From assembly GCA_015478655.1 (NCBI GenBank), contig JADMIJ010000008.1, forward strand, positions 1 through 64,000: a DNA stretch of 64,000 nt. Reading direction: 5' to 3'. How positions within the stretch are numbered: the first letter of the stretch is position 1; each line of letters starts with the position of its first letter. The notes beneath the pieces were generated by a model. The model saw only the letters and a program-made list of their open reading frames with translations, was not told where the DNA came from and ran no database searches. The translations under genes were made by a program, and so were the position numbers. Of this stretch, positions 1 to 64,000 are shown piece by piece. Source of the DNA: Acidimicrobiales bacterium. Lineage in GTDB: Bacteria > Actinomycetota > Acidimicrobiia > Acidimicrobiales > RAAP-2.

Positions 1-136
1 GTCGTTGTCAGATCTGCTCTATCGCATCACCTCCAACTGTCTGGACGCACGAATTTTCGAGGCTAGGCAGACGCCAGGCGATCATGGCGGCAATCGCCGC
101 CGCCCGTCCCTCGTATGGCGTGCTCGGGCGCGGATG

Positions 137-1405
137 TCAGTTGCCGAAGTTCCAGCTGCCTCCGCCCTCGTAGCGGTGGAGGATGTTCTTGGCCATGAGG
201 ATCTTGTGCACCTCGTCAGGCCCGTCGGCCAGGCGCAGCACCCTGGCCGTGAGATACATCTGGGCCAGGGGTAGGTCATTGCTCACACCCGCCCCGCCCC
301 ACACCTGGATGGCGCGATCGACGACCCGGTGATACGCGGCCGGGACGAAGACCTTGATGGCCGAGATGGCGGTCCGGACGTCAGGGTCACCGTTGGCCAC
401 CTTCTCGGCGGCATTGATCGTCATCAGGCGGGCGGACTGCACATCCATGTAGCTCTCGGCGATGAACCCCTGGATGAACTGTTTGTCCTTCAGCAGGCCG
501 CCGTGCACCTGGCGGACCAGCGACCGCTCGACCATCAGGTCGAAGGCGCGCCACATCTGGCCCACGGAATTCATGCAGTGGTAGACGCGGCCCGCCCCGA
601 GCCGGTCCTGGGCGGCCTGGTGGCCCTGGCCTACCAGGCCCAGGGTGTTCTCGACTGGTACCCGGACGTTCTCATATTTGATCTCGCAGTGGTCGGAGGT
701 GGCGTGGCCGAAGATGCCAATGCCCCGGATGATGTTCACGCCGGCAGTGTCGGTCGGGACGATGATCTGGGTCATCCGGCCCGGGGCACCGAGCTCGCCG
801 GTGGGGTCGTTGGCCCGGCACATCACGATGAAGAAGTTGGCGTCGATGCCGTTGGATGTGAACCATTTGTGCCCGTTGATGACCCAGTCGTCGCCGTCGC
901 GGACGGCCTCGGTCTCGATGGAGCGCGGATCGGATCCCGCATGGTCCGGTTCGGTCATGGAGAATCCCGACTCCATGGTCCCGTCGATGAGGGGGAGCAG
1001 CCACTTCTTCTTCTGTTCCTCGGTGCCGTACTTGACCAGGATGGTGGCATTGCCCGAGTTGGGGGCGGCGATGCCGAACAGGGTGGCCGCGCCCACCGCA
1101 TAAGCCAGGATCTCGTACATGTAGGCCAAGGCCAGAAAGTCCAGTCCCATCCCGCCGTATTCCTTGGGCAGGTGGGGGGCCCACAGCCCCGCTTCGTTCA
1201 CCTTGGCCTTGATCTCCTCGCGCAACTCGGCGCTCTTCCGCCGGCCGGCATCGCGCTCGTCGTCGGTCAGGTCGGCCCCGCGCCGAGATCGCCAGAGCAC
1301 TTCCTCATTAGGCAGCACCTCGGCGTTGATGAAGTCGGCGACCTTCCGGCGCAGGGCATTGATGTCGGGATCCAAGTTGGGTATCGGGGTTACGTTGATG
1401 GCCAT
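137..1405 (-). CDS. acyl-CoA dehydrogenase, ACAD10/11-like
   Basis: A 422-residue flavoprotein of the acyl-CoA dehydrogenase family, expected to oxidise an acyl-CoA at the alpha-beta bond and pass electrons to ETF. The N-terminal helical domain, the middle beta domain (FSMTEPDHAGSDP, then GHKWFTSNG) and the C-terminal helical domain (QVWGGAGVSNDLPLAQMY) are all present. Near the C-terminus the sequence LRLADGPDEVH is typical of the ACAD10/11 branch. There Asp-Gly stands where medium-chain enzymes have the catalytic Glu-Gly. The ATG is preceded by a good AAGGAG ribosome site, so the start is secure. The substrate cannot be told from sequence. It stands alone, separated by about 230 bases from the glycosyltransferase downstream on the same strand. 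Confidence 0.93.
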   Translation of the reverse strand: MAINVTPIPNLDPDINALRRKVADFINAEVLPNEEVLWRSRRGADLTDDERDAGRRKSAELREEIKAKVNEAGLWAPHLPKEYGGMGLDFLALAYMYEILAYAVGAATLFGIAAPNSGNATILVKYGTEEQKKKWLLPLIDGTMESGFSMTEPDHAGSDPRSIETEAVRDGDDWVINGHKWFTSNGIDANFFIVMCRANDPTGELGAPGRMTQIIVPTDTAGVNIIRGIGIFGHATSDHCEIKYENVRVPVENTLGLVGQGHQAAQDRLGAGRVYHCMNSVGQMWRAFDLMVERSLVRQVHGGLLKDKQFIQGFIAESYMDVQSARLMTINAAEKVANGDPDVRTAISAIKVFVPAAYHRVVDRAIQVWGGAGVSNDLPLAQMYLTARVLRLADGPDEVHKILMAKNILHRYEGGGSWNFGN

Positions 1406-1634
1406 GGGGGGTCTCCTTGTCGGGCGACGGCGAGGGCGGTGCGGGCCGCCCTCTCTTCATCATGGCCCACCTGACGTGACGAGGGCCCAACGGCTCCGTC
1501 CGAAGGCCGTGAGCAGTGCAAATCCGGCCGATCCGCCTTCCGGATCTTGCAGGATGGCCGGCCATGCCACCGCCTTCGGCTTGTCTCGCAACCCGGGCGG
1601 TCGCTTCACCGGCCCTGCGGACCCGAAGCTCCCG

Positions 1635-4046
1635 TCAACTCGTCCTGGCGGTGAGGTCGTAGAGGGTCACGCCGTTGACGGTCTTGGCGGTGAAGTGGGA
1701 GCTGACCAATGACGAGATCTCCGAGGAATGCGACGTGGTGGACCGACCGCCGCCGCCGAATCCGCCGCCACCGAGTCCACCACCACCACCTATGTAGTAG
1801 TGGATCTTTCCCTCGGCCACGTACTTCTCGAACTGGGCCAGGGTCGGGGTGGGATCGCTGCCGTTGAAGCCACCGATGGCCATGACCGGATCACCGGTGG
1901 CCAGCTGATAGCCCGAGGCCGAGTTCGAACCGGTGGTGGCCGCCACCCAGGTGTACTTGGAGGCGTCCGCGCTGAGGAGGGCCGACAGCTGCTTGCCCGG
2001 GGTCGACCCATTGAGGAGGCCGCCAGCGGCAGTGCCGCCGGGTGCTCGTCCGCCACCGAATCTCCCAGCACCACCGGGCACTTGTCCGCCACCGACTCGC
2101 CCGGCACCACCGGGCACTTGTCCGCCGCCGAATGGCGCGGCTCCTCCGGGATTCTGGCCGCCACCCAGCCCTCCGTTGGCGCCGCGCCCGAGAAAGCCGG
2201 GGGGGATCCTGAGTCCACTGGGCAGTTTGGCTCCGTTGGGCAGCGTGAAGCCGGGTGGCAGGTTGATACCTTTGCCGGCGCCTCTGAACCCGCCGGCCCC
2301 GCCGAACCCGCCCCGACCACCGAACCCGAATCCCCGCCCCCCTTGGATTGGCGGACCGGCCGAGGGAATGGCCCCACTGTTCGGTGTGGCCGCGGTGGTG
2401 AGCGAGTAGGCAGCCGGCGCCGCCATGACCGAGACGATGCCGAATCCGACGAGTCCGGTAGCCAGCAGCCCGCGGGCCCGGGGCATCAGGGCGATGCCGA
2501 TGCCTGCCACCACGCCGAGCGCCAGGATCACCCATCGCAGGGCGGGGTACCACCCGGGGCTCCAACCGAGGATGACGAAGGCCCAGGCGATGCTGGCGAC
2601 GATGGCCGCGGCCAGGGCCAATCTCGGGAAGACCTCACGACGGCGCTTCCAGAGCGTGAAACCTCCCATGCCGACCAGTGCACCGATGGCCGGGGCCAGC
2701 ACGATCGTGTAGTAGGGGTGGATGATCCCGTGGGCGAAGCTGAGGACGGCTCCGGTGAGCAGGAGCCACCCGCCGAACAGCAGCATCCCGGCCCGCACCC
2801 GATCCGTGCGGGGGGCCCGACGGGTCAGCCACAGCACGGCCACCAGCCCGATGAGCGCACCGGGGATGAGCCATGAGATCTGACCGCCCATCTCGGAGAG
2901 GAACAGTCGGTTCCATCCGGTGGGACCCCACATGCTTCCCGCCCCGCCACCGCCGAGCGCTCCACCCCCGACACTGCCCGTCTCGTTGCCGGTGAGGCGG
3001 CCGAATCCGTTGTAGCCGAAGATGAGGTTGAGCAGGTTGTTGTCGGTCGATCCGCCGATGTAGGGGCGATCGGCGGCGGGCGTGAGCTGGACGGCGGCCA
3101 CCCACCACCCGCCGGCGACGGTCAGGGCCAGCCCGGAGTAGGCGACCTGGACGACTCGCCGTCCCAGCTTGGGTGGCCCGGCCAGGAGATAGACCAGGGC
3201 CAGGACGGGCATCAGGATGATCGCCTGCAGCATCTTGGTGATGAAGCCGAAGCCGACGAGCGTCCCGGCCAGCACCATCCACCGGGTGCGGCCACCTTCG
3301 ACGGCGCGGATGGTGGCGTAGGCCGCGCCGGTGAGGAGCAGGGTCAGCAGCGCGTCGGGGTTGTTGAACCGGAACATGAGCACGGCCACCGGCGTCAAGG
3401 CGGTCACGGCGCCGGCCAGAAGGGCCGCTCCGGGCGAGAACCACCTGCGCACGGTCACGAAGAGCAGGCCGACCGTGGCCACACCCTCGAGGGCCTGAGG
3501 CACCAGGATGCTCCAGGCGTTGACGCCGAACAACCGGGCGGAGATCTCCATGACCCAGAGCGAGGCCGGCGGTTTGTCGACGGTGATGAAGTTCGACGCA
3601 TCGGACGACCCGAAGAAGAAGGCCTTCCAGCTCTTGGTTCCGGCCTGGACGGCCGCGGAGTAGAAGCTGTTGCCCCACCCGGACTGACCGAGACCCCAGA
3701 TATAGAGGAACCCGGTGCCGAACAGCAGGACCAGCAGAGCGGGGCGGGCCCAGGCCGGGTCCTGGGGCCGGCCCCGGACCGCTCGTGCGAGCCGACCGGA
3801 CGGAGAGGTCGGGCCGGGTGGATCGGTGGGGGAGGCGTACGACGTCGTGCTCTCGGCGACGACCTCGGGGTGTACACCACCGATCCCGCGTCCATCCGGA
3901 GCCCAACCGGATGGGGCACGAACGGCGGGAATCGGGTCGACGACCGTCGTACCCGTAAGCGGTAGGGCCGGCACGCCCCGGTCTGTGGTCAGACCAGCCG
4001 GTGCGGCGACCGAGTCGAAGTCATCGGCGGAATGGTCGTTGGTCAT
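1635..4046 (-). CDS. GT39 (ArnT/PMT-like) membrane glycosyltransferase with Gly-rich loop
   Basis: An 803-residue polytopic membrane protein of the ArnT/PMT family, which moves a sugar from a polyprenyl-phosphate donor to an envelope acceptor. A cytoplasmic Pro/Ser-rich N-terminus of about 100 residues precedes the first membrane helix (PALLVLLFGTGFLYIWGLG). The loop motif TVDKPPASLWVME (around residues 155-167) is typical of GT39. A dozen hydrophobic segments follow. Then comes a very Gly-rich stretch with 12-residue repeats (GGGQVPGGAGRV type), and a C-terminal globular part. The ATG at 4046 overlaps the upstream stop as ATGA and has a GAGGAAG ribosome site. The frame stays open to 4724, but that part is only the shadow of the upstream gene. 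It is probably co-transcribed with the GT2-GtrA gene, which would supply the lipid-linked sugar. Confidence 0.9.
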   Translation of the reverse strand: MTNDHSADDFDSVAAPAGLTTDRGVPALPLTGTTVVDPIPAVRAPSGWAPDGRGIGGVHPEVVAESTTSYASPTDPPGPTSPSGRLARAVRGRPQDPAWARPALLVLLFGTGFLYIWGLGQSGWGNSFYSAAVQAGTKSWKAFFFGSSDASNFITVDKPPASLWVMEISARLFGVNAWSILVPQALEGVATVGLLFVTVRRWFSPGAALLAGAVTALTPVAVLMFRFNNPDALLTLLLTGAAYATIRAVEGGRTRWMVLAGTLVGFGFITKMLQAIILMPVLALVYLLAGPPKLGRRVVQVAYSGLALTVAGGWWVAAVQLTPAADRPYIGGSTDNNLLNLIFGYNGFGRLTGNETGSVGGGALGGGGAGSMWGPTGWNRLFLSEMGGQISWLIPGALIGLVAVLWLTRRAPRTDRVRAGMLLFGGWLLLTGAVLSFAHGIIHPYYTIVLAPAIGALVGMGGFTLWKRRREVFPRLALAAAIVASIAWAFVILGWSPGWYPALRWVILALGVVAGIGIALMPRARGLLATGLVGFGIVSVMAAPAAYSLTTAATPNSGAIPSAGPPIQGGRGFGFGGRGGFGGAGGFRGAGKGINLPPGFTLPNGAKLPSGLRIPPGFLGRGANGGLGGGQNPGGAAPFGGGQVPGGAGRVGGGQVPGGAGRFGGGRAPGGTAAGGLLNGSTPGKQLSALLSADASKYTWVAATTGSNSASGYQLATGDPVMAIGGFNGSDPTPTLAQFEKYVAEGKIHYYIGGGGGLGGGGFGGGGRSTTSHSSEISSLVSSHFTAKTVNGVTLYDLTARTS
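2068..2126 (-). repeat. tandem 36-bp repeat coding for Gly-rich loop
   Basis: A 23-base block (starting gcaccaccgggcacttgt on the plus strand) occurs identically at 2068-2090 and 2104-2126, a 36-base period. It encodes the 12-residue repeat GGGQVPGGAG(R) in the Gly-rich extracytoplasmic part of the GT39 protein. More degenerate copies lie on either side. Copy number could vary by slippage. Confidence 0.7.
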
Positions 4047-5449
4047 GATGGCTTCCTCATCATCTGGGTGGGCACTCCCTGGTGGTCGGTTGGAGCCGGC
4101 GCATCTGCCACAGGCGCCGTTAGGGTCCGGAAAGCGGGTCGGAATACCCAGGTGCGGAGGATGCCGAAGCGGATGGCGGCACCACCGAGGTTGGCGACGG
4201 TCACCGCCAACAGTTGGGGGAGGAGCGCCCTCAGTCCGGCGGCCCGGGTAAGGGCCAGTGCACCCGTGGTCAATGCCAGGCTGATTCCGAGCAGGGCGGC
4301 GGCGGTCCCCCAACGATGCCGGCGATCGAGGCCATGACGGGCGGTGACCGCCAATCCGCGGTGGGCCGCAGTATTGCCGAGGCTGCACATGGCGATAGCC
4401 AGCGTGTTGGCCGCAAAGGCGCCCAGTGCGGGCTCGAGGGCGGCGAACAGCCCGACGTAGGCAAGCGTGCTGACGGCACCGACCCCCGCGAACCGGAAGA
4501 GCTCGTCGGCGGAGATCTGGGGATCGGGATCGCCAGTGGCACCGGAACCGGTACCCGAACCATCTACCCCCGGATTGATACGCGGAGAGCATCGGCCAAT
4601 GGACGTCGAGCCGGCATGGTCGGTCGGGGCGGCCTCGCTCCTTCTGGGTGACCCGACGGTGGCCGGCGGAGGGGCCGGCTGCCGCGCGGCGCGCCGCCTG
4701 GCGGTGGGACCGAGCAAGCGCCACACCCCGTGCAAGTCCGTCAAGGCAGTGGTGAGCACCTCAACACGCGAATCAGTGTCGTCGACCCAGTCGACCGGGA
4801 CCTCGTGGATGCGGAGCCCGACGCGCTGGGCCGTCACCAAGAGCTCGGTATCGAAGAACCACTCGTTGTCCTCCACCAGAGGGAGAAGCTCGGCGGCCGC
4901 GTTGCGGCGCAGGGCCTTGAAGCCGCATTGGGCATCGGTGCAATCACTTCGAAGGGCTGATCGAAGCAGGAGGTTGTAGCTACGCGAGATGAGCTCCCGT
5001 CGAGCTCCTCGGACCACGTGGGCGCCCGGCGCCAGTCGGGTCCCGATGGCCACGTCGCTGTGGCCCGAGAGCAACGGTGCGACCAACGGCAGCAACGCGT
5101 CCAGGCCGGTGGACAGGTCGACGTCCATGTAGGACACCACGGTGGCGGTACTCTCCGACCACGCGGCGCGCAAGGCCCGACCCCGCCCCTTCTGGTCCAG
5201 ATGGAGGACTCGCACGCCCGGTTGAGTGGCGGCGAGGTCGTCGGCGATCTCCGAGGTTCCGTCGGTGCTGGCGTTGTCGGCGATGGTGATGGACGTGACG
5301 AACGGGAAGGACGAATCGAGGTAGGTGCGGAGGGCCGTGATGCTCGCAGCCAGCTGTTGGGACTCGTTGTAGACGGGGACCACGATGTCCACATCCAAGG
5401 TCGTCTGAGTCCAGTCGCCATCGACTTGGGCCAGTTGGGTGACGCTCAT
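4043..5449 (-). CDS. GT2 glycosyltransferase fused to GtrA-like membrane domain
   Basis: A 468-residue two-part protein. Residues of about 15-250 are a GT-A fold family 2 glycosyltransferase of the dolichyl/polyprenyl-phosphate sugar synthase type: VVPVYNESQQL, then the metal-binding DVDLSTG and QCGFKALRR. A Pro/Ser-rich linker follows. The last 150 residues or so form a GtrA-like domain with four hydrophobic segments (FRFAGVGAVSTLAYVGLFAAL onward), proposed to flip polyprenyl-P-sugar. It would make and present the donor for the GT39 enzyme just downstream (ATGA overlap). The start at 5449 lacks a strong ribosome site, so another start is possible. A PhoP-like box lies 45 bases upstream. Confidence 0.88.
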   Translation of the reverse strand: MSVTQLAQVDGDWTQTTLDVDIVVPVYNESQQLAASITALRTYLDSSFPFVTSITIADNASTDGTSEIADDLAATQPGVRVLHLDQKGRGRALRAAWSESTATVVSYMDVDLSTGLDALLPLVAPLLSGHSDVAIGTRLAPGAHVVRGARRELISRSYNLLLRSALRSDCTDAQCGFKALRRNAAAELLPLVEDNEWFFDTELLVTAQRVGLRIHEVPVDWVDDTDSRVEVLTTALTDLHGVWRLLGPTARRRAARQPAPPPATVGSPRRSEAAPTDHAGSTSIGRCSPRINPGVDGSGTGSGATGDPDPQISADELFRFAGVGAVSTLAYVGLFAALEPALGAFAANTLAIAMCSLGNTAAHRGLAVTARHGLDRRHRWGTAAALLGISLALTTGALALTRAAGLRALLPQLLAVTVANLGGAAIRFGILRTWVFRPAFRTLTAPVADAPAPTDHQGVPTQMMRKPS

Positions 5450-5493
5450 GGCGCTGACTGTGCCGGTTGAGAATCGGTTTGAAATGAGACCCA

Positions 5494-5511
5494 GCTGTGA
5501 GCCGGATGAGA
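5494..5511 (-). promoter_or_regulatory. PhoP-box-like direct repeat before GT2-GtrA gene
   Basis: GCTGTGA GCCG GATGAGA: the first 7-mer matches the half-site in front of the response-regulator gene exactly, including the next four bases, and the second 7-mer matches at 5 of 7. The 7-4-7 spacing is that of the M. tuberculosis PhoP box (TCACAGC repeats). Regulation of the two glycosyltransferase genes by the adjacent response regulator is inferred. Confidence 0.5.
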
Positions 5512-5613
5512 ATGTGGGCGACGAGGCGAGCGCTACCGGCTCGCGACTGCCATCCAGCCTGCACTTCCGCTCGCAATCCGGCTTGCTCTCACCAGTGGCA
5601 GTGCTGGCCCTGC

Positions 5614-7155
5614 TCAAGTCGGCGGAGCCGAATGGCCGGTCCCTGGGTAGTCCGGTTCCACATCCACGGCGGGGGGAGCCGTGGGCAGGTGCACGGTGAA
5701 GGTGGTGCCCGCACCGGGTCGGCTCTCGGCGGACACGCGGCCACCGTGATTGGCCACGATGGCACTGACGATGGACAGTCCGAGTCCGGCGCCACCGTGC
5801 ACCCGCGACCGGCTCGGGTCGGAGCGGTAGAACCGCTCGAAGATGTGCTCGGCCTCCTCTGGCTCCATGCCCGGACCGGTGTCGGCGATGGTGATGACCG
5901 CCCCACTCTCCTCCTTGGCCACGTCGACCCGGGCTGACGTGCCAGCCGGCGTGTGGGCGCGCACGTTCCCCAACAGGTTGTCCACGACCTGCCGCAGGCT
6001 GGTGGCATCCCCGATGATCTCGATCGGCTCGGAGGCTTCGAACCGCAGGGGCCATGCCGGGCCGACGGCAGCGGCCGTCTTGACGGCTTCGGCGCACAGC
6101 GCCACCAGGTCCACAGAACGTTGCTCCATCGGCCGCCCTTCGTCCAGCCGGGCCAGGAGCAGCAGATCGGCAACCAGGTGCTCCATCCGGTCCGTCTCCG
6201 TTCGTATTCCGTCCATCACCCGCCCGAGGTCCTCCGTGTGCTCGGAAGCGCCGCGCCCGAACAGCTCGGCATAGGCGGAGACGGCGGCGATCGGGGTACG
6301 GAGTTCGTGCGAAGCGTCGGCCACGAACCGCCTGAGTCGTTGTTCCGACGCCTGGAGACGGCGTTCGGAGGACACACGGGCACTGAAGGCGGCTTCGATG
6401 CGCGAGAGCATCACGTTGAGGGTGCGGGCCAGGCGGCCCACCTCGGTCGAGTCGTTCTCACCGGGGACCCGCTGGGTGAGGTCGCCGGCGGCGATGGACT
6501 CTGCTGACCGCTCCATATCGCGCAGCGGACGGAGTCCGACGCGGACCAGCCAGAAGCCGCCGAGGACGGCCAGGACCACCGCGCCGCCTGTCACGGCCAG
6601 CTCGATGAGCAGAAGTTGGTGCAGGGTGCTGCCGGTGTCGCTCAAGGGTTGGGCGACGATGAGCAGGTCGCCGTCCTTCAGCGTGGAGGCGCGCACCCGA
6701 AAGGAGGGCCCACCGTTCTGGGTGGCCGGCGCCGTGAAGTATGCGACCTGGGCGCCGTCAGGGGCCGTCGAGAACCCGGTGATGGTCGTGGGCAGGCGCG
6801 GCGTGTAGGCCTTGCCGTCCAGGTAGGCCGGGCAGCTCTGCGAGTTGACCACCGCACCCTTCGGAGACCGCACTTCGACCGCGCCGAACTGGAAGGCGTT
6901 GGAAGGCCGGCCGGCGTCCTCGGGCGCGGGAGGGACTGCACCGCCTCCGCCCGGCCCGAACGGACCGGCGCCGCAAAACAGTGGCCTCCCGCTGTTGAGC
7001 TGGTGCTCATTGGCCTGGTGGTAGACGTCGAGCTGCTGGTCCACCCGTTGGTACAAGAACGACTGCAATGCGGAGTAGGTGGCCACGTCGGCGATCACCA
7101 GCGCCGCCAGGGCGATGACGCCGATGGCCACCAGAAGACGGGTCCGAAGCGACAT
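5614..7155 (-). CDS. sensor histidine kinase, PhoR-like
   Basis: A 513-residue membrane sensor kinase. Membrane helix 1 is at about residues 7-27, the extracytoplasmic sensor domain at about 30-178, and membrane helix 2 at about 180-207, with a HAMP domain after it. The HisKA box is ADASHELRTPIAAVSAYAE, with the phosphorylated His at residue 283. The ATPase domain follows with the N box (VVDNLLGNVRAHT), DTGPGME and GAGLGLSIV. The sensor domain is rich in Gly and Pro and has two cysteines (around residues 61 and 108) that might form a disulfide. The start lies 3 bases after the response-regulator stop, so the two are one transcription unit. The stimulus is unknown. Confidence 0.95.
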   Translation of the reverse strand: MSLRTRLLVAIGVIALAALVIADVATYSALQSFLYQRVDQQLDVYHQANEHQLNSGRPLFCGAGPFGPGGGGAVPPAPEDAGRPSNAFQFGAVEVRSPKGAVVNSQSCPAYLDGKAYTPRLPTTITGFSTAPDGAQVAYFTAPATQNGGPSFRVRASTLKDGDLLIVAQPLSDTGSTLHQLLLIELAVTGGAVVLAVLGGFWLVRVGLRPLRDMERSAESIAAGDLTQRVPGENDSTEVGRLARTLNVMLSRIEAAFSARVSSERRLQASEQRLRRFVADASHELRTPIAAVSAYAELFGRGASEHTEDLGRVMDGIRTETDRMEHLVADLLLLARLDEGRPMEQRSVDLVALCAEAVKTAAAVGPAWPLRFEASEPIEIIGDATSLRQVVDNLLGNVRAHTPAGTSARVDVAKEESGAVITIADTGPGMEPEEAEHIFERFYRSDPSRSRVHGGAGLGLSIVSAIVANHGGRVSAESRPGAGTTFTVHLPTAPPAVDVEPDYPGTGHSAPPT

Positions 7156-7158
7156 CCC

Positions 7159-7860
7159 TCAATCCGCAGACGGCTCACGGAGGGCGTAGCCCACCAGGCG
7201 CACAGTGTGGATGACGGGGGGACCCGCCGCCTCGAGCTTCTTGCGCAGGTAGCTGACGTAGGTCTCGACCACGTTGCCGTCCCCGCCGAAGTCGTAGTGC
7301 CACACGTGGTCGAGGATCTGGGACTTGGACAGCACATGGCGGGGATTGAGGAGGAAGAACCGGAGCAGGTTGAACTCGGTGGCGGTCAACGAGATGGACT
7401 GGCCGGCCCGGGTCACCTCATGGGCGTTCTCGTCCATCTCGATGTCGGCGAACCGGAGGATGCCCTCATCCTCGGGTTCGCTCCCGATGCGCCGCAGGAT
7501 GGCGTGCACTCGGGCCACCACCTCAGCCAGGGCGAACGGCTTGGTCACGTAGTCGTCGCCGCCGACGGTGAGTCCGGCCACCTTGTCGTCGACCCCATCC
7601 CGGGCGGTCAGGAAGAGGATGGGCACCCGGAGCCCGTCGGCCCGCAGCCTTCGGGTGACCTCCAGGCCGTCCAGGTCCGGCAGCATCACGTCGAGGACGA
7701 TGAGATCGGGAGGAGTCTCCTGGGCGGCGGCGAGGGCCAGACGCCCGTTGACCGCCTCGTCGACCCCGAACCCCTCATAGCGGAGCGAGGTGGCCACGGC
7801 GTCGACGATGGAGGGCTCGTCATCGACGACCAGGATGCGCTGGCTTCGGGTGGGCTCCAC
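7159..7860 (-). CDS. OmpR/PhoB-family response regulator, PhoP-like
   Basis: A 233-residue DNA-binding response regulator. The receiver domain holds the acidic pair (VVDDEPS), phospho-acceptor Asp57 (IVLDVMLP), Thr in FLTARD and Lys in YVTKPF. The C-terminal winged helix (SLTATEFNLLRFFLLNP, then LDHVWHYDFGGDGNVVETYV) is close to mycobacterial PhoP as I know it (ILDHVWRYDFGGDVNVVESYV). It is the first gene of the unit and pairs with the kinase 3 bases downstream. Repeats matching the PhoP box lie 98-157 bases upstream of its start, so autoregulation is likely. The ribosome site is GGAGGAG before the ATG. I avoid the symbol phoP because the true orthologue cannot be proved here. Confidence 0.95.
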   Translation of the reverse strand: MEPTRSQRILVVDDEPSIVDAVATSLRYEGFGVDEAVNGRLALAAAQETPPDLIVLDVMLPDLDGLEVTRRLRADGLRVPILFLTARDGVDDKVAGLTVGGDDYVTKPFALAEVVARVHAILRRIGSEPEDEGILRFADIEMDENAHEVTRAGQSISLTATEFNLLRFFLLNPRHVLSKSQILDHVWHYDFGGDGNVVETYVSYLRKKLEAAGPPVIHTVRLVGYALREPSAD

Positions 7861-7957
7861 GTTGCTCCTCCTCCTGGGCTGGGCATGGCATCCACCTGCG
7901 GTTTACCGGTGGATGCCACCAGCATCGCGCCGGGGTGTGCATCCCGGGTGTGACTCA

Positions 7958-7975
7958 GCTGTGAGCCGGCTGTGA
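7958..7975. promoter_or_regulatory. PhoP-box-like direct repeat (site 1)
   Basis: GCTGTGAGCCGGCTGTGA: two identical 7-mers GCTGTGA separated by four bases. Read on the other strand this is TCACAGC-N4-TCACAGC, the direct repeat known for M. tuberculosis PhoP. It lies in the 273-base divergent region between the response-regulator gene and the redox operon, 98 bases from the regulator start. Confidence 0.72.
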
Positions 7976-7999
7976 GGGAGCGTCGGACGAAATTTCGAT

Positions 8000-8017
8000 T
8001 CACAGGAAGGTCACAGC
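8000..8017. promoter_or_regulatory. PhoP-box-like direct repeat (site 2)
   Basis: TCACAGGAAGGTCACAGC: a second 7-4-7 direct repeat, 13 of 14 half-site bases matching, in the opposite orientation to site 1 and 24 bases from it. It sits 117 bases before the start of the Ser/Thr-rich gene that heads the redox operon. The divergent arrangement suggests one site per promoter. Confidence 0.7.
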
Positions 8018-8133
8018 GGGGATGACGCTGACTCTGTTGGCCCGTGTGTGCAATGACCGTCACGAGAGGGCGGCGATGAAGTCCCGCCCGATGAGACGGA
8101 TTCTTGACCGGCATCCCAGCGAAAGGTGATGAC

Positions 8134-8495
8134 ATGGCACACCAGGCCCGCCAGGACAAGCGCACCTCCCAGCCCGCCGCACGGGCCCGCAACCGGGCCA
8201 TGGCAGGGTCCGACGGACCACCGGCGCCGTTGGCATCGCCGCTGTCGCACTCGCCGTCGGCCTCGGCATCCTCGTGGCGTCCGAAACCACGGCTCACTCC
8301 TCGGCCTCCACCACCACGCCCACCAGCTCGGTCTCCACCCCGGCCACATCGGCCTCCTCGAGCTCGTCGTCCTCCTCGAACTCGTCGTCGGTCTCGTCGA
8401 ACTCGACGGCGACGACCACCACTCCAACAACTACCGCCACCACCACCCCCACGACAACCAAGGCCAAGCCGACCACGGTGTCGGGGCAGTCATGA
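8134..8495 (+). CDS. small Ser/Thr-rich membrane-anchored protein, apparent frameshift
   Basis: The ATG at 8134 has an AAAGGTGAT ribosome site and opens a basic N-terminus (MAHQARQDKRTSQPAARARN). That frame gives no membrane helix. Shifted by one base, the DNA from about 8208 reads VRRTTGAVGIAAVALAVGLG and then a long Ser/Thr/Pro tail ending at 8495. The best explanation is a frameshift, real or from sequencing, between about 8200 and 8230. Repaired, it would be a cytoplasmic basic tail, one membrane helix and a low-complexity extracellular tail of about 75 residues. It heads the ApbE/ferric-reductase operon and its stop overlaps the apbE start (ATGA). In similar operons I would expect an FMN-binding domain after such a linker; none is seen. 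A shorter GTG start at 8274 would give only the tail. Confidence 0.5.
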
Positions 8496-9526
8496 CGAAC
8501 GCGGTGGAGGAGATGGCCATCGTTGCTGGGCGCGGCGCCCAGGCCATCGGCACCCGATCGATGCGGGCCATCGGCACCACCGCTGAGGTGGCTGTGACGG
8601 CGGCCGACCGTGCCGACGAGGCGATGACCCTGTTGGCCGACGACCTGCGGTCCATCGACGCCGCCTGCAGCCGGTTCCGCTCCGATTCGGAGCTCCGACA
8701 GCTCGAGGTGAGCAGTGAAGGTCGGCCGGTGCCTGTCAGCCCCTTGTTGTTCGACGCCCTCGAGACGGCGCGGGTGGTCGCCGTCCAGACGGCCGGCATC
8801 GTCGATCCGACCATCGGTTCGGCGCTCATCGAGCTCGGCTACGACCGGGACTTCGACACCATCGCCGCTGACGACCTCGCCCCCGACTTTCGCGCCGAAC
8901 CCGCTCCCGGCTGGTGGCTGATCGAGCTCAACGGCGCTGATCGCACCGTGTCGATCCCCGCCGGGGTGCACGTCGACCTCGGGGCCACCGCCAAGGCGTT
9001 CGCCGCCGACCGGGCAGCCCAGCGAATTGCCGCCACGCTCGGGTGCGGGGCGCTGGTGAACCTCGGTGGCGATGTTGCCGTTGCCGGCCAGTGCCCGTCG
9101 GACGGGTGGGCCATTGGCATCGCCGCAGAGTCCACCTCGGCCCTCTGTGAGGTGGATCAGGTGGTGACCCTCGTCAGCGGGGGCCTGGCCACGTCGGGGA
9201 CCACGGCCCGCTCGTGGGTCCGCAACGGTCGCACCGTCCATCACATCGTCGATCCGTGGACGGGTGATGCTGCTCCGGCCGTCTGGGCACTGGTGTCGAT
9301 CACGGCACCGAGTTGCGCGCAAGCCAATGCCTGGAGCACCGCCGCCATTGTGTGGGGTTTGGATGCCATCGGGAACCTGGCCGCCATCGGCGTCCCAGCT
9401 CGCCTGGTCCATGCCGATGGCGCCATCGTCCGCCTCGGGGGTTGGCCTCCCGCCGTCGACGACCTCGCCGGTCCTGGCAGCCACGAGCTCCTCAACTACC
9501 ACCTCGACACCGGGACGGCGTGCTGA
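8492..9526 (+). CDS. apbE: FAD:protein FMN transferase (ApbE family)
   Basis: A 344-residue enzyme of the ApbE family, which cuts FAD and links FMN covalently to a Thr/Ser of a target protein. Visible family motifs are SMRAIGTTAEVAV near the N-terminus, VDLGATAKAFAADRAA, ALVNLGGDVAVAG, and HHIVDPWTGD. The C-terminal ANAWSTAAIVWG carries the metal-site Thr; Asn replaces the Asp seen in many homologues. No signal peptide or lipobox is visible, so the enzyme appears cytoplasmic as sequenced. It starts at ATG 8492, inside ATGA with the preceding gene, and its stop overlaps the next start (TGATG). The protein it would flavinylate is not evident in the operon. Confidence 0.92.
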   Translation: MTNAVEEMAIVAGRGAQAIGTRSMRAIGTTAEVAVTAADRADEAMTLLADDLRSIDAACSRFRSDSELRQLEVSSEGRPVPVSPLLFDALETARVVAVQTAGIVDPTIGSALIELGYDRDFDTIAADDLAPDFRAEPAPGWWLIELNGADRTVSIPAGVHVDLGATAKAFAADRAAQRIAATLGCGALVNLGGDVAVAGQCPSDGWAIGIAAESTSALCEVDQVVTLVSGGLATSGTTARSWVRNGRTVHHIVDPWTGDAAPAVWALVSITAPSCAQANAWSTAAIVWGLDAIGNLAAIGVPARLVHADGAIVRLGGWPPAVDDLAGPGSHELLNYHLDTGTAC

Positions 9527-10215
9527 TGTTGGCCACGTCGTCCACCGTTCTCTGGTACACCACCCGAGCCACCGGAGTCGTCGCCCTGTTGTTGTTGACC
9601 GGCACCATGGTGCTCGGGATCCTCACCGCCGGACGGGTGAGGACAACGTCGTGGCCTGCTTTCGCCCAGGCGGACCTGCATAGACGGGTCTCGCTAATGG
9701 CCATGGTGTTTCTGGCCTTCCACGTGCTCACCTCGGTCCTCGATACGTATGTCAACGTGGGCTGGGCTGCCATCGTCGTACCCTTCGCCTCTCCCTACCG
9801 CCCGGTGTGGACCGGGCTGGGAACGGTGGGTGTCGACTTGATCCTCGCCGTCGCCCTATCCAGCGCCCTGCGCCAACGCATCAGTGCCGCGACCTGGCGG
9901 GGAATCCACTGGCTGGCCTACGGGAGCTGGCCGGTGGCCATGGCCCATTCACTGGGCATGGGAACCGATGCCTCACGTCTCTGGATGGACGGACTGGCCG
10001 TGGTGTGCTCGCTGGCCGTTCTGGCCTCTCTGGCCTGGAGGATCAGTGACCACCGGAAGAACAGGGAGCGAGCGGTCGAGCTCGGTGCCCTCACCCGGGC
10101 CGTCCCCGCTCTCCGCGGGCCGCGCCGAAGGGCACAGCTGCCGTCGCGGCCCACCTCGGCTCAGCCCCGGCGCGTGGACAGCGCCTCCCGAATTCTCGAG
10201 AAGGAGCGTTCATGA
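9526..10215 (+). CDS. ferric-reductase-like transmembrane protein
   Basis: A 229-residue membrane protein with about six hydrophobic helices, of the ferric-reductase-like transmembrane domain family (haem-binding electron carriers such as MsrQ and FRE/NOX cores). Histidines lie in membrane segments that could ligate haem: MAMVFLAFHVLTSV, ATWRGIHWLAYGSW and WPVAMAHSLGMG. The C-terminus is basic and cytoplasmic. Start ATG 9526 overlaps the apbE stop and the end overlaps the next gene (ATGA), so all are translated together. It probably carries electrons across the membrane from the NuoF-like protein and ferredoxin to an outside acceptor; direction and acceptor are inferred. Confidence 0.85.
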   Translation: MLATSSTVLWYTTRATGVVALLLLTGTMVLGILTAGRVRTTSWPAFAQADLHRRVSLMAMVFLAFHVLTSVLDTYVNVGWAAIVVPFASPYRPVWTGLGTVGVDLILAVALSSALRQRISAATWRGIHWLAYGSWPVAMAHSLGMGTDASRLWMDGLAVVCSLAVLASLAWRISDHRKNRERAVELGALTRAVPALRGPRRRAQLPSRPTSAQPRRVDSASRILEKERS

Positions 10216-11513
10216 GCACCATGACCCTGGCCTGCGCCCAGCGGATGCTCCCGGTCGGGCCCGGGGGCAGACCCGCCCCCGACCTGGCCGGGCACCTGGC
10301 CGCCCACGGCCCCCTCGCCATCCCCATCCGGAATGATCCCGGCTGGAAGGCAGCGGTGCGCCGGGCCGTCGCCGAGTCGGGGCTGCTCGGCCGGGGTGGA
10401 GCGGGATTTCCCGCCGCGGCGAAGTGGGACGCCATCGACGGCGGCCGGCATCGGCCTCTGGTCGTGGTCAATGCCATGGAGGGTGAGCCGGCCAGTGCCA
10501 AGGACCGGGTGCTGCTCGGCCGGGCGCCCCATCTGGTCCTCGATGGGGCGGAGGTGGCCGCGGCGGTGATCGGCGCGTCCGAGATCGCAATCTGCGTCGC
10601 CGACCACAACGACCCGGCCGCGGCCTCGATCGAGGCCGCCATCGCCGAGCGCAGGCGGGCCGGAATGTCGGTGCGTCGCATCTCGGTGCGCCGCCCACCG
10701 GGCGGGTATGTCACCGGAGAGGAGTCCTCGCTGGTGTCGTGGCTCAGCAGTGGCCGGGCGTTGCCGTTCCTCCGAACGGACAAGTCGGTGCCCGTCACCG
10801 TTGGTCGCGGCCCGGCTCTGGTCCACAACGCCGAGACCCTCTCCCAGGTGGCCCTCATCGCTCGACACGGCCCCGCCTGGTCCCGCGGCCTGGGTACAAC
10901 TGAAGCGCCTGGCTCCACCCTGGTCACCGTGACCGGTGCCGTGTCCTCTCCGGGGGTGCTCGAGGTGGAGCTGGGAACCCCGGTGGCCGACATCGTGGCG
11001 CGGGCCGGCGCCGACACCGAGCTGTCGGCGGTGCTGCTCGGCGGCTATGGAGGTGCCTGGCTCGATGCGGCCCAGCTGGCCGTACCGTATGCTCCCGGAC
11101 CCCTCAGCGCCGCGGGCGCCAGCCAAGGAGTGGGCGTCATCATTGCGCTCCCCAGGACGTCATGCGGCGTGGCGGAGACGGCCAGGATCGTCCGCTACAT
11201 GGCGGGGGAGAGTGTCGGCCAGTGCGGGCCCTGCATCTTCGGGTTGCCCGCCATCGCCGACGATCTCGAACAGCTTCGGAGCGGTCGCGCCGACGCCGGC
11301 GTGGTCGACCGCATCCAGATGCGAGCGGGCACCGTGGAGGGACGAGGAGCGTGTCGTCACCCCGATGGCGTGGTCCGTCTGGTGAGAAGTGCGTTGGTGG
11401 TGTTCGCCGCCGACACTCTGGACCACGCCCGAGGTCGTCCCTGCTCCGGACGTGCCTCCCCGACGGTGTTGAGCTTTCCCGAAGGCGCGGCCGGCGCACG
11501 GCGGTCGGCATGA
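10212..11513 (+). CDS. NuoF-like (51-kDa subunit family) NAD(P)H-binding flavoprotein
   Basis: A 433-residue homologue of the FMN- and NADH-binding complex I subunit. The nucleotide site shows as GRGGAGFPAAAKW and VVNAMEGEPASAKDR, and the SLBB-type segment as TLVTVTGAVSSPGVLEVELG. The C-terminal iron-sulfur region is ESVGQCGPCIFGLPA plus GRGACRHPDG. Where NuoF has SCGxCxxC, the first Cys is Val here, so the 4Fe-4S cluster may have only three Cys ligands. There is no signal or membrane segment, so the protein is cytoplasmic. Its place between the membrane protein and ferredoxin suggests it feeds electrons from NAD(P)H into the chain. Both ends use ATGA overlaps. Confidence 0.87.
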   Translation: MSTMTLACAQRMLPVGPGGRPAPDLAGHLAAHGPLAIPIRNDPGWKAAVRRAVAESGLLGRGGAGFPAAAKWDAIDGGRHRPLVVVNAMEGEPASAKDRVLLGRAPHLVLDGAEVAAAVIGASEIAICVADHNDPAAASIEAAIAERRRAGMSVRRISVRRPPGGYVTGEESSLVSWLSSGRALPFLRTDKSVPVTVGRGPALVHNAETLSQVALIARHGPAWSRGLGTTEAPGSTLVTVTGAVSSPGVLEVELGTPVADIVARAGADTELSAVLLGGYGGAWLDAAQLAVPYAPGPLSAAGASQGVGVIIALPRTSCGVAETARIVRYMAGESVGQCGPCIFGLPAIADDLEQLRSGRADAGVVDRIQMRAGTVEGRGACRHPDGVVRLVRSALVVFAADTLDHARGRPCSGRASPTVLSFPEGAAGARRSA

Positions 11514-11737
11514 CGCCGGCGCGCCGGATCGGAGTGCGGCTGCGGGTCGACCCGGTCGCTTGTGACGCCTATGGGTACTGTGCCGAACTGCTTCCTGAGC
11601 GAGTCACATTGGATGAGTGGGGCTACCCGCGCGTCGACGGCACTCCCGTCGACGGGGCCCTGGTCGAGCTCGCCACCAGAGCTGCGGCTGAATGCCCGCG
11701 CCGGGCGGTCCTGCTGGAGAGGGTGACGGTGGCCTGA
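11510..11737 (+). CDS. small ferredoxin, single-cluster type
   Basis: A 75-residue acidic protein of the small ferredoxin type often seen with P450 or reductase systems. The cysteines are CDAYGYC (C-x5-C) near residue 18 and a distal CP (ECPRRAV), three in all, which fits a 3Fe-4S cluster or a 4Fe-4S cluster with one non-Cys ligand. It starts in ATGA with the NuoF-like gene and ends the operon. It likely relays electrons between the flavoprotein and the membrane protein. Confidence 0.85.
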   Translation: MTPARRIGVRLRVDPVACDAYGYCAELLPERVTLDEWGYPRVDGTPVDGALVELATRAAAECPRRAVLLERVTVA

Positions 11738-11812
11738 GCGGCGTCCCACCGGACCCGGTCTCCGGGACGCCGGCTCGAAGTCCCCACTCGGCCCTCCTCG
11801 TAGGCTGCTCGC

Positions 11813-13228
11813 GTGCGCCGGCGACAGACAGGAGGACCGAGCGAAGGCGGCCCGGGGCCGGCTGAGGGTCTGTGGGCTCCCGAGCGGCGGGCCCTGACGG
11901 TCGGCCTCGTGCTGACCATCACCTTCATGGCCGCCGAGGCGTTGGCGGTGGTGACCATCATGCCGCAGGTTGCTCGGAGCCTGGGTGGCATCCACCTCTA
12001 CGGCTGGGTGTTCAGCGCCTTCCTACTCGGGAGCATGGTGGGGATCGTCGCCGCCGGTCGGGAGGCGGACCGCACGGGTCCGGCTCGACCCTACGTGGCC
12101 GGTGTGGCGCTGTTCGGGGCCGGCCTGGTGGTGGCCGGGCTCGCTCCCTCGATGCTGGTCCTGGTGGTGGGCCGCACCCTGCAGGGAATCGGTGCCGGAG
12201 CGGTTCCGGCCGTGGCCTACGTGGCCATCGGCCGCAGTTTCCCGGAGGTGCTCCGGGCCCGGATGATGGCGGTCCTCTCCACGGCGTGGGTGGTACCGGG
12301 GATCATTGGCCCCCTGATCAGCGCAGGAGTGGCCCATGTGTTCGGTTGGCGCTGGGTCTTTCTGGGCCTGCTGCCCCTGGTGGCGGTGACCGGGGCCCTG
12401 GCCCTGCCCGGGCTGGTCCACCTGGGGAAGGCGACCACGCCACCGGTGGTCGAGCACCGGCTGGCGGATGCACTCCGTGCCGCGGCCGGGACCGGGCTCA
12501 TCATCGGGGGACTGGCCGGTGGCCTGTCGCTGCTAGCCGTCGCCGTCGTGGCGACGGGGATCGTGGCGCTGGTTCCGGCGTTGCGACGACTGCTGCCGCA
12601 GGGAACCCTCCGGTCCCGACCCGGCCTTCCAAGCACCATCCTGAGCCGCGGGCTGCTCACCTTCGCCTACTTCGGCGCGGACGCATTCGTCACCCTGGCC
12701 ATCGTCACCGTGCGACACCACAGCGTGGCCGTCGCCGGTATTGCCGTGACCGGTTCGACGCTGGCGTGGACCGTGGGTGCGTGGATACAGGCCCGATTCA
12801 ACACCCGGTGGGAGGGGAGGCGACTGGTGCGGATGGGGCTCGTCCTGGTGCTGGCCGGCGTGGTCGGCATGCTCGTGGTCCTCCGACCGGCGGTGCCTTT
12901 GTGGGTGGCCTTCGCGGCCTGGACGGTGGCCGGACTGGGTATGGGCCTGGCCTATGCCCCGATCTCGTTGATGATGCTCCGCGAGGCGCCGGAGGGGAGG
13001 GAGGGGTGGGCATCGGCCTCCTTGAGCCTCTCGGATGTGTTGGGCTCCGCCCTGGGCGCCGGTGTCGGCGGCGCCGCCATCGCCGTGTGCGCCAGCCGCG
13101 GATGGCCCTTGTCGTCCGGGGTGTCGGTGGCATTCGCCCTCCCGGCCGCCGTGGCGGTGGTGGCCCTCGGCCTCAGTGGTCGGCTCCCGTCCCAGAACTC
13201 CCTGCCCGTGGTGGGGCGATCGAGCTGA
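11813..13228 (+). CDS. MFS transporter, drug-exporter type
   Basis: A 471-residue major facilitator protein with about 12-14 membrane helices. The motif A region (GREADRTGPARPYVAG) and the motif C-like GIIGPLISAGVAHVFGWRW in helix 5 are typical of proton-driven drug exporters. It starts at GTG 11813; the basic, Gly-rich N-terminal tail is cytoplasmic. It lies 75 bases after the ferredoxin gene and could be read with that operon or separately. The substrate is unknown. Confidence 0.88.
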   Translation: MRRRQTGGPSEGGPGPAEGLWAPERRALTVGLVLTITFMAAEALAVVTIMPQVARSLGGIHLYGWVFSAFLLGSMVGIVAAGREADRTGPARPYVAGVALFGAGLVVAGLAPSMLVLVVGRTLQGIGAGAVPAVAYVAIGRSFPEVLRARMMAVLSTAWVVPGIIGPLISAGVAHVFGWRWVFLGLLPLVAVTGALALPGLVHLGKATTPPVVEHRLADALRAAAGTGLIIGGLAGGLSLLAVAVVATGIVALVPALRRLLPQGTLRSRPGLPSTILSRGLLTFAYFGADAFVTLAIVTVRHHSVAVAGIAVTGSTLAWTVGAWIQARFNTRWEGRRLVRMGLVLVLAGVVGMLVVLRPAVPLWVAFAAWTVAGLGMGLAYAPISLMMLREAPEGREGWASASLSLSDVLGSALGAGVGGAAIAVCASRGWPLSSGVSVAFALPAAVAVVALGLSGRLPSQNSLPVVGRSS

Positions 13229-13264
13229 CCTCCGGGCGGGGATGGCGGTGGGACCGGAGGGTGC

Positions 13265-14801
13265 TCAGCCGCACACGGCGCGGGGGTGGGGCAGCCCGGC
13301 ACCGGTCAGGTACCTGGTGACCAGCTGCTGCATGCAGAGGTCGGCGGAACCGCTGAGCAGCCAGGTGTGACCCCAGCCCCTCCATGTCACCATGCTGGCA
13401 TCAGAGAAGATGGTGGCCAGGTGCTGGGCATTGATCAAGGGCGTATTGGGGTCTCCCGTGTTGCCGATGACGAGGATCGGCGGCGTGCCCCGCGGATGGA
13501 GGTCGGCTACCGGCTCGAGGGCGGAGGGCCAGGAGACACACCCGCCCATCGTGTAGGTCACGGCATAAGCGCCGATCAACGGGTAGCGGGCGTCGACCGA
13601 CCGGGCCAAAGCTCCCCCCCTCCGTCGGTCCCGGGTGGGCGTCGGCATCGTTGCAAGTGATGGCCCACAGCGGATCGACCAGGGGTGAGCCGTCGATGTC
13701 GGTGACGAACAGGAGGGCGAGGGAGCGCAGCGGGGCGCCGTTGCCGCCGTTGGCGGCCACGAGTGCGGCGTAGAAGTTCGAGCTGAAGGCGGGGACGCTG
13801 AGCACCAGCAGGGTGGCGGTATCCAGATCGCCCACGGTGACCGGGTAGGGGTCGGCCCCTCCCGGAGGGGGGAGCGGACTGTGGATGAGCGCTGAGGCCA
13901 ACGAGCGGAAGAAGGCCTGCGGATCTGCTCCCAGGGGGCACGTCGATTGCGCAGCGCAGCCAGCCAACAGATGATCCAGTGACCGCTCGGCGGCCGGGGC
14001 CTCTTGAGTGGCCTGCTGGATCAGTGGGGCGTTGACGTCGACCGCACCGTCGAGGACCATGGTCCCGACCCGTCGGGGAAACAGGTCGGCGTAGACCGAT
14101 CCCAGCACGGTGCCGTACGAGATCCCGTAGAAGTCGATGGAGGCCAGGCCGAGCGCCTGGCGGATCCTGTCCATGTCCCGAGCGGTGTTGAAGGTGTTGA
14201 GGAAGGGCTCGAGGGACGCCGTGCGGTGCTGGCACCGCCGGGCCATGGCGGTGAACGCCGGCGCCCCGGGCAACGGCTGGCCGGCGGCCGATGGTACCGG
14301 CGCCACGCTGGTCAACGCCGACGGTGCGGTTCCGCATCGGAGGGGATCGCTGGCACCGGTACCCCGCGGGTCGAAGCTCACGATGTCGAAGTGCTGGCGG
14401 ACGGCTGGAGGAAAGTCGCCGAGCGTCACCGGGAGGATCTGGGTCCCGCTCTGGCCGGGTCCACCCGGGTTGAACACCAGCGTCCCCGTCGGACCGGAAG
14501 GGTCCGTGGCCCGTGACCGGATCACCGCCAACGGGATCGATGCGAGGGTGGGGTGCCGGTAGTCGACCGGCACCGACACCGTCCCGCACGAGAGGGTGGA
14601 GCCCGCCGAGCAGGCCGCCCAGGCGACCGCGCCCGCAGGGGGAAGGGCCGGCAGGGAGACGGGTTTCGACTGGTCTGTCGCGGAGGTGCCCGTGCCCCCA
14701 CCGGATCCGCTGGTGGAACCGCCACACCCTGCGGCCACCGATGCCGCCACTGCGGCTGCGAGCCAAACACAGGAGCGCCAACGCCCCCTCGTCGCTCCCA
14801 T
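13265..14801 (-). pseudogene. secreted S33-type alpha/beta hydrolase (tripeptidyl aminopeptidase-like), frameshifted
   Basis: A lipoprotein hydrolase split by one frameshift. It starts at ATG 14801 with a signal peptide ending in VAASVAAGC, then the oxyanion region NPGGPGQSG, nucleophile elbow GISYGT and a lid domain. The frame is lost after AITCNDADAHPGPTEGG, at a run of seven G (13614-13620, C on the plus strand). Reading six G restores ALARSVDARYPLIGAY, the acid GDPNTPL, the catalytic His in WGHTWLL and the stop at 13265. So all catalytic parts exist and only one base is extra. It could be a sequencing error in the homopolymer, slippage-based switching, or a young pseudogene. A GTG start at 14864 is possible but would bury the signal peptide. 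Confidence 0.8.
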
Positions 14802-15020
14802 GGCAGCGAACGTAGCAGTGCGATCCCGGCCGAGCCGGCTTGGACCCCCCGATCCCGTCGCCACCCGGGGCGCGATGAGAATTGGCTGATGGCATCGTCA
14901 CAGCACCATGATCCTGTGCCGCGTTTGCCCCAAAAGGCGTGGTGAGAGCTTCGAACTCGTGGGACACCGACCGGTGGAGGGCCGGGGAATGATTGCTCCT
15001 CGAACCATGTTGCAACCAAC

Positions 15021-15800
15021 GTGCAGGTTCTGACCTTCCCCTCGGGGCTCAGGCCGTCGTCGGTGTCCGACGAAAGTGCTGCACGTCTGACCGCCGCCAA
15101 GCTGGTAGGCGTTACCGGGGTGCTGGCCTACAACTGGTGGGTGGTCGTTCCCTTCGTTCCAGGGCTCATGCCGTCCGTCAACGGATTCTTCTCCGACCTC
15201 GAGGCGTCGGGCCGCCCGCACGCACCGCTGATGTCGGATGCCGACCTGATCGCCGGTGTGTTGATGGCGGCGGCACTGTTGCTCCGGGGGTCGAACGCAA
15301 GCGGTGCCGTGCGCAAGGAGTGGAAGTGGTTGATGCTGTTCGCCATCGGCGGCGCGGTCGGAGGCCGCTACCCCTACGCCTGCTCCGAGGGCCTGAGCGC
15401 CACGTGCCGTACCCTCGAATGGCACCTGCAACTTCCGATTCACCACTATGTGCACGTTGTTGCCGGCATCACGGAGTTCGCCACCTTGACGACCGCCGCC
15501 CTCATCGCCATGCGCCGTACCCGCGGCCAAGGGACCATCGAGGCCCGGATCTACTCGGGGCTGGTGAAGGCACTGGCCATCGGATACCCGTTCCTCGGGC
15601 TGGCGTACCTCACCAACAGGTTGGGCACTCTCGTGGAGCCGGTGTTCTTCGCGGCCTTCTCCGTCATGATCCTGGCGGAGGTATTCGAGCCGATCGGACG
15701 GAAGGCCGACGCCCCGACGTGGAGCGATCGCGTGACGGCAGGCGACACGAATTCGAACGAAGCCGCCGGCTGCGTACCCACGCCCAGCGGCCAGGCGTAG
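15021..15800 (+). CDS. integral membrane protein of unknown function
   Basis: A 259-residue protein with about six or seven hydrophobic segments (LVGVTGVLAYNWWVVVPFVPG, ADLIAGVLMAAALLL, WLMLFAIGGAVGGRYPYAC, VHVVAGITEFATLTTAALIAM and two more). A loop with two cysteines (CSEGLSATCRTLEW) followed by LPIHHYVHVV looks like the conserved core of DUF998-type membrane proteins, but I cannot confirm that. It starts at GTG 15021 with no clear ribosome site, so the start is uncertain. It is a single gene, divergent from the broken hydrolase. No function is assigned. Confidence 0.75.
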   Translation: MQVLTFPSGLRPSSVSDESAARLTAAKLVGVTGVLAYNWWVVVPFVPGLMPSVNGFFSDLEASGRPHAPLMSDADLIAGVLMAAALLLRGSNASGAVRKEWKWLMLFAIGGAVGGRYPYACSEGLSATCRTLEWHLQLPIHHYVHVVAGITEFATLTTAALIAMRRTRGQGTIEARIYSGLVKALAIGYPFLGLAYLTNRLGTLVEPVFFAAFSVMILAEVFEPIGRKADAPTWSDRVTAGDTNSNEAAGCVPTPSGQA

Positions 15801-16024
15801 CGATCGCCGCTCGGTAGAGCGCAGCGCCCCGACATTGGGGGCCAGGGGACGCCTGTGCGCCGGTCAGAGGCGTGATCTGCGTGCCGACGTCGGGTTTTAA
15901 GCGGTACCCCTCCCGTTCCGCCTAGGGTTGTGGGGTCATCGACCCAATCACGCGGGCCGATGCATGTAGGGCTTCACAATGGATCCCCGCGTTACCGTGC
16001 GTGAATTTCAAGGAGACAACAGTT

Positions 16025-16228
16025 ATGGGTGTAGGTGCAGTCAAGTGGTTCAACGCCGAAAAAGGCTTCGGATTCATTACGCCTGACGGCGGCGGGGATG
16101 ACCTCTTCGTTCACCAGTCCGAGATCCAGATGGAGGGATTCCGCGACCTCGCGGAGGGCCAACGTGTGGAGTTCGAGACCAAGCAGGGTCAAAAGGGCCT
16201 GCAGGCGAGCCAGGTCCGCAAGATCTGA
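16025..16228 (+). CDS. cspA: cold-shock protein, CspA family
   Basis: A 67-residue single cold-shock domain with both RNA-binding motifs: [12 protein letters not shown] (RNP1) and DLFVHQSEI (RNP2). It is an RNA chaperone that melts secondary structure. It starts at ATG 16025, 9 bases after a strong AAGGAG ribosome site; an in-frame ATG at 16001 lies upstream of that site and is not used. It is transcribed alone, with a 5' region of up to 220 bases that could hold a long leader, and it is followed by a set of hairpins. Confidence 0.96.
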
Positions 16229-16278
16229 TTCGGCCTTTGTCGGGGTGTCGACCCGGCGTCACTATCGGACCTCCGGTA

Positions 16279-16326
16279 GTGCTCGTCGGGCCGGCCCCGA
16301 CGAGCACTGAGAACGCTCAGTGCTCG
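16279..16326 (+). terminator. two overlapping, mutually exclusive hairpins after cspA
   Basis: Hairpin A pairs GTGCTCGTCGGG (16279-16290) with CCCGACGAGCAC (16296-16307), a perfect 12-bp stem with a 5-base loop. Hairpin B pairs CGAGCACTGAG (16301-16311) with CTCAGTGCTCG (16316-16326), a perfect 11-bp stem with loop AACG. They share CGAGCAC, so only one can form. It starts 50 bases after the cspA stop. There is no T run, as is common in high-GC terminators. It may simply be a terminator, or a switch. Confidence 0.65.
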
Positions 16327-16343
16327 CCTCTGACGATGAGGTG

Positions 16344-16381
16344 AATTCTCGGGCGCTCCTCTGCGGGGCGCCCGGGGAATT
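16344..16381. terminator. third hairpin after cspA
   Basis: AATTC...GGGCGC (16344-16356) pairs with GCGCCC...GGAATT (16368-16381) with a small internal mismatch and an 11-base loop. It lies 18 bases beyond the two overlapping hairpins and just after the end of the decayed minus-strand gene, so it may serve as a two-way terminator. Confidence 0.5.
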
Positions 16382-16391
16382 AGTTGAGAAG

Positions 16392-16733
16392 TCACGGTTC
16401 CGCCTGACAGCGTCGAACCGGTAGCCCGGCAGCCCCGCCCGTTTGACGCGACCCGACCCGTTGGGGACGTGTTACGGCCGGCCCTGCGTGGGCAGGGATC
16501 GTCCTCTCGCCGGGCTGTGCGGTGCGGGGTAAGCGTGCCGATTCGGTCCAGCGCCGCAGCCCGAGGAGGGCCGTCGTGAGCAGGACCACGAAAGCAGCTG
16601 CTTCCACGATCGACGACGAGTGCCACCGCCAACCCGGCGATCGTCTGCAGCAGAAACACCGGGCCGATGGTGGAGATGTGCTCGCACCCGTCGACCACAG
16701 ATAGAAGTGGATGGCTGCGGCCACGGCGAGCAC
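16392..16733 (-). pseudogene. decayed small membrane-protein gene
   Basis: Hydrophobic coding sequence is spread over two frames. MLAVAAAIHFYLWSTG and, later, IVEAAAFVVLLTTALLGLRR are in one frame. The middle piece EHISTIGPVFLLQTIAGLAV is in another. Two compensating frameshifts (near 16685 and 16605) would join them into a small protein with three or four membrane helices. The rest of the frame to 16392 is Arg/Pro-rich and looks non-coding. The start would be GTG 16733. The family is not recognised. Because two separate shifts are needed, decay is more likely than one sequencing error. Confidence 0.45.
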
Positions 16734-16996
16734 CGCACGCCCCGTCCAAAACAGGAGGGGTGATCAGAGGGCCGGGGGCGACCAGCACGTTCCGCTAGCC
16801 GATCTGCGTGGTCCTTCAGATCCGGTGTCAAGGCCAGGGGAAGTGGGTGCGCCCGTTCATTCCTGGTCTCCGTCGCCACCCGCGCGCGGGATCCCGTGTC
16901 GTTGCCGGCGAGTGCCACCTGGTCGCGCCGGAGCCGTCAAGAGCACTCTCCGGTGATTTCCGAGGAGCCGGTTTGCCGGCACTTCGGTTGACCCCC

Positions 16997-17024
16997 TTGA
17001 CACAAGGCCGACTGGTGTTATTGT
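16997..17024 (+). promoter_or_regulatory. sigma-70-type promoter of SRPBCC-arsR operon
   Basis: A consensus -35 TTGACA (16997-17002) is followed after 16 bases by TATTGT (17019-17024). It is unusually close to consensus for this GC-rich window and lies 47 bases before the first gene. The -10 element is overlapped by the palindromic operator, so repressor binding would block RNA polymerase. Confidence 0.7.
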
Positions 17025-17044
17025 ACAAGTAGAGACTTGTACAA
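17021..17044. promoter_or_regulatory. perfect palindromic operator, likely ArsR-family repressor site
   Basis: TTGTACAAGT (17021-17030), spacer AGAG, then ACTTGTACAA (17035-17044): a perfect 10-bp inverted repeat. Each arm also contains the self-complementary octamer TTGTACAA, so two copies are spaced 16 bases centre to centre. It overlaps the -10 element and probable transcription start. The ArsR-like gene 560 bases downstream in the same operon is the obvious binder (inference). Confidence 0.75.
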
Positions 17045-17070
17045 GCTAATGCATGAGAAAGGAACTAGCT

Positions 17071-17562
17071 GTGAATACCACGACCATCACTCCCACAACC
17101 ACCACCGACTTCCGCTCCACAAAGAGCTTCGTCGCCGCCCCCGACGCCGTGTTCTCGGCGCTGACTGACATCGACGCCCTGACCGGCTGGTGGACCCCCG
17201 CAGCCGGCGGAGCTCACGCCGGCGAGACGCTGCGCTTCCTGATGGGCGACCAGGAGGTCGTGATGCGGGTCGACGAGGCCGACCGCCCGTCTCGGGTCCG
17301 CTGGATCGTGCTCGTCTGCGAGCCCGCCTCCGATTGGGTCGGGACCTCGATCACCTTCGAACTCGAGCCGGTCGGCTCCGGCACCGAGCTGCGCTTCCAC
17401 CACCACGGCCTCCATCCTGACCTGGAGTGCTTCGAGAACTGCCAGGCAGGGTGGACCCACTTCCTTGCCAGCCTCGTCGACTACGTCGACCGGGGTGCCG
17501 GCAGCCCGAACCCGCCGGCGGAGCGCTTCGCCGCCTGGCGCGCCGAGCACGCCGCCCACTGA
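17071..17562 (+). CDS. SRPBCC/AHSA1-domain protein
   Basis: A 163-residue START-like (Bet v1/AHSA1) protein, a fold with a hydrophobic cavity for a small ligand. Typical features are the opening strand STKSFVAAPDAVFSALTD, the WWTPAAGG turn, and the C-terminal helix GWTHFLASLVDYVDRG. An ATG exists at 17053, but the ribosome site GAAAGGA lies between it and the GTG at 17071, so the GTG is the better start. It is the first gene of an operon with an ArsR regulator and a second SRPBCC protein. This gene set is common in actinobacteria, but its ligand is unknown. Confidence 0.85.
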   Translation: MNTTTITPTTTTDFRSTKSFVAAPDAVFSALTDIDALTGWWTPAAGGAHAGETLRFLMGDQEVVMRVDEADRPSRVRWIVLVCEPASDWVGTSITFELEPVGSGTELRFHHHGLHPDLECFENCQAGWTHFLASLVDYVDRGAGSPNPPAERFAAWRAEHAAH

Positions 17563-17605
17563 GCAAGCTTGGACGGCGCAGGTCGCGTTCCGTTAGAAAG
17601 CATCG

Positions 17606-17983
17606 ATGATGCCCGAGCCCGAGGACACGGCAGCGCCCGTTGGACCCGACGCGGTCCTGCGGGCGCTCGCCGATCCTCATCGGCGCCAGATCCTGCGGCT
17701 GGTCCAGCACGCCGAGCTTCCCGCCGGGCAGATCGCCGCCCGCTTCGACCTCACCCAGCAGGCCGTCAGCCAGCACCTCACCGTCCTCAAGCGGGCCGGG
17801 TTGCTGGCCGAGCGCCGGGAGGGCACCCGCCGGCTCTACTCGTTGCGGTCCGAGTCGCTCCAGCCGCTACGCACCCTGCTCGACGAGTTCTGGCCGGACG
17901 CTCTCGCCAGCTTGAAGGAGTCTGTCGAGCGAGCCCACCCCCGCAATCAGGAACCCCGCAATCAGAGGAGAAGTCCGACGTGA
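17606..17983 (+). CDS. ArsR-family transcriptional regulator
   Basis: A 125-residue winged-helix protein. The domain runs from about residue 14 to 95: LRALADPHRRQILRLVQHAE, the recognition helix LTQQAVSQHLTVLKRAGLL and the wing EGTRRLYSL. There is no metal-binding CxC or ELCVCDL motif, so it probably senses something other than a metal, as in the SRPBCC-linked ArsR subgroup. It ends in a GTGA overlap with the next gene. It likely represses its own operon through the palindrome at the promoter. Confidence 0.92.
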   Translation: MMPEPEDTAAPVGPDAVLRALADPHRRQILRLVQHAELPAGQIAARFDLTQQAVSQHLTVLKRAGLLAERREGTRRLYSLRSESLQPLRTLLDEFWPDALASLKESVERAHPRNQEPRNQRRSPT

Positions 17984-18369
17984 TTAGCACCAGCGTCCGC
18001 ATCGCCGCACCGCCCGAGGTGGTGTTCCCCTACTTCACCGACCCCCAGCTGTTGGTCACCTGGATGGGGGACCGCGCCGACCTCGACGCCCGGCCGGGTG
18101 GGACGTTCGCCGTCGACTTCAGCGGGACCGCCGCCCGCGGCAGCTACGTCGCAGTGGAGGCGCCCCACCGGGTGGTCTTCACCTGGGGGATCCCCGAGGA
18201 CGCCACGCTGCCGCCCGGTAGCAGCACGGTGGAGGTGGTGTTCGTCGCCGACGGCGCCGACACGATCGTGAACCTCACCCACCGCGACCTCCCGCCGGAC
18301 CGGGAGCCCTCCCACCGGGAGGGGTGGGAGGGCTGCCTGGCCGCACTCGTCGCCGCCCCTCGCCAATAA
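17980..18369 (+). CDS. SRPBCC/AHSA1-domain protein
   Basis: A 129-residue START-like protein, with opening ISTSVRIAAPPEVVFPYFTD, middle GGTFAVDFSGTAARGSYVAVE, strand RVVFTWGIPED and C-terminal helix EGWEGCLAALVAA. The start is GTG 17980, inside GTGA with the ArsR gene and 7 bases after a GAGGAGAAG ribosome site. It is the last gene of the operon and is related to, but clearly different from, the first SRPBCC protein. Confidence 0.87.
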   Translation: MISTSVRIAAPPEVVFPYFTDPQLLVTWMGDRADLDARPGGTFAVDFSGTAARGSYVAVEAPHRVVFTWGIPEDATLPPGSSTVEVVFVADGADTIVNLTHRDLPPDREPSHREGWEGCLAALVAAPRQ

Positions 18370-18397
18370 GGGCGATCGACCTCGATGACCGGCGCGT

Positions 18398-18412
18398 CCC
18401 ACGACGCGTGGG
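18398..18412 (+). terminator. short hairpin after SRPBCC-arsR operon
   Basis: CCCACG-ACG-CGTGGG, a perfect 6-bp stem with a 3-base loop, 29 bases after the last stop codon. There is no T run. It is a weak candidate terminator. The rest of 18370-18612 shows nothing I can support. Confidence 0.3.
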
Positions 18413-18612
18413 CCCCGCATGCCGACGTCGCCACCCCCTCGGGGGAACCGATCGAGGTGATGGTCGGTGGCCAGCTCACGACGCTGGCTCCCGGAGTACC
18501 TCGTGTCACCCGCAGCAGCGCAGGATCCGACACTCCTTCCTCGCAACCGGGCGCTCATTTCCGGAGCGCCGGTTGTGGGCCGGCTAGGCCAGCGCCGTGG
18601 GGCGCTCTGCGA

Positions 18613-19176
18613 CTACCAGCCGTGGCAGCCGTACTGATCCGGTGGGCTGAACTGGATCCGCTCAGCCACCATGATCTGCTGGTCCTCCGTGGCCATGGCC
18701 CCTTCGGGGGCGAACTCCCGTCCTCCATAGGCAGCCCAGTTGGATCGGCTGATGCCGAGGCCGCCGCTGAAGCGGGAGCCGTTGGCTGTCCAGTTGCCAC
18801 TCTCTTCGCACATGGCCACCCGTTCCCACGCTGCCCGCTGTGCGGGCGTCACGGTGTCCACGGGCCCGGGTGCCGGTGCGGCCACCGGAGACGGAGACGT
18901 CGTCGGCGCCGGGATAGGGACGGGGGTCTTGGGTGGAGCGAGCACCGCGGCGCTCAGGTCGGCCAACAAGCTCGATCGGCCGAGCAAGGGTGCTCCCGCT
19001 GGGTCGTGGTAGGCCGCCAGCTGGTGGGGCGGCATGGCGATGACTGCTGATGACGTCGTCGGAGACGACGAGGTTGCTGCTGCCGGCGCCGGCTGCGTCG
19101 TGGAAGCCTGCGTCAGGAAACTGACGGTGATGAGGGCGACCGGGATGATCGCCACGAGTGCAATGCGGGTCCGCAT
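18613..19176 (-). CDS. secreted Rpf-like transglycosylase-domain protein
   Basis: A 187-residue exported protein. The signal peptide (MRTRIALVAIIPVALITVSF) is followed by a Thr/Pro/Ala-rich linker. The C-terminal 75 residues or so form a resuscitation-promoting-factor/transglycosylase-like domain: WERVAMCEESGNW with the presumed catalytic Glu after Cys, FSGGLGISRSNWAAYGG, and a final Cys (YGCHGW) that would pair with the first. Rpf proteins cleave peptidoglycan and promote growth from dormancy. The start at ATG 19176 has a clear GGGAGGTG ribosome site. It is a single gene. Confidence 0.9.
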   Translation of the reverse strand: MRTRIALVAIIPVALITVSFLTQASTTQPAPAAATSSSPTTSSAVIAMPPHQLAAYHDPAGAPLLGRSSLLADLSAAVLAPPKTPVPIPAPTTSPSPVAAPAPGPVDTVTPAQRAAWERVAMCEESGNWTANGSRFSGGLGISRSNWAAYGGREFAPEGAMATEDQQIMVAERIQFSPPDQYGCHGW

Positions 19177-19792
19177 GGCACCTCCCTTCGTAGGGCGCGA
19201 GTGCGCCTTGCTCTGTTCGGTGTTGGCGGGCTCCGGCCATTGCATTCATTCCCCGGACGGCGAGCGGAAAGGCATCGTCCGTCCTGGCTGCACGCCGCAG
19301 GGTGTGCGGCCGGTTTGGTTACGCCCAGGATTGCGTCGTGGGAACACCACTCGTTTCGTCGTTGATCGGGATCATGTTTCGGTGTGCCGGTGGCCCATCG
19401 CCACGATGGCGCGCCGAGCCAAGAGGAGTACTCGGTTCATGCCGTCTTGCTGTCGATAGTCGGTGGATTCCGACTGGCAACAAGCGCCTCGATCAATTCC
19501 GAAGCAGTGCCCAGCATGGATGCGCTCATAACAGTATAGATGGCTGCTCCCCATCAGTGGGTCCAGGTCAGCCCTGCCCGCCCTGTAGAGCTGGAAGAAC
19601 TGACAGATGAATTGGCCCTCTAACTAGGAACATTGGTCATGATTGACAGTAGATCAGCCGATTCTATATTTTTGGATTCAGCCCAAGACACTTGCACTAT
19701 GAAGCGGGCGTAACGGATAGGAGATAGTCCCTATCTGTCTTCACGATGGCACCCCGTCATAGGAGGTCGTGCCCGGAATCGGACTGGAATTG
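19177..19792. other. gene-poor, relatively AT-rich stretch
   Basis: No convincing gene is found. From about 19440 on the composition is clearly more AT-rich than the rest of the window (for example ttctatatttttggattc near 19660), with stop codons in all frames. A small inverted repeat GATAGG/CCTATC lies near 19718-19738. It could be promoter DNA of the Rpf-like gene followed by decayed or acquired sequence. Confidence 0.5.
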
Positions 19793-19830
19793 AAGGAGGG
19801 AGAGACGGGAATGCCCGTCTCTCCCTCCTT
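19793..19830 (-). terminator. strong 17-bp hairpin terminator
   Basis: AAGGAGGGAGAGACGGG (19793-19809) pairs perfectly with 19814-19830 around a 4-base loop, the longest perfect stem I found in the window. It lies 26 bases beyond the stop codon of the minus-strand remnant and so would terminate it. It lacks a T run. Confidence 0.75.
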
Positions 19831-19855
19831 CCCAAGAACCTCCGAGGGAGCGGCC

Positions 19856-20199
19856 CTAGCGGTCGCCCACTTGATGGATGGTGTAGTTGGTGCTGTTGTC
19901 CCGGGTGGCGGCCGTGTAGCCGGTCAGGAACTTGCTTGCACTGATGGTGAAGGTGCCCGGGAAGTCCCCGGTGAGCGCGTTGTCCGAGAGGACTCGACGG
20001 CGACGCCCTGGCCGCTGATGCTGTCCTTGGTGGTGGTCGAGGCAGGAGCGTAGGACCGGCCGTTCGGCGCGCCGTACTGCAGCACTTCGCGGTGAACTCC
20101 ACCACGAGTTGCGACAACGCCATCGGTGCCGCCTCCCCCTTCCAGCAACCAGGATGCCATCTCCGTCTGCGGGACCAGCGTGTCCATCACCGGCATCAC
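19856..20199 (-). pseudogene. remnant of a secreted-type protein gene, frame broken
   Basis: Coding-like sequence is spread over two or three frames. GAPNGRSYAPASTTTKDSIS lies in one frame. TFTISASKFLTGYTAATRD and NSTNYTIHQVGDR, with stop TAG at 19856, lie in another and show a natural, low-Arg, Ser/Thr/Asn-rich composition unlike an antisense shadow. A frameshift near 19985 would join them. Its upstream end is unclear. The protein looks like the C-terminus of an exported beta-rich protein; the family is not recognised. A strong hairpin follows the stop, which supports a once-real gene. Confidence 0.4.
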
Positions 20200-20301
20200 C
20201 GTGTCGGCCTACAAGGAGAAACTGTCGCAGTCATCGCCAATTGTGACGAGATTTGACTCCGGGCGAGTTGGATGACGGAATCGATGTGTCGGCGGCGCGT
20301 C

Positions 20302-21747
20302 TCACCCCCTCCGACGGCGGGTCGGCAGCGCCCTTTCCATCCACCTGTCGACGGGCGACGGGATCAACGGCGCAAGCGTGCGGGCTCGTAGGCACCCAAC
20401 CCACACCCCAGCCCCGTAGGAGACGTCGTCGACGATCGACGCCGCCGACCATCGGATCGGGTCGAGCCCAGGACGGCGGCGGCGCCACTCGATCGTCGGG
20501 GGGGCGAGCACCAGGAGTGCGACCACCGCCGCGGCCCGCCTGCTCCGCAGTGCGCCCGCCAGCAGAGCCGGCCCGCCCAGCATGGTGGCAGCGTGACCCA
20601 TGCCGACCAGGGTCCATCCCGCACTCTCGGTACTCCACCGAAATGCCAGCCTGGCCGGGACCCCATGGCGGCGTGTGCGCTGTGCCAGCTGGGCGGCCGA
20701 TACCAACAGCAGCGCCAGGGCGGTTCGGGGCCGGCCGGCCAGGCCTGCCGTCACCGTGGCGGTCGGCCACGGGCGGAGCTCTAGCGGAGCCAGCCTCCCC
20801 TGGTGGCGTCGGGCCAACGGTCCCGCCGATGTCCCGTATCGGTAGCGGCGGGTGAGCAGCGCGCACCACGATGAGGGCTCACGGTGGAAGACCGTCGCCG
20901 AAGGCTCGTACCGGACCCGCCATCCCGCATCGAGCAGTCGCCACACCAGGTCGACGTCCTCTCCGACCCGGAGGCCGGCGTCAAACCCGAACCCGTCATC
21001 CAAGGCGGCCCGCCGCACCACCAGGGCGGCAGCGGGGACGTAGCGAACCAATCGATCCGGTCCCACCTCGCTCCGGCCCGGTCCCATGTCCAGCGACGAG
21101 CGGGCCTCGGAGAACCGGGCCAGCGCCGAGGTCCCGACGGTTCGGCCGGTCCCATCGGGCCGGACCCGGGGCGCCACCGCCCCGACAAGGGGATCCTCGA
21201 ACATCCACGTGAGTGTCCGAAGCCACCCGGTGGTGACGGCACAGTCGCTGTCCACGAACGCCACCAGCTCCGTATCGATCACGGACAGGGCGTCGTTGCG
21301 GGCCGCCCCGGGGCCCCCGTTGACGGTGCGGGTGATCATCCGGGCCCCGTGTCGCTGGCACACCTGGGCCACCGATCTCGGGTCGTGCGAGGCGTCGTCC
21401 ACCACCACCACCGGCGCCCCCCCGCCCAGTGACGCCAGGCAGCGGTCCAGCGCCGCGCTCCGGTCGCGCACGGGCACCACCACCGTCACGCCGGGATCGG
21501 TCTCCGAACCGCCAGTGGTGGTCGGCGGCCGGGGATGGGCCATACCGGCGTCGACCAACCGGCGGCCGAGCTGGCGGGCCGCCGGGGAAGCCGTGCCGCG
21601 CCCGAGCCACTGGGTCAACGCTTCCCTCCCATCCCGACTCAACGTGATGAGCCGTCCGGGATGTCCGCCGGCCAGCACCGTGCCACCGCGGAAGGACCGG
21701 ACCGACCGGTCGAGCTCGATCCCGAACCCCTCCGGCAAGGGGGTCAA
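20302..21747 (-). CDS. mftF: mycofactocin system glycosyltransferase MftF
   Basis: A 481-residue family 2 glycosyltransferase of the mycofactocin type, which adds a beta-1,4-glucan chain to the redox cofactor. The N-terminal 90 residues or so (TPLPEGFGIELDRSVRSFRG) are typical of MftF. The catalytic domain has TVVVPVRDRSAALDRC, VVVDDASHD, FVDSDCAVTTGW, AALVVRRAAL and GEDVDLVWRLLDAGW. The C-terminus has hydrophobic segments and may be membrane-associated. The start is probably TTG 21747, which overlaps the SDR stop as TTGA and gives the usual length; a longer frame to 21816 lies inside the SDR gene. It is the last gene of the locus. Confidence 0.92.
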   Translation of the reverse strand: MTPLPEGFGIELDRSVRSFRGGTVLAGGHPGRLITLSRDGREALTQWLGRGTASPAARQLGRRLVDAGMAHPRPPTTTGGSETDPGVTVVVPVRDRSAALDRCLASLGGGAPVVVVDDASHDPRSVAQVCQRHGARMITRTVNGGPGAARNDALSVIDTELVAFVDSDCAVTTGWLRTLTWMFEDPLVGAVAPRVRPDGTGRTVGTSALARFSEARSSLDMGPGRSEVGPDRLVRYVPAAALVVRRAALDDGFGFDAGLRVGEDVDLVWRLLDAGWRVRYEPSATVFHREPSSWCALLTRRYRYGTSAGPLARRHQGRLAPLELRPWPTATVTAGLAGRPRTALALLLVSAAQLAQRTRRHGVPARLAFRWSTESAGWTLVGMGHAATMLGGPALLAGALRSRRAAAVVALLVLAPPTIEWRRRRPGLDPIRWSAASIVDDVSYGAGVWVGCLRARTLAPLIPSPVDRWMERALPTRRRRG

Positions 21748-22565
21748 AGGGAGAGGCCGCCGTCCACCGGGATCACTGCACCGGTCAGCGCCCCGCTGGC
21801 CGGTGCGGCCAACCACACCAGGACCGCCGCCACCTCCTCAGGGGTGAGCAGCCGCCTGATGGGCTGTTGGTCGGCGAACGACCGGGTGTCGCCGAGCCCG
21901 TAGAGCCTGGCGCTCTCTTCGAGGATGGCCGTGGCCGTCGAACCGGGGCTGACGGCGTTGGCCGTGATGCCCGTGTCGGCCAGTTCGACCGCCAAGCCGC
22001 GGACCAGCCCGGCGACGCCTGCCTTGGCGGCCCCGTAGGCGGCCAGCTTGGGCAGGCCCCGGCTGGCCGCCGCCGAGGCCACGGCGAGGAACCGCCCGTT
22101 GCGGGGGGCCGGCCGCCGCAGGAGCGCGGGGATGCCCACCCGGGCAGCCGTGATCGGCCCACCCAGATCCACACCGAGGACTGCGCCCAGTTCGTCACCG
22201 GGCATCTCCCACAGTGGGACCCCTCCGGCGATCACCCCGGCCACTGCCACCATGGCGTCCAGCCCACCGAATTGCTCCTCGGCCAAGGAGACGGCGGCGC
22301 CGAGCGCGTCGGCGTCGGTGGTGTCGGCCACGTGGGCCACGACGCGGGCGGTGTCGCGGTGCGGAGCTCCGGAGTCCGGCGGCACGGCCAGCGACGAGGC
22401 CACCACCGCCCGCAGCTCGGCCTCGGTTCCCATGGAATAGGGGAGCCTGGGGTCGTCGGAGGCACGGTCCACCGCCACCACCGCCCACCCGGCGGCGGCC
22501 AGTCCCCGAACGGTGGCCGCACCGATACCCCGGGCCGCCCCGGTCACCACTGCTACCCGGCTCAT
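21744..22565 (-). CDS. mycofactocin-coupled SDR oxidoreductase (MftE-adjacent subfamily)
   Basis: A 273-residue short-chain dehydrogenase. It has the Rossmann motif VVTGAARGIGAAT, the Ser of VASAAASRG and the catalytic YGAAKAG. A long insertion after beta-2 (residues of about 40-75, SMGTEAELRAVVASS) is the sort of feature seen in SDR subfamilies restricted to mycofactocin producers, in which NAD(H) is thought to stay bound and mycofactocin acts as outside acceptor. It is tied to mftE (ATGA) and mftF (TTGA) by start/stop overlaps. The substrate is unknown, presumably an alcohol or its carbonyl. Confidence 0.88.
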   Translation of the reverse strand: MSRVAVVTGAARGIGAATVRGLAAAGWAVVAVDRASDDPRLPYSMGTEAELRAVVASSLAVPPDSGAPHRDTARVVAHVADTTDADALGAAVSLAEEQFGGLDAMVAVAGVIAGGVPLWEMPGDELGAVLGVDLGGPITAARVGIPALLRRPAPRNGRFLAVASAAASRGLPKLAAYGAAKAGVAGLVRGLAVELADTGITANAVSPGSTATAILEESARLYGLGDTRSFADQQPIRRLLTPEEVAAVLVWLAAPASGALTGAVIPVDGGLSL

Positions 22566-23266
22566 TGCCTCACCTCCACGGTTGGGATACTTCGGAGTCG
22601 TTCTGCCGTGCGGACCAGGTCGTCGACGGCCGCGGCCAGCAGGCCACGTCCTTCATCGGCGTTGGCACCGGCCGGATCGCCGAGCACGCCGTTGGCACTC
22701 ACCGACCGCACTCCGTGGCGCTGCAGGAGCGGGAGCAGGGTGGCCAACGGCCGGAGGTCGCCGGCCTCGGCCTGCTCTGGTCCCACCCGGTCCGGGGCGA
22801 TGGCCAGCATCAGCGACGTCTCGGTCCGGCCGGCGTGAAGGTCTCCCTTCCAGTTCGGGGACCACGCCACCACCGACCTTCCCTCTCCGTGGAGCCGGGT
22901 CATGGCCCTGTCCAAGGGCACCGAGTTGCCCCCATGGGCGGAGACCACGATCAGGTGGGTGAAGGCACCGCTGGCCGATCGCCCCAGCTCGACCAGCAGC
23001 AGCTCGGTGACCTCCTGCCCGATGGAGAGGGTTCCGGCGAACTCCTGGTGCTCTCCACTGGATGCGTACGCCACCGGCGGGGCCACCACCAGGCGCCCGA
23101 GGCGCCGGGCCGCACCCTCGGCCACGGCCACGGCGATGTCGGTGTCGGTGGTGACGGGCAGATGCGGGCCGTGCTGCTCGGTCGAGCCCAGCGGGATGAG
23201 GAGGATGTCCCCCGCGTCCGACTGCCGCGCCACTTGGGGCCAGCTCGAGGTGGCCAGCCGCTTCAC
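22562..23266 (-). CDS. mftE: mycofactocin precursor peptide peptidase MftE
   Basis: A 234-residue creatininase-family metallopeptidase. MftE releases the C-terminal modified Val-Tyr unit from MftA. The metal ligands are visible in PLGSTEQHGPHLPVTTDTD, VVSAHGGNSVPL and HAGRTETSLML. It starts at GTG 23266 inside GTGA with the ETF beta stop; a longer frame up to 23881 lies within that upstream gene and is a shadow. It ends in ATGA with the SDR gene. Confidence 0.94.
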   Translation of the reverse strand: MKRLATSSWPQVARQSDAGDILLIPLGSTEQHGPHLPVTTDTDIAVAVAEGAARRLGRLVVAPPVAYASSGEHQEFAGTLSIGQEVTELLLVELGRSASGAFTHLIVVSAHGGNSVPLDRAMTRLHGEGRSVVAWSPNWKGDLHAGRTETSLMLAIAPDRVGPEQAEAGDLRPLATLLPLLQRHGVRSVSANGVLGDPAGANADEGRGLLAAAVDDLVRTAERLRSIPTVEVRQ

Positions 23267-24273
23267 CGGGGCGCCTCGGTTCCGGTGGGATCCGGGACAG
23301 CCGGCTGGTCGAGGTAGCCGTGGCGGACCAGGAACCGGAGCAGCTCGTCGGCGGACTCCACGGCTCCGAGGGGCCCGATGAGGGTCGGTGGATCGTGGTC
23401 CACGAGCGCCCCGGTCATGGCCAGCAGCCGGATCCGCGGGTCTTCGCTGTCGGGCGAGGGCAGGACCCGGGTCCGGGGCTCGAACGGGCGAAGGGCGCCG
23501 ACGTGCGTCGATCCGGGTCCGTCCTCCGATCCCGGGCCCACCGGAGGTGTCCGGTGACCGACGGTTGCCGTCGGCGGCTCGACGGGGACGGGTGCCGCCC
23601 CGGCCGAAAGAGCCCCCTCCAGGGTCGCCCGTCGCAACCGGGTACCTGCCCCCTCCACCGAGCAGACCGCCGGCAGGGGCACCCGGAGCCGCTCGCGCCA
23701 ACCGCCATCGAGGCGGCGCTCGCCGAGGAGCGCGGCCGGGCGCCCATCGAGGGGATGGCCGCCACCGGACGACCGGTCGACCTCCAGGCCCACCAGTCCC
23801 AGCGCCTGGGCGGCCCCGAGCTCGTGAGCCAGAAAGGCGGGAAGGGCACCGGTACCGCGGTCGACGGAGCGGTCGCCGCACAACACGAGGGTGGGCGTGC
23901 CGATCCGGGCCAGGGCGGCGGCGATGGTCCGGGCCAGGCCGTGCTCACCGCCTCCCAACTCGACGGCGTACCCGTGGTCGGTGCCCGCGGCGTCGTCCGG
24001 GACTCGCAGCACCGATGCCCCCAGCGCCATCACGTCCCGCAGCACCGGCTCGATGGCGGCCGGTCCGACGGCTACCGCCAGGACCCGGCCCGACCATGCC
24101 TCGGCCGCGCGCAAGGCATGCTCGAGCGCGGCGGCGTCGGCCGCCGACAGGCCGATGGCAAAGGCGTCTCGAGAGACTGCGCCGGTTAACGGATCGACGA
24201 CCGGCCGGAGGTCGGTGATCCTCAGACAGGCCACGATCAGAGGCCGGGCGTCGGCGATCGGGGCGGTGCTCAT
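23263..24273 (-). CDS. mycofactocin-associated electron transfer flavoprotein, beta subunit
   Basis: A 336-residue ETF beta-like protein, longer than ordinary ETF beta (about 255). The N-terminal adenine-nucleotide-binding fold shows VVDPLTGAVSRDAFAIGLSA, AAALEHALRAAE, the AMP-site-like LVLCGDRSVDRGTGALPAFLAHELG, and GLEVDR. The extra length is a Pro-rich, probably flexible C-terminal part. It would pair with the ETF alpha gene 1.7 kb upstream in the same operon and shuttle electrons from a dehydrogenase to the FixC/FixX-like quinone reductase. It has ATGA and GTGA overlaps on the two sides. Confidence 0.85.
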   Translation of the reverse strand: MSTAPIADARPLIVACLRITDLRPVVDPLTGAVSRDAFAIGLSAADAAALEHALRAAEAWSGRVLAVAVGPAAIEPVLRDVMALGASVLRVPDDAAGTDHGYAVELGGGEHGLARTIAAALARIGTPTLVLCGDRSVDRGTGALPAFLAHELGAAQALGLVGLEVDRSSGGGHPLDGRPAALLGERRLDGGWRERLRVPLPAVCSVEGAGTRLRRATLEGALSAGAAPVPVEPPTATVGHRTPPVGPGSEDGPGSTHVGALRPFEPRTRVLPSPDSEDPRIRLLAMTGALVDHDPPTLIGPLGAVESADELLRFLVRHGYLDQPAVPDPTGTEAPR

Positions 24274-24605
24274 CCGTGGTGGAAGACGACACCCTGGCCG
24301 CCGTCGGGATAGGTCCAGTTGATGGCGCCCTCATGATTGCAGACCATGTAGCAGGTTCCGCACTCGAAGCACTCCTCGTAGTTGAACAGGATGCCGCCGT
24401 CGGCGGTGGGGGCGAACAGGTTGGCGGGACAGGCGGTCACGCACTCGCGGGTGGTGCATGACCGGCAGACGTCGGAGTCCACGGTGATGTGGGCGCGTGC
24501 TCCGAGCCGGAAGTCCACGGTTGCCATCCGGTCCTCGAAGGCGATGCCTCGCCACCGCCTGGAAGCTCCGTCACCACCGGTCCCGTCCGGCAGGGAGTCG
24601 CTCAT
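24270..24605 (-). CDS. FixX-like ferredoxin
   Basis: A 111-residue ferredoxin of the FixX/ETF-quinone-oxidoreductase type. The cysteine motifs are CRSCTTRECVTACPANLF and CFECGTCYMVCNHEGAINW. The second, with the preceding conserved tract (GGILFNYEECFECG), is characteristic of FixX and of the C-terminal domain of ETF-QO. It stands directly after the FixC-like gene (ATGA overlap) and before ETF beta (ATGA). It should dock to the FixC-like flavoprotein and pass electrons towards quinone. Confidence 0.92.
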   Translation of the reverse strand: MSDSLPDGTGGDGASRRWRGIAFEDRMATVDFRLGARAHITVDSDVCRSCTTRECVTACPANLFAPTADGGILFNYEECFECGTCYMVCNHEGAINWTYPDGGQGVVFHHG

Positions 24606-25960
24606 CCGAAGATCCTCATGCCGCGCACTGTGTCGGCCGCCAACTCACGGAGTTTCACGCCATGTTTGGCGGCCGCCGCCCGGGTGATCCGGAGGCCGCC
24701 CAGTTTGGGCGTGGGGTTGGTCACCGTGAACATCCCTTCGACCAGGTCGCAGATGAGACCCGGATAGCGCTGTTGGACCCGGTCGGACAGGATGAGGGCC
24801 GGTGCCTTGCGCAGGCGCTTGTGATCGGCCAGCACGAACTGTCGCTCGAGGTCGGCGCGATAGGAGGCCAGCCCGCGCGCCGAGCAGTCGCCGGCGGCAA
24901 TGGCCCGGTCGACGGCCTGGCCGGCGGAGAACCCGGAGGCGATGGCGAAGTTGACCCCCTCCAGCCACAGGCCGGCGGCCAGCGTCATGGCGGCGGCGTC
25001 GCCCGCCACCAGCATCCCGTCGGCGGCCAGGGGAGGCATGGTGTCGTACCCACCCTCGGGGATGAGGTGGGCCGAGTACTCGCGCAGCGATGACCCTCGG
25101 AGGTATGGGGCGATGGAAGGGTGATCCTTGACCTCGGCGACCAGCTCTTCGGGGCGCACCTTGGCCTCGGCCAGGTGGGGGAGGGACACCACGACTCCGA
25201 CGCTCACCGTCTCGGCGTTGGTGTAGAGGAAGCCCCCGCCGGGGATCCCCCGGGTGCACCCGAGCATCTCGATGTCGACGCCTTCGTGGGACCGTACGCC
25301 GAAACGCTCATCGATGGCGCCCCGGGGGAGCTCGAGCACCTCCTTCACGCCGAGGGTGTAATGGGACGCCTCGGCCCGGGGGAGCATCCCGGCCTCCTTG
25401 GCCAGGAACGAGTTCACGCCGTCGCAGGCGATGACCACCTTGGCGGAGAGCGAGGCACCGTCGCGGTCGGTGCGCACTCCGATGACGCGTCCGCGGTCGT
25501 CGCGCAGCAGGCCGGTGGCGACGGTAGACGTGAGCAGGCGGACCCCGGACCGCGTCGCCTGGGCCGCCATCCACGAGTCGAACTGCGACCGCAGGGTGGT
25601 CATCCCGTTGAACGGTGGAGCGCCCCACGCCTGCGAGCGGTAGTCGACGGACAGCGACTGGGACCCGGTCATCGTCATGGTCGACCGGCGGACCACCCAC
25701 CGCTCGACCGGCACCTGCTCCCACCAGTCGGGGATGATGCCGTCCAGCACCCGGCCGTACACCACACCGCCGTAGACGTTCTTGGATCCGGGGAACGGGC
25801 CGCGCTCGACCAGGACCACCGAGCGGCCGGCCCGGGTCAAGGCCAGCGCCGCCGCCGAACCCGCCGGCCCCGCCCCCACCACTACGGCATCGAACGACAG
25901 GGATTCCCGATGGGATCCAGTCGTCCCGTCCGACGCGGGTGCTGCGTCCAGCTCAGGCAC
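24602..25960 (-). CDS. FixC-like ETF:quinone oxidoreductase flavoprotein
   Basis: A 452-residue FAD protein of the FixC/ETF-QO family. It has the dinucleotide fold FDAVVVGAGPAGSAAALAL, GSKNVYGGVVYGRVLD, a substrate-side loop, and the second FAD motif GMLVAGDAAAMTLAAGLWLEGVNFAI. The C-terminal hydrophobic segments of the quinone-binding region look short. It likely accepts electrons from ETF and delivers them, with the FixX-like ferredoxin, to the membrane quinone pool. The probable start is GTG 25960, overlapping the ETF alpha stop by 8 bases. The frame runs up to 26011 but that part lies inside ETF alpha. Confidence 0.92.
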   Translation of the reverse strand: MPELDAAPASDGTTGSHRESLSFDAVVVGAGPAGSAAALALTRAGRSVVLVERGPFPGSKNVYGGVVYGRVLDGIIPDWWEQVPVERWVVRRSTMTMTGSQSLSVDYRSQAWGAPPFNGMTTLRSQFDSWMAAQATRSGVRLLTSTVATGLLRDDRGRVIGVRTDRDGASLSAKVVIACDGVNSFLAKEAGMLPRAEASHYTLGVKEVLELPRGAIDERFGVRSHEGVDIEMLGCTRGIPGGGFLYTNAETVSVGVVVSLPHLAEAKVRPEELVAEVKDHPSIAPYLRGSSLREYSAHLIPEGGYDTMPPLAADGMLVAGDAAAMTLAAGLWLEGVNFAIASGFSAGQAVDRAIAAGDCSARGLASYRADLERQFVLADHKRLRKAPALILSDRVQQRYPGLICDLVEGMFTVTNPTPKLGGLRITRAAAAKHGVKLRELAADTVRGMRIFG

Positions 25961-27035
25961 CTCGCGCCCCGTCCTGCTCCGACGGCGCCAGATCGGTCGG
26001 GACAACGACACCCAGCCGGCCGGCCAACTCGACCAGTAGGGCCCGGGCGTCGGTCACCAGGCCGAGGTCGGCCATGGCGGTCATGGGGCACGAGGCGTCC
26101 GTGTTCACACTGACGATGTGCCGCGGCGTGCCCAGTCCACCGACATGCTGCGCGGCCCCGGACACCCCGAAGGCGATGTACAGATCGGGGTCGATGGTGA
26201 CCCCGGTCGTCCCGATCTGGCGTTCGTACCCGGTCCAGCCGGCATCGGTGACCACCCGGGTTGCCCCGGCCGATCCCCCCAGGGCGGCGGCCACCTGCCC
26301 CAGGAGGTCGAACACCTCGGTGGCGCGGCGGTCGTGCAGGCCCGCCGCCAGCCCGCCTCCCCCGGAGACCACCCGGGCGGCGTCGGACAGGTCCATGGTG
26401 TGGAGGTCCGGCTCGAGGAGGGCGATCATCTCAGCGTCGGGGCCGGTCTGGTCGCCGCCGGCCGGCTCGATCCCCTCGATGAGTGGTAGCGGTCGGATCG
26501 TGGTTGCGGTCCCGGCCGGGGTCAGCACGGGACCCTCGGGCACCAGGGTGACCACCGCGGGGCCCTCGATGCCCACCGGGACCAGAATCCGGTCGTCGAG
26601 CCGTGCTACCAGCGTGTCCACATACGGCTCGGCCCTCGACGGCTTCCCGGTCGGGGGTGCCGCCCCGGGGCGAACGGTGCGACAGGTCGCCCGCACCGCC
26701 CCAGCCACCAGCGGCCGTGCCAGGGCCGCCGCCAGGCGTGGGGCCAGGTCCCGCCCGTCGGGTGAGGCCGGCAGCAACACCAGCGGAACCGAGTCGACCG
26801 TCGGTGCCAACGAGGCGGCCAGGGCAGCGGGTCGGAGCCCGGGCCCGGTGTCGGACCACCACACCTGCTCGGCACCCACCAGGCGACCGGCACCGGCCTG
26901 TGCTCCTGAACCGACCACGATGACCCGCCCCTCGGCTTCGGCGACGGCGTGGTCGGATCCGACGGGTAGGCGCCCGTCACGGGCCACCACCACGGCGACC
27001 GCCCGCCCGACTGGGTCGAGCCCAAGTCCGGTCAC
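25953..27035 (-). CDS. mycofactocin-associated electron transfer flavoprotein, alpha subunit
   Basis: A 360-residue ETF alpha-like protein. The C-terminal FAD domain is clear: VVSGGGGLAAGL, GGSAGATRVVTDAGWTGYER, QIGTTGVTIDPDLYIAFGVS, GAAQHVGGL and VNTDASCPMTAMADLGLV. The N-terminal domain is divergent. It starts at GTG 27035 within GTGA with the upstream OYE-like gene; the open frame up to 27194 is a shadow. Alpha is separated from beta by the FixC and FixX genes, so the order is ETF alpha-FixC-FixX-ETF beta. The TMADH-like product of the preceding gene is a likely electron donor, because trimethylamine dehydrogenase is known to reduce an ETF. Confidence 0.88.
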   Translation of the reverse strand: MTGLGLDPVGRAVAVVVARDGRLPVGSDHAVAEAEGRVIVVGSGAQAGAGRLVGAEQVWWSDTGPGLRPAALAASLAPTVDSVPLVLLPASPDGRDLAPRLAAALARPLVAGAVRATCRTVRPGAAPPTGKPSRAEPYVDTLVARLDDRILVPVGIEGPAVVTLVPEGPVLTPAGTATTIRPLPLIEGIEPAGGDQTGPDAEMIALLEPDLHTMDLSDAARVVSGGGGLAAGLHDRRATEVFDLLGQVAAALGGSAGATRVVTDAGWTGYERQIGTTGVTIDPDLYIAFGVSGAAQHVGGLGTPRHIVSVNTDASCPMTAMADLGLVTDARALLVELAGRLGVVVPTDLAPSEQDGARGA

Positions 27036-29041
27036 AGCGACACCGCCACCCGATGGCCCTCGATCACCGCGGCATGGGCCCGTCGCGGCGCCAGGCAGTC
27101 CCCGACGCGGTACACCGGGAACGACTCGTCCCTGAGGGCCTGCCACAGTCCGTCGTCGGGCAGTTGGTGGAGGGAGCAGACCACCCAGTCGCACGCCCGC
27201 TCGTGGTCGGTGCCGGTGGGATGGTGCTGGAGCGTGAGGACCAGCCCATTCTGCTCCGTCCCGCCGTCCCGGTCGCCGTGGCCCTCGTGGCCCTGGTCGG
27301 GCTCGTGGGCCCGCACCCCCATGGGAACCAGGTCCACGCTCTGGCGGATGGACTTGGCGTGGGCCTTCACGTTCCAGGTCTCCATGTCGAGGGTGATGCC
27401 CAGGTCCTGAGCGACGACCATTCCGTTGGTGACGATCTCGACCTGGCAGCCGCGGTCGGACAGGAGCTCCGCCGTCGAGGTGGCCTGATGGAACCCGAGC
27501 TCGTCGACCACGACCACCCTCCCCTCGGGGTGGACGCGCCCCTCGAGGACGTCACGGACGTCGACCACCCGGGGATGGTCCCCCGCCCACCAGGGACGGG
27601 ACGGCCGGGCCCCGGTGGCCACGATGACCGCGTCGGGGTGCTGCGCCCGCACCGTGGCGGCATCGGCCTCGGTCCCGGTCCGCACGTCAACGCCCTCGCG
27701 CCGGGCGGCCACGATCAGGTTGCGGGCGATGTCGAGGAATTCGGCGCGGCTGGGGACGGAGGCCGCCACCTGCACCTGTCCTCCCAGTCGGTCGTGCCGT
27801 TCGAACAGGGTCACCCGGTGGCCGCGCTCGGCCGCCGTCACGGCCGCCTGGAGTCCACCGGGCCCTCCGCCCACCACCACCACGTCGCGGCGGCGGGTGG
27901 GGAGGGGGAGGGCGATGGACTCACGACCGGTCCGGGCGTTCTCGATGCAGCCGAGCCAGCGGTTGAGCCCCATGCGACCGACGCACTCCTGATTGCAGGA
28001 CAGACACGTCCGGATGTCCGTGGCGTGGCCGGACCGGGCCTTGGCGGCGAAGTCAGGATCGGCGATCTGGCCGCGCACCACCCCGACCAGGTCGCAGAGC
28101 CCGTCGTGGAGTGCCCGCTCGGCCTGTAACGGGTCCTTGAACCGGCCGACCCCGACCACGGGCACGCTGACGGCGTCGCGGATGGCGCTCGGGATGAACA
28201 TGGCGTACCCCGGCGGGACCTGCATACTGGCTTCGATCATGTAGAGGGTGGCCGTGGCCACGCCGATCGAGGTGTTGATGTAGTCGACCAGACCGGTCGC
28301 CTCCACCCGCCGGGCCACCTCGACGGCATCCTCGATGCCGGTGCCCCCCTCGATCAACTCGTCGCCACAGAGCCGCACTCCCAGGGCGCGCTCGGCTCCG
28401 ATCGCGTCCCGCACCGCCTCGACGATCTCGAGCAGCAGCCGACAGCGATTGGCCAGTGTCCCGCCGTAGCGGTCGTCCCGTCGGTTGGTGGCCGGGGAGA
28501 GGAACCCCCGCACGATGGAGGAGTGGGAGCACTGCAACTCGATCCCGTCGAACCCACCGTCCACGCAATGTCCGGCCACGGTGGCGTACCCGGCCACGAT
28601 CTCGCCGATCTCCTGGGGCTCCACGGCCTTCGGCACCTCGCGGAAGAGGGGATCGGGGACGGGGCTCGGAGCCCACACCGGCAGGCGCGAGTACATGCTC
28701 GATGCCTGGCCGCCGTTGTGGTTGATCTGGGCGAAGATGGGGACGTCGTGGGCGTGCACGGCGTCGGTGATCTGCCGGTAGCCACCGACCACCGCGGGGT
28801 TGAACCCGTGGATCAGCTTCTCGTAGGGCCAGTCGGTCGGATGGGTGGAGTGCTCCTCGGTGATGATCAGACCGGCTCCACCGGCGGCTCGCGCTGCGTA
28901 GTAGGACACATGCTGGTCGGTGGGCATCCCGTCGGTGGCGTAGTTGGTCAGATGGGCCGAGAAGACGATCCGGTTCTCCACGGTGACGGGTCCGAGCCGC
29001 AGGGGTGAGAACAGGTGGCGGTAGCGGGTGCCCGAGCTCAT
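27032..29041 (-). CDS. mycofactocin system FadH/OYE-family oxidoreductase 2 (TMADH-like)
   Basis: A 669-residue iron-sulfur flavoprotein with the layout of 2,4-dienoyl-CoA reductase and trimethylamine dehydrogenase. An OYE-like FMN barrel (residues of about 5-340, LFSPLRLGPVTVENRIVFSA) is followed by a 4Fe-4S motif, CLSCNQECVGRMGLNRWLGC (C-x2-C-x3-C-x11-C). A FAD-type nucleotide domain comes next (VVVVGGGPGGLQAAVTAAER), and then a second nucleotide fold (GRVVVVDELGFHQAT). The barrel-end signature DLVGVVRGQIADPD is present. The start is ATG 29041. It is next to ETF alpha (GTGA overlap). The substrate is unknown; roles in oxidising reduced mycofactocin or an amine or enoate substrate are both conceivable. 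Confidence 0.9.
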   Translation of the reverse strand: MSSGTRYRHLFSPLRLGPVTVENRIVFSAHLTNYATDGMPTDQHVSYYAARAAGGAGLIITEEHSTHPTDWPYEKLIHGFNPAVVGGYRQITDAVHAHDVPIFAQINHNGGQASSMYSRLPVWAPSPVPDPLFREVPKAVEPQEIGEIVAGYATVAGHCVDGGFDGIELQCSHSSIVRGFLSPATNRRDDRYGGTLANRCRLLLEIVEAVRDAIGAERALGVRLCGDELIEGGTGIEDAVEVARRVEATGLVDYINTSIGVATATLYMIEASMQVPPGYAMFIPSAIRDAVSVPVVGVGRFKDPLQAERALHDGLCDLVGVVRGQIADPDFAAKARSGHATDIRTCLSCNQECVGRMGLNRWLGCIENARTGRESIALPLPTRRRDVVVVGGGPGGLQAAVTAAERGHRVTLFERHDRLGGQVQVAASVPSRAEFLDIARNLIVAARREGVDVRTGTEADAATVRAQHPDAVIVATGARPSRPWWAGDHPRVVDVRDVLEGRVHPEGRVVVVDELGFHQATSTAELLSDRGCQVEIVTNGMVVAQDLGITLDMETWNVKAHAKSIRQSVDLVPMGVRAHEPDQGHEGHGDRDGGTEQNGLVLTLQHHPTGTDHERACDWVVCSLHQLPDDGLWQALRDESFPVYRVGDCLAPRRAHAAVIEGHRVAVSL

Positions 29042-29054
29042 CGGCGCGCGTTCC

Positions 29055-29894
29055 TCAGCGGGCCGACGCGCCGGCGTCGACGGTGAGCGTCAGGCCCGTC
29101 ACATACCTCGACTCCGTGGAGGCGAGGTAGACCAACGCCTCGCTGACGTCCTCGGGGGCTACGAGGTCCACGGGCAAGGAGTTGAGGAAGATCGATCCGG
29201 TGTCCGGGCTGGCGTCGATGCGCTTGGTGAGCCCGTCGAGCCCCGCCAGCATGGGCGTGTCCACACCGGTGGGGTGGATGGAGTTGACCCGGATGCCGCT
29301 GGCGGCCAGTTCGTTGGCCAGGACCCGCATCACCCCGACCATGCCGTGCTTCGAGGCCGCGTACGGCGCGAAGAAGGGCTGGCCCTTGAGCCCGGCGGTC
29401 GAGCTGATCAGGATGATCGATCCGGCGCCGGTGTCGAGCAGGTGGGGGATCGAGGCCACACAGGTGTGCCAGGCCCCGGTCAGGTTGGTCCCGATGACCG
29501 CGTCCCACACCGCCGGGGTGACCTCGTCCCAGCGTTGGACGGTGCACACGCCGGCGTTGGCCACGACGACGTCCAGTCGACCCAGTTCGGCCACCCCCGC
29601 CTCGACCGCCGACACCATGGCGTCGAGGTCGCGCACGTCGACCCGGGCGGTGATGACCCGGGCCCCCGTCTCCGCCACCAACCGGGCCGTCTCGTCCAGG
29701 TCGGCCGGAGTGGCCAACGGGTAGGGGATGGCATCGACATCGGCGCAGAGGTCGATGCCGATGATGTCGGCTCCCTCGCGGGCGAGCCTCACGGCGTGGC
29801 TCCGGCCCTGACCCCTGGCCACACCGGTGATCAGTGCGACCGAGCCGGCCATCCGACCGGGCCGACCCGACCGTGGGGGCGGAGCGGGGGTCAC
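29055..29894 (-). CDS. mycofactocin-coupled SDR oxidoreductase
   Basis: A 279-residue short-chain dehydrogenase of the large mycofactocin-linked group. The Rossmann motif is ITGVARGQGRSHAVRLAREG. The hallmark insertion after beta-2 (GIDLCADVDAIPYPLATP, then DLDETARLV) is thought to bury NAD so that it cannot exchange. Then come NAGV, the catalytic Ser in ILISSTAG and YAASKHG. GTG 29894 overlaps the upstream stop as GTGA; an internal ATG at 29852, just before the Rossmann fold, is the alternative. It lies between the two TMADH/OYE-like genes. It presumably reduces mycofactocin with electrons from an alcohol substrate. Confidence 0.92.
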   Translation of the reverse strand: MTPAPPPRSGRPGRMAGSVALITGVARGQGRSHAVRLAREGADIIGIDLCADVDAIPYPLATPADLDETARLVAETGARVITARVDVRDLDAMVSAVEAGVAELGRLDVVVANAGVCTVQRWDEVTPAVWDAVIGTNLTGAWHTCVASIPHLLDTGAGSIILISSTAGLKGQPFFAPYAASKHGMVGVMRVLANELAASGIRVNSIHPTGVDTPMLAGLDGLTKRIDASPDTGSIFLNSLPVDLVAPEDVSEALVYLASTESRYVTGLTLTVDAGASAR

Positions 29895-31864
29895 GAGGCC
29901 GCCCCGGCGCCGGCAGGTAGCAGGCTGGCAGCGCCTCCGGCGATGTCCATGGCCCGCCGCCGGCCTTCGAGGACCGCCTCGAGCACACCCCGCGGCGCCA
30001 CGCAGTCGCCGGCTCGCAGGGTGCCGGGCCGGGCCGTGTAGAGAGCCTCGTCGGGGAGCCGGTGGCCGCAGTCGACCAGGGCCCCGCACTCCACCGTCCG
30101 CCGCTCGCCGGTCCACACGTCCTCGAGGACGGCCCGGCCGCCCTCGACGCCGCGCAGGAGGGCCCGCAGCTCGCGTCGCACGCCGGCCTGCTGCAGGCGG
30201 GTGTTGGCGTCGGCCAGGTCTCCGCTGAGCGAGAGCAGGGTGCCGGCGATCTGGTCCTGGGTGACGATGGACACCCTCAGGCCCGATGCGGCCAACCACT
30301 CGGCGATGCCGATGCCGATCGGGCCCCCGACGGGGTCATGGACGACGACCGGACCGTCCCCGAGGCTCCCCGACCCGTCAGTCAGCACCGTGAGTGCGTC
30401 AACCACCGGACACGATCCGTCCACGGGAAAGGCAAGGGGCGCGGGGCGGGACCCGGTGGCCAGCACCACCTCCACACCGCCGGCCCGGGCCGTGTCGAGG
30501 TCGACCTCGGTCACCATCACCCCGGTCTCGATGCCGACCCCCTGGATCCGGCACTCGGCGATCAGCCACTCGGCCAGAGCGCCCAACCGCTGCCGGCCCG
30601 GTCCTACCGCCGCGGCCCGCAGGGCCCCGCCGGGCCGATGGGAGCGCTCGACCACGCGGACGCGGTGACCCCGGGCCGAGAGCACCCGGGCGCACTCGAG
30701 CCCGGCCACCCCGGCCCCGACCACCATGACCTCCCGGCATCGGCCGTCGGTCCCGTCGGTCACGGCCTCGGTGGTCTCGTGGCCGCTGGCCGGCTCGCCC
30801 ACACAGCTCACGATGGGGTTGCGGTTGTCGCGGACCCGGCAGGCCTGGTTGCAGAGGATGCAGGGACGCGCCCGGGCCGCCTCGCCCTGGCGTACCAGGG
30901 CCACCAGCCGGGGCTCGGCGATCTGGGACCTGGTCATCTCCACCAGGTCGCAGACCCCGTCGTCGAGGGCGCTCTGGGCCGCATCCGGCTCGGTCACGCT
31001 GCCCTGCAGGACCAGCGCGGTGCGCCCGGCCGCCGACTGGCGCATGTGCCGACACAGATCGACGTTGAAATTGGCCGGGGTGTGGGCATCGGGGCGATAA
31101 GCCGATGCCGAGTACGGGCCGCCGCGGACCACCACCACCAGATCCACCCGATCGGCCACGGCGCCGACCTGCACGGCCGCCTGCTCGGGCGTGACGCCGG
31201 CCCAGGGCGCCAGCTCGTCGCAGCACAGGCGGAGGGCCACGATGCGATCGGGGCCGACGACGTCCCGCACCGCCTCGAGCACCTGGGTGGTCAGGAGCAG
31301 ACGGTCCGATCCGTACTCGTCGGAACGCTGATTGGTGAGCCCCGAATGGAACTGGCGGAGCAGGGAGCAGTAGCCGGCGTCGACCTCGACCCCGTCGAGG
31401 CCCGACTGCACCGCCAGCCGGGCTGCGCCGGCGAAGCCGGGGACCAGTGCCTCGATGTCCTCCCGCTCCATCTCCACCGGCATCTCGCGGCTGACCACGT
31501 CGGCCACCCGTGACGGGGCCCACATCGCCGATTGCGAGTAGGCGCTCGAACCCTGTCCGCCGGAGTGGCCGAGCCCGGCGAGGACCAGGCTCCCGTAGCT
31601 GTGGCACGCGTTGGCCACGTCGCTCCACCCCGGCCCGCACGCCTCGGCCAGCGGGGCCCGCTCATAGGGCCAGTCCGACGGATGGACCGACGCCGTCTCG
31701 GTCACCACGATGCCTGCTCCCCCGGCCGCCCGGGCCCCGTAGTAGGCCACATGGCGGTCACTCAGCTCGCGACGGCGGGCCAGGTTGGTCTCATGGGGAC
31801 CGAACACCACCCGTGACGGAGCGGTTCGACCAGCCACCGCCACGGGATCGGTCAGGCTGGCCAC
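29891..31864 (-). CDS. mycofactocin system FadH/OYE-family oxidoreductase 1 (TMADH-like)
   Basis: A 657-residue relative of the other OYE-type protein in the cluster, with the same layout: FMN barrel (RVVFGPHETNLARRRELSDR), 4Fe-4S motif CILCNQACRVRDNRNPIVSC with identical spacing, and nucleotide domains (VMVVGAGVAGLECARVLSAR). It starts at GTG 31864, 3 bases after mftC. The barrel histidines and the DLVEMTRSQIAEP signature are kept. Two clearly different copies in one locus suggest separate partners or substrates. They are known markers of mycofactocin loci, but as far as I know their reactions have not been settled. Confidence 0.9.
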   Translation of the reverse strand: MASLTDPVAVAGRTAPSRVVFGPHETNLARRRELSDRHVAYYGARAAGGAGIVVTETASVHPSDWPYERAPLAEACGPGWSDVANACHSYGSLVLAGLGHSGGQGSSAYSQSAMWAPSRVADVVSREMPVEMEREDIEALVPGFAGAARLAVQSGLDGVEVDAGYCSLLRQFHSGLTNQRSDEYGSDRLLLTTQVLEAVRDVVGPDRIVALRLCCDELAPWAGVTPEQAAVQVGAVADRVDLVVVVRGGPYSASAYRPDAHTPANFNVDLCRHMRQSAAGRTALVLQGSVTEPDAAQSALDDGVCDLVEMTRSQIAEPRLVALVRQGEAARARPCILCNQACRVRDNRNPIVSCVGEPASGHETTEAVTDGTDGRCREVMVVGAGVAGLECARVLSARGHRVRVVERSHRPGGALRAAAVGPGRQRLGALAEWLIAECRIQGVGIETGVMVTEVDLDTARAGGVEVVLATGSRPAPLAFPVDGSCPVVDALTVLTDGSGSLGDGPVVVHDPVGGPIGIGIAEWLAASGLRVSIVTQDQIAGTLLSLSGDLADANTRLQQAGVRRELRALLRGVEGGRAVLEDVWTGERRTVECGALVDCGHRLPDEALYTARPGTLRAGDCVAPRGVLEAVLEGRRRAMDIAGGAASLLPAGAGAAS

Positions 31865-31867
31865 TGC

Positions 31868-33106
31868 TCAGCCTCGTCGCAGATCGCGGCCCAGGCCGGC
31901 CAGAGGGCTCTCGTCACAGGCCCGGTCGGGCCGACGGGGGAGCATGGCCACGGCCACCCGGCGAGGTCGTCGCGAGTGGTCGAGCGATGGCTTGGGCGGA
32001 TCGGCATCTCCTCGTGCGGCCAGCGAGTGCTCACCATGACCGAGGACACACTCGGGGTCGGGGCCATCGAGGGGGAGCCCGGTAAAGAACTTCGCGGCCA
32101 TGCAGCCGCCCCGGCAGGCGTCGTAGTGGCCGCACGATCCGCAGGCCCCCGCCGACTGCGGCCGGCGCAGCTCGGTGAACAGCTCCGAGTGGCGCCACAC
32201 CTCGGCAAATCCACCGGGCGACCGAACGTTTCCGGCCAGGAACTGGTCATGGATGGCGAAGGGACAGGCGTAGACGTCACCGACGGGATCCACCAGGCAG
32301 ACCACCCGGCCCGCACCGCACAGGTTCAAGCCGGGTAGCGGATCGCCGTAGCCGGCCAGATGGAAGAACGAGTCGCCGGTCAGGACGTCCTCACCGTGGG
32401 ACACCAGCCAGTCGTAGAGGACCCGTTGCTGACTTGCGGTGGGATGGAGCTCGTCCCACACGTCTGCACCGCGACCCGAGGGTCGGAGCCGGGTGAGTCG
32501 GAGTTGTGCGCCGTGTCGGTCGGCGAGCTCCTTGAAGGCGTCGAGTTGGCCGATGTTCTGACGGGTGACCACCACCGACAGCTTGAAGCCGACGAAGCCG
32601 GCATCGGCCAGGCGGCCCATGGCGGTGATGGCGGTGGCATAGGACCCCGCACCGCGCACGGCGTCGTTGACCGGCGCCGTGGCCCCGTCGAGAGAGATCT
32701 GGACATCCACGTAGTCGCTGGCCGCCAGCCGATCGGCGATCTCGGCCGTGATGCGCGACCCGTTGGTGGAGAACTTCACGCCGACGTGGTGGTCGGTGGC
32801 GTACTCCACCAATTCCCAGAAATCGGACCGGACGGTGGGCTCCCCGCCTCCGATGTTGACGTAGAAGATCTGCATGCGCTCGAACTCGTCGATGACCGTC
32901 TTGCACTCGCCGGTCGTCAGCTCGTCCGGGTCGCGGCGGCCCGAGCTGGAGAGGCAGTGCACGCACGCCAGATTGCAGGCATAGGTCAGCTCCCAGGTCA
33001 GGCAGATCGGCGCGTCCAGGCCTCGCTCGAACTGGTCGATCAGCCGACCCGCCGGGGCAGGGGCAGGGGCAGGGGTGCCGGCGGTCGGTGCCGCGGCCAG
33101 TGTCAC
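31868..33106 (-). CDS. mftC: mycofactocin radical SAM maturase MftC
   Basis: A 412-residue radical SAM/SPASM enzyme. MftC oxidatively decarboxylates the C-terminal Tyr of MftA and then forms a lactam with the adjacent Val. The radical SAM motif CNLACVHC is at residues 44-51, followed by NIGGGEPTVR. The SPASM clusters appear as LCGAGRVVCLVDPVGDVYAC and GACGSCGHYDACRGGCMAAK with a final Cys (DPECV). It starts at GTG 33106 inside GTGA with mftB, and the frame beyond that is mftB antisense to another phase. The C-terminal 50 residues are Arg/Pro-rich and longer than usual. Confidence 0.96.
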   Translation of the reverse strand: MTLAAAPTAGTPAPAPAPAGRLIDQFERGLDAPICLTWELTYACNLACVHCLSSSGRRDPDELTTGECKTVIDEFERMQIFYVNIGGGEPTVRSDFWELVEYATDHHVGVKFSTNGSRITAEIADRLAASDYVDVQISLDGATAPVNDAVRGAGSYATAITAMGRLADAGFVGFKLSVVVTRQNIGQLDAFKELADRHGAQLRLTRLRPSGRGADVWDELHPTASQQRVLYDWLVSHGEDVLTGDSFFHLAGYGDPLPGLNLCGAGRVVCLVDPVGDVYACPFAIHDQFLAGNVRSPGGFAEVWRHSELFTELRRPQSAGACGSCGHYDACRGGCMAAKFFTGLPLDGPDPECVLGHGEHSLAARGDADPPKPSLDHSRRPRRVAVAMLPRRPDRACDESPLAGLGRDLRRG

Positions 33107-33408
33107 GACGCCTGCCGCTCGCAGATCATCCCGGACCGGGCCAGGGCGGCCAGGGCCCGCTCGTAGGCCCCGAACTCGGCCGCGGTGACCCCGGCAGCGC
33201 GGCAGGCGTCGTGCCCGGTGGGCTGGTCGCCCAGTGCCTCGACCACCGCCAGCAGTGTCCGGCTCTTCAGGAAGGAGAGCCGGCGGGTCCCGAAGTGGTA
33301 GGCCAGTGCCCCGAACGACTCCGGTCGCAGGGACACCTGGGGATTGAGCATCCACGGACGCGAACCGTCGAACGACTGGTCTCCGTCAGGGTGCTGGCTG
33401 GGGGGCAT
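33103..33408 (-). CDS. mftB: mycofactocin precursor-binding protein MftB
   Basis: A protein of about 101 residues with the RRE (precursor recognition) fold that presents MftA to MftC. The segment LNPQVSLRPESFGALAYHFG followed by TRRLSFLKSRTLLAVVEALG is the family signature. I place the start at ATG 33408, 38 bases after mftA. A GTG at 33462, overlapping the last codons of mftA, would add 18 residues; neither has a strong ribosome site. It is coupled to mftC by GTGA. Confidence 0.93.
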   Translation of the reverse strand: MPPSQHPDGDQSFDGSRPWMLNPQVSLRPESFGALAYHFGTRRLSFLKSRTLLAVVEALGDQPTGHDACRAAGVTAAEFGAYERALAALARSGMICERQAS

Positions 33409-33446
33409 CGGCGGGGGGTCAGGCTGGGTGGGACTGACGCCGGGGC

Positions 33447-33611
33447 CTAGTAGACGCCGCACATGCCGTCGATGGAGACATCCTCGACCAGCAGGTCCTC
33501 CTCGACCAGGCCCTCATCCTGGACGGGGGTGGCCCCGTCGGGCGCCGGAACCGGTGCCCGGTCGGCCCGGGCGGGCGAGGTGGCCTCGTGCTCGGTGGTG
33601 GTGACGGTCAT
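33447..33611 (-). CDS. mftA: mycofactocin precursor peptide MftA
   Basis: A 54-residue precursor ending in the diagnostic IDGMCGVY, whose last Val-Tyr becomes the redox cofactor. The leader is acidic (EDLLVEDVSIDGMC) with an Ala/Pro-rich N-terminus. It starts at ATG 33611 with a near-perfect GGAGGT ribosome site 6 bases away, while the open frame beyond it to 33713 has none. It is the first gene of the 13-gene minus-strand unit, divergent from mftR. Confidence 0.97.
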   Translation of the reverse strand: MTVTTTEHEATSPARADRAPVPAPDGATPVQDEGLVEEDLLVEDVSIDGMCGVY

Positions 33612-33697
33612 GGGACCTCCGGTGCTAAGGCCGGCCGGAGCCGGGTGATTGACGATGGGTTTCAATTTATAGCACTGAATGCCAAAATGGAAGCCGG
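33612..33697. promoter_or_regulatory. divergent mftA/mftR promoter region
   Basis: 86 bases between the divergent mftA and mftR starts. An AT-rich core (tttcaatttatagcactgaa, 33660-33679) gives a TATAAAT -10-like hexamer on the minus strand, and TTGACG lies at 33649-33654 on the plus strand. TTCA and TGAA at the ends of the core hint at a weak dyad. MftR would be expected to bind here; no clean operator can be read by eye. Confidence 0.5.
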
Positions 33698-34330
33698 ATG
33701 ACCAGGACAGCACGCCATGGGCCCGACGGCCCCCCTGCGGTTGCCCGCGGGCGCCGGCCGGCCACGTCCCGTGAGGACGTGGCCCGAGCCGCCCTCGATC
33801 TCTTCAATCGGCAGGGATATGACGAGACCACGGTGGATGAGATCGCCGCCGCGGTCGGAGTGAGCCGGCGCACGTTCTTCCGCTACTACGACTCGAAACG
33901 GGAGGTGGTGTGGGGGGAATTCGATGCCGAGCTCGTCCGGCTGGAGCAGAAGCTGGCGTCGGCGTCGACCGACGAGCCGATGATGGACGTGCTCCGGCGG
34001 GCGGTGGTGGCCACCAACCGGTTCGGTGCGGGGGAGCTCGACGAGCTTCGAATCCGCATGGGCCTGATCAGCTCGGTCCCCACCCTGGTGGCCCACTCTG
34101 CCGTCCGCTACGCCGAATGGTGTGACGTGGTGGCCGGCTTCGTGGCCGAACGGATCGGCGGGACCCCCGACGACCTCGGGCCCCAGACGGTCGCCCGGGC
34201 CGCACTCGGCGCCGCGATGGCCGCCTTCACCTGCTGGGCCCGCTACGACACCGACGATCTCACCGGAGAGGTGGATCGGGCGTTCCGGCTGTTGGCCACC
34301 GGATTCGACGAGGACCGCCTCCGAGGATGA
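33698..34330 (+). CDS. mftR: mycofactocin system TetR-family regulator MftR
   Basis: A 210-residue TetR repressor. The N-terminal helix-turn-helix is TSREDVARAALDLFNRQGYD then TTVDEIAAAVGVSRRTFFRY. The C-terminal ligand domain is all-helical (LRIRMGLISSVPTLVAHSAV). A TetR regulator of this type directly divergent from mftA is the standard arrangement. In mycobacteria MftR represses mft and responds to long-chain acyl-CoA; whether this holds here is not known. The start codon lies within 90 bases of the mftA start, so the promoters must overlap. Confidence 0.93.
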   Translation: MTRTARHGPDGPPAVARGRRPATSREDVARAALDLFNRQGYDETTVDEIAAAVGVSRRTFFRYYDSKREVVWGEFDAELVRLEQKLASASTDEPMMDVLRRAVVATNRFGAGELDELRIRMGLISSVPTLVAHSAVRYAEWCDVVAGFVAERIGGTPDDLGPQTVARAALGAAMAAFTCWARYDTDDLTGEVDRAFRLLATGFDEDRLRG

Positions 34331-34446
34331 CATGACGGACTGAGGGACCGGGGTTCAGCTCGACGGGACCGCGCCGATGGCGCGATGCTGGGGTCAGAGC
34401 CATCCGACGCCCCGGTGGGTGTCGTCACCAGGGGAGGACGACCCAT

Positions 34447-35598
34447 ATGAAGATTCGCGCTGCTGTCTGTTCCGGACTTCACGAGCCGTGGAAGGTCGAA
34501 GAGGTCGACGTCGAGCCCCCCGGCCCTCACGAGGTCCTGGTGAAGATGGCCTATGCGGGACTGTGCCACTCCGACGAGCACCTCCGCACCGGTGACATGA
34601 GCGCGGCGCCCGAGGTCCTCCAGGTCTTCGGTGTCGAGTCCATGTTCCCGATGATCGGTGGCCACGAGGGCGCGGGCGTCGTCACCGAAGTGGGCCCGGG
34701 CGTGGAGTCGTTGGCCGTGGGCGACCATGTGGCCTCCTCGTTCATCCCGGCCTGCGGTCGGTGCTTCTGGTGTGCCTCCGGGCGTCAGTACCTCTGTGAC
34801 ATGGGCATGGCCATCCTGGCCGGGCCGATGATGAGCGACGGGCAGTGGCGCCACAGCCTCGACGGCCAGCACGTCAACCGGATGACCCAGCTCGGCACGT
34901 TTTCCGAGTCGGTGCTGGCCAACGAGGCGTCGTTGGTCAAGATCGACCCGGGTGTGTCCCTGAAGGCCGCGGCCCTGATCAGTTGCGGCATCTCCACCGG
35001 CTTCGGTTCCGCCGTGGACCGAGCCAAGGTGAAGCCGGGCGAGACGGTCGTGGTCGTGGGTTGCGGCGGCGTGGGATCAGGTGCCATCCAGGGGGCGAAG
35101 ATTGCCGGCGCCCGCTACGTCATCGCGGTGGACCCGCTGCCCTTCAAGGTGGAGAAGGCCAAGCAGATCGGCGCCACCCATGGAGCGGCTTCGATCCTCG
35201 AGGCCAACCTGATGATTCCCGAGCTGACCGAGGGACGGATGGCCGATGTGGTGATCCTCACCCCGGGCGTCCTCACCGGTGACCTTGTGGCCCCGGCCAT
35301 GCAGCTGGCGTCCAAGGACGGGCGGGTGGTGGCCACCGCCATCGCCCCGTTCAATCAGGACCAGGTGAGCCTCAATCTGTTCAACCTGGCCATGTTCAAC
35401 CAGGCGTTGCTCGGGACCGTGTTCGGCTCGTGCAGCCCTCGGGTGCAAATCCCGAATCTGCTCCGCCTGTACCAGGCCGGCCTCCTCGAAGTGGACAGCC
35501 TCGTCACCCAGGAGTACAGCATCGATCAGGTCCAGAACGGCTATGACGACCTGGCCGCCGGTTCCAACGTCCGCGGCGTGGTGAAGTTCGACAGCTGA
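34447..35598 (+). CDS. NDMA-dependent (mycofactocin-linked) zinc alcohol dehydrogenase
   Basis: A 383-residue medium-chain alcohol dehydrogenase. The catalytic zinc ligands are in AGLCHSDEHLR and GGHEGAGVV, the structural zinc in CGRCFWCASGRQYLC, and the NAD fold at VVVVGCGGVGSGAIQGAKIA. This subfamily holds NAD tightly and depends on mycofactocin as electron acceptor in vivo, or on the dye-like NDMA in vitro. The length and insertion AGPMMSDGQWRHSLDG fit it. It starts at ATG 34447 after a GGGGAGGA site, 116 bases downstream of mftR on the same strand. It is the likely main catabolic client of the cofactor, for example for methanol, ethanol or longer alcohols. Confidence 0.93.
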   Translation: MKIRAAVCSGLHEPWKVEEVDVEPPGPHEVLVKMAYAGLCHSDEHLRTGDMSAAPEVLQVFGVESMFPMIGGHEGAGVVTEVGPGVESLAVGDHVASSFIPACGRCFWCASGRQYLCDMGMAILAGPMMSDGQWRHSLDGQHVNRMTQLGTFSESVLANEASLVKIDPGVSLKAAALISCGISTGFGSAVDRAKVKPGETVVVVGCGGVGSGAIQGAKIAGARYVIAVDPLPFKVEKAKQIGATHGAASILEANLMIPELTEGRMADVVILTPGVLTGDLVAPAMQLASKDGRVVATAIAPFNQDQVSLNLFNLAMFNQALLGTVFGSCSPRVQIPNLLRLYQAGLLEVDSLVTQEYSIDQVQNGYDDLAAGSNVRGVVKFDS

Positions 35599-35624
35599 TT
35601 CCCTGGTTCACCCTTCGGTCGCCG

Positions 35625-37853
35625 CTATCCCCCCGAGGGAACAGCCGCGCAGGCCGCGGCACCGCACGGGTCGGTGACCAGTCCCGACAGCAGGAACGTG
35701 GCCCCTTGCCACTGGGCACTGGGCTGGGCCCGGGGGACACCGTGGGGATCGGGGCCGGCGCGGTTGGGCGTGTTGGTCAACGGTGGTGGCGGCGTGCCGC
35801 TGTCCCAGACGAACAGTGCCGAACCTCGAAAGATCGGGCTCGAGATCGGCGTGATGCCGTAGAACGGAATCACGTCAGGTGAGCGACCGGTCGCCAGCGC
35901 CGGCTGGTGGATGGGGGCGCCGATGGTCCGGGCCTCGGTCTCCGTGGCGATGTTGGCCACCTGGTGGTCGCCGAACGCCTCCTCCAACAGCACCTGGTGC
36001 GCCGGAGTGCCGGGCAGGGGATGGTCGGTCATGAACTGGGCGTAGCCGTCGGCTTCGGAGCGATCCCAGAGCATCTGGATCAAGCCGAGGTCGATTTGCT
36101 GGACGAGCTTGTCGGGATAGCTCCCGTTGAGCACGAACCCGAACGGATCGAAGTCGACGCTCCGGTTGAGCAGCAGTGAGTAGTCCATGCCCGGCACCCC
36201 GAGAACGGCCCGCGTGAACTGCTGGGAGACCGCGGTCAGGGCTCCCCCCTGGATGCCGCCCTGGCTGTTCCCGTAGTACGAGAGACTGCTCGATGTGTCG
36301 ATCACCGGATGCGAGGCACCGGCCACGAAGGCAGGATTCGAGACGAACCCGGCCGGGCTCGTCATCAATCGCCCCAGATACAGGAAGTCCAGCATTCCCT
36401 GTTGGCCGCGGTCGGGCAGGATGGGGAACTGCGAGAGATCGGTGAGGATGTGTGCATCGGTGGCTACGTCCTGGCTGGCCAGTCCCAACCAGTCCGTGCC
36501 GCAGACGACGAAGTTGCCCACCGTGGCCATGTTCTCGATCACCGAGGCATTGACCTCGTCGGCGCCGCCGAGAAGACCGTGGCCGTAGAGCATGGGATGT
36601 CCCGGGTAGACGGTGGCGGTGGAAGAGGAGCCGTCGGCCACCACCGAGCGGGGGACCACGCACTCGAAGTTGGCCGTCTGCACGTTGCCGGGAATCTGGG
36701 CCGGGAGTCCGTCCGGTCCCCGGTTGAACCGTGAACCGGGGGGACCGCCCGGTTGGTCCAGGTAGCTCGGAACGGAGAACGACCCCGCGATGTGACGTGC
36801 CACGCGCGGGTCCTGGGCTGTGGTGAAGTTGGTCACGCTGGCGACCTGAAAGGCCGGCGCTCCGCTCCCCAGTTTGTTGAAGGCGTCATTGCGGATATGC
36901 AGCATCGGACCCGTCAGGCTCTGCGGGCTGGCAATGGTGAAGTCCCAGGCCAGGTACAGGCTCTGGCGATCGATTCCCCGGGACTGCAGGGTCTGCAGGA
37001 TCGCCTCGATGTGCGGACGTCGACGTTGGCCGGCCTGGGTGGGGGTCGGTGTTCCGTCGCGGTAGTCCCTGAAGACGGCGTTCGGCTGGATGACCTGACC
37101 GGAGCTGTCCTTGAGGTTGCGCAGGGCGACGATGTAGCGGTGGCCGTCCCGGTAGTCGGCGGCGGCATGGACGATCAGCGCCTGCTCGGCCGGGTTGGGG
37201 TCGTTGGCATCCAGCTCGGCCCAGTAGGCCACCCGTTTGCCCGTTCGGGCATCGAGGATCACGATCGGAGCACCGGGGTCCAGGGATGCTCCGATGTCGG
37301 TAATGGGAGCGATCTTGCTCTGGGACAGGTCGATCCCGTTGACATGGAGCAGCACCGGCGTCCCCGGGCTGAAGCCGTCGTTGCGGTTGAAGGCGGTCGG
37401 GTCGATGGGCACCCCACTGGCATTGGTGGGCATGGCCGAGACAGGGAAGTCGACGCGGTGCCCGGTGGGAGTCGAGCGGTCGCGGACGGTGAAGTAGTCG
37501 TCGGGGTAGGGGAGCAGGCACTGGGTGGGGTCGAGGGGGTCACAGCCGGTGGGCGCCCGGCCCATTCGAGGCTTCTGTTGGATCGATGCGACCGCCGGGG
37601 TCCGCGGCGCCGTCCTCATGGCCACCCCGGTCCCGATCGCCACGGCTGGGCCGGTCCGAGAGAGGTTCGCCGCCGCCCCGGCGAGTGCCGGCGCCCCGAA
37701 CGTGCTCCCCATCAACGCACCGACGAGGCACAGTGCAGCTGTCGGCGGGGCCGCAGCCCGCGAGAACACCGCTCGTCGAGCCTCGGCTCTGTGTTCGGTC
37801 GGGGACCAACTCCGCCGGCTGCTGATTCCGGACGACCGCGATCCGATGCCCAT
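35625..37853 (-). CDS. large secreted alpha/beta-hydrolase (lipase/polyesterase-like)
   Basis: A 742-residue exported protein. The basic N-terminus and hydrophobic stretch (APPTAALCLVGALMGSTFGA) form a signal peptide around residues 30-60. An N-terminal domain carries CDPLDPTQCLLPYPDDYFTV and GFSPGTPVLLHVNGIDL, resembling the N-terminal domain of bacterial virulence-factor lipases. The hydrolase domain has the nucleophile elbow YYGNSQGGIQGG, MLYGHGLLGG as oxyanion region, and a C-terminal His/Asp region (SEADGYAQFMTDHPLPG). It starts at ATG 37853 with a GGGGGAGGT site. It is convergent with the alcohol dehydrogenase. An esterase or lipase that frees alcohols for the neighbour is an attractive but unproven idea. 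Confidence 0.82.
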   Translation of the reverse strand: MGIGSRSSGISSRRSWSPTEHRAEARRAVFSRAAAPPTAALCLVGALMGSTFGAPALAGAAANLSRTGPAVAIGTGVAMRTAPRTPAVASIQQKPRMGRAPTGCDPLDPTQCLLPYPDDYFTVRDRSTPTGHRVDFPVSAMPTNASGVPIDPTAFNRNDGFSPGTPVLLHVNGIDLSQSKIAPITDIGASLDPGAPIVILDARTGKRVAYWAELDANDPNPAEQALIVHAAADYRDGHRYIVALRNLKDSSGQVIQPNAVFRDYRDGTPTPTQAGQRRRPHIEAILQTLQSRGIDRQSLYLAWDFTIASPQSLTGPMLHIRNDAFNKLGSGAPAFQVASVTNFTTAQDPRVARHIAGSFSVPSYLDQPGGPPGSRFNRGPDGLPAQIPGNVQTANFECVVPRSVVADGSSSTATVYPGHPMLYGHGLLGGADEVNASVIENMATVGNFVVCGTDWLGLASQDVATDAHILTDLSQFPILPDRGQQGMLDFLYLGRLMTSPAGFVSNPAFVAGASHPVIDTSSSLSYYGNSQGGIQGGALTAVSQQFTRAVLGVPGMDYSLLLNRSVDFDPFGFVLNGSYPDKLVQQIDLGLIQMLWDRSEADGYAQFMTDHPLPGTPAHQVLLEEAFGDHQVANIATETEARTIGAPIHQPALATGRSPDVIPFYGITPISSPIFRGSALFVWDSGTPPPPLTNTPNRAGPDPHGVPRAQPSAQWQGATFLLSGLVTDPCGAAACAAVPSGG

Positions 37854-38205
37854 ACCGGTACCTCCCCCTGGTCCACTGTCGCCGGCCGCCCCCGGACGCC
37901 GGCCCACCTGCGTGCGCCGGCCGACATGGCCCCGCTGGTGGTTCCCTGCGGGATCGTAGCAACGCGATGACCACGTCGCGGCCGGCCCTTCGACATTGCC
38001 TGACCCACTGCCATGGGCCGCCCATCGCCGGGGCCGTCATGCAGCACGAGCGTTCGTTCTGGGCCCTGGGTGGCTGGTGGGCGGCCAACACGACGACGAG
38101 GTCGTCGGGATGTCGCGTCGTGGCGTGGAAACGAAGATACGGATCATGACCACAGGTTGCGTGACAGGTACGCTGAGTGCACCCAGACCCGACCGGAGAG
38201 TGACT
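37854..38205. other. 352-base divergent intergenic region
   Basis: It lies between the divergent starts of the secreted hydrolase and the aminotransferase and must carry both promoters. An in-frame ATG at 38146 could extend the aminotransferase by 20 residues. I see no hairpin, repeat or clear sigma-70 hexamers. Confidence 0.4.
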
Positions 38206-39633
38206 GTGCCGTTCGACCTTGCCGCCCTGTTGGCAGCGCACCAGGGTGAGAGTTTCGAACTCCACTCGCAGTTCATGAATCCTCAACTGGTCAAGGTGCT
38301 GACCACCCTCGGGTTCGATCGCCAGTACGTCCGTGCCGAGGGCTCCTACCTGATCGACGATGGCGGGGACCGCTATCTCGACTTCCTCTCGGGGTTCGGG
38401 GTGTTCGCCCTCGGTCGCAGCCATCCGGTGATCAAGGACGCCCTGCACCAGGCGCTCGAGGCCGATCTTCCCAACCTCGTCCAGCTGGATTGCGCCTTGT
38501 TGCCGGGACTGCTGGCCCAGGCGCTGGTCGAGCGATCGCCGGCGCCCATCCAGCGTGTCTTCTTCGTCAACTCCGGGGCCGAAGCGGTGGAGACGGCCAT
38601 CAAGTTCGCCCGGTGTGCCACCGGTCGCGATCGCATCCTCTACTGCGATCACGCCTTCCACGGACTGACCAATGGTGCGCTGTCGCTCAACGGTGGCAAC
38701 GAGTTCCGCAAGGGCTTCGGCCCGCTCCTACCCGAGTGCGATCAGGTTCCGTTCGGCGACATCGAAGCCCTGGAGCGCCAGTTGCGCCGGGGCGACGTGG
38801 CCGCCTTCGTGGTCGAGCCGATCCAGGGGAAGGGCGTCTACCTGGCGTCCGATGCGTACTGGTCTGCCGTACAGTCGCTGTGCCGGCGCCACGGGACCCT
38901 GCTGGCCATGGACGAGGTGCAGACCGGCATGGGACGGACCGGCCAGTTCTACTGCCACCGGCACTGGGGCCTCGAACCGGACATCATCACGCTGTCCAAG
39001 GCGCTTTCCGGTGGGTATGTGCCGGTCGGGGCGGTCTTGACCACTGCCAAGGTGTTCGATTCCGTCTACAGCTCGATGGACCGGGCGGTGGTGCACTCGT
39101 CCACCTTCTCGAAGAACCAGCTGGCCATGGTGGCCGGCCTGGCCACGTTGCAGGTCCTCGACGACGAGGACATCGTGGGGCGGGCGGCCCGGAGCGGGGC
39201 GCGGATGATGGCCGCGCTCGAGCCCCTGGTCGAGAAGTACGACCTCCTCCGCGAGGTCAGGGGCATGGGTCTGATGATCGGCCTGGCCTTCGCAGCGCCG
39301 GAGTCGGGAGCGTCACGGGCCCGGTTCCACCTGACGGAGCTGGCCCGCAAGGGCCTGTTCTCTCAACTCATCGTCGTGCCGTTGTTCCGTCGGCACCGGA
39401 TCCTCACCCAGGTGGCCGCGGACAACGTCAACATCATCAAGCTGCTCCCGCCCCTGACCGTCGGCGACGAGGAGATCGACGCCTTCGTCACTGCGCTCGA
39501 CGACGTGCTGGGTGACGCCCATCGGAGCTCCAGTCTGCTGGTCGGGGTCGGAGCCAGCATGGCCCGCAACAGCCTGCGCCGCGGCCACCGGCATTCGACG
39601 CTGGCCACCCCCCGGGGCCCGGTGACGTCATGA
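38206..39633 (+). CDS. class III aminotransferase, HpnO-like
   Basis: A 475-residue PLP-dependent class III transaminase. It has VFFVNSGAEAVETAIKFAR, MDEVQTGMGRTGQFY and the Schiff-base Lys in ITLSKALSGGYVPVGA. Overall it resembles acetylornithine aminotransferases, but the N-terminal extension (LAAHQGESFELHSQFMNPQL) and the gene directly after it (HpnA-like) suggest the hopanoid enzyme HpnO, which aminates ribosylhopane to aminobacteriohopanetriol. It starts at GTG 38206 after CGGAGAG; ATG 38146 is an alternative. It ends in ATGA with the epimerase. The PLP enzyme class is certain; the hopanoid role is inferred. Confidence 0.88.
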   Translation: MPFDLAALLAAHQGESFELHSQFMNPQLVKVLTTLGFDRQYVRAEGSYLIDDGGDRYLDFLSGFGVFALGRSHPVIKDALHQALEADLPNLVQLDCALLPGLLAQALVERSPAPIQRVFFVNSGAEAVETAIKFARCATGRDRILYCDHAFHGLTNGALSLNGGNEFRKGFGPLLPECDQVPFGDIEALERQLRRGDVAAFVVEPIQGKGVYLASDAYWSAVQSLCRRHGTLLAMDEVQTGMGRTGQFYCHRHWGLEPDIITLSKALSGGYVPVGAVLTTAKVFDSVYSSMDRAVVHSSTFSKNQLAMVAGLATLQVLDDEDIVGRAARSGARMMAALEPLVEKYDLLREVRGMGLMIGLAFAAPESGASRARFHLTELARKGLFSQLIVVPLFRRHRILTQVAADNVNIIKLLPPLTVGDEEIDAFVTALDDVLGDAHRSSSLLVGVGASMARNSLRRGHRHSTLATPRGPVTS

Positions 39634-40700
39634 CCTCTGAGGGCGGGGTAGCGGTGGTGGCCGGGGACCGGGTGCTGGTCACCGGGGGCGCCGGGTTCAT
39701 CGGTTCCTCGCTGGTCCGGGAGCTGCGCCGGCGGGGCGCGCACGTGGTCGCCATGCTCGAACCGGGGAGTGACCGGGCCAACCTCGATCATCTGGACGTG
39801 GAGGAGGTGACCGCAGACCTCCGGGACGCCGACGCCGTGTGCAAAGCGGCCGACGGCTGTCGTTTGGTCTTCCACGTGGCCGCCCTCTATCGCTTCTGGG
39901 ACCCGGACCCGGACGCTTTCTACGACATCAACGTGACCGGGACGCAGCACGTCATCGAGGCGGCCCGCCGGAGCGGGTGCGAGCGACTGGTCTACACCTC
40001 CACCGTCGGCACCCTCGGGGTGCACGAGGCGTCGACCGGGCGGCCGGTGGACGAGACGTCCTATGCCCACATCGACCACCTGTTCGGGTCCTACAAGCAG
40101 TCGAAGTACGTCGCCGAGCACGAGGTGCTCCGGGCCGCGGCCCAAGGGTTGCCGGCCGTGCTGGTCCAGCCGACCATGCCGGTCGGGCCACGTGACCGCG
40201 GGCCCACGCCGACAGGCAGAACGGTCCTCGAATTCCTCAACGGCCGGTTCCCCGGCTACGTGGACACCACCTTGAACATCGTCGACGTGGAGGACGTGGC
40301 TCGCGGCCACGTGCTGGCGGCCGAGCGCGGGAGCATCGGTCGCAGCTACATCCTCGGCGGCGAGAATCTCCAACTTCGTGAGGTGATAGGCCTGCTCGCC
40401 GAGGTCACCGGCCAGGCAGCCCCCACCCGTCAGTTCCCGGGCAAGGTGGCCCTGGCTGCAGCGCGGGTGTCCGAACTGGTGGAGGGCCGCCTCCTCGGCC
40501 GCGAGCCCACAGTGCCCCTCGAGGCAGCCAAGATGTCGACGACCCATATGTCCTTTGACGACAGCAGGGCCCGTTCCGAACTGGGCTACACCTCGCGGCC
40601 TGCGAGGGAGGCGCTGGAGCGTGCCGCGCGCTGGTTCGTCGAGGCCGGCTACGTGCGGGCTGACCGCGTGGCCGGGATCACCAGAGCGCTGCAAAGGTGA
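39630..40700 (+). CDS. NAD-dependent epimerase/reductase, HpnA-like
   Basis: A 356-residue extended short-chain dehydrogenase. It has VLVTGGAGFIGSSLVRELRR, FHVAALYRFWDPDPDAFYDI, YTSTVGTLG, the catalytic YKQSKYVAE, and LVQPTMPVGPRDRGPTPTGR. The run around AALYRFW, TVGTLG and PVGPRD matches the hopanoid-associated sugar epimerase HpnA as I know it. It starts at ATG 39630, overlapping the aminotransferase stop. Its exact reaction in hopanoid synthesis is not firmly established. A dihydroflavonol-reductase-like function is the alternative. Confidence 0.87.
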   Translation: MTSEGGVAVVAGDRVLVTGGAGFIGSSLVRELRRRGAHVVAMLEPGSDRANLDHLDVEEVTADLRDADAVCKAADGCRLVFHVAALYRFWDPDPDAFYDINVTGTQHVIEAARRSGCERLVYTSTVGTLGVHEASTGRPVDETSYAHIDHLFGSYKQSKYVAEHEVLRAAAQGLPAVLVQPTMPVGPRDRGPTPTGRTVLEFLNGRFPGYVDTTLNIVDVEDVARGHVLAAERGSIGRSYILGGENLQLREVIGLLAEVTGQAAPTRQFPGKVALAAARVSELVEGRLLGREPTVPLEAAKMSTTHMSFDDSRARSELGYTSRPAREALERAARWFVEAGYVRADRVAGITRALQR

Positions 40701-40713
40701 CGGGGACGGCCAG

Positions 40714-41175
40714 ATGCGACTGGTAATCGGTTCGGACCACGCTGGGTACGTGCTGAAGGGTGCGGTCATCGGGCACCTCGAGGAGGGAGGCCACGAGGTG
40801 GTCGATGTCGGCACGTTCTCCGAGGTCCCAGTCGACTACCCGCCCATCTGCGCCGATGTTGCTCGTCGAGTGGTGCAGGGCCAGGGTCGCCTGGGCATCG
40901 TCATCGGCGGCAGCGGCCAGGGCGAAGCCATTGCCGCCAACAAGGTCCACGGGGCCCGCGCCGCCCTGTGCCACGACGAGTACACCTCGCGCTTCGCCCG
41001 GCGTCACAACGACGCCAACCTCCTTTCTCTCGGGGCGCGGGTGGTGGCCACCGAGCTGGCGCTCGACATCGTCGACGTGTTCCTCGCCACCCCGTTCGAC
41101 GGAGGGCGTCATGTGGCCCGCATCGAGGAGCTGGCCGCCATCGAGGCCGAGGAGTCCGACCGTGCCGGTCGTTGA
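40714..41175 (+). CDS. rpiB: ribose-5-phosphate isomerase B
   Basis: A 153-residue RpiB/LacA isomerase that interconverts ribose-5-phosphate and ribulose-5-phosphate. It has the phosphate site GSDHAGYVLK, the actinobacterial-type catalytic loop GSGQGEAIAANKV, in which Glu takes the place of the Cys used by E. coli RpiB, and HNDANLLSLGARV. It starts at ATG 40714, 13 bases after the epimerase. It is probably part of the same transcript. Confidence 0.95.
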   Translation: MRLVIGSDHAGYVLKGAVIGHLEEGGHEVVDVGTFSEVPVDYPPICADVARRVVQGQGRLGIVIGGSGQGEAIAANKVHGARAALCHDEYTSRFARRHNDANLLSLGARVVATELALDIVDVFLATPFDGGRHVARIEELAAIEAEESDRAGR

Positions 41176-41201
41176 TCTGTCCCCACCGATCGGCCGCTGA
41201 C

Positions 41202-42566
41202 GTGCCCGACTCGCCCGGAGGGGGGACGGGTGCGCCCGCGACCCTGCGCTACCGGGCTGATGCGGTGGTGCCCTGCGACGGTTCGGGCCGGGTCCTTCGC
41301 CCCGGGGTCGTCGAAGTATCGGGATCGACCGTCACCTACGTCGGACCGGACGACTCACGAACCACAGAGACCGGGGGCCACCCGGTGCGTGAGGTGCGGG
41401 TGACCGGTGCGCTCCTGCCCGGCCTGGTCAACGTGCACTGCCACTCCCCGATGACCCTGTTCCGCGGCTCGGGCGAGAACCTGCCCCTCGACCGCTGGCT
41501 CAAGGAGGTCCTCTGGCCGCAGGAGGCCCACCTGACCCAGGAGGACGTGTACTGGGGAATGACCCTGGCCGCGTCCGAACTCCTGTGCTTCGGCGTGACC
41601 ACCACCTGCGAGGCCTACTTCCACGAGGATGCCCTGACCGATGCCGTGGTCGACGCCGGTTCCCGCGCCGTGGTGACGCCGGGTGTGCTGCAGCTGCCGG
41701 GCACGGGCTCCGGGGACGACTGGTGGGAGGCCCGCACGGCCGAGATCGTCGCCTTCCACGGACGGCGTCACGGCCAGGAGGGTCGCATCGAGGTGGGGTT
41801 CGCCCCCCACGCCGCCTACACCGTGCCCGTTCCCGTTCTGGCTGACATCGCCAGGGCCGCCCGCGGGCTCGACGCCCTGTTCCACATCCACCTGGCCGAG
41901 ACCGAGGCCGAGTGCACGCTGTTCGCCGCCGAGCACGGCCAGTCTGCGCCGGCGCTGCTGGCGGCAGCCGGTGTGTTGGACGGACGGGTCCTGGCCGCCC
42001 ACAGCGTCTGGTTGTCTGACGAGGACATGGCCATCTACGAGCGTCACGACGTGGCCGTGGCCCACTGTCCCCAGAGCAATGCCAAGTTGGCCTCCGGAGT
42101 GGCCCCCCTCGTCGAGTTCCTGGCCCGGGGTATCCGGGTCGGACTGGGAACCGACGGGCCGGCCTCCAACAACGACCTCGACCTGTGGGAGGAGATCCGC
42201 CTGGCCGCCATGGTGGCGAGGATCAGGGAGAAGGACGCAGGCGCCCTCCCGGCCGGGGCGGCGCTGGACCTGGCCACCCGGGGCGGGGGCCTGGCGCTCG
42301 GGCGTCCAGATCTGGGCGTGCTGGCCGCTGGCTCCCAGGCCGACATGATGGCGGTCGATCTCGACAGCCCGGCCTTCGTGCCATTGCTCGAGGACGGCCA
42401 GCTGATCGAGCACCTCGTGTGGTCGGGTTCGAGCCGGCTGGTGACCGATGTCTGGGTGGCGGGTACCCGGGTGGTGGAGAATGGCCGGTGCCTCACGGTC
42501 GACGTCGAACGGGCCAGCGCGGAGGTGAACACGAGGGCCCGGCGACTCGTGCAGGCGGCCGGGTGA
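41202..42566 (+). CDS. amidohydrolase, MTA/S-adenosylhomocysteine deaminase-like
   Basis: A 454-residue metal-dependent hydrolase. The metal ligands are in NVHCHSPMTLFRG, the HIHLAETEAE strand and GTDGPASNNDLDLWEE, with VAHCPQSNAKLASG. These are typical of the MtaD/5'-deoxyadenosine, methylthioadenosine and SAH deaminase group. The C-terminal composite domain is regular. It starts at GTG 41202, 26 bases after rpiB, and is likely co-transcribed. It would remove adenine nucleoside by-products of SAM chemistry. A chlorohydrolase-like or guanine deaminase role is less likely. Confidence 0.88.
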   Translation: MPDSPGGGTGAPATLRYRADAVVPCDGSGRVLRPGVVEVSGSTVTYVGPDDSRTTETGGHPVREVRVTGALLPGLVNVHCHSPMTLFRGSGENLPLDRWLKEVLWPQEAHLTQEDVYWGMTLAASELLCFGVTTTCEAYFHEDALTDAVVDAGSRAVVTPGVLQLPGTGSGDDWWEARTAEIVAFHGRRHGQEGRIEVGFAPHAAYTVPVPVLADIARAARGLDALFHIHLAETEAECTLFAAEHGQSAPALLAAAGVLDGRVLAAHSVWLSDEDMAIYERHDVAVAHCPQSNAKLASGVAPLVEFLARGIRVGLGTDGPASNNDLDLWEEIRLAAMVARIREKDAGALPAGAALDLATRGGGLALGRPDLGVLAAGSQADMMAVDLDSPAFVPLLEDGQLIEHLVWSGSSRLVTDVWVAGTRVVENGRCLTVDVERASAEVNTRARRLVQAAG

Positions 42567-42615
42567 CCGCGCCGAATTGAGGGAGACCCCGATCCGGGTA
42601 GCCGGGTAGGGGTGC

Positions 42616-43395
42616 ATGCACGCTGGTCGAGCCGGAAGAAGGGATCCGACCTTGGAGATCGAGTCACCGGTCGACCCGGCGAGCCACCGGCGGCAGACCA
42701 GGGAGGCGTACGACCGCCTGGCTGCCGTGTGGTCGGCGACGACGGATACGGGCCCGTTCAACGGGTTCCTCGAGCGGCCCGTCGTTCGGGCACTCGTACC
42801 CCGACCGCTGGCCGGGTTGACCGTTCTCGATGCCGGATGCGGCTCCGGTGCCCAGTGCGAGTGGTTGCTCGACCAAGGGGCCGACGTGGTTGGCATCGAC
42901 CTGAGCCCGGCCATGGTGGAGGAATCGAGACGCCGATGCGCCGGCCGTGGACGACTGTTGGTCGCCGATCTCGCCCACCCGTTGCCGCTGGAACCACGAT
43001 CCGTCGACGGGATCACCTGCTCCCTCGCCTTGCACTACCTCCGAGACTGGGACGTGCCGCTCCGGTCGTTCGCCAGCTCGCTGCGGCCCGGAGGCTGGAT
43101 CGTGATCTCCTTGGATCACCCGTTCGCACCACGGCTCGCCCACCAGCGCGGTGGCTATCTCGATATCGAGCTGGTCAGCGACACGTGGACGAAGGCCGGA
43201 GTCGAGGTCACCCAGCGGTTCTGGCGGCGTCCGCTGGCCGAGACGATGGATGCCTTCGCCGATGCCGGACTCGTGATCGAGCGGGTTGCCGAACCTCGGC
43301 CGTCGTCCGAGGCCTTGGCGCGCTTCCCCCTCGAGCTCGGGCCCCTGGTCGGGTCCCCTTCGTTCATCGTGTACCGGCTCCGGCTGGCTGCCTAG
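42616..43395 (+). CDS. class I SAM-dependent methyltransferase
   Basis: A 259-residue methyltransferase. Motif I is LTVLDAGCGSGAQCEWLLDQ, the acidic ribose ligand is in VVGIDLSPAMVEE, LLVADLAHPLPL is motif II, and LRPGGWIVISLDHP is motif III. A helical N-terminus (RRQTREAYDRLAAVW) precedes it, and the C-terminal part resembles UbiE/Coq5-type small-molecule methyltransferases. It starts at ATG 42616, 49 bases after the deaminase, perhaps the last gene of that unit. The substrate is unknown. Confidence 0.87.
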   Translation: MHAGRAGRRDPTLEIESPVDPASHRRQTREAYDRLAAVWSATTDTGPFNGFLERPVVRALVPRPLAGLTVLDAGCGSGAQCEWLLDQGADVVGIDLSPAMVEESRRRCAGRGRLLVADLAHPLPLEPRSVDGITCSLALHYLRDWDVPLRSFASSLRPGGWIVISLDHPFAPRLAHQRGGYLDIELVSDTWTKAGVEVTQRFWRRPLAETMDAFADAGLVIERVAEPRPSSEALARFPLELGPLVGSPSFIVYRLRLAA

Positions 43396-43483
43396 CCGTG
43401 CTGGAGCATCGTTGCCGGCCGCGGCGCGGCGGCACCGTTGGGCCAGGCGGCGCGGTCGGACCTTGGGGATGACCGGTCGGGGC

Positions 43484-43864
43484 TCAACCAGCGGCGAACG
43501 TGGTCAACGACAGGGTGTTGCCGTCCGGATCGGTGAACCAGGCCACCTGATCGCCTCCCGGCGTCGTCCAGATCCCCCGCTCGTCCTGCCCCAACCCCTC
43601 GTAGTGGGTGAAGGTGACACCTCGGGCGGAGAGGGCGTCGATCACCGTCCCGACATCCGGCACCTGCCAACCGGCGATGGTGAAGGGCTGGACACGGAGA
43701 TCGTCCACCTGGGTGAGGCGCAGCATCGTTCCCATGGCGTCCACCACCACCGCGTACGGATTCTCCTCGGCCACCGCCAGCCCCAAGGTGGATCCGTAGA
43801 AGGTCCGGGCCCTCGCCAGGTCGCGCACCGGGATGAACGCCATCAGCGGGGCGTCGTGCAACAT
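43484..43864 (-). CDS. VOC-family (glyoxalase/bleomycin resistance) protein
   Basis: A 126-residue vicinal-oxygen-chelate protein with one paired beta-alpha-beta-beta-beta unit set: FIPVRDLARARTFYGSTLGL, VVDAMGTMLRL, ARGVTFTHYEGL and AWFTDPDGNTLSLTTF. It starts at ATG 43864, 1 base after the upstream SRPBCC stop, so the two are coupled. Not all metal ligands of true glyoxalase I can be identified, and the reaction is unknown. Confidence 0.88.
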   Translation of the reverse strand: MLHDAPLMAFIPVRDLARARTFYGSTLGLAVAEENPYAVVVDAMGTMLRLTQVDDLRVQPFTIAGWQVPDVGTVIDALSARGVTFTHYEGLGQDERGIWTTPGGDQVAWFTDPDGNTLSLTTFAAG

Positions 43865-43865
43865 G

Positions 43866-44351
43866 TCAGCGTGCCCGACCGTGGAGCTGGTCCGCGTAGT
43901 CCGCCGCACCAGTCGCAAATCGGTTGATGGTCCGGCCGAGTACCGCCGTCATCAGGTGCCCGGTGCCCGGGATCTTCGTGTCGAAGGTCGCCGACCAATG
44001 GATCAACGTTCCCGATCCATCAGGGGTGCACGTCACGTCGGCCCGGTAATTGCGCACGGGGAATCCCTTCAGCATCGTGTAGCCGAGGTGGTTGGGCGGC
44101 TCCCATGCCACCACCTCCTCCTGTGAGCCGACTCCGAACCGGGTGAACCGTCGGATGGCGCCGAGGCCGTCGGGTGCCGGTTCGCCGCTCCGAAGGAGGT
44201 CGCTACGGTCGAGGAACGACCATTCCTTCCAACGGCTGGCCTCGCCGATCAACGGCCACACCACCTCGACCGGCGCCGAGGACCGGGCCGTGGCCTCGAT
44301 CGGCCATAGCCCGGCGGGAGGTGGATAGGACCGGTGAGTCGGTCCGCTCAT
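43866..44351 (-). CDS. SRPBCC-family protein
   Basis: A 161-residue START-like protein, with opening IEATARSSAPVEVVWPLIGE, RWKEWSFLDRSD, then GAIRRFTRFGVGSQEEVVAW and strand TLIHWSATFDTKIPG. It resembles polyketide cyclase/dehydrase-like SRPBCC proteins. It starts at ATG 44351 overlapping the preceding SRPBCC stop (ATGA), the second gene in a three-gene minus-strand unit (SRPBCC-SRPBCC-VOC). Confidence 0.87.
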   Translation of the reverse strand: MSGPTHRSYPPPAGLWPIEATARSSAPVEVVWPLIGEASRWKEWSFLDRSDLLRSGEPAPDGLGAIRRFTRFGVGSQEEVVAWEPPNHLGYTMLKGFPVRNYRADVTCTPDGSGTLIHWSATFDTKIPGTGHLMTAVLGRTINRFATGAADYADQLHGRAR

Positions 44352-44731
44352 CCCTCGATGTGGGTCTTCAGTGCAACGAGTGCCTGTTGGTAGATCGTCA
44401 CCATGAGATCGGCCATCTCGTCCGGCTTCGCCTCCACGTCCCACGTCACGCGGCTCGTCTCGCCGGTCGGGGAGACCGTGATCACCGCCTGGTGGCTCTC
44501 GACCGGGACGCCATCGATGATCGCATAGGTCAGGGCCCGCCCACCCTCATCCCTCGACACCAGGCGCTCGGTGATGGTCATCCCCAGGGTCTCGAGGATC
44601 CGGTCCTCTCCGACCACGTTGCACGAGTCCATGCCGGGCATCCATCCACCGATGCCGCCGAAGTCACCCACCACGGCCCACACCGCATCCGGCGATCCCT
44701 TGATGTCGATCGCAGCCTGTCCCGTTGCCAT
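44348..44731 (-). CDS. SRPBCC-family protein
   Basis: A 127-residue START-like protein (MATGQAAIDIKGSPDAVWAV, then VGDFGGIGGWMPGMDSCNVV and the C-terminal helix DLMVTIYQQALVALKTHI), close to the polyketide cyclase/dehydrase-and-lipid-transport type. It starts at ATG 44731 with an AGGAGAACC ribosome site. It is the first gene of the unit. Its ligand is unknown. Confidence 0.88.
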   Translation of the reverse strand: MATGQAAIDIKGSPDAVWAVVGDFGGIGGWMPGMDSCNVVGEDRILETLGMTITERLVSRDEGGRALTYAIIDGVPVESHQAVITVSPTGETSRVTWDVEAKPDEMADLMVTIYQQALVALKTHIEG

Positions 44732-44923
44732 GGTTCTCCTTTGTGATCTCTGGTGACCCACGACTCCCCGAGCGGGGTGTCGGGGCCGGGTGTCGGTCCG
44801 ATGGTAGGCCGTGGCGGCGGCCGTTCGCCGCACCGGGTCGCCGGCCGAGGCAGGGAGCGACAGGGGAGGGTCGCGGTCCGGGGTGGTGGCGCCCCCCTTG
44901 GCAGCCCCGTAGGGTCCGGGAGG

Positions 44924-45736
44924 ATGACCGCCACCCCCTCCGAGGCAGACCCGTCAGCTGCCCTGTTTGTCCTCGACGGCGACCACATCGTTCCCACCGA
45001 ACGGGCACGAGGTCCGTGGTCTCCCAAGGCACTGCACGGGGGACCGGTGGCCGCCCTGGTCGCCCGTGCCGTCGAACTCCACGCCGGTTCCGACGACCTG
45101 CAGCTGGCCCGCGTCACGCTCGAGCTCATTCGCCCGGTCCCCGTAGCGCCGCTGACGGTGAGGAGCACGGTGGTCAGGCCCGGCCGCAAGGTGCAGCTCC
45201 TCGACACCGTCGTCGAAGCCGACGGCGTCGAGGTGGCGTGGTCGAGAGCGCTGCGCATCCGGGTGGCCCCCGGGCCCACACTGGAGCCCACCGTCCCCGA
45301 GGACGACGCACCGCCACCACCGGCGCTCGGCTACAGCACGGCCTCAGTGGTCGACAGCTACCGCGCCTTCCACAACGAGGGGATGGAGATGCGCTACGCG
45401 TCAGGTTCGTTCGAGCAGCCGGGACCCGCCACGGTATGGTTTCGCCTTCGGTGCCCGGTTGTGGTGGGCGAAGCGCCCACCCCGTGGCAGCGGGCCGCCG
45501 CAGTCTCCGACTTCGGGAACGGTGTGGGAGCGGAGCTCCCCTTCGGGTCGAGTCGATTCATCAACCCCGATCTGACGATCTCGATCCACCGGCCACCGGT
45601 CGGGGAGTGGGTGTGCCTCGACGCCCGCACCCGGTTCGGCACCCCGGGGATCGGAGCCGCCGAGTCCGCGCTCTGGGATGTCCAGGGACGCATCGGCCGT
45701 GCCGTGCAGAGCCTGTTGGTGGAGGTCGAGCCGTGA
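44924..45736 (+). CDS. acyl-CoA thioesterase, double-hotdog type
   Basis: A 270-residue thioesterase-family protein made of two hotdog units. The first has LHGGPVAALVARAVELHAG and LARVTLELIRPVPVAPLTV; the second has NPDLTISIHRPPVGEWVCLD and IGAAESALWDVQGRIGRAVQ. This pattern is that of the TesB-like family common in actinobacteria. It starts at ATG 44924. Its end overlaps the acyl-CoA ligase start (GTGA), so hydrolysis and activation of the same class of acyl chains seems likely. Confidence 0.87.
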   Translation: MTATPSEADPSAALFVLDGDHIVPTERARGPWSPKALHGGPVAALVARAVELHAGSDDLQLARVTLELIRPVPVAPLTVRSTVVRPGRKVQLLDTVVEADGVEVAWSRALRIRVAPGPTLEPTVPEDDAPPPPALGYSTASVVDSYRAFHNEGMEMRYASGSFEQPGPATVWFRLRCPVVVGEAPTPWQRAAAVSDFGNGVGAELPFGSSRFINPDLTISIHRPPVGEWVCLDARTRFGTPGIGAAESALWDVQGRIGRAVQSLLVEVEP

Positions 45737-47424
45737 GTGGGCCGGTGGGCCAAGATGACGCCCTCCCGAGCGTGGCTGCGCTGCTGCTGGCCCGGGCGGA
45801 CGACGACCATCCGGGCCTTCGCTTCGAGGAGGAGCAGTGGAGCTGGCGCCAGGTCATCTCGGCCAGTGCCGGTCGCGCCTCGTGGATACGATCGGTGGCC
45901 GACCGCCGTCCCCTCCATATCGGAGTGCTGCTCGGCAACGTGCCCGAGTACGTCTTCTGGCTGGGGGCCGCCGCCCTGACCGGCTCCGTGATCGTGGGCA
46001 TCAACGCCACCCGCCGGGGTGAGGCCCTGGCCGGCGACATCCTCCGCACCGACTGCGAGGTGGTGGTCACCGATGCGGAGGGTGCACGACTTCTCGAAGG
46101 CCTGGAATTGGGCGTGGCGACGGATCGGGTCATCCGCGTCGACAGCATGCAGTATGCCCGAATGTTGGAACCGCACGAGGGAGCCGACCCGCATGCGTTG
46201 GCGTCGGACTCGACTCCGGCGCCCGGTGACTTGTTCCTGCTCCTGTTCACGTCGGGGACGACCGGTTCCCCCAAGGCGGTCCGTTGTACGCAGGGGCGCC
46301 TGGCCTCCATCGCCGGGCGCTCCGCCGAGGCCTACGGGTTCGAACGGGAAGACGTGGCCTACTGCACCATGCCGCTCTTCCACGGGAACGCCCTGATGGT
46401 GCTGTGGGGCCCCACCCTGGTTGTCGGCGCCACCGTGGCTCTGGCCCGACGGTTCAGCGCCTCGGGGTTCGTGGCCGACGTCCGTCAACACGGCGCTACC
46501 ACCTTCACCTATGTGGGCAAGGCGCTGGCCTACGTACTGGCCACGCCCGCGGCCGCCGACGATGCCCGCATCCCGTTGCGTCGGGGATTTGGCACCGAGG
46601 CGTCGATCGCCGACCACGAGGCGTTCGAGCGGCGCTTCGGCTGTGTGCTCACCGAGGGGTACGGATCCAGCGAGGGTGGCGTCGCCATCAGCCGCACCGC
46701 GGACACCCCGACCGGGTCGCTCGGCCGGCCGGTGGGCGACGTGGCCGTTGTCGACCCCGACACCCTGGAGGAGTGCCCGCCGGCCGTCTTCGATGCCGGG
46801 GGTGCATTGGCCAACGGCGAAGCCGCCATCGGCGAGATCGTCAACCGTTCCGGCGTGGGCGGGTTCGAGGGGTACTACGGCGACGAGGAGGCGACCGCCG
46901 ACCGAACCCGGAACGGGTGGTACTGGACCGGGGACCTGGCCTATCGAGACCGGGCCGGCTTCTTCTACTTCGCCGGCCGCGGCGGGGACTGGATGCGGGT
47001 GGACTCGGAGAACCTCACCGCCGGCCCCGTCGAGCGGGTCCTGGTCCGCTTCGAGGACGCGGCTGCAGTCTCCGTCTACCCGGTGGCGGACCCGCGCTCG
47101 GGGGACCAGGTGATGGCGGCACTGGAGATGCTGCCAGGGCGTTCGTTCGATCCGGAGAGGTTCAGTGCCTTCCTTTCGGCCCAGCCCGACCTCGGAACCA
47201 AATGGGTTCCGTCGTTCGTGCGGATCGCCGCCGGACTGCCCCAGACGGCCAGCGGGAAGGTGACCAAGGAACCGTTGCGGGCGGAAGGGTGGTGGCGTGG
47301 GAACGACCCGGTCTTCCGGCGCCGTGACGCCACCCTGGCATTTGCGCCAATGGATGCCGGCGACCGCCGGGAGATTCTGGCTGAATTCCGGCGGCACGGT
47401 CGGGAGGAATTCGTCGGTGCCTGA
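45733..47424 (+). CDS. fatty-acid/acyl-CoA ligase, FadD17-like
   Basis: A 563-residue ANL-superfamily enzyme that activates a carboxylic acid with ATP and couples it to CoA. The P-loop is LFTSGTTGSPKAVRCTQG, the adenine motif EGYGSSEGGVAISRT, the hinge region YWTGDLAYRDRAGFFYFAGR, and the C-terminal catalytic Lys in LPQTASGKVTKEPLR. The overall look is of mycobacterial FadD17. It starts at GTG 45733 within GTGA. Its substrate is probably a long-chain or steroid side-chain acid, which cannot be decided here. Confidence 0.92.
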   Translation: MSGPVGQDDALPSVAALLLARADDDHPGLRFEEEQWSWRQVISASAGRASWIRSVADRRPLHIGVLLGNVPEYVFWLGAAALTGSVIVGINATRRGEALAGDILRTDCEVVVTDAEGARLLEGLELGVATDRVIRVDSMQYARMLEPHEGADPHALASDSTPAPGDLFLLLFTSGTTGSPKAVRCTQGRLASIAGRSAEAYGFEREDVAYCTMPLFHGNALMVLWGPTLVVGATVALARRFSASGFVADVRQHGATTFTYVGKALAYVLATPAAADDARIPLRRGFGTEASIADHEAFERRFGCVLTEGYGSSEGGVAISRTADTPTGSLGRPVGDVAVVDPDTLEECPPAVFDAGGALANGEAAIGEIVNRSGVGGFEGYYGDEEATADRTRNGWYWTGDLAYRDRAGFFYFAGRGGDWMRVDSENLTAGPVERVLVRFEDAAAVSVYPVADPRSGDQVMAALEMLPGRSFDPERFSAFLSAQPDLGTKWVPSFVRIAAGLPQTASGKVTKEPLRAEGWWRGNDPVFRRRDATLAFAPMDAGDRREILAEFRRHGREEFVGA

Positions 47425-48415
47425 AGGGTGGCGACGGCTCACCTCTTTCGCGGTCCGCTCGTGGCAGGGAGTGTCCGATCAGGCCCAACGACTCGTCGAT
47501 CGCACTGACCGGTTCCAACGGCGGCATCGGGTCACCGCGGTGCCCTGCGCCGTCATCCGCAAGTACTCGGACGACCAAGCCGGGCGCCTGACCGGTCAGA
47601 TCTCCCACGCCGCCTTTCTGGCCGTCTTCCCGATGTTGTTGGTGTTGTTGACCCTGGTGGGCATCGTCTTGAGCGGACACGAAGGGCTGCAGGACGACAT
47701 CATCAATTCGGCCCTGCGGCAGTTCCCGGTGCTCGGCTCCGACCTCAAGAACAACGTGCACCAGCTGTCTGCCCGCAACTCACTGGCGCTGGCCACGGGC
47801 CTGCTGTGGCTGTTGTACGGGAGCATGCGGCTGAGTCGCAATGCGCAGGTGATGATGGCGGTGGTGTGGGGCATCGACCGCGACGAACTGCCCGACTTGT
47901 GGCACTGGATACCACGGGCGGCCGGGTTCCTGGCCGTGCTGGGCGTGGGCTTCATCACCGGAGGTGCCCTGGCCGGCCTGGGTGCCTTCGGCCGGCTCGG
48001 GGCCTTCTCGGCGTGGCTCGGCCTGGTGCTGTCCCTGGTGGTCAACATTCTCATGTTCTGGGCAGGCTTCGCCGTCGTCGTGCGGATCCCCAAGGGGGAG
48101 CGGGCCGTGTGGCCGGGCGCAGTGATCGCCGGTACGGGATGGACGGTGCTCCAGTTCGGCGGCGCCCTGCTCCTCACTCACCAGCTGCGCCACCTCTCCA
48201 ACCTCTACGGAACCTTCGCCAGCATCCTCGGACTGATCTGGTGGATCGCCCTCGGGGCCATGATCACCGTCTACGCCGCCGAGTTCAACGTGGTCCTGAC
48301 CCGCCACCTGTGGCCCCGGTCGATCCGCCGCGAGCGCGACCATCCCGTCGGGGACCCCGCGGCCGGTGACGATGTCGGGCCAGCGGGTCCCCGACCCCAC
48401 CCGGCCGTTCAGTAG
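47417..48415 (+). CDS. YihY/virulence factor BrkB-family membrane protein
   Basis: A 332-residue inner-membrane protein with six predicted helices. The typical first helix is HAAFLAVFPMLLVLLTLVG, and the later ones include AAGFLAVLGVGFITGGALAG and LGLIWWIALGAMITVYAAEF. The last motif (NLYGTFASILGLIWWI then YAAEFN) is the family signature. It starts at GTG 47417, overlapping the ligase by 8 bases. The function of the family is not established. Confidence 0.9.
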   Translation: MPEGWRRLTSFAVRSWQGVSDQAQRLVDRTDRFQRRHRVTAVPCAVIRKYSDDQAGRLTGQISHAAFLAVFPMLLVLLTLVGIVLSGHEGLQDDIINSALRQFPVLGSDLKNNVHQLSARNSLALATGLLWLLYGSMRLSRNAQVMMAVVWGIDRDELPDLWHWIPRAAGFLAVLGVGFITGGALAGLGAFGRLGAFSAWLGLVLSLVVNILMFWAGFAVVVRIPKGERAVWPGAVIAGTGWTVLQFGGALLLTHQLRHLSNLYGTFASILGLIWWIALGAMITVYAAEFNVVLTRHLWPRSIRRERDHPVGDPAAGDDVGPAGPRPHPAVQ

Positions 48416-48503
48416 GCCGACCGGACGCCACGTCGTCGCCAGCTTCAATCTGCCGACAGGTTGTCAAACAAGGCTGGGCGGCCCGACGCCGGCCGCCGGA
48501 TGG

Positions 48504-50087
48504 TCAGCCCTCGACCGAGGGTGCCAGCGGTCCTTCCGGGGCTGCGGTGGCTCCGACCGCCTGTCCCGCCACCGGCGACACCTGCCGGGGGATGATCAGC
48601 GCCAGACCCCCGGCAGCGAGGGCCACGATCGAGGCGATCAGAAACCCCCGGGAGTAGCCGGCGGTCATGGCCACCCGCTTGACCGCATCGGTGACGACGG
48701 TCTGCCCGGCCAGCAGCGAGGCGATATGGGTGGCGGCCACCGTGGACAGGACGGCCAGGCCGACGGACGCACCGATCTGCCGGCTGCTGTTGACCAGGCC
48801 GGAGGCCAGGCCGGCGTCCTGGCGGGGCACCCCGCCCGTGGCCGAGAGGGCGATGGGGGTGAAGGCCAATCCCATGCCGAAGGTGGCCAGGATGCCCCCG
48901 CCGCAGGCTCCCGTCCAGTAGCTGTCCCCGGCCCGGATGAAGGACAGCCAGTAGAGGCCGAGGGCCGCGCACAGCGCACCGGCCATGAGGACGTTGCGGG
49001 GGCCGAGACGGGGAGCCAGGCGGCCGGCGATGGTGGCGGCGACGGCGATGGCCGCCGTCTGGGGCAGGAAGGTGAGCCCGGTGATCACCGGGTCATACCC
49101 GAGGACCTGCTGGAGGTAGAGGGAGAGGAAGTACCACATGGCGAACATGGCCACGCCGAAGCAGAACATCACCAGGTTGGCCCCGGTCACCGCCCGCGAG
49201 CGGAACAGGCGCAGGGGAACCAGCGGGTGGTCGGCCAGTTTGGCCTCGATGACGGCGAAGGCCGTCAACAGCACCACGGCGATGGCCCCGGTGAGGAGCG
49301 TCGACCCCGAGGTCCACGACACCTGGTCGGTGTGGACGATCGTGTACACCAGGGCCAACAGCCCGGCGGTCACGGTGATGGACCCGGGAAGGTCGAGGGG
49401 CCGCCTCGGACCGTCGGCCTTGGACTCCGCCAGCAGCAGACGGGCGAAGGGGTAGAGGACCGCCCCGATGGGCACGTTGACGAAGAGGATCCACCGCCAC
49501 GAGAGGTACTGGGTCAGGAAACCGCCGAACAGGGCACCGGCCGCCCCGCCGCCGGCCGCCACCGCGCTCCACACCCCCAGGGCCTTGGCCCGGGCCCTCT
49601 CCTCGGTGAACGTGACGGTGAGAATGGTCAAGGTGGCAGGCGAGAGCACGGCGGCGCCGACGCCCTGCAGCGAGCGGGCGGCGATGAGCGTGGCCTGATT
49701 CCCGGCGAATCCGCCGAGCAGGCTGGCCCCCGTGAAGAGGATCAGCCCGAGCAGGAAGATGCGTCGCCGCCCGAACAGGTCGGCCAGACGACCGCCGAGC
49801 AGCAGCAGGCCTCCGAAGGTCAGGGAATAGGCGGTGACCACCCACTGGAGGTTGGCGGCGCTGAAGCCCAGGTCCTCTTGAATGGAGGGAAGGGCCACGT
49901 TGACGATGGAGATGTCGAGCACCACCATGAACTGGGCCAGGCAGACGATGGTGAGGACGAGCCGGTCGACCCTGTCGAGGCGAGCCCTCTCTTCGGCTTC
50001 TGTCTCCACCGTGGGGGACGTGGGGAGCGGGCCCGCGGCGTGAGGTGGCCCGACGATCGATGTGGACTGATCGGTGCCCGGATCCAT
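48504..50087 (-). CDS. DHA2-family MFS multidrug exporter (14 TMS)
   Basis: A 527-residue proton-driven exporter. The family motifs are VVLDISIVNVALPSIQEDL (motif D1), GGRLADLFGRRRIFLLGL (motif A) and GALFGGFLTQYLSWRWIL (motif C). Fourteen hydrophobic helices can be counted. It starts at ATG 50087, 60 bases after the Rrf2-type regulator on the same strand, so the regulator may control it. The substrate is unknown. Confidence 0.92.
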   Translation of the reverse strand: MDPGTDQSTSIVGPPHAAGPLPTSPTVETEAEERARLDRVDRLVLTIVCLAQFMVVLDISIVNVALPSIQEDLGFSAANLQWVVTAYSLTFGGLLLLGGRLADLFGRRRIFLLGLILFTGASLLGGFAGNQATLIAARSLQGVGAAVLSPATLTILTVTFTEERARAKALGVWSAVAAGGGAAGALFGGFLTQYLSWRWILFVNVPIGAVLYPFARLLLAESKADGPRRPLDLPGSITVTAGLLALVYTIVHTDQVSWTSGSTLLTGAIAVVLLTAFAVIEAKLADHPLVPLRLFRSRAVTGANLVMFCFGVAMFAMWYFLSLYLQQVLGYDPVITGLTFLPQTAAIAVAATIAGRLAPRLGPRNVLMAGALCAALGLYWLSFIRAGDSYWTGACGGGILATFGMGLAFTPIALSATGGVPRQDAGLASGLVNSSRQIGASVGLAVLSTVAATHIASLLAGQTVVTDAVKRVAMTAGYSRGFLIASIVALAAGGLALIIPRQVSPVAGQAVGATAAPEGPLAPSVEG

Positions 50088-50147
50088 GGAGGGATCGAAG
50101 AGGCCGGCCGCCGATGTCGAATCAGGCGCCGGCAGTGACCAGGGGCG

Positions 50148-50603
50148 TCAGCGGGAACGCCAGGAGTCCGGGTCGGTGGTCAGCTTCTCGACCGAGCGGG
50201 GGAGCTGGCCGGACACGATGTCGGCGATGGACACCTGCTCGAGGACCGAGCGCAGGCTGGCCCGCACGGCCACCCAGACGTCCTGGAGGTGCTCGGCCGC
50301 ACCCTCGTAGGTGGCGGCCTCGGGTCGCAGGCCGCGCACCTCGGCGAGCGGCCCGTCGAGAGGACGGATCACTTCGGCCACGGTGATGGCCGAGGCCGGA
50401 CGCGACAGGCGGTAGCCCCCCTCGGCCCCGCGCTGGCTGAGCAACAGGCCGGCGCGGCGCATGTCGTTGAGGATGCTCTCGAGGAACTTGGCCGGCAGCC
50501 CCTGGGACTGGGCCAACGACTCGGCCGTGACCGGCTTTCCATCGGCGTCGGCCAGGGTGCACAGGGCTCGCACCGCGTAGTCCACCTTGGCAGAGATATA
50601 CAC
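50148..50603 (-). CDS. Rrf2-family regulator, CymR-like, without cluster cysteines
   Basis: A 151-residue winged-helix regulator. It has ISAKVDYAVRALCTLADADG, LAQSQGLPAKFLESILNDMR and the wing GAEGGYRLSRPASAITVAEV. The three cysteines that bind the Fe-S cluster in IscR or NsrR are absent from the 95-115 region (GLRPEAATYEGAAEHLQDVW), as in the cysteine-metabolism regulator CymR. It starts at GTG 50603, giving the usual length; upstream in-frame sequence has no ribosome site. It lies 131 bases downstream of the ABC importer genes on the same strand. Control of sulfur uptake is the natural guess. Confidence 0.9.
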   Translation of the reverse strand: MYISAKVDYAVRALCTLADADGKPVTAESLAQSQGLPAKFLESILNDMRRAGLLLSQRGAEGGYRLSRPASAITVAEVIRPLDGPLAEVRGLRPEAATYEGAAEHLQDVWVAVRASLRSVLEQVSIADIVSGQLPRSVEKLTTDPDSWRSR

Positions 50604-50734
50604 AGCATGGATTCTGTCAGACGACGCCCGTGCCTGGCCCGGGACGCTGCTGTGGTTGGATTTCGAACGTTCCCCGCGCCCGGCGATCGGGACCACCTGG
50701 ATGGTCTGTCACGTCCCCCGATGCGAGGACCCGA

Positions 50735-51688
50735 TCAGCCGGCGGATGCGTCGATGAGCCCGTAGCGTCGGCGGACCGAGGTAGTGACCCGGGAGAAGGC
50801 GACGTCGACCATGATCCCGATGAACACGATGACGATCATCATGGCCACCACCACGCCGTAGGTGCCCTGGGTCTCGGCGCCGACGGTGCGACCGCCAAGG
50901 CTGAGGGGGTTGACCAGGATCAGGAATTCACCCGCCAGCAGTGCGTGCCAGGCGAAGGCCCAACCTTGCTTCAAGCCCCCGAGGATGCTCGGGAAGGCGG
51001 CGGGGAGGACCACGTGACGTTCGAGGGACACGCCACGGGCACCGAGGATGCGCCCCGCCCGGAGGAGGCCCGGCGGCACCTGGTCGATGCCGCTGATGAA
51101 CCCGTTGGCCACTGACGGTGCCGCCCCGAGCACCATCATGAGGATGATGGCCCTCCAGGTCACGCCGAAGACCATCACCGCCAGGGGGTACCAGAGCACG
51201 GACGGCAAGGTCTGCATGCCGGTGATCAGAGCGCCGATGCCCGCTCGCAGCACCGGTATCCGAGCCACCGCCGTCCCGACGACGCCGCCGATGACGACGA
51301 CCAAGGTGTAGCCGATGAGGGCCTGCTGGGCGGTGACCCACACGGCCTGCCAGAACAGAGACGTGCCGAGCTGGTTCCACAACTCGCGACCCGCGGTGGC
51401 CGGCGATTGGAGGACGTATGGCTTCCAGTGGGCCCACACGGCAATCTGCCACACCAAGAGGATGAGGCCGAAGGCGATGAGCTTGGGCCAGGTGGACCTC
51501 CAGGTGCGCTGGGCCAAGGTAGCTCTCGCCGAACCGCCGGACCTGTCCAGCGCGTCGAGCCCGGCCAAGGCCTGGTCCAGGGAGGGGCGGACCGGGGCGT
51601 CGGCGACGTCCGAGTTGGGTATCCCCCGCGAGTCATCACGTCTGAGGTCGTCGAGGTCGGTGCCGATGATCGGGCGCTCAACGGCCAT
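50735..51688 (-). CDS. ABC importer permease, SsuC/TauC/NrtB type
   Basis: A 317-residue permease with an unusually long cytoplasmic N-terminus of about 70 residues and six membrane helices. The EAA-type loop that docks the ATPase is GARGVSLERHVVLPAAFPSI. It belongs to the taurine/sulfonate/nitrate group. It starts at ATG 51688, overlapping the ATPase stop by 11 bases, and is the third gene of a binding protein-ATPase-permease operon. Confidence 0.9.
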   Translation of the reverse strand: MAVERPIIGTDLDDLRRDDSRGIPNSDVADAPVRPSLDQALAGLDALDRSGGSARATLAQRTWRSTWPKLIAFGLILLVWQIAVWAHWKPYVLQSPATAGRELWNQLGTSLFWQAVWVTAQQALIGYTLVVVIGGVVGTAVARIPVLRAGIGALITGMQTLPSVLWYPLAVMVFGVTWRAIILMMVLGAAPSVANGFISGIDQVPPGLLRAGRILGARGVSLERHVVLPAAFPSILGGLKQGWAFAWHALLAGEFLILVNPLSLGGRTVGAETQGTYGVVVAMMIVIVFIGIMVDVAFSRVTTSVRRRYGLIDASAG

Positions 51689-52520
51689 GGCGCCCCACCT
51701 CCGCTCGCAGCTGATCGGTGACCGCGGCCGCCAGACTGGCGATCTCCGTGGAGTCGATGCGCCGGGGACGGACCAGATCGACCGCGTAGGTGGCCGCCAC
51801 CCGCCCGGGCCGACTGGTCAGGAGCACGATTCGGTCACCGAGGCGGGCTGCCTCCCGCACGTTGTGGGTGACGAAGAGCACCGTGAAACCCCGGTCGGCC
51901 CACAGCGACTCGAGCTCGTCGTGGAGCAGGTCGCGGGTGATGGCGTCGAGGGCGCCGAAGGGCTCGTCCATCAACAGCAGGCCGGCGTCCTGGGCCAGGG
52001 CCCGCGCCAGTGCCGCCCGCTGGCGCATCCCACCAGAGAGCTCATGAGGCCGCTTGGGGCCGAAGCCCCCGAGATGCACCCGCTCGAGGAGGTCGTCGGC
52101 CACCGCTCGTCGTTCGGACTTCTTCACACCTCGGAGCCGGAGGGGGAGCTCGACGTTGGCGGCGACGGTGAGCCAGGGGAAGAGGGCGGAGTCCTGGAAG
52201 AGCATGGCCGTGCCGGTGCCCGCCACCGGGTCCCTGTCCCGGGCCGGAACGGATGACCCGCCCGGATCTCCGATGGAGACGTCTACGGTCCCCACCGTGG
52301 GCCGGTCGAGGCCGGCCACCAGGTTGAGCAGGGTGGTCTTCCCGCACCCCGAGGCCCCGACCAAGCAGACGAACTCGCCGGGGCGGACGGCGAGAGAGAT
52401 GTCCTGGAGGGCCACCACGCCGGCGTCACCCCCGCCGTAGCGCTTGGACACCCTTTCGAGGGTCACCGACGGGGCCGGGGCATAAGTGCGGGTCCCCGGA
52501 GTGGGGGCGAGCGTGGTCAC
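51678..52520 (-). CDS. ABC importer ATPase, SsuB/TauB/NrtD type
   Basis: A 280-residue ATP-binding subunit. Walker A is VGASGCGKTTLLNLVAG, the Q-loop FQDSALFPWLTV, signature LSGGMRQRAALARAL, Walker B LLLMDEPFGALDA and the switch His in FVTHNVREA. It starts at GTG 52520 inside GTGA with the binding-protein gene; the longer open frame is that gene's shadow. It energises uptake with the permease downstream. Confidence 0.94.
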   Translation of the reverse strand: MTTLAPTPGTRTYAPAPSVTLERVSKRYGGGDAGVVALQDISLAVRPGEFVCLVGASGCGKTTLLNLVAGLDRPTVGTVDVSIGDPGGSSVPARDRDPVAGTGTAMLFQDSALFPWLTVAANVELPLRLRGVKKSERRAVADDLLERVHLGGFGPKRPHELSGGMRQRAALARALAQDAGLLLMDEPFGALDAITRDLLHDELESLWADRGFTVLFVTHNVREAARLGDRIVLLTSRPGRVAATYAVDLVRPRRIDSTEIASLAAAVTDQLRAEVGRHGR

Positions 52521-53617
52521 GACGTCGCCACTGTGGCTTTTCCTTGGCTCACCAACAGCTGGTTGACCGGACCGAGGTCGTAGATCCCGCTGATGGTCGA
52601 CGTCGTGAGTCCGGCGGCCTTGGCATGAACCAGGTCGGCGGCGATCGATGAGGCGATGGGGTCGTTGGTGAAGGTCATGTCCGACCATGCCGTGGCCAGC
52701 TCGGGGGCCTTGAGGGCTTTGCCGGTGATGGCGGCCAGGGCCGTGTTGGCATCGGCCTGGGCCTTGGTGGGGGACGAATTGAGGAAAGCGGTGGTGGCCA
52801 GCTGCCCCTTCAGCAGGTCGGTGACAACGGCCGGGTTGGCGGCCAAGAAGTCCTTGTTGACCACCAGCAGCGTGGTCGAGAAAAGGCCCTTGGGCCACAG
52901 GGTCTTTTCATTGACCAGCACCTGCCCGTGGCCTTCGGTGACCAGCCGCGTGACCCAGGGTTCCGGAACCCAGGCCCCGGCAATGGTGCCGGCTTCGAAG
53001 GAGGTCAGCGTGGTGGCGTTGTCCTCGGGCAGGATGGTGACCTGGCCGCTCCCGCCGTTTGGTCCCGGAAACGTGAGCCCCTGCTTCTTCAGCCAGGTGC
53101 GCAAGGCCACATCCTGGGTATTGCCGAGCTGCGGCGTGGCAATGGTCTTGCCGCTGAGCTGGCTGGCAGACGTGATCGACGGCGAGACCACCAGCGCCGC
53201 TCCGCCCGAGGTGGCGCCCGAGATGATCCGTATGGCGCCCCTGCCCTGCGAGTACGCGGTGATGGCGGAGTTGGGTCCCATGTAGGCGGCGTCGAGCGAG
53301 CCGGCGAGCAGGGCGGTGACCTCGGCGGGGCCGGCGTTGTAGGTCGAGGGCTGCAGGCTCACGTTGGTCGGAAGGCTGTGGGCGAAGTACCCGTCCTGGA
53401 TGCCGACCAGCGGAGCGGCATGGGTGAGATTGGTGAGGTAGCCCAGTCGAAGGGCTACCGGCGTGTTGGAGGTGGTTGGCGATCCTCCGCCCACGGCGGT
53501 AGTGGTCGGGCTCCCCGAGCTCGAGCTGCACGCCGCAGCGACCAGTGCCACTCCGGCCAGGGCGACCAGTGCCGCCCTCGGGCGACGGGCGATTCGACGT
53601 GTGGACAGGGAACGCAT
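52517..53617 (-). CDS. ABC importer substrate-binding lipoprotein, SsuA/TauA/NMT1 type
   Basis: A 366-residue exported lipoprotein, with basic N-terminus, hydrophobic stretch and lipobox LVAAAC at about residue 30, then a Ser/Thr linker and a type II periplasmic-binding fold. The motifs LRLGYLTNLTHAAPLVGIQD, EVTALLAGSLDAAYMGPNSA and GTIAGAWVPEPWVTRL are typical of the sulfonate/taurine/nitrate/thiamine-precursor group. It starts at ATG 53617 with a GAGGAG site. It is the first gene of the operon, behind an AT-rich promoter with an inverted repeat. The exact ligand cannot be read. Confidence 0.92.
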   Translation of the reverse strand: MRSLSTRRIARRPRAALVALAGVALVAAACSSSSGSPTTTAVGGGSPTTSNTPVALRLGYLTNLTHAAPLVGIQDGYFAHSLPTNVSLQPSTYNAGPAEVTALLAGSLDAAYMGPNSAITAYSQGRGAIRIISGATSGGAALVVSPSITSASQLSGKTIATPQLGNTQDVALRTWLKKQGLTFPGPNGGSGQVTILPEDNATTLTSFEAGTIAGAWVPEPWVTRLVTEGHGQVLVNEKTLWPKGLFSTTLLVVNKDFLAANPAVVTDLLKGQLATTAFLNSSPTKAQADANTALAAITGKALKAPELATAWSDMTFTNDPIASSIAADLVHAKAAGLTTSTISGIYDLGPVNQLLVSQGKATVATS

Positions 53618-53652
53618 GGGACTCCTCGTGACGGGACGGGTGATTTGCTTAA

Positions 53653-53711
53653 ACCTATAGCTCTAGTAAGTAAAGAGGAATAGAAACTTTAAATCTAGAG
53701 GATTAATAGGT
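53653..53711. promoter_or_regulatory. AT-rich ABC-operon promoter with long inverted repeat
   Basis: ACCTAT-AG-CTCTAG (53653-53666) is mirrored by CTAGAG-GATTA-ATAGGT (53695-53711): both hexamers of the left arm return as reverse complements. The stretch between is very AT-rich for this genome (taagtaaagaggaataga) and lies 36-94 bases before the binding-protein gene. It is a good candidate operator for the Rrf2/CymR-like regulator (inference). Confidence 0.5.
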
Positions 53712-53779
53712 CTAGGTCCAAACACAGTACCAGCGCCGGCTGTTGCTCGCTACAGCGGTGGAAGACGCAGGTAGCGGAG

Positions 53780-53816
53780 GGGTGGCGGAGCGGTGGCGGA
53801 TGGGTGGCGGAGCGGT
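53780..53816. repeat. 15-bp direct repeat
   Basis: GGGTGGCGGAGCGGT occurs at 53780-53794 and 53802-53816, a period of 22 bases, between the ABC operon promoter and the end of the GNAT gene. No function is evident. Confidence 0.6.
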
Positions 53817-53839
53817 TGGAGGTCGCTCGGGTCGGGGAC

Positions 53840-54481
53840 CTAGTGGGCCAGCCGGGCAACGAGACGGTCGCGGTGGACGGGCCACTCTGCGGCCAGCATC
53901 GAGTACACGGCCGAATTGCGCTCGGTGCCGTCCGCCCCCGGCATGTCGGTCCGGATCACGCCGTCCAGCGTGCATCCGAGCCGCTCGATGGCGGCCCGTG
54001 AGCGGTGGTTGCGGGCGTCGGTCCGGATCTGCACCGCCCGCACGTCCCACCGCTCGAAGGCGTAGGTCATCATCAGCAGCTTGGCCTCGGTGTTGATCGG
54101 CGTGCGTTGGGCGGACGGGCTCAACCAGGTGTAGCCGATGCTGGCCACATCGGGCCGGCCGACCCGCTGGTGGATATCGGAACCGGGGTACAGCGATGAC
54201 CAGTCCCAGGGGGCGAGGTCGTAGAAGCGGGTGGAGCCAACGATGCGTCGCTGGTCGACGCCGAAGGTGACCAAGGGGTACTGCTCCCCGGACTCCCGCT
54301 TGGCCATGGCCTTGTGCGCGTAGGCGGTCATGGTCTCCCGATCCCACGGGACCGGGGTATAGGTGAAGGTTGAGCGGTCCTCGTTGGCAGCTTCGAGGAG
54401 CCCCTCGATGTGGTCCTCGCCCATCGGCACGAGATGGACGAAGCGACCCTTCATCGACTCGAGGACGGGCATGGGTTCCAA
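53840..54481 (-). CDS. GNAT-family N-acetyltransferase
   Basis: A 213-residue acetyltransferase of the RimJ/RimL-like group. The acetyl-CoA region is around SIGYTWLSPSAQRTPINTEA, followed by KLLMMTYAFERWDVRAVQIR, DARNHRSRAAIERLG and CTLDGVIRTD. It is close to proteins that acetylate N-termini or small amines. It starts at ATG 54481 (a second ATG is 9 bases on), 7 bases after the glycosylase gene, so both are likely one transcript. Confidence 0.88.
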   Translation of the reverse strand: MEPMPVLESMKGRFVHLVPMGEDHIEGLLEAANEDRSTFTYTPVPWDRETMTAYAHKAMAKRESGEQYPLVTFGVDQRRIVGSTRFYDLAPWDWSSLYPGSDIHQRVGRPDVASIGYTWLSPSAQRTPINTEAKLLMMTYAFERWDVRAVQIRTDARNHRSRAAIERLGCTLDGVIRTDMPGADGTERNSAVYSMLAAEWPVHRDRLVARLAH

Positions 54482-54488
54482 GGCCTTT

Positions 54489-55349
54489 CTATTTGAGCAG
54501 TCGGGAAAGGCGTCGATCGGCCAGGGCCTTCCCGCCGGTCTGGCAGGTGGGGCAGTACTGCAAGGATTTGGTGGCGAAGGACACCTGCCGGACGGTGTCG
54601 CCGCATACCGGACAGGGCTCGCCGGTACGACCGTGCACCTGCATGGCTCGCTTCTTGTCCCCTTTGAGCTCGGCGATGCCGAGGGAGGCGGCGCGCCCGA
54701 CGGCCTCGCCTAGGACTCCTACGACCGCGTCGTGGAGTCGGCCAACCTCTGCGCCGTCGAGGTTGCCCGACTTCTTGTAAGGGGACAGACGGGCCCGGTG
54801 CAAGGCCTCGTCCGAGTAGGCGTTCCCGACCCCGGCGATCAGCGACTGGGTGGTCAGGACCGTCTTGAGGGTGGCCGACGTGCCAGCCAAGATCGAGGCC
54901 AGCGCGTCGACGGTGAAGTCCGGGCCCAGGGGATCGATGCCCAGGGCCGCCAGTGGCTCCACGTCTTCGGGAGCGCGCACCACCCACAGTGCCAGCCGCT
55001 TCTCGTGGCCCATCTCGGTGATGTCGAGCCCGGACCCGTCGTCGAGGCCCACCCGGAGGGCGATCGGGCTCCGTCCGGGGCGGAGCGGTCCCTTGGGGAG
55101 CGCGTCGTACCATTTGACCCAGCCGCCCCGGGCGAGATGGACCACCAACCACGGTCCGCCACTGTCGATGCAGACGAACTTGCCCCGGCGCTCCACGGTG
55201 ACGACCGTCCGGCCGATCAGCTCCTCCAGTGGGGGCTCGACGGTCTTGAGCGCCGAGAACGACGTCAACTGGCACCGCTCGACTCGCTTGCCGGCCATGT
55301 GGTCGGCCAGGCCGGCGGTGAGGGCTTGGACTTCGGGGAGTTCGGGCAC
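54489..55349 (-). CDS. Fpg/Nei-family DNA glycosylase
   Basis: A 286-residue formamidopyrimidine/endonuclease VIII-type glycosylase for oxidised bases. It has the catalytic N-terminus PELPEV (Pro and Glu after the removed start residue), Lys in VERRGKFVCID, the H2TH region TQSLIAGVGNAYSDEALHRA, and a zinc finger CPVCGDTVRQ...YCPTCQ. In that finger Lys (FATKSLQYC) replaces the usual DNA-contacting Arg, as I recall is common in some actinobacterial homologues. It starts at GTG 55349. It is divergent from ileS. Confidence 0.94.
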   Translation of the reverse strand: MPELPEVQALTAGLADHMAGKRVERCQLTSFSALKTVEPPLEELIGRTVVTVERRGKFVCIDSGGPWLVVHLARGGWVKWYDALPKGPLRPGRSPIALRVGLDDGSGLDITEMGHEKRLALWVVRAPEDVEPLAALGIDPLGPDFTVDALASILAGTSATLKTVLTTQSLIAGVGNAYSDEALHRARLSPYKKSGNLDGAEVGRLHDAVVGVLGEAVGRAASLGIAELKGDKKRAMQVHGRTGEPCPVCGDTVRQVSFATKSLQYCPTCQTGGKALADRRLSRLLK

Positions 55350-55511
55350 AGGTCAATTGTGGACCCTGGGCGCCCGTAGTATCTGGTCCGCACCTGCACC
55401 AGGGTTGCGATCACCCGGTGGCGTCGGGCCCGGCCGTGCGGGAGCGCTCCCCGTTGGCCGGCCGCCACTCCGGTCCGACCCGTCCCATCCGACCCGAAGA
55501 GGGAGTTCCCG

Positions 55512-58500
55512 TTGTTCCGCCCGGTTCCCAGCGAAGTCGATTTCACCGTCCTCGAAGCCGACGAGCTGGCCCGGTGGAGGGAGCACCGCGTGTTCGAGCG
55601 CTCGGTCGAGCTGCGGGCGGGCGCCGAGCCCTGGGTCTTCTACGAGGGGCCGCCGACGGCCAACGGGCGGCCCGGGCTCCACCATGTATGGGCCCGCGTG
55701 TACAAGGACCTGTTCTGCCGGTACCGGACCATGCGGGGCTATGCCGTACCCCGCAAGGCCGGCTGGGACACCCACGGCCTGCCCGTCGAGGTGGAGGTCG
55801 AGAAGCAGCTGGGGATCACCGACAAGCGCCAGATCGAAGAGGAAGTGGGCATCGCCGAGTTCACCCGGTTGTGCCGCGAGTCGGTACGCAACTACGTCGA
55901 CGAGTGGAAGGGCCTCACCGAGCGCATCGGTTACTGGATCGACATCGACTCGGCCTACTGGACCCTCTCCCCGGAGTACATCGAGTCGGTGTGGTGGAAC
56001 CTCAAGTGCCTCTGGGACCAGGGGCTGCTCTATGAGGACATCAAGGTCGTCCCGTACTGCCCACGCTGCGGCACCCCCTTGAGCAGCCACGAGTTGGGTC
56101 AGCCCGACGTGTACCTCGAGGTGGTCGACGAGTCGGCCTACGTCTTGTTCCCCCTCTTGGACGGGGGGGAGGCCGCCGAACGCCTGCGGGCCCTCCTCGA
56201 CCGTGACTCACTGCGCGGGCTCTCGCTGATGGCCTGGACGACGACACCATGGACGTTGCTGTCCAACACCGGCGCCGCCGTCGGGCCCGAGCTCGACTAC
56301 GCCGTGGTCGGCAACGCCATCGTGGCCGCCGACCTGGTCGAGCAGGTCTTCGGTGAGGGCACCGTCGTCGACCGCCGGGTGGCGGGCCGCGATCTGGTCG
56401 GGCTCCGCTACGAGCGGCCGTTCGACGATGTCCAGCCCAGCCCCGGATCGGCCAGCGGCGAGGGTTGGCGGGTGGTGGCCGGTGCCTTCGTGGAGGCGGA
56501 CGAAGGGACTGGCATCGTCCATCTGGCCCCGGCCTTCGGCGAGATCGACCGGCAGGTCGGTCGGGAGAACGGCCTGCCCACCCTCAATCCCGTGGGGCCC
56601 GACGGGCGTTTCACGGCCGAGGTGCCCTGGTTGGCCGGGCAGGGCGTCCGCGACACCAACGGCACGGTCAACGACCGCCTCGAGGCCTCCGGCCGGCTCT
56701 TCCAGCGGTTCGACTACATCCACCCCTATCCGCACTGCTGGCGCTGCGGCACGCCGCTCATCTACTGGGGCAAGCCCAGTTGGTACATCAGAACCTCGGA
56801 CCGGAAGGCTGAACTGGTGGCGCAGAACCAGACCATCGGATGGCATCCCGAGCACATCCGGGACGGCCGGATGGGGGAGTGGCTGGCCAACAACGTGGAC
56901 TGGGCGCTCTCCCGCGACCGGTTCTGGGGCACGCCGCTCCCGATCTGGCGATGCGACAAAGGTCACGTCCATTGCGTCGGATCGTTGGCGGAACTGTCGG
57001 AGCTGGCCGGCCACGACGTGTCCGGCGTCGATCCTCACCGGCCCGACATCGACGCCGTCACCTTCCCGTGTGCCGAGTGCGCGGGAGCAGCGGGTGTCAA
57101 CATCGGCGGGGACGACGACTCGACCATGCGCCGGGTCGAGCCGGTCATCGATGCCTGGTTCGACTCGGGGTCGATGCCGTCGGCCCAGTGGGGCTACCCG
57201 CTGACCCCGGGCTCCGAGGGGAGTTTCGTGTACCCGGCCGACTTCATTTGCGAGGCCATCGACCAGACGCGGGGATGGTTCTATTCCTTGCTGGCCGTCA
57301 ACACCCTGGTCCGAGGGTCGACTCCCTACCGGAACGTCCTCTGCCTCGGGCACATCGTGGATGCCGACGGCCGCAAGATGTCCAAGAGCATCGGGAACGT
57401 CATCGACCCCTGGGAGATCCTGTCCACCCGGGGGGCCGACCCGCTGCGCTGGTGGATGTTCTCGCAGGGATCGCCATGGACGCCGACCCGGGTCAGCTTC
57501 GAGGTCATCGACGCGGCCATGCGGGACTCGTTGCTCACCCTGTGGAACACGTTTTCGTTCTTCACCACATACGCCTCGCTCAACGGGTTCGACCCTGCAG
57601 ACCCCTCCATTCCCGCTCCGGATGATCGCTCCGTCCTCGACCGGTGGATGCGGTCCCGGCTCTACGCCACCGTGGAGGCCGCCACCGTTGCGTTGGACGA
57701 CTACGAACCGTTTCCCGCCGCCACCGCCATTGCCCGCCTGATCGACGACGCCTCGAACTGGTACGTCCGGCGGAGCCGCCGGCGCTTCTGGCGAACCGAT
57801 CCCGATGCCGATCCGGTTGACTCGCTCGGGGCCCAGGCCACGCTGCACGAAGTGTTGGTGGTGGTGGCCGGGCTGTTGGCGCCCCTGTGCCCGTTCCTGG
57901 CCGACCGTATGTGGCGCGACCTCACCGGTGCCGCCGACGCCGACTCGGTTCACCTGGCCGACTGGCCGGCCAGGCAACCCGGCGCCCTCGACCCGGGGCT
58001 GGAGGAGGGGATGGCCCTGGCCCGACGACTCTCGTCATTGGGACGGGCGGCGCGCGCCGAGGCGGGCATGAAGGTCCGACAGCCCCTGGCCCGCGCCCTG
58101 GTCTACCTCCCTCCGGGGAGCCCGACGCCCCCGGCCGGGGTGGTGGAGGACGAGCTCAATGTGGACCGGGTGGAAGCCACCGGCGAGCTCGGCGACGTGC
58201 TGGCCTACGAGTTGGTCCCCAACTTCAAGCTGCTCGGGCCCCGGCTCGGGTCGAGGGTCCAACAGGTGCGGGCGGCCATGAGCTCGGTCGACGGGATGGC
58301 GGCGGCAGCCGACCTGGCGGAAGGGCGTCCCGTGGTGGTCGACGTCGACGGCGGCCCCATCGAGCTCAGCGGGGACGAGGTCGAGCTGCGGGTGCGGGCC
58401 CAGGCCGGGTTCGCCGTCTCCCGCGACGGGGCCGAAGTGGTGGCGCTCGACCTGGCCCTCGATGACGATCTCCGTCGCCGGGGCCTGGCCCGTGAGGTCA

Positions 58501-58733
58501 TCCGCCATGTGCAAGACCTGCGCAAGGCCACGGGCCTCGAAGTCTCCGACTGGATCCATCTCCATCTGGTCGGGCTCGATGATCTGCGGCCGCTGATCGA
58601 CACCGTGGCCCGCGAGGTGCTGGCCCGCTCCATCACGACCACCCCGCCGCACGAGGCCGGGGAAGGGACCACGCTCGAGCTCGAGGACGGCGAATCGGTT
58701 CGTGCCGTGACGATCTGGGTGGTGAAGGCTTGA
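55512..58733 (+). CDS. ileS: isoleucine-tRNA ligase, GXHH-signature (IleRS2-like)
   Basis: A 1073-residue class I synthetase. The first signature is PPTANGRPGLHHVWARV: the normal HXGH is changed to GLHH (residues 55-58). The editing domain follows (LMAWTTTPWTLLSNTGAAVG), then CP1 zinc cysteines (YCPRCG, HCWRCG), KMSKS in DADGRKMSKSIGN and the C-terminal anticodon-binding part. The overall look is of the eukaryote-like type found in mycobacteria and other actinobacteria, which resists mupirocin. It starts at TTG 55512 with GAGGGAG upstream. No T-box element is visible in the 162-base leader. It ends in TTGA with the sugar kinase gene. Confidence 0.96.
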   Translation: MFRPVPSEVDFTVLEADELARWREHRVFERSVELRAGAEPWVFYEGPPTANGRPGLHHVWARVYKDLFCRYRTMRGYAVPRKAGWDTHGLPVEVEVEKQLGITDKRQIEEEVGIAEFTRLCRESVRNYVDEWKGLTERIGYWIDIDSAYWTLSPEYIESVWWNLKCLWDQGLLYEDIKVVPYCPRCGTPLSSHELGQPDVYLEVVDESAYVLFPLLDGGEAAERLRALLDRDSLRGLSLMAWTTTPWTLLSNTGAAVGPELDYAVVGNAIVAADLVEQVFGEGTVVDRRVAGRDLVGLRYERPFDDVQPSPGSASGEGWRVVAGAFVEADEGTGIVHLAPAFGEIDRQVGRENGLPTLNPVGPDGRFTAEVPWLAGQGVRDTNGTVNDRLEASGRLFQRFDYIHPYPHCWRCGTPLIYWGKPSWYIRTSDRKAELVAQNQTIGWHPEHIRDGRMGEWLANNVDWALSRDRFWGTPLPIWRCDKGHVHCVGSLAELSELAGHDVSGVDPHRPDIDAVTFPCAECAGAAGVNIGGDDDSTMRRVEPVIDAWFDSGSMPSAQWGYPLTPGSEGSFVYPADFICEAIDQTRGWFYSLLAVNTLVRGSTPYRNVLCLGHIVDADGRKMSKSIGNVIDPWEILSTRGADPLRWWMFSQGSPWTPTRVSFEVIDAAMRDSLLTLWNTFSFFTTYASLNGFDPADPSIPAPDDRSVLDRWMRSRLYATVEAATVALDDYEPFPAATAIARLIDDASNWYVRRSRRRFWRTDPDADPVDSLGAQATLHEVLVVVAGLLAPLCPFLADRMWRDLTGAADADSVHLADWPARQPGALDPGLEEGMALARRLSSLGRAARAEAGMKVRQPLARALVYLPPGSPTPPAGVVEDELNVDRVEATGELGDVLAYELVPNFKLLGPRLGSRVQQVRAAMSSVDGMAAAADLAEGRPVVVDVDGGPIELSGDEVELRVRAQAGFAVSRDGAEVVALDLALDDDLRRRGLAREVIRHVQDLRKATGLEVSDWIHLHLVGLDDLRPLIDTVAREVLARSITTTPPHEAGEGTTLELEDGESVRAVTIWVVKA

Positions 58734-60304
58734 CTCCCGACGATGCCGCGGGAAGTGCCGGAGCCGGCGAGCAGTATGTGCTGGCCGTCGACCTGGGCAC
58801 GGGCGGGCCCAAGGTGGCACTGGTGACGACGGGCGGGCGGATCCTCGCCCACGCCGCCAGACCGGTGGCCCTCCATCTCCTCGAGGGCGGCGGTGCAGAA
58901 CAGGATCCCGATGAATGGTGGTCGGCCATCTGCGGCGCCTCTCGCCAGGCCGTCGAGTCGGCCGGCGTTCGAGGCGACGATCTCATCGGGGTGGGGTGCA
59001 CGTCCCAGTGGTCGGGCACGGTGGCGGTGGGGGCCGATGGCACCCCCTTGATGCGGGCTGTCATCTGGATGGACTCGCGTGGCAACAAGGCCATCCGTGA
59101 AGTCGCCGGGGGCCCCGTCAACGTGCTCGGTTACGACCCGCGCAAGATCCTCCGGTGGGTGCAGGTGACAGGCGGCGCCCCGGGGCTGTCGGGCAAGGAC
59201 CCCGTCTCCCACATCCTGTTCATACGCGACGAGTTCCCCGAGGTGTACCGGGACACCGCCACCTTCCTGGAGCCGGTCGACTATCTCAACCTCAAGCTGA
59301 CCGGGCGGACGTGCGCCTCGTTCGACTCCATCGCCGCCCACTGGGTCACGGACAACCGGGCGATCGATCGCGTGGCCTACGACGCGCGGCTGCTCGAGCT
59401 CACCGGTCTCGACCGGGCCAAGCTGCCCGACCTGGTGCCACCGGGGACCGTCATTGGCGCACTCACGGCGGAGGCGGCGTCCGACCTCGGCGTGCCGGCC
59501 GGACTCCGGGTGTCGGTGGGCTCGGGGGATGTGCATTCGGCGGTGTTCGGTTCCGGGGCGGTAGCCGACTACGAGGCCCACCTCTACATCGGCACCTCGT
59601 CCTGGATCTCGGCCCACGTCCCCTTCAAGAAGACCGCTCCCACCAGCAACGTGGCCTCGATCCCGGCCGCCCTGGCCGGCAAATACCTCATCGTCGACGA
59701 GCACGAGACCGCCGGTGCCTGCCTCACCTTCCTGCGCGACAACCTCGGGTTCGCCGAGGACTTCGAGAGCATGAACGCCATGGTGGACAGCGTCGAGCCC
59801 GGAAGCGGGAGGGTGCTGTTCACTCCATGGCTCAACGGGGAGCGGTCCCCGGTCGATGACCACACCATCCGGGGCGGGTTCCACAACCTGTCGCTCTCGA
59901 CCACCCGGGCCCAGATGGTCCGGGCCGTGTACGAGGGAGTGGCCTTCAACTCGAGATGGCTGCTCGAGGCGGTGGAGAAGTTCGCCGGCCGGCGGCTCGA
60001 GTCGCTGGCCTTCATCGGGGGCGGGGCCAACTCGGACCAGTGGGCCCAGATCCACGCCGACGTCCTGGGGCGCGAGATCCGCCAGGTGACCGACCCGGTG
60101 CTGGCCAACGTGCGCGGCGCCGCCCTCATCACGCTGGTGGCCCTGGGCCGGCTGCCGGTCGAGCAGATTCCGGACATGGTCGAGGTCCGGCGCACGTTCG
60201 TCCCCGATCCCTCGACGGCCGGCGAGTACGACATCCTGTTCAATGAGTTCGTGAACCTCTACAAACAGACCAAGGGCATCTTCAAACGGCTCAACCGGTT
60301 CTGA
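58730..60304 (+). CDS. FGGY-family carbohydrate kinase (xylulokinase-like)
   Basis: A 524-residue sugar kinase with the two-domain ATPase fold. Phosphate 1 is AVDLGTGGPKVALV, then GVGCTSQWSGTV, WMDSRGNKA, phosphate 2 YIGTSSWISAH, TPWLNGERSPVDD and the adenosine motif FIGGGANSDQW. It is closest in style to xylulokinase-type FGGY proteins. The phosphate 1 loop has LGTGGPK where DxGT(S/T) is usual. The TTG start 58730 overlaps the ileS stop. A sugar kinase coupled to a synthetase is odd; the substrate is unknown. Confidence 0.9.
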   Translation: MTPDDAAGSAGAGEQYVLAVDLGTGGPKVALVTTGGRILAHAARPVALHLLEGGGAEQDPDEWWSAICGASRQAVESAGVRGDDLIGVGCTSQWSGTVAVGADGTPLMRAVIWMDSRGNKAIREVAGGPVNVLGYDPRKILRWVQVTGGAPGLSGKDPVSHILFIRDEFPEVYRDTATFLEPVDYLNLKLTGRTCASFDSIAAHWVTDNRAIDRVAYDARLLELTGLDRAKLPDLVPPGTVIGALTAEAASDLGVPAGLRVSVGSGDVHSAVFGSGAVADYEAHLYIGTSSWISAHVPFKKTAPTSNVASIPAALAGKYLIVDEHETAGACLTFLRDNLGFAEDFESMNAMVDSVEPGSGRVLFTPWLNGERSPVDDHTIRGGFHNLSLSTTRAQMVRAVYEGVAFNSRWLLEAVEKFAGRRLESLAFIGGGANSDQWAQIHADVLGREIRQVTDPVLANVRGAALITLVALGRLPVEQIPDMVEVRRTFVPDPSTAGEYDILFNEFVNLYKQTKGIFKRLNRF

Positions 60305-60341
60305 GCTGCGGAGCCCGGCGCGGGCCCCAACTCGTCCCCGG

Positions 60342-61493
60342 TCAGCTGGAACCCGACACCTTGGCGACCAGGTCGTCCAACTGTTGCACCGAACGGTCGA
60401 GTGAGAGGTTCTCCACGGCCCACGCTCTCGACCGCCGACCGAGCTCGGGGTCACCGCGTCGCCAGTCGACGAAGCGCTCGATGGTCTTGGCCAGTTGCTG
60501 GGTGTCGTTGGCGGGTACGAGCTGATCGGGGAAGCCCCTCATGGAGTCGGCGATGCCCCCGACGTCGAAGGCCACGACGGGCGTTCCACACGCCATCGCC
60601 TCGGCGATGACCAGGCCCTGCGTCTCGGGCACGCTGCTGGGCACGACGACCAGGTCCGCCGCTGCCATCAGAGCAGCCACGTCGGAGCGGTGGCCGAGGT
60701 ACGTTGCCCTGCCCTCCGTCATCATCGACTGCAACGAGGCCAGGTAACCCGCGTCGCTGGTGAAGCCGCACACCACTGCGTGTACCGGCATGGGGCTCTG
60801 GCGTGCCACCTCGACGACGAGGTGGGGGCCCTTGTTGTGCTCGATCCGACCGGCGTAGAGGATCATCCGCTCCTCGCTTCCCACGCCGATGCCGCTCCGC
60901 ACCTCGGCTCGGGCCGACGTTCCCAGGGGAACGAACCGCTCGGAGTCGATCCCGGTCGGCACAACCGTCGTCCGGCTCGGGTCCAGCGCCGCGGCTGTCG
61001 TCCATCGCCTGGCGGCATCCGTGGACGGCACGATCACCGCTGCCGCCCGTCGTATGGAGGCATTGAGCCATCGTGGCTGGCGGCTCGGTGGCGGGAGATG
61101 GAGATGGACCACGACGGGCGCGTGCGCCATCGCCGCCGTCCCGAGGGCCAGGGGGACGTGCCCGGCACTGTGGACATAGATGACCGAGGGAGCGATCCGC
61201 GCCCCCACCACGGCGGCACGGACGACCCCGGCGGCACCGGCCACGGGTGATGAGCGCGACGGGAGGGAAGCACCGATCTTCGTCGTGGTTGCGGCAAACG
61301 CATCCCATTGCGGCCCGTAGTCACCCCTGCTGACGTACATGAGGTGCACCTCCCAACCCCTCCGGGCGAGGCCTCGGAAGATCTCGAGCTGCGCCGACTC
61401 GGTTCCCCCGACCGACCCCAGGTGATCGGCGACGGTGAGGACCCGCTTCGGGCTCGTGGCCGCACCACGCGGCATTGCGGGATCCTCCGTCAA
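60342..61493 (-). CDS. GT4-family glycosyltransferase
   Basis: A 383-residue GT-B fold glycosyltransferase: ADHLGSVGGTESAQLEIFRG, VIVPSTDAARRW, MILYAGRIEHNKGPHLVVEV and the E-x7-E donor motif SVPETQGLVIAEAMACGTPV. It starts at TTG 61493, or ATG 61475, directly after the sulfotransferase stop (one base between), so the two are coupled. It probably decorates a surface glycan or glycolipid. Confidence 0.91.
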   Translation of the reverse strand: MTEDPAMPRGAATSPKRVLTVADHLGSVGGTESAQLEIFRGLARRGWEVHLMYVSRGDYGPQWDAFAATTTKIGASLPSRSSPVAGAAGVVRAAVVGARIAPSVIYVHSAGHVPLALGTAAMAHAPVVVHLHLPPPSRQPRWLNASIRRAAAVIVPSTDAARRWTTAAALDPSRTTVVPTGIDSERFVPLGTSARAEVRSGIGVGSEERMILYAGRIEHNKGPHLVVEVARQSPMPVHAVVCGFTSDAGYLASLQSMMTEGRATYLGHRSDVAALMAAADLVVVPSSVPETQGLVIAEAMACGTPVVAFDVGGIADSMRGFPDQLVPANDTQQLAKTIERFVDWRRGDPELGRRSRAWAVENLSLDRSVQQLDDLVAKVSGSS

Positions 61494-61494
61494 C

Positions 61495-62412
61495 TCACGT
61501 CGGCTGGATCACGGGCGAGGACCAGCTGCTCAGGTCCCGCCCGAGCAGCTCACCCAGCGTTACCACCTCGGCGCGGAACTCGTTCTCGAGCGACCGGCGC
61601 AGATCGCCATCCATCGGCTGGCGGGGTTGTTGGCCGGCATTGAGGGATTGGAGACGACCTCCGAGGGACCGTCGGACATTCTGGTTGTGCACCGCCATCC
61701 GACCGAGACGGCGAACGATGGGAGGGGGAGACCGCAGCAGCTTCACCATCCTCTCGCTGCGAGCGACCTTGTTGGCGTTGACCACGGGAAGATCGGGCTG
61801 GAAGGTCGGATCGATCCCGAGGAACTCCAACACGGTGCGGTAGGAGCCGGCCGTATCAACCTTGAGATCGTCGAAGACCACCACATGCACACGCTCGGTG
61901 CCGACCGCATCGAAGTAACGGATGAGTTGTTCGGAATAGTGCGCGACCTCCCGATAGAAGAGCGCCCAGATCGATTGGCACGCCTCGGGAATGCGCTCAC
62001 CCCGCTGGCGGGTCCCCTCGAGGGACAACGCCTCGGCGAAATCGGCCACATCTTCGTCACCCTGGAAGAGCAGCTCGCTGTGGAGCGAGTGCATCATGTC
62101 GATCGGATTGCGCAGGATGGCAATGATGCGGCTGTCCGGGGAGTAGGAGGCGATTTCCCCGGCCGCCCGCTTCGAGGCCAGGTAGCCGATCGAGGCGTCG
62201 AGTACGTAGCGCTCGTTGGTGGCCTGGCCGAAGTAGGCCAGATAGCTCTGACTGTCGGGTCGCTGCTGATTCCGGTAGGCCAGGTCGCTCCCGAAGAAGT
62301 GGTACTCCTTGCCGGCAGCAAAGATGTCGGGGTGCTTTCCGAGGTAGGACCACATGGCCGTGGTCCCACACTTCGGGGCTCCGACGATGAACAGGTTTGG
62401 GATTCTCGACAT
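61495..62412 (-). CDS. sulfotransferase domain protein
   Basis: A 305-residue PAPS-dependent sulfotransferase. The 5'-phosphosulfate loop is FIVGAPKCGTTAMWSYLGKH, and the 3'-phosphate region IIAILRNPIDMMHSLHSELL. The overall pattern is like heparan/carbohydrate sulfotransferases. It starts at ATG 62412 with an ACGAGGGT site. Coupled to a GT4 glycosyltransferase, it suggests a sulfated envelope glycan or glycolipid. The frame beyond the ATG to 62688 is not used. Confidence 0.9.
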   Translation of the reverse strand: MSRIPNLFIVGAPKCGTTAMWSYLGKHPDIFAAGKEYHFFGSDLAYRNQQRPDSQSYLAYFGQATNERYVLDASIGYLASKRAAGEIASYSPDSRIIAILRNPIDMMHSLHSELLFQGDEDVADFAEALSLEGTRQRGERIPEACQSIWALFYREVAHYSEQLIRYFDAVGTERVHVVVFDDLKVDTAGSYRTVLEFLGIDPTFQPDLPVVNANKVARSERMVKLLRSPPPIVRRLGRMAVHNQNVRRSLGGRLQSLNAGQQPRQPMDGDLRRSLENEFRAEVVTLGELLGRDLSSWSSPVIQPT

Positions 62413-62585
62413 GACCCTCGTTCGTGCGACCGCCCAGGACCCGGTGCCACCGGTCATCTTGTCCTCGCCTCGTCTCGAAACGCGATGCCGACGATCACCG
62501 GGGTCTGGCGTCCTGGCCAGGCATCCTACGGTAGTTCCCCTGGCACCGACCTGACCCCGCCGGCCTGCTCGTTGGGCCGGTCTTC

Positions 62586-64000
<1,415 letters not shown>

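Follow-up and report, generated by a model that had tools for sequence, protein, structure and literature searches.

Candidate PhoP-type operators in a regular, activator-like promoter arrangement before a two-component system, a flavin/heme redox operon and a glycosyltransferase operon in Acidimicrobiales

Background

The closest described relative of the regulatory system considered here is PhoP of Mycobacterium tuberculosis, which recognizes direct 7-4-7 repeats of the half-site TCACAGC, binds them cooperatively as a dimer, trimer or tetramer, and in its DNA complex contacts the bases through N212, V213, E215, S216, Y217 and Y220 (PDB 5ED4, PMC4832192). The M. tuberculosis protein autoregulates via direct repeats situated downstream of +1 (PMC3413638). 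The redox genes that adjoin the system in turn resemble flavinylation clusters that combine ApbE with MsrQ-like and NuoF-like proteins, 31 of which have been described; clusters with MsrQ-like proteins come mainly from Actinobacteria (PMC8238504). The published ApbE acceptor motif is [S/T]GA[S/T], the aspartate before it is dispensable, and artificial flavin tags perform best when placed at the terminus of a protein (PMC8238504, PMC12052999).

Results

The window is a stretch of 64,000 nucleotides from an Acidimicrobiales bacterium (GCA_015478655.1, contig JADMIJ010000008.1, positions 1 to 64,000). An initial annotation had described two opposed PhoP-type boxes between the start of a response-regulator gene (7860) and an apbE operon, and a re-reading of the sequence located both: the regulator-side box at 7958-7975 reads GCTGTGA-GCCG-GCTGTGA, which on the minus strand is TCACAGC-CGGC-TCACAGC with 0 mismatches, and the second, at 8000-8017 in the opposite orientation, reads TCACAGG-AAGG-TCACAGC with 1 mismatch. 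Both pairs stand as described, but the description was incomplete in that it missed a third regulator-side unit, which makes this box a triple (7947-7975, minus strand, TCACAGC-CGGC-TCACAGC-TGAG-TCACACC), and an additional box ahead of a glycosyltransferase operon (5483-5511, minus strand, TCTCATC-CGGC-TCACAGC-TGGG-TCTCATT). The elements of the three predicted promoters are as follows.

7969..7975, minus strand: regulator promoter half-site 1, TCACAGC, at about -61 to -55
7958..7964, minus strand: regulator promoter half-site 2, TCACAGC, at about -50 to -44
7947..7953, minus strand: regulator promoter half-site 3, TCACACC, at about -39 to -33, where it would replace a -35 element
7921..7926, minus strand: predicted -10 hexamer of the regulator promoter, GATGCT, 20 nt past half-site 3
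8000..8006, plus strand: redox-operon promoter half-site 1, TCACAGG
8011..8017, plus strand: redox-operon promoter half-site 2, TCACAGC
8022..8028, plus strand: degenerate third unit of the redox-operon promoter, ATGACGC, aligned in position in relatives and weakly conserved in sequence
8049..8054, plus strand: predicted -10 hexamer of the redox-operon promoter, TGCAAT, of the form T....T at exactly N20
5505..5511, minus strand: glycosyltransferase-operon promoter half-site 1, TCTCATC
5494..5500, minus strand: glycosyltransferase-operon promoter half-site 2, TCACAGC
5483..5489, minus strand: glycosyltransferase-operon promoter half-site 3, TCTCATT
5457..5462, minus strand: predicted -10 hexamer of the glycosyltransferase-operon promoter, CACAGT, with the ATG 7 nt on, a predicted leaderless start

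The genes read from the two minus-strand promoters are these.

7159..7860, minus strand: OmpR/PhoB-family response regulator, PhoP-like (PF00072 and PF00486)
5614..7155, minus strand: sensor histidine kinase (HAMP, HisKA, HATPase_c)
4043..5449, minus strand: GT2 glycosyltransferase with a GtrA-like membrane part (PF00535, PF04138; the GtrA part slightly under the Pfam cut-off)
1635..4046, minus strand: PMT/ArnT-like membrane glycosyltransferase (PMT_2, YkcB_C)

Scanning the 4.47-Mb genome (about 93% complete) for 7-4-7 repeats showed that the regulator-side minus-strand pair is the sole perfect TCACAGC-N4-TCACAGC, and the regulator-side triple the only such triple with 0 mismatches. Exact TCACAGS-N4-TCACAGS occurs in the two boxes only, and the reversed pattern has zero exact matches in the genome. 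Four more TCACAGC-N4-TCACAGC pairs have one mismatch, two of them at this locus and two intragenic; the latter were considered as further promoter boxes and rejected, as both sit within genes. A class-wide search for the exact triple was too strict to be informative, unit 2 often being CCACAG in relatives.

The initial annotation had named conservation of the repeats in related genomes as a test, and conservation among relatives proved strong for both boxes. We collected 33 upstream regions of 180 nt each from regulator orthologs of the genus, family and order (the relatives are actinobacterial as judged by protein relationships), and a pair of TCACAGS-like half-sites with a 4-nt spacer was present in 29 of them against 0.21 expected in a first-order Markov simulation, a difference that excludes chance, with the proviso that relatives of one genus are not independent samples. 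When spacers of 0-18 nt were scanned in the same 33 regions, others than 4 were found in 0-2 regions, except for 15 (22/33), which corresponds to unit 1 plus unit 3, and 17 (7/33, falling to zero at a stricter score). A motif-free count of repeated hexamers likewise returned CACAGC, TCACAG and CTCACA as the top words at periods 11 and 22, and the CACAG positions of units 1 and 2 are nearly invariant across the orthologs. In a strict scan five distant orthologs (68-75% identity) lacked the box, one of them having a box nearer the start. Among 78 named actinobacterial PhoP-like loci, scored more loosely, the 4-nt-spaced repeat lies upstream in 53, other spacers in 4-20 regions apart from 39 for spacer 15; because the repeat is enriched in this set too, it is probably old. 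The autoregulatory box that the initial annotation had implied is thus conserved before the regulator gene, with the amendment that it is a triple and is placed like an activator site.

The opposed box follows the redox operon closely. It is present in 10/10 loci in which apbE adjoins the regulator, and it is retained in two genomes (G021, G337) in which the apbE operon lies on a different contig from the regulator, while a third relocated operon (G358) carries a weaker box and a fourth (G346) has no convincing box before apbE. Where no apbE operon lies beside the regulator (G002), the opposed box is missing and the regulator's own triple is kept; where a 48-residue apbE remnant survives (G009), the opposed box is decayed. 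One further genome (G011) has a related apbE operon with no box before apbE, and a regulator ortholog was not found in that genome. At the same threshold, no box stands upstream of more remotely related apbE operons (44-48% identity), of which many adjoin an unrelated kinase.

The distance from the boxes to the predicted -10 elements is fixed at all three promoters. With the register for the search set by the boxes and not by the hexamer, the regulator promoters showed an NAnnnT hexamer exactly 20 nt after unit 3 in 26 of the 27 cases with enough sequence. The same N20 step leads at the apbE promoters to TGCAAT, TCCAAT, TGAACT, TGTGAT and similar hexamers of the form T....T, found at the 10/10 linked loci and at 3 relocated operons, that is, at 13/13 box-bearing apbE promoters. 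At the glycosyltransferase promoters it leads to CACAGT, CAGAGT, GACAGT, GAGAGT or CACCAT, and essentially all fit (for one, L058, the step was read by eye); here the start codon comes 7-11 nt past the hexamer, and therefore the transcript would be leaderless or nearly so. If the hexamer is the -10 element, the units would span about -61 to -33, an activator position, with transcription starts predicted purely from conservation.

The glycosyltransferase operon thus appears to be a third target, besides the regulator gene and the redox operon. Downstream of two PhoP orthologs, in Mycobacterium (91% identity) and Williamsia (82% identity), GT2 and PMT genes lie at a distance of about 3-5 kb, the same neighbours as at the window locus. 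Elsewhere in the genus, genomes carry single 7-4-7 boxes (L158, L159, L165) that mark possible further targets, and the genes behind them were assigned by eye to an efflux adaptor (HlyD/MacA-like), a secreted repeat protein (DUF5666-like) and an MBOAT acyltransferase.

The best solved relative of the window regulator is M. tuberculosis PhoP (E 1e-85), followed by PrrA (4e-55) and MtrA (1e-50), and the 7-4-7 repeat, which the initial annotation had given as known for mycobacterial PhoP, has indeed been published, with TCACAGC half-sites, for PhoP of M. tuberculosis (PMC4832192). At the six base-contact positions the window regulator has N, V, E, T, Y and Y, so that five of six are identical and S216 is replaced by threonine; its recognition helix NVVETYVSYLRKK matches NVVESYVSYLRRK of PhoP, while PrrA and MtrA differ, and across the regulator orthologs this helix, NVVET[YF]V, hardly varies. 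The earlier designation as PhoP-like needs a qualification as to descent: a tree of 127 rows groups the regulator with its own relatives in a separate clade (support 98/91), apart from the mycobacterial PhoP clade, and lends no support to strict PhoP orthology. We regard it as PhoP-like, a protein that would resemble PhoP in its DNA code and that the tree does not mark as a PhoP ortholog.

The locus shares with M. tuberculosis PhoP (PDB 5ED4, PMC4832192) the half-site, the strict 4-bp spacer, the direct repeat and, as predicted, autoregulation, and differs from it in the regular triple, the fixed N20 to the -10 element, the upstream, activator-type position and the predicted targets, which are flavin/heme redox genes in one operon and glycosyltransferase genes in another. 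PhoP-like regulators across Actinomycetota (the 78 named loci, L075-L152) are similar in having the upstream repeat, followed in some by GT2 and PMT genes, whereas no adjoining apbE/MsrQ-like/NuoF-like operon of the present type was found among them. In one of these, from Microbacterium (L114), an apparent FMN-binding-type protein and an apbE-like gene lie about 4.6 kb downstream of the PhoP-like regulator.

The divergent redox operon encodes, in this order, a small protein, ApbE, a PF01794-like membrane cytochrome, a NuoF-like protein and a small ferredoxin.

8134..8495, plus strand: small protein, first gene of the redox operon, with a basic N-terminus, one TM segment, a Ser/Thr/Pro linker and the C-terminus VSGQS
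8492..9526, plus strand: ApbE, FAD:protein FMN transferase, no signal peptide (PF02424, E 5e-48; motifs conserved relative to solved ApbEs)
9526..10215, plus strand: MsrQ/ferric-reductase-like transmembrane cytochrome (PF01794, E 1e-5, 26.1 bits against a cut-off of 28)
10212..11513, plus strand: NuoF-like flavoprotein (Complex1_51K, SLBB, NADH_4Fe-4S; PF10589, E 1.5e-14)
11510..11737, plus strand: putative small 3Fe-4S-type ferredoxin, from its cysteine pattern; no family match

In uniting apbE, a PF01794-type cytochrome and a NuoF-like gene it is like the described flavinylation clusters (PMC8238504). Unlike them, it contains no protein with an FMN-binding domain, its place being taken by the small Ser/Thr-rich membrane protein with a C-terminal SGQS; its ApbE lacks a signal peptide; and its promoter is under predicted two-component control. 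The FMN-binding domain PF04205 was found neither in the operon nor in the genome (about 93% complete), where no DUF2271 protein was found either, and FMN-binding domains are likewise absent in about half of the sampled family. A second apbE/cytochrome/NuoF-like operon occurs beside a different two-component system, in the same orientation, in the present genome set (L223 on G000:C88, L224, L225).

In this assembly the reading frame of the small-protein gene is interrupted once, near 8200, through either an assembly error or recent decay to a pseudogene, two cases that look alike here; copies in relatives are intact and have the basic N-terminus, one hydrophobic segment and a Ser/Thr/Pro-rich stretch. 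Their C-termini read SGQS, SGAT, SGAS, TGGS or similar, and of the 28 proteins that a script picked out upstream of apbE (L168-L196), 26 have [ST]Gx[ST] no more than 3 residues from the end. One exception (L171) ends in VSSQS and has SGQSS internally. The second apbE operons of the window's own genome and of G022 have small proteins that are exceptions to this ending, the former ending in QSTTS without the glycine motif. The C-terminal [ST]Gx[ST] resembles the ApbE flavinylation motif and may serve in nature as a flavin tag at the protein's end. Tentatively, and at somewhat less than even odds, we propose that the small protein represents an ApbE substrate of a new type. It would be a disordered, Ser/Thr-rich tether, anchored in the membrane and carrying FMN on a terminal [ST]G[QAGS][ST]; this flavin arm would swing between the heme membrane protein and acceptors on the outside, and would share its PhoP-like control with glycosyltransferases that could modify the arm. 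Caution is called for, as a Ser/Thr/Gly-rich tail can yield such a tetrapeptide by composition alone, and an ApbE without a signal peptide would, as a cytosolic enzyme, somehow have to reach an outward-facing tail. A literature search on disordered flavinylated linkers returned nothing directly on point.

Discussion

The comparative evidence supports the initial reading that PhoP-type boxes link the two-component system to the redox operon. We put the probability at roughly 0.78 that the boxes are PhoP-type activator operators, bound by a tandem dimer or trimer over -61 to -33, at three promoters. The boxes would be operators of the neighbouring PhoP-like response regulator: phosphorylated by the kinase, the regulator would assemble head to tail as a dimer or trimer on the 11-bp-spaced half-sites at about -61 to -33, would stand in for a -35 element, and would activate three operons: its own, the divergent one with the flavin/heme redox genes and, downstream, the one with the glycosyltransferase genes. 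We infer binding, phosphorylation dependence, activation over repression and a common signal alike. A literature search on PhoP activation complexes returned nothing directly on point.

That the neighbouring regulator binds the boxes and mainly represses, as negative autoregulation, might fit M. tuberculosis phoP, where the repeats lie downstream of +1 (PMC3413638); here, however, the units lie upstream, unit 3 takes the place of the -35 element and the -10 hexamer is constantly 20 nt off at three promoters, and such unit positions with a constant -10 distance are the usual arrangement of an activator, so that we consider repression unlikely. TCACAG-like words recur among the sites of other actinobacterial regulators and the genome encodes about 20 related regulators, from which it might be supposed that the main binder is another OmpR-family protein with a similar site, of the MtrA type or a PhoP-like paralog. 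This is rather less probable still, as MtrA and PrrA differ at the base-contact residues, the box fronts this very regulator in 29/33 orthologs, and the apbE operon without a box (G011) belongs to the genome in which the regulator ortholog was not found.

The facing TGTGA and TCACA words across the intergenic region could also suggest that the opposed boxes form one palindromic operator, of the CRP type (TGTGA-N6-TCACA) or as a looping element. Here, however, 25 nt separate the facing words, and in relatives the boxes lie at varying distances from each other, while the spacing within each box and from each box to its own -10 is fixed; this reading, contradicted by the variable distance, was rejected as highly improbable. 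Activation by the neighbouring PhoP-like regulator remains our preferred reading, and what would be new is PhoP-type recognition in a regular activator geometry over the regulator's own gene, a redox operon and a glycosyltransferase operon, as the sequence comparisons predict.

Conclusions

The fixed geometry of three units, 20 nt and a -10 element amounts to a rule usable for regulon prediction, and the redox operon contains what may be a minimal natural flavin carrier, a candidate that can be tested. Our results suggest that the PhoP 7-4-7 code, studied for its part in tuberculosis virulence, operates with a regular promoter geometry in distant PhoP relatives, and that in these organisms it may connect a sensor with electron transfer outside the cytosol and with glycosylation of the envelope.

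What the first reader, a model, noticed from the sequence alone, without database searches (positions are those of the whole stretch)
17021..17044. Double TTGTACAA operator over the -10 of an ArsR/SRPBCC operon
A perfect 10-4-10 palindrome, each arm containing the self-complementary TTGTACAA, overlaps the -10 of an almost consensus promoter. The operon encodes a non-metal ArsR protein between two START-fold proteins, which suggests a sensor-and-ligand-carrier system whose ligand is unknown.
Basis: partly seen in the sequence, partly recalled or inferred. Interest (0 to 1): 0.52.

Follow-up and report, generated by a model that had tools for sequence, protein, structure and literature searches.

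The report
ArsR repressor operator with altered recognition
A small bacterial operon carries the paired DNA docking site of its own repressor, and comparison with about eighty related repressors suggests that two neighbouring amino acids choose two letters of the DNA they bind.

Summary
The palindrome is real: TTGTACAAGTAGAGACTTGTACAA, 17021-17044, over the -10 of a TTGACA-16-TATTGT promoter. It is the only such pair in the genome. Two same-genus genomes keep it while flanking DNA has diverged. An exact scan of a species-level genome collection gave five places; four lie at SRPBCC/ArsR loci. So it is very probably the operator of the window's own ArsR.

The first parse needs changing. Comparative data point to ACAAG-N6-CTTGT as the unit (one ArsR dimer), usually repeated after 16 bp. 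The window has one perfect unit (17025-17040) and a weaker one (17041-17056). TTGTACAA is the junction of neighbouring units. The geometry equals the footprinted operator of M. tuberculosis Rv2034 (TAAG-N6-CTTA), an ArsR autorepressor in an operon with an SRPBCC gene.

Across 80 related ArsR loci, 68 have a unit at spacing 6. Two bases track two adjacent recognition-helix residues: R/Q/H with G/A/T at -1, and Gln versus Pro/Ser/Thr/Ala with C/T at +1. The window protein is Gln-Gln. Binding is untested, independent changes are few, and the ligand is unknown. The operon is a variant of a known kind; the code is the interesting part.

The parts
16997..17002 (+). -35 hexamer TTGACA
   Evidence: conserved in G010 and G001
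17019..17024 (+). -10 hexamer TATTGT (TG before it)
   Evidence: TATTGT in G010, TAGTCT in G001 at the same place
17025..17040 (+). operator unit 1: ACAAG-tagaga-CTTGT, proposed site of one ArsR dimer
   Evidence: conserved in G010 and G001
17041..17056 (+). operator unit 2: ACAAG-ctaatg-CATGA (7 of 8 core bases), 16 bp downstream of unit 1
   Evidence: 8/8 in G010, 7/8 in G001
17021..17044 (.). the palindrome as reported: TTGTACAAG-N6-CTTGTACAA
17057..17064 (+). probable ribosome binding site GAAAGGAA
   Evidence: read; block conserved in three genomes
17071..17562 (+). S1, first SRPBCC (AHSA1) protein, 163 aa from GTG 17071
   Evidence: Pfam AHSA1 1.9e-13; fold model pLDDT 85.4
17606..17983 (+). 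ArsR-family regulator, 125 aa, recognition helix TQ51Q52AVSQHL
   Evidence: HTH_20 2.1e-14, HTH_5 6e-11
17980..18369 (+). S2, second SRPBCC (AHSA1) protein, 129 aa, GTG start overlapping the ArsR stop
   Evidence: Pfam AHSA1 2.4e-24; fold model pLDDT 94.7

Best explanation
17025-17056 is a double operator for the ArsR protein encoded by the operon's second gene. One dimer sits on ACAAG-tagaga-CTTGT and a second on the weaker ACAAG-ctaatg-CATGA 16 bp downstream. Together they cover the region from the edge of the -10 over the likely start site into the 5' leader, and so block transcription of S1-ArsR-S2 (autorepression). Repression is probably relieved by a non-metal signal, which may be the molecule that S1 and/or S2 bind. 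Glutamines 51 and 52 at the start of the recognition helix give this repressor an A-C first dinucleotide in each half-site instead of the G-T read by its R(P/S/T) relatives. Shown by sequence: the units, their conservation, their association with this ArsR type, and the residue/base correlation. Inferred: binding, dimer placement, repression, which residue touches which base, the inducer, and any role of the SRPBCC proteins.
For: Conservation: promoter and operator kept in G010 and G001 while surrounding DNA diverged. Specificity: 5 exact places in genome contigs, 4 at SRPBCC/ArsR loci; TACAAG-N6-CTTGTA occurs at 10 places in 9 of 12 genomes with this operon type, all 10 at the operon, reversed control 0. 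Unit: 11 of 13 QQ rows have two or more CAAG-N6-CTTG units allowing one mismatch. Geometry: 68 of 80 core loci have a YWAG-N6-CTWR unit, against 0-8 of 80 at each other spacing 0-20. Residue/base link, summed: X1=R with G (125 of 134 half-sites), X1=Q with A (51 of 56), X1=H with T (6 of 6); X2=Q with C (34 of 38), X2=P/S/T/A with T (153 of 158). Without the base filter, the commonest perfect 5-6-5 repeats are ACAAG for QQ (9 of 11 loci), GTAAG for RP (17 of 27), TTAAG for HA (3 of 3). Independent footprint: Rv2034 binds CCGTAAGTCTAAACTTACGG, represses itself, is dimeric and not metal-responsive (PMC3338718, abstract, passages and sections 7-8). NolR Gln56, which aligns with Gln51 by the +5 offset, contacts A or T of (A/T)TTAG (PMC8960804 passages).
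Against: No binding or expression data for any QQ protein. One QQ core locus (L111) and one further QQ row (L115) lack a unit; both also lack S1. Unit 2 of the window is imperfect. The X2=Q/C link rests on about one origin, and only 1 independent pair for X1 lies on well-supported branches. Label permutation gave 0 of 10,000 for the cross pairs too, so it does not by itself assign residues to bases. RS proteins also use GCAAG in some left half-sites. The Rv2034 helix residues were not read here.
Confidence: 0.85

Rival explanations
1. One reading: each self-complementary TTGTACAA (or CTTGTACAAG) binds one dimer, two dimers 16 bp apart.
For: CTTG-N2-CAAG is also common in QQ loci (6 of 9) and CTTA-N2-TAAG in R loci (7 of 40), a set that a faulty filter had cut down.
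Against: That spacing follows automatically from tandem N6 units. Where outer arms decay (G001 GTCTACAAG; Ca. Amunia second unit) the N6 core is intact. Rv2034 footprints on TAAG-N6-CTTA. Half-sites whose centres are 6 bp apart are hard to reach for a winged-helix dimer (general knowledge, not tested).
Confidence: 0.08
2. The residue/base correlation is shared ancestry, not contact: operators and helices were inherited together and other residues set specificity.
For: QQ proteins group together and X2=Q has about one origin; few starred branches. Permutation also links the cross pairs.
Against: Positional mutual information for X1 peaks at -1 (0.80/0.85, next 0.25) and for X2=Q at +1 (0.40/0.57, next 0.26). 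QP/QS (A,T), RQ (G,C) and HA (T,T) break the linkage. X1=Q lies in two distant parts of the tree, with A both times.
Confidence: 0.35
3. The palindrome belongs to another regulator and the ArsR gene is a bystander.
For: No binding data; a 2-mismatch site in G036 lies upstream of a different HTH gene, and the Paenibacillus hit has no such ArsR gene in the DNA fetched.
Against: All 10 TACAAG-N6-CTTGTA sites in 12 genomes are at the operon; the operator type follows the ArsR helix type across 68 loci; Rv2034 is autorepressive.
Confidence: 0.05
4. A chance palindrome or an RNA hairpin in the leader.
For: The repeat could fold if transcribed; this was not computed.
Against: Absent from shuffles, kept while flanks diverged, placed over the -10 so only partly transcribed.
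Confidence: 0.02

Closest known systems
Mycobacterium tuberculosis Rv2034-Rv2035-Rv2036 operon (ArsR autorepressor with a Polyketide_cyc2/SRPBCC protein; PMC3338718)
   Same: ArsR plus SRPBCC in one operon; non-metal; operator with identical 4-6-4 geometry (TAAG-N6-CTTA) near the start of the operon
   Different: Half-site GTAAG instead of ACAAG; no S1 in the passages read; the footprint shows one palindrome, while the window has tandem units
NolR (rhizobial ArsR-family regulator with DNA-bound structures; PDB 4omy, 4omz, 4on0)
   Same: Winged-helix ArsR fold; Gln56 at the helix start, aligned with Gln51 here by offset, reads A/T (PMC8960804 passages)
   Different: Consensus (A/T)TTAG-N9-A(T/A) with a weak second half-site; no SRPBCC partner known to me
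SrnR (PDB 7p6f, best sequence match among solved chains, 5.5e-17)
   Same: ArsR-family fold, recognition-helix region aligned
   Different: Helix reads SAPSISRHL in the alignment, a different dipeptide; its gene context was not examined
CalU16 / CalC / DynU16 and AHSA1-like RHE_CH02687 (SRPBCC proteins)
   Same: S2 profile: 2lak 2e-35, CalU16 5.9e-13, CalC 9.1e-5; folds match
   Different: The Cal proteins lie in an enediyne gene cluster (recalled); DynU16 in the dynemicin locus (entry title); no such cluster was looked for here

Membership tests
ArsR/SmtB-type regulators (fold family) | winged-helix ArsR domain | tested here: met
   HTH_5 42.5 bits (cut-off 22), HTH_20 53.6 (27), NCBIfam HTH_metalloreg 86.1 (55)
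ArsR/SmtB metallosensors | metal-site cysteines (alpha3/alpha3N types) | tested here: not met
   no cysteine in the 125-aa translation; alpha5-type D/H/E sites were only judged by eye
SdpR subfamily (NCBIfam NF033789) | curated score cut-off 100 bits | tested here: not met
   74.9 bits
Rv2034-type ArsR-SRPBCC operons | ArsR gene directly followed by an SRPBCC gene | tested here: met
   ArsR stop overlaps S2 start
Rv2034-type ArsR-SRPBCC operons | inverted repeat with 4-6-4 geometry at the operon promoter | tested here: met
   against the footprint
Rv2034-type ArsR-SRPBCC operons | GTAAG half-site | tested here: not met
   ACAAG in the window and in nearly all QQ loci
Rv2034-type ArsR-SRPBCC operons | autorepression | not testable with these tools
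   needs binding and reporter assays
SRPBCC/AHSA1 proteins (S1, S2) | AHSA1 domain and helix-grip fold | tested here: met
   Pfam above cut-off; folds
CalC-type self-resistance proteins | binding or destruction of a toxic natural product | not testable with these tools
   no ligand data

The most novel reading that the evidence does not exclude
Actinobacterial ArsR autorepressors of this group use a modular two-letter recognition code. The first residue of the helix dipeptide picks base -1 (Arg-G, Gln-A, His-T), the second picks base +1 (Gln-C; Pro/Ser/Thr/Ala-T), on a fixed N-Y-W-A-G-N6 frame often repeated after 16-17 bp. This keeps the many ArsR paralogues of one genome from cross-regulating. 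In the window's own genome the Gln-Gln repressor (ACAAG) coexists with an Arg-Pro one (GTAAG, L150) and an Arg-Ser one (GTTAG, L159).
Probability: 0.55. Interest if true: 0.65.

Novelty: new variant of a known kind. Interest (0 to 1): 0.52.

Why it matters
If the code holds, the operator of a large group of ArsR repressors, usually labelled 'metalloregulator', can be read from two residues. It also gives a ready set of insulated repressor/operator pairs and a clean case of specificity change on a constant scaffold. The Gln-Gln branch marks a distinct operon type with a second SRPBCC protein (S1) whose ligand may be the inducer.

Tried and rejected
Searching print for the 8-mer TTGTACAA gave 2,009 papers, those listed unrelated. 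Searches combining ArsR with SRPBCC or AHSA1 gave 1, 1 and 0 papers; only listings and abstract starts were seen, none describing this operator. Terms on recognition-helix specificity gave a general list or nothing. Plasmid search for S1 gave 6 distant records; for ArsR 585 records, all below 60% identity; none was pursued. An S1 search in 395 genomes of the class gave 8 genomes including its own. A pattern-first search for GTAAG-N6-CTTACGG in 296 Actinomycetota genomes gave 33 places in 27 genomes; of the 30 loci fetched, 6 have an ArsR gene next to the site, all with helix RPA(V/I)SQHL; most other places are probably chance. In one search a faulty redundancy filter dropped rows (a very short protein matched everything); counts were redone. 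In one search, of 130 rows found, 2 with too little upstream DNA (L072, L096) and 26 redundant ones were dropped, and 22 of the remaining 102 fell outside the core helix pattern. I considered that the ATG at 17053 starts S1 and rejected it.

Full report
Observation. TTGTACAA occurs twice in the window and never twice in 100 shuffles; the pair occurs once in the 4.47 Mb genome. It overlaps the only promoter-like match of the region, TTGACA-16-TATTGT. Downstream lie S1 (AHSA1), ArsR and S2 (AHSA1). The ArsR protein has no cysteine (translation).

Conservation. The nearest ortholog (G010, an Acidimicrobiales MAG, contig record L038) has ArsR 88%, S1 85% and S2 84% identical. Its upstream DNA has diverged, yet TTGAC, TATTGTACAAG and CTTGTACAAG are kept. 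A third genome of the genus (G001) has the same promoter, operator and gene start at the end of a contig. In G001 the left outer arm is decayed (GTCTACAAG) while CAAG-N6-CTTG is intact. In the three genomes the shared block AGAAAGGAA is followed by GTG (window, 17071) or ATG, which places the start of S1 there.

Specificity of the site. An exact scan for TTGTACAAG-N6-CTTGTACAA in genome contigs gave five places. Four are at SRPBCC/ArsR loci: Ca. Amunia, a Solirubrobacterales MAG, the Acidimicrobiales MAG and Actinomadura nitritigenes. The fifth, in Paenibacillus, has no related gene in the fetched 8 kb. Allowing two mismatches in 100 relatives gave 4 genomes: own, G010, G001, and G036, where the site lies upstream of a different HTH gene. 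In 12 genomes bearing this operon type, TACAAG-N6-CTTGTA occurs at 10 places in 9 genomes, all at the operon itself, with no match of the reversed control. The regulator therefore looks local, although weaker sites would be missed.

What the unit is. In 13 rows with Gln-Gln ArsR, 11 have at least two CAAG-N6-CTTG units allowing one mismatch. In 8 of these 11 the two are 16 bp apart; L041 has 34, L101 has 38, and L110 has 24 then 16. L111 and L115 have none. In the window the second unit is ACAAG-ctaatg-CATGA, 17041-17056. TTGTACAA is thus the junction of two neighbouring units (CTTG-TA-CAAG). Footprinting in print supports the N6 reading: M. tuberculosis Rv2034 protects CCGTAAGTCTAAACTTACGG, which is TAAG-N6-CTTA. 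It forms dimers, represses itself, is not released by the metals tested, and lies in an operon with an SRPBCC-type gene (PMC3338718: abstract, passages and sections 7 and 8).

Relatives and the code. Most relatives of the window ArsR in the fetched loci have Arg-(Pro/Ser/Thr) at the start of the recognition helix, where the window has Gln51-Gln52. In the first corrected spacing spectrum, Gln-Gln loci had CAAG-N6-CTTG in 8 of 11 and no TWAG-N6-CTWA. Arg-type loci had TWAG-N6-CTWA in 24 of 45 and CAAG-N6-CTTG in 1 of 45; block shuffles gave means of 0.06 to 0.42 loci. In the final set of 80 non-redundant core ArsR loci, 68 have a unit at spacing 6 against 0-8 at every other spacing from 0 to 20. 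Half-site counts, as base -1 / base +1: RP 73 G of 78 / 78 T of 78; RS 42 G of 46 / 41 T of 46; RT 6 G of 6 / 6 T of 6; RQ 4 G of 4 / 3 C of 4; QQ 30 A of 34 / 31 C of 34; QP 17 A of 18 / 18 T of 18; QS 4 A of 4 / 4 T of 4; HA 6 T of 6 / 6 T of 6. The search pattern left -1 free and restricted +1 to C or T. Without any base filter, the commonest 5-6-5 perfect repeats agree for QQ, RP, RS, HA and QP; the smaller classes have one or two loci each. Mutual information with the first residue peaks at -1 (0.80 and 0.85 in the two half-sites, next highest 0.25). With Gln at the second residue it peaks at +1 (0.40 and 0.57, next 0.26). NolR Gln56, at the position of Gln51 by alignment offset, contacts A or T (PMC8960804 passages).

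Limits. Simple permutation on 59 loci gave 0 of 10,000 for the expected pairs and also for the cross pairs, so the assignment of residue to base rests on the mixed classes and the positional analysis. On a weakly resolved tree of 68 rows (6 starred of 65 inner branches), X1 changes 5 times and base -1 7 times. The Gln-Gln and Gln-Pro/Ser groups are in different parts, and His appears in two places. Independent pairs are 5 on all branches but 1 on starred ones. The second-residue link has about one origin. The code is therefore a strong hypothesis, not a proof.

Architecture. Of 68 loci with a unit, 29 have two or more; of 30 successive distances 17 are 16 bp and 10 are 17 bp. In many Arg-type loci the spacer of the upstream unit is the -35 hexamer itself (TAAG-TTGACA-CTTA, listing). 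In the window the units lie instead from the -10 into the leader.

The SRPBCC proteins. S1 is found in 10 of 11 core Gln-Gln loci and in 0 of the other 69 core loci; its queries came from Gln-Gln loci, and the loci are only a few kilobases long. S1 is either first in the operon or divergent from ArsR. S1 resembles the Colwellia Aha1-domain dimer 2m89 (1.2e-25; Foldseek 5.1e-11). S2 resembles AHSA1-like RHE_CH02687 and CalU16. These are ligand-binding folds; no ligand can be named.

Conclusion. The feature is the tandem operator of an Rv2034-like ArsR autorepressor with a changed half-site. The operon belongs to a known kind. The new parts are the parse of the site, the Gln-Gln/S1 branch, and a proposed two-residue recognition code. 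I found no paper stating that code in the ten library searches made, which cover open-licence papers only.

Noticed in passing
L150 and L159 (window's own genome, G000:C315 and C311): Two other ArsR genes of the same genome have Arg-Pro and Arg-Ser helices and carry GTAAG and GTTAG units upstream, so three operator types coexist in one genome.
   Followed up: partly
L089, about 1383 and 650 nt upstream of ArsR: The operator array is present twice, apparently as inverted copies some 730 bp apart.
   Followed up: no
L035:7869-7892: A perfect TTGTACAAG-N6-CTTGTACAA in Paenibacillus periandrae with no related ArsR or SRPBCC gene in the 8 kb held.
   Followed up: partly
Arg-type loci such as L009, L073, L074: The -35 hexamer TTGACA is itself the 6-bp spacer of an operator unit.
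   Followed up: partly
window 17071-17562 and S1 relatives (alignment A2): Seven of ten aligned S1 proteins share a C-x3-C motif (CFENC in the window); the three divergent ones L090, L101 and L110 lack it.
   Followed up: no
L091-L108 (family of Actinomadura): Arg-Thr-type ArsR loci have no S1 or S2 match (7 of 7), so the regulator class is not tied to SRPBCC.
   Followed up: no
L034:1501-1524: A two-mismatch version of the operator lies just upstream of an unrelated HTH gene in G036.
   Followed up: no
window 18613-19245 (-): Transglycosylase-like (PF06737) protein downstream of the operon on the other strand.
   Followed up: no
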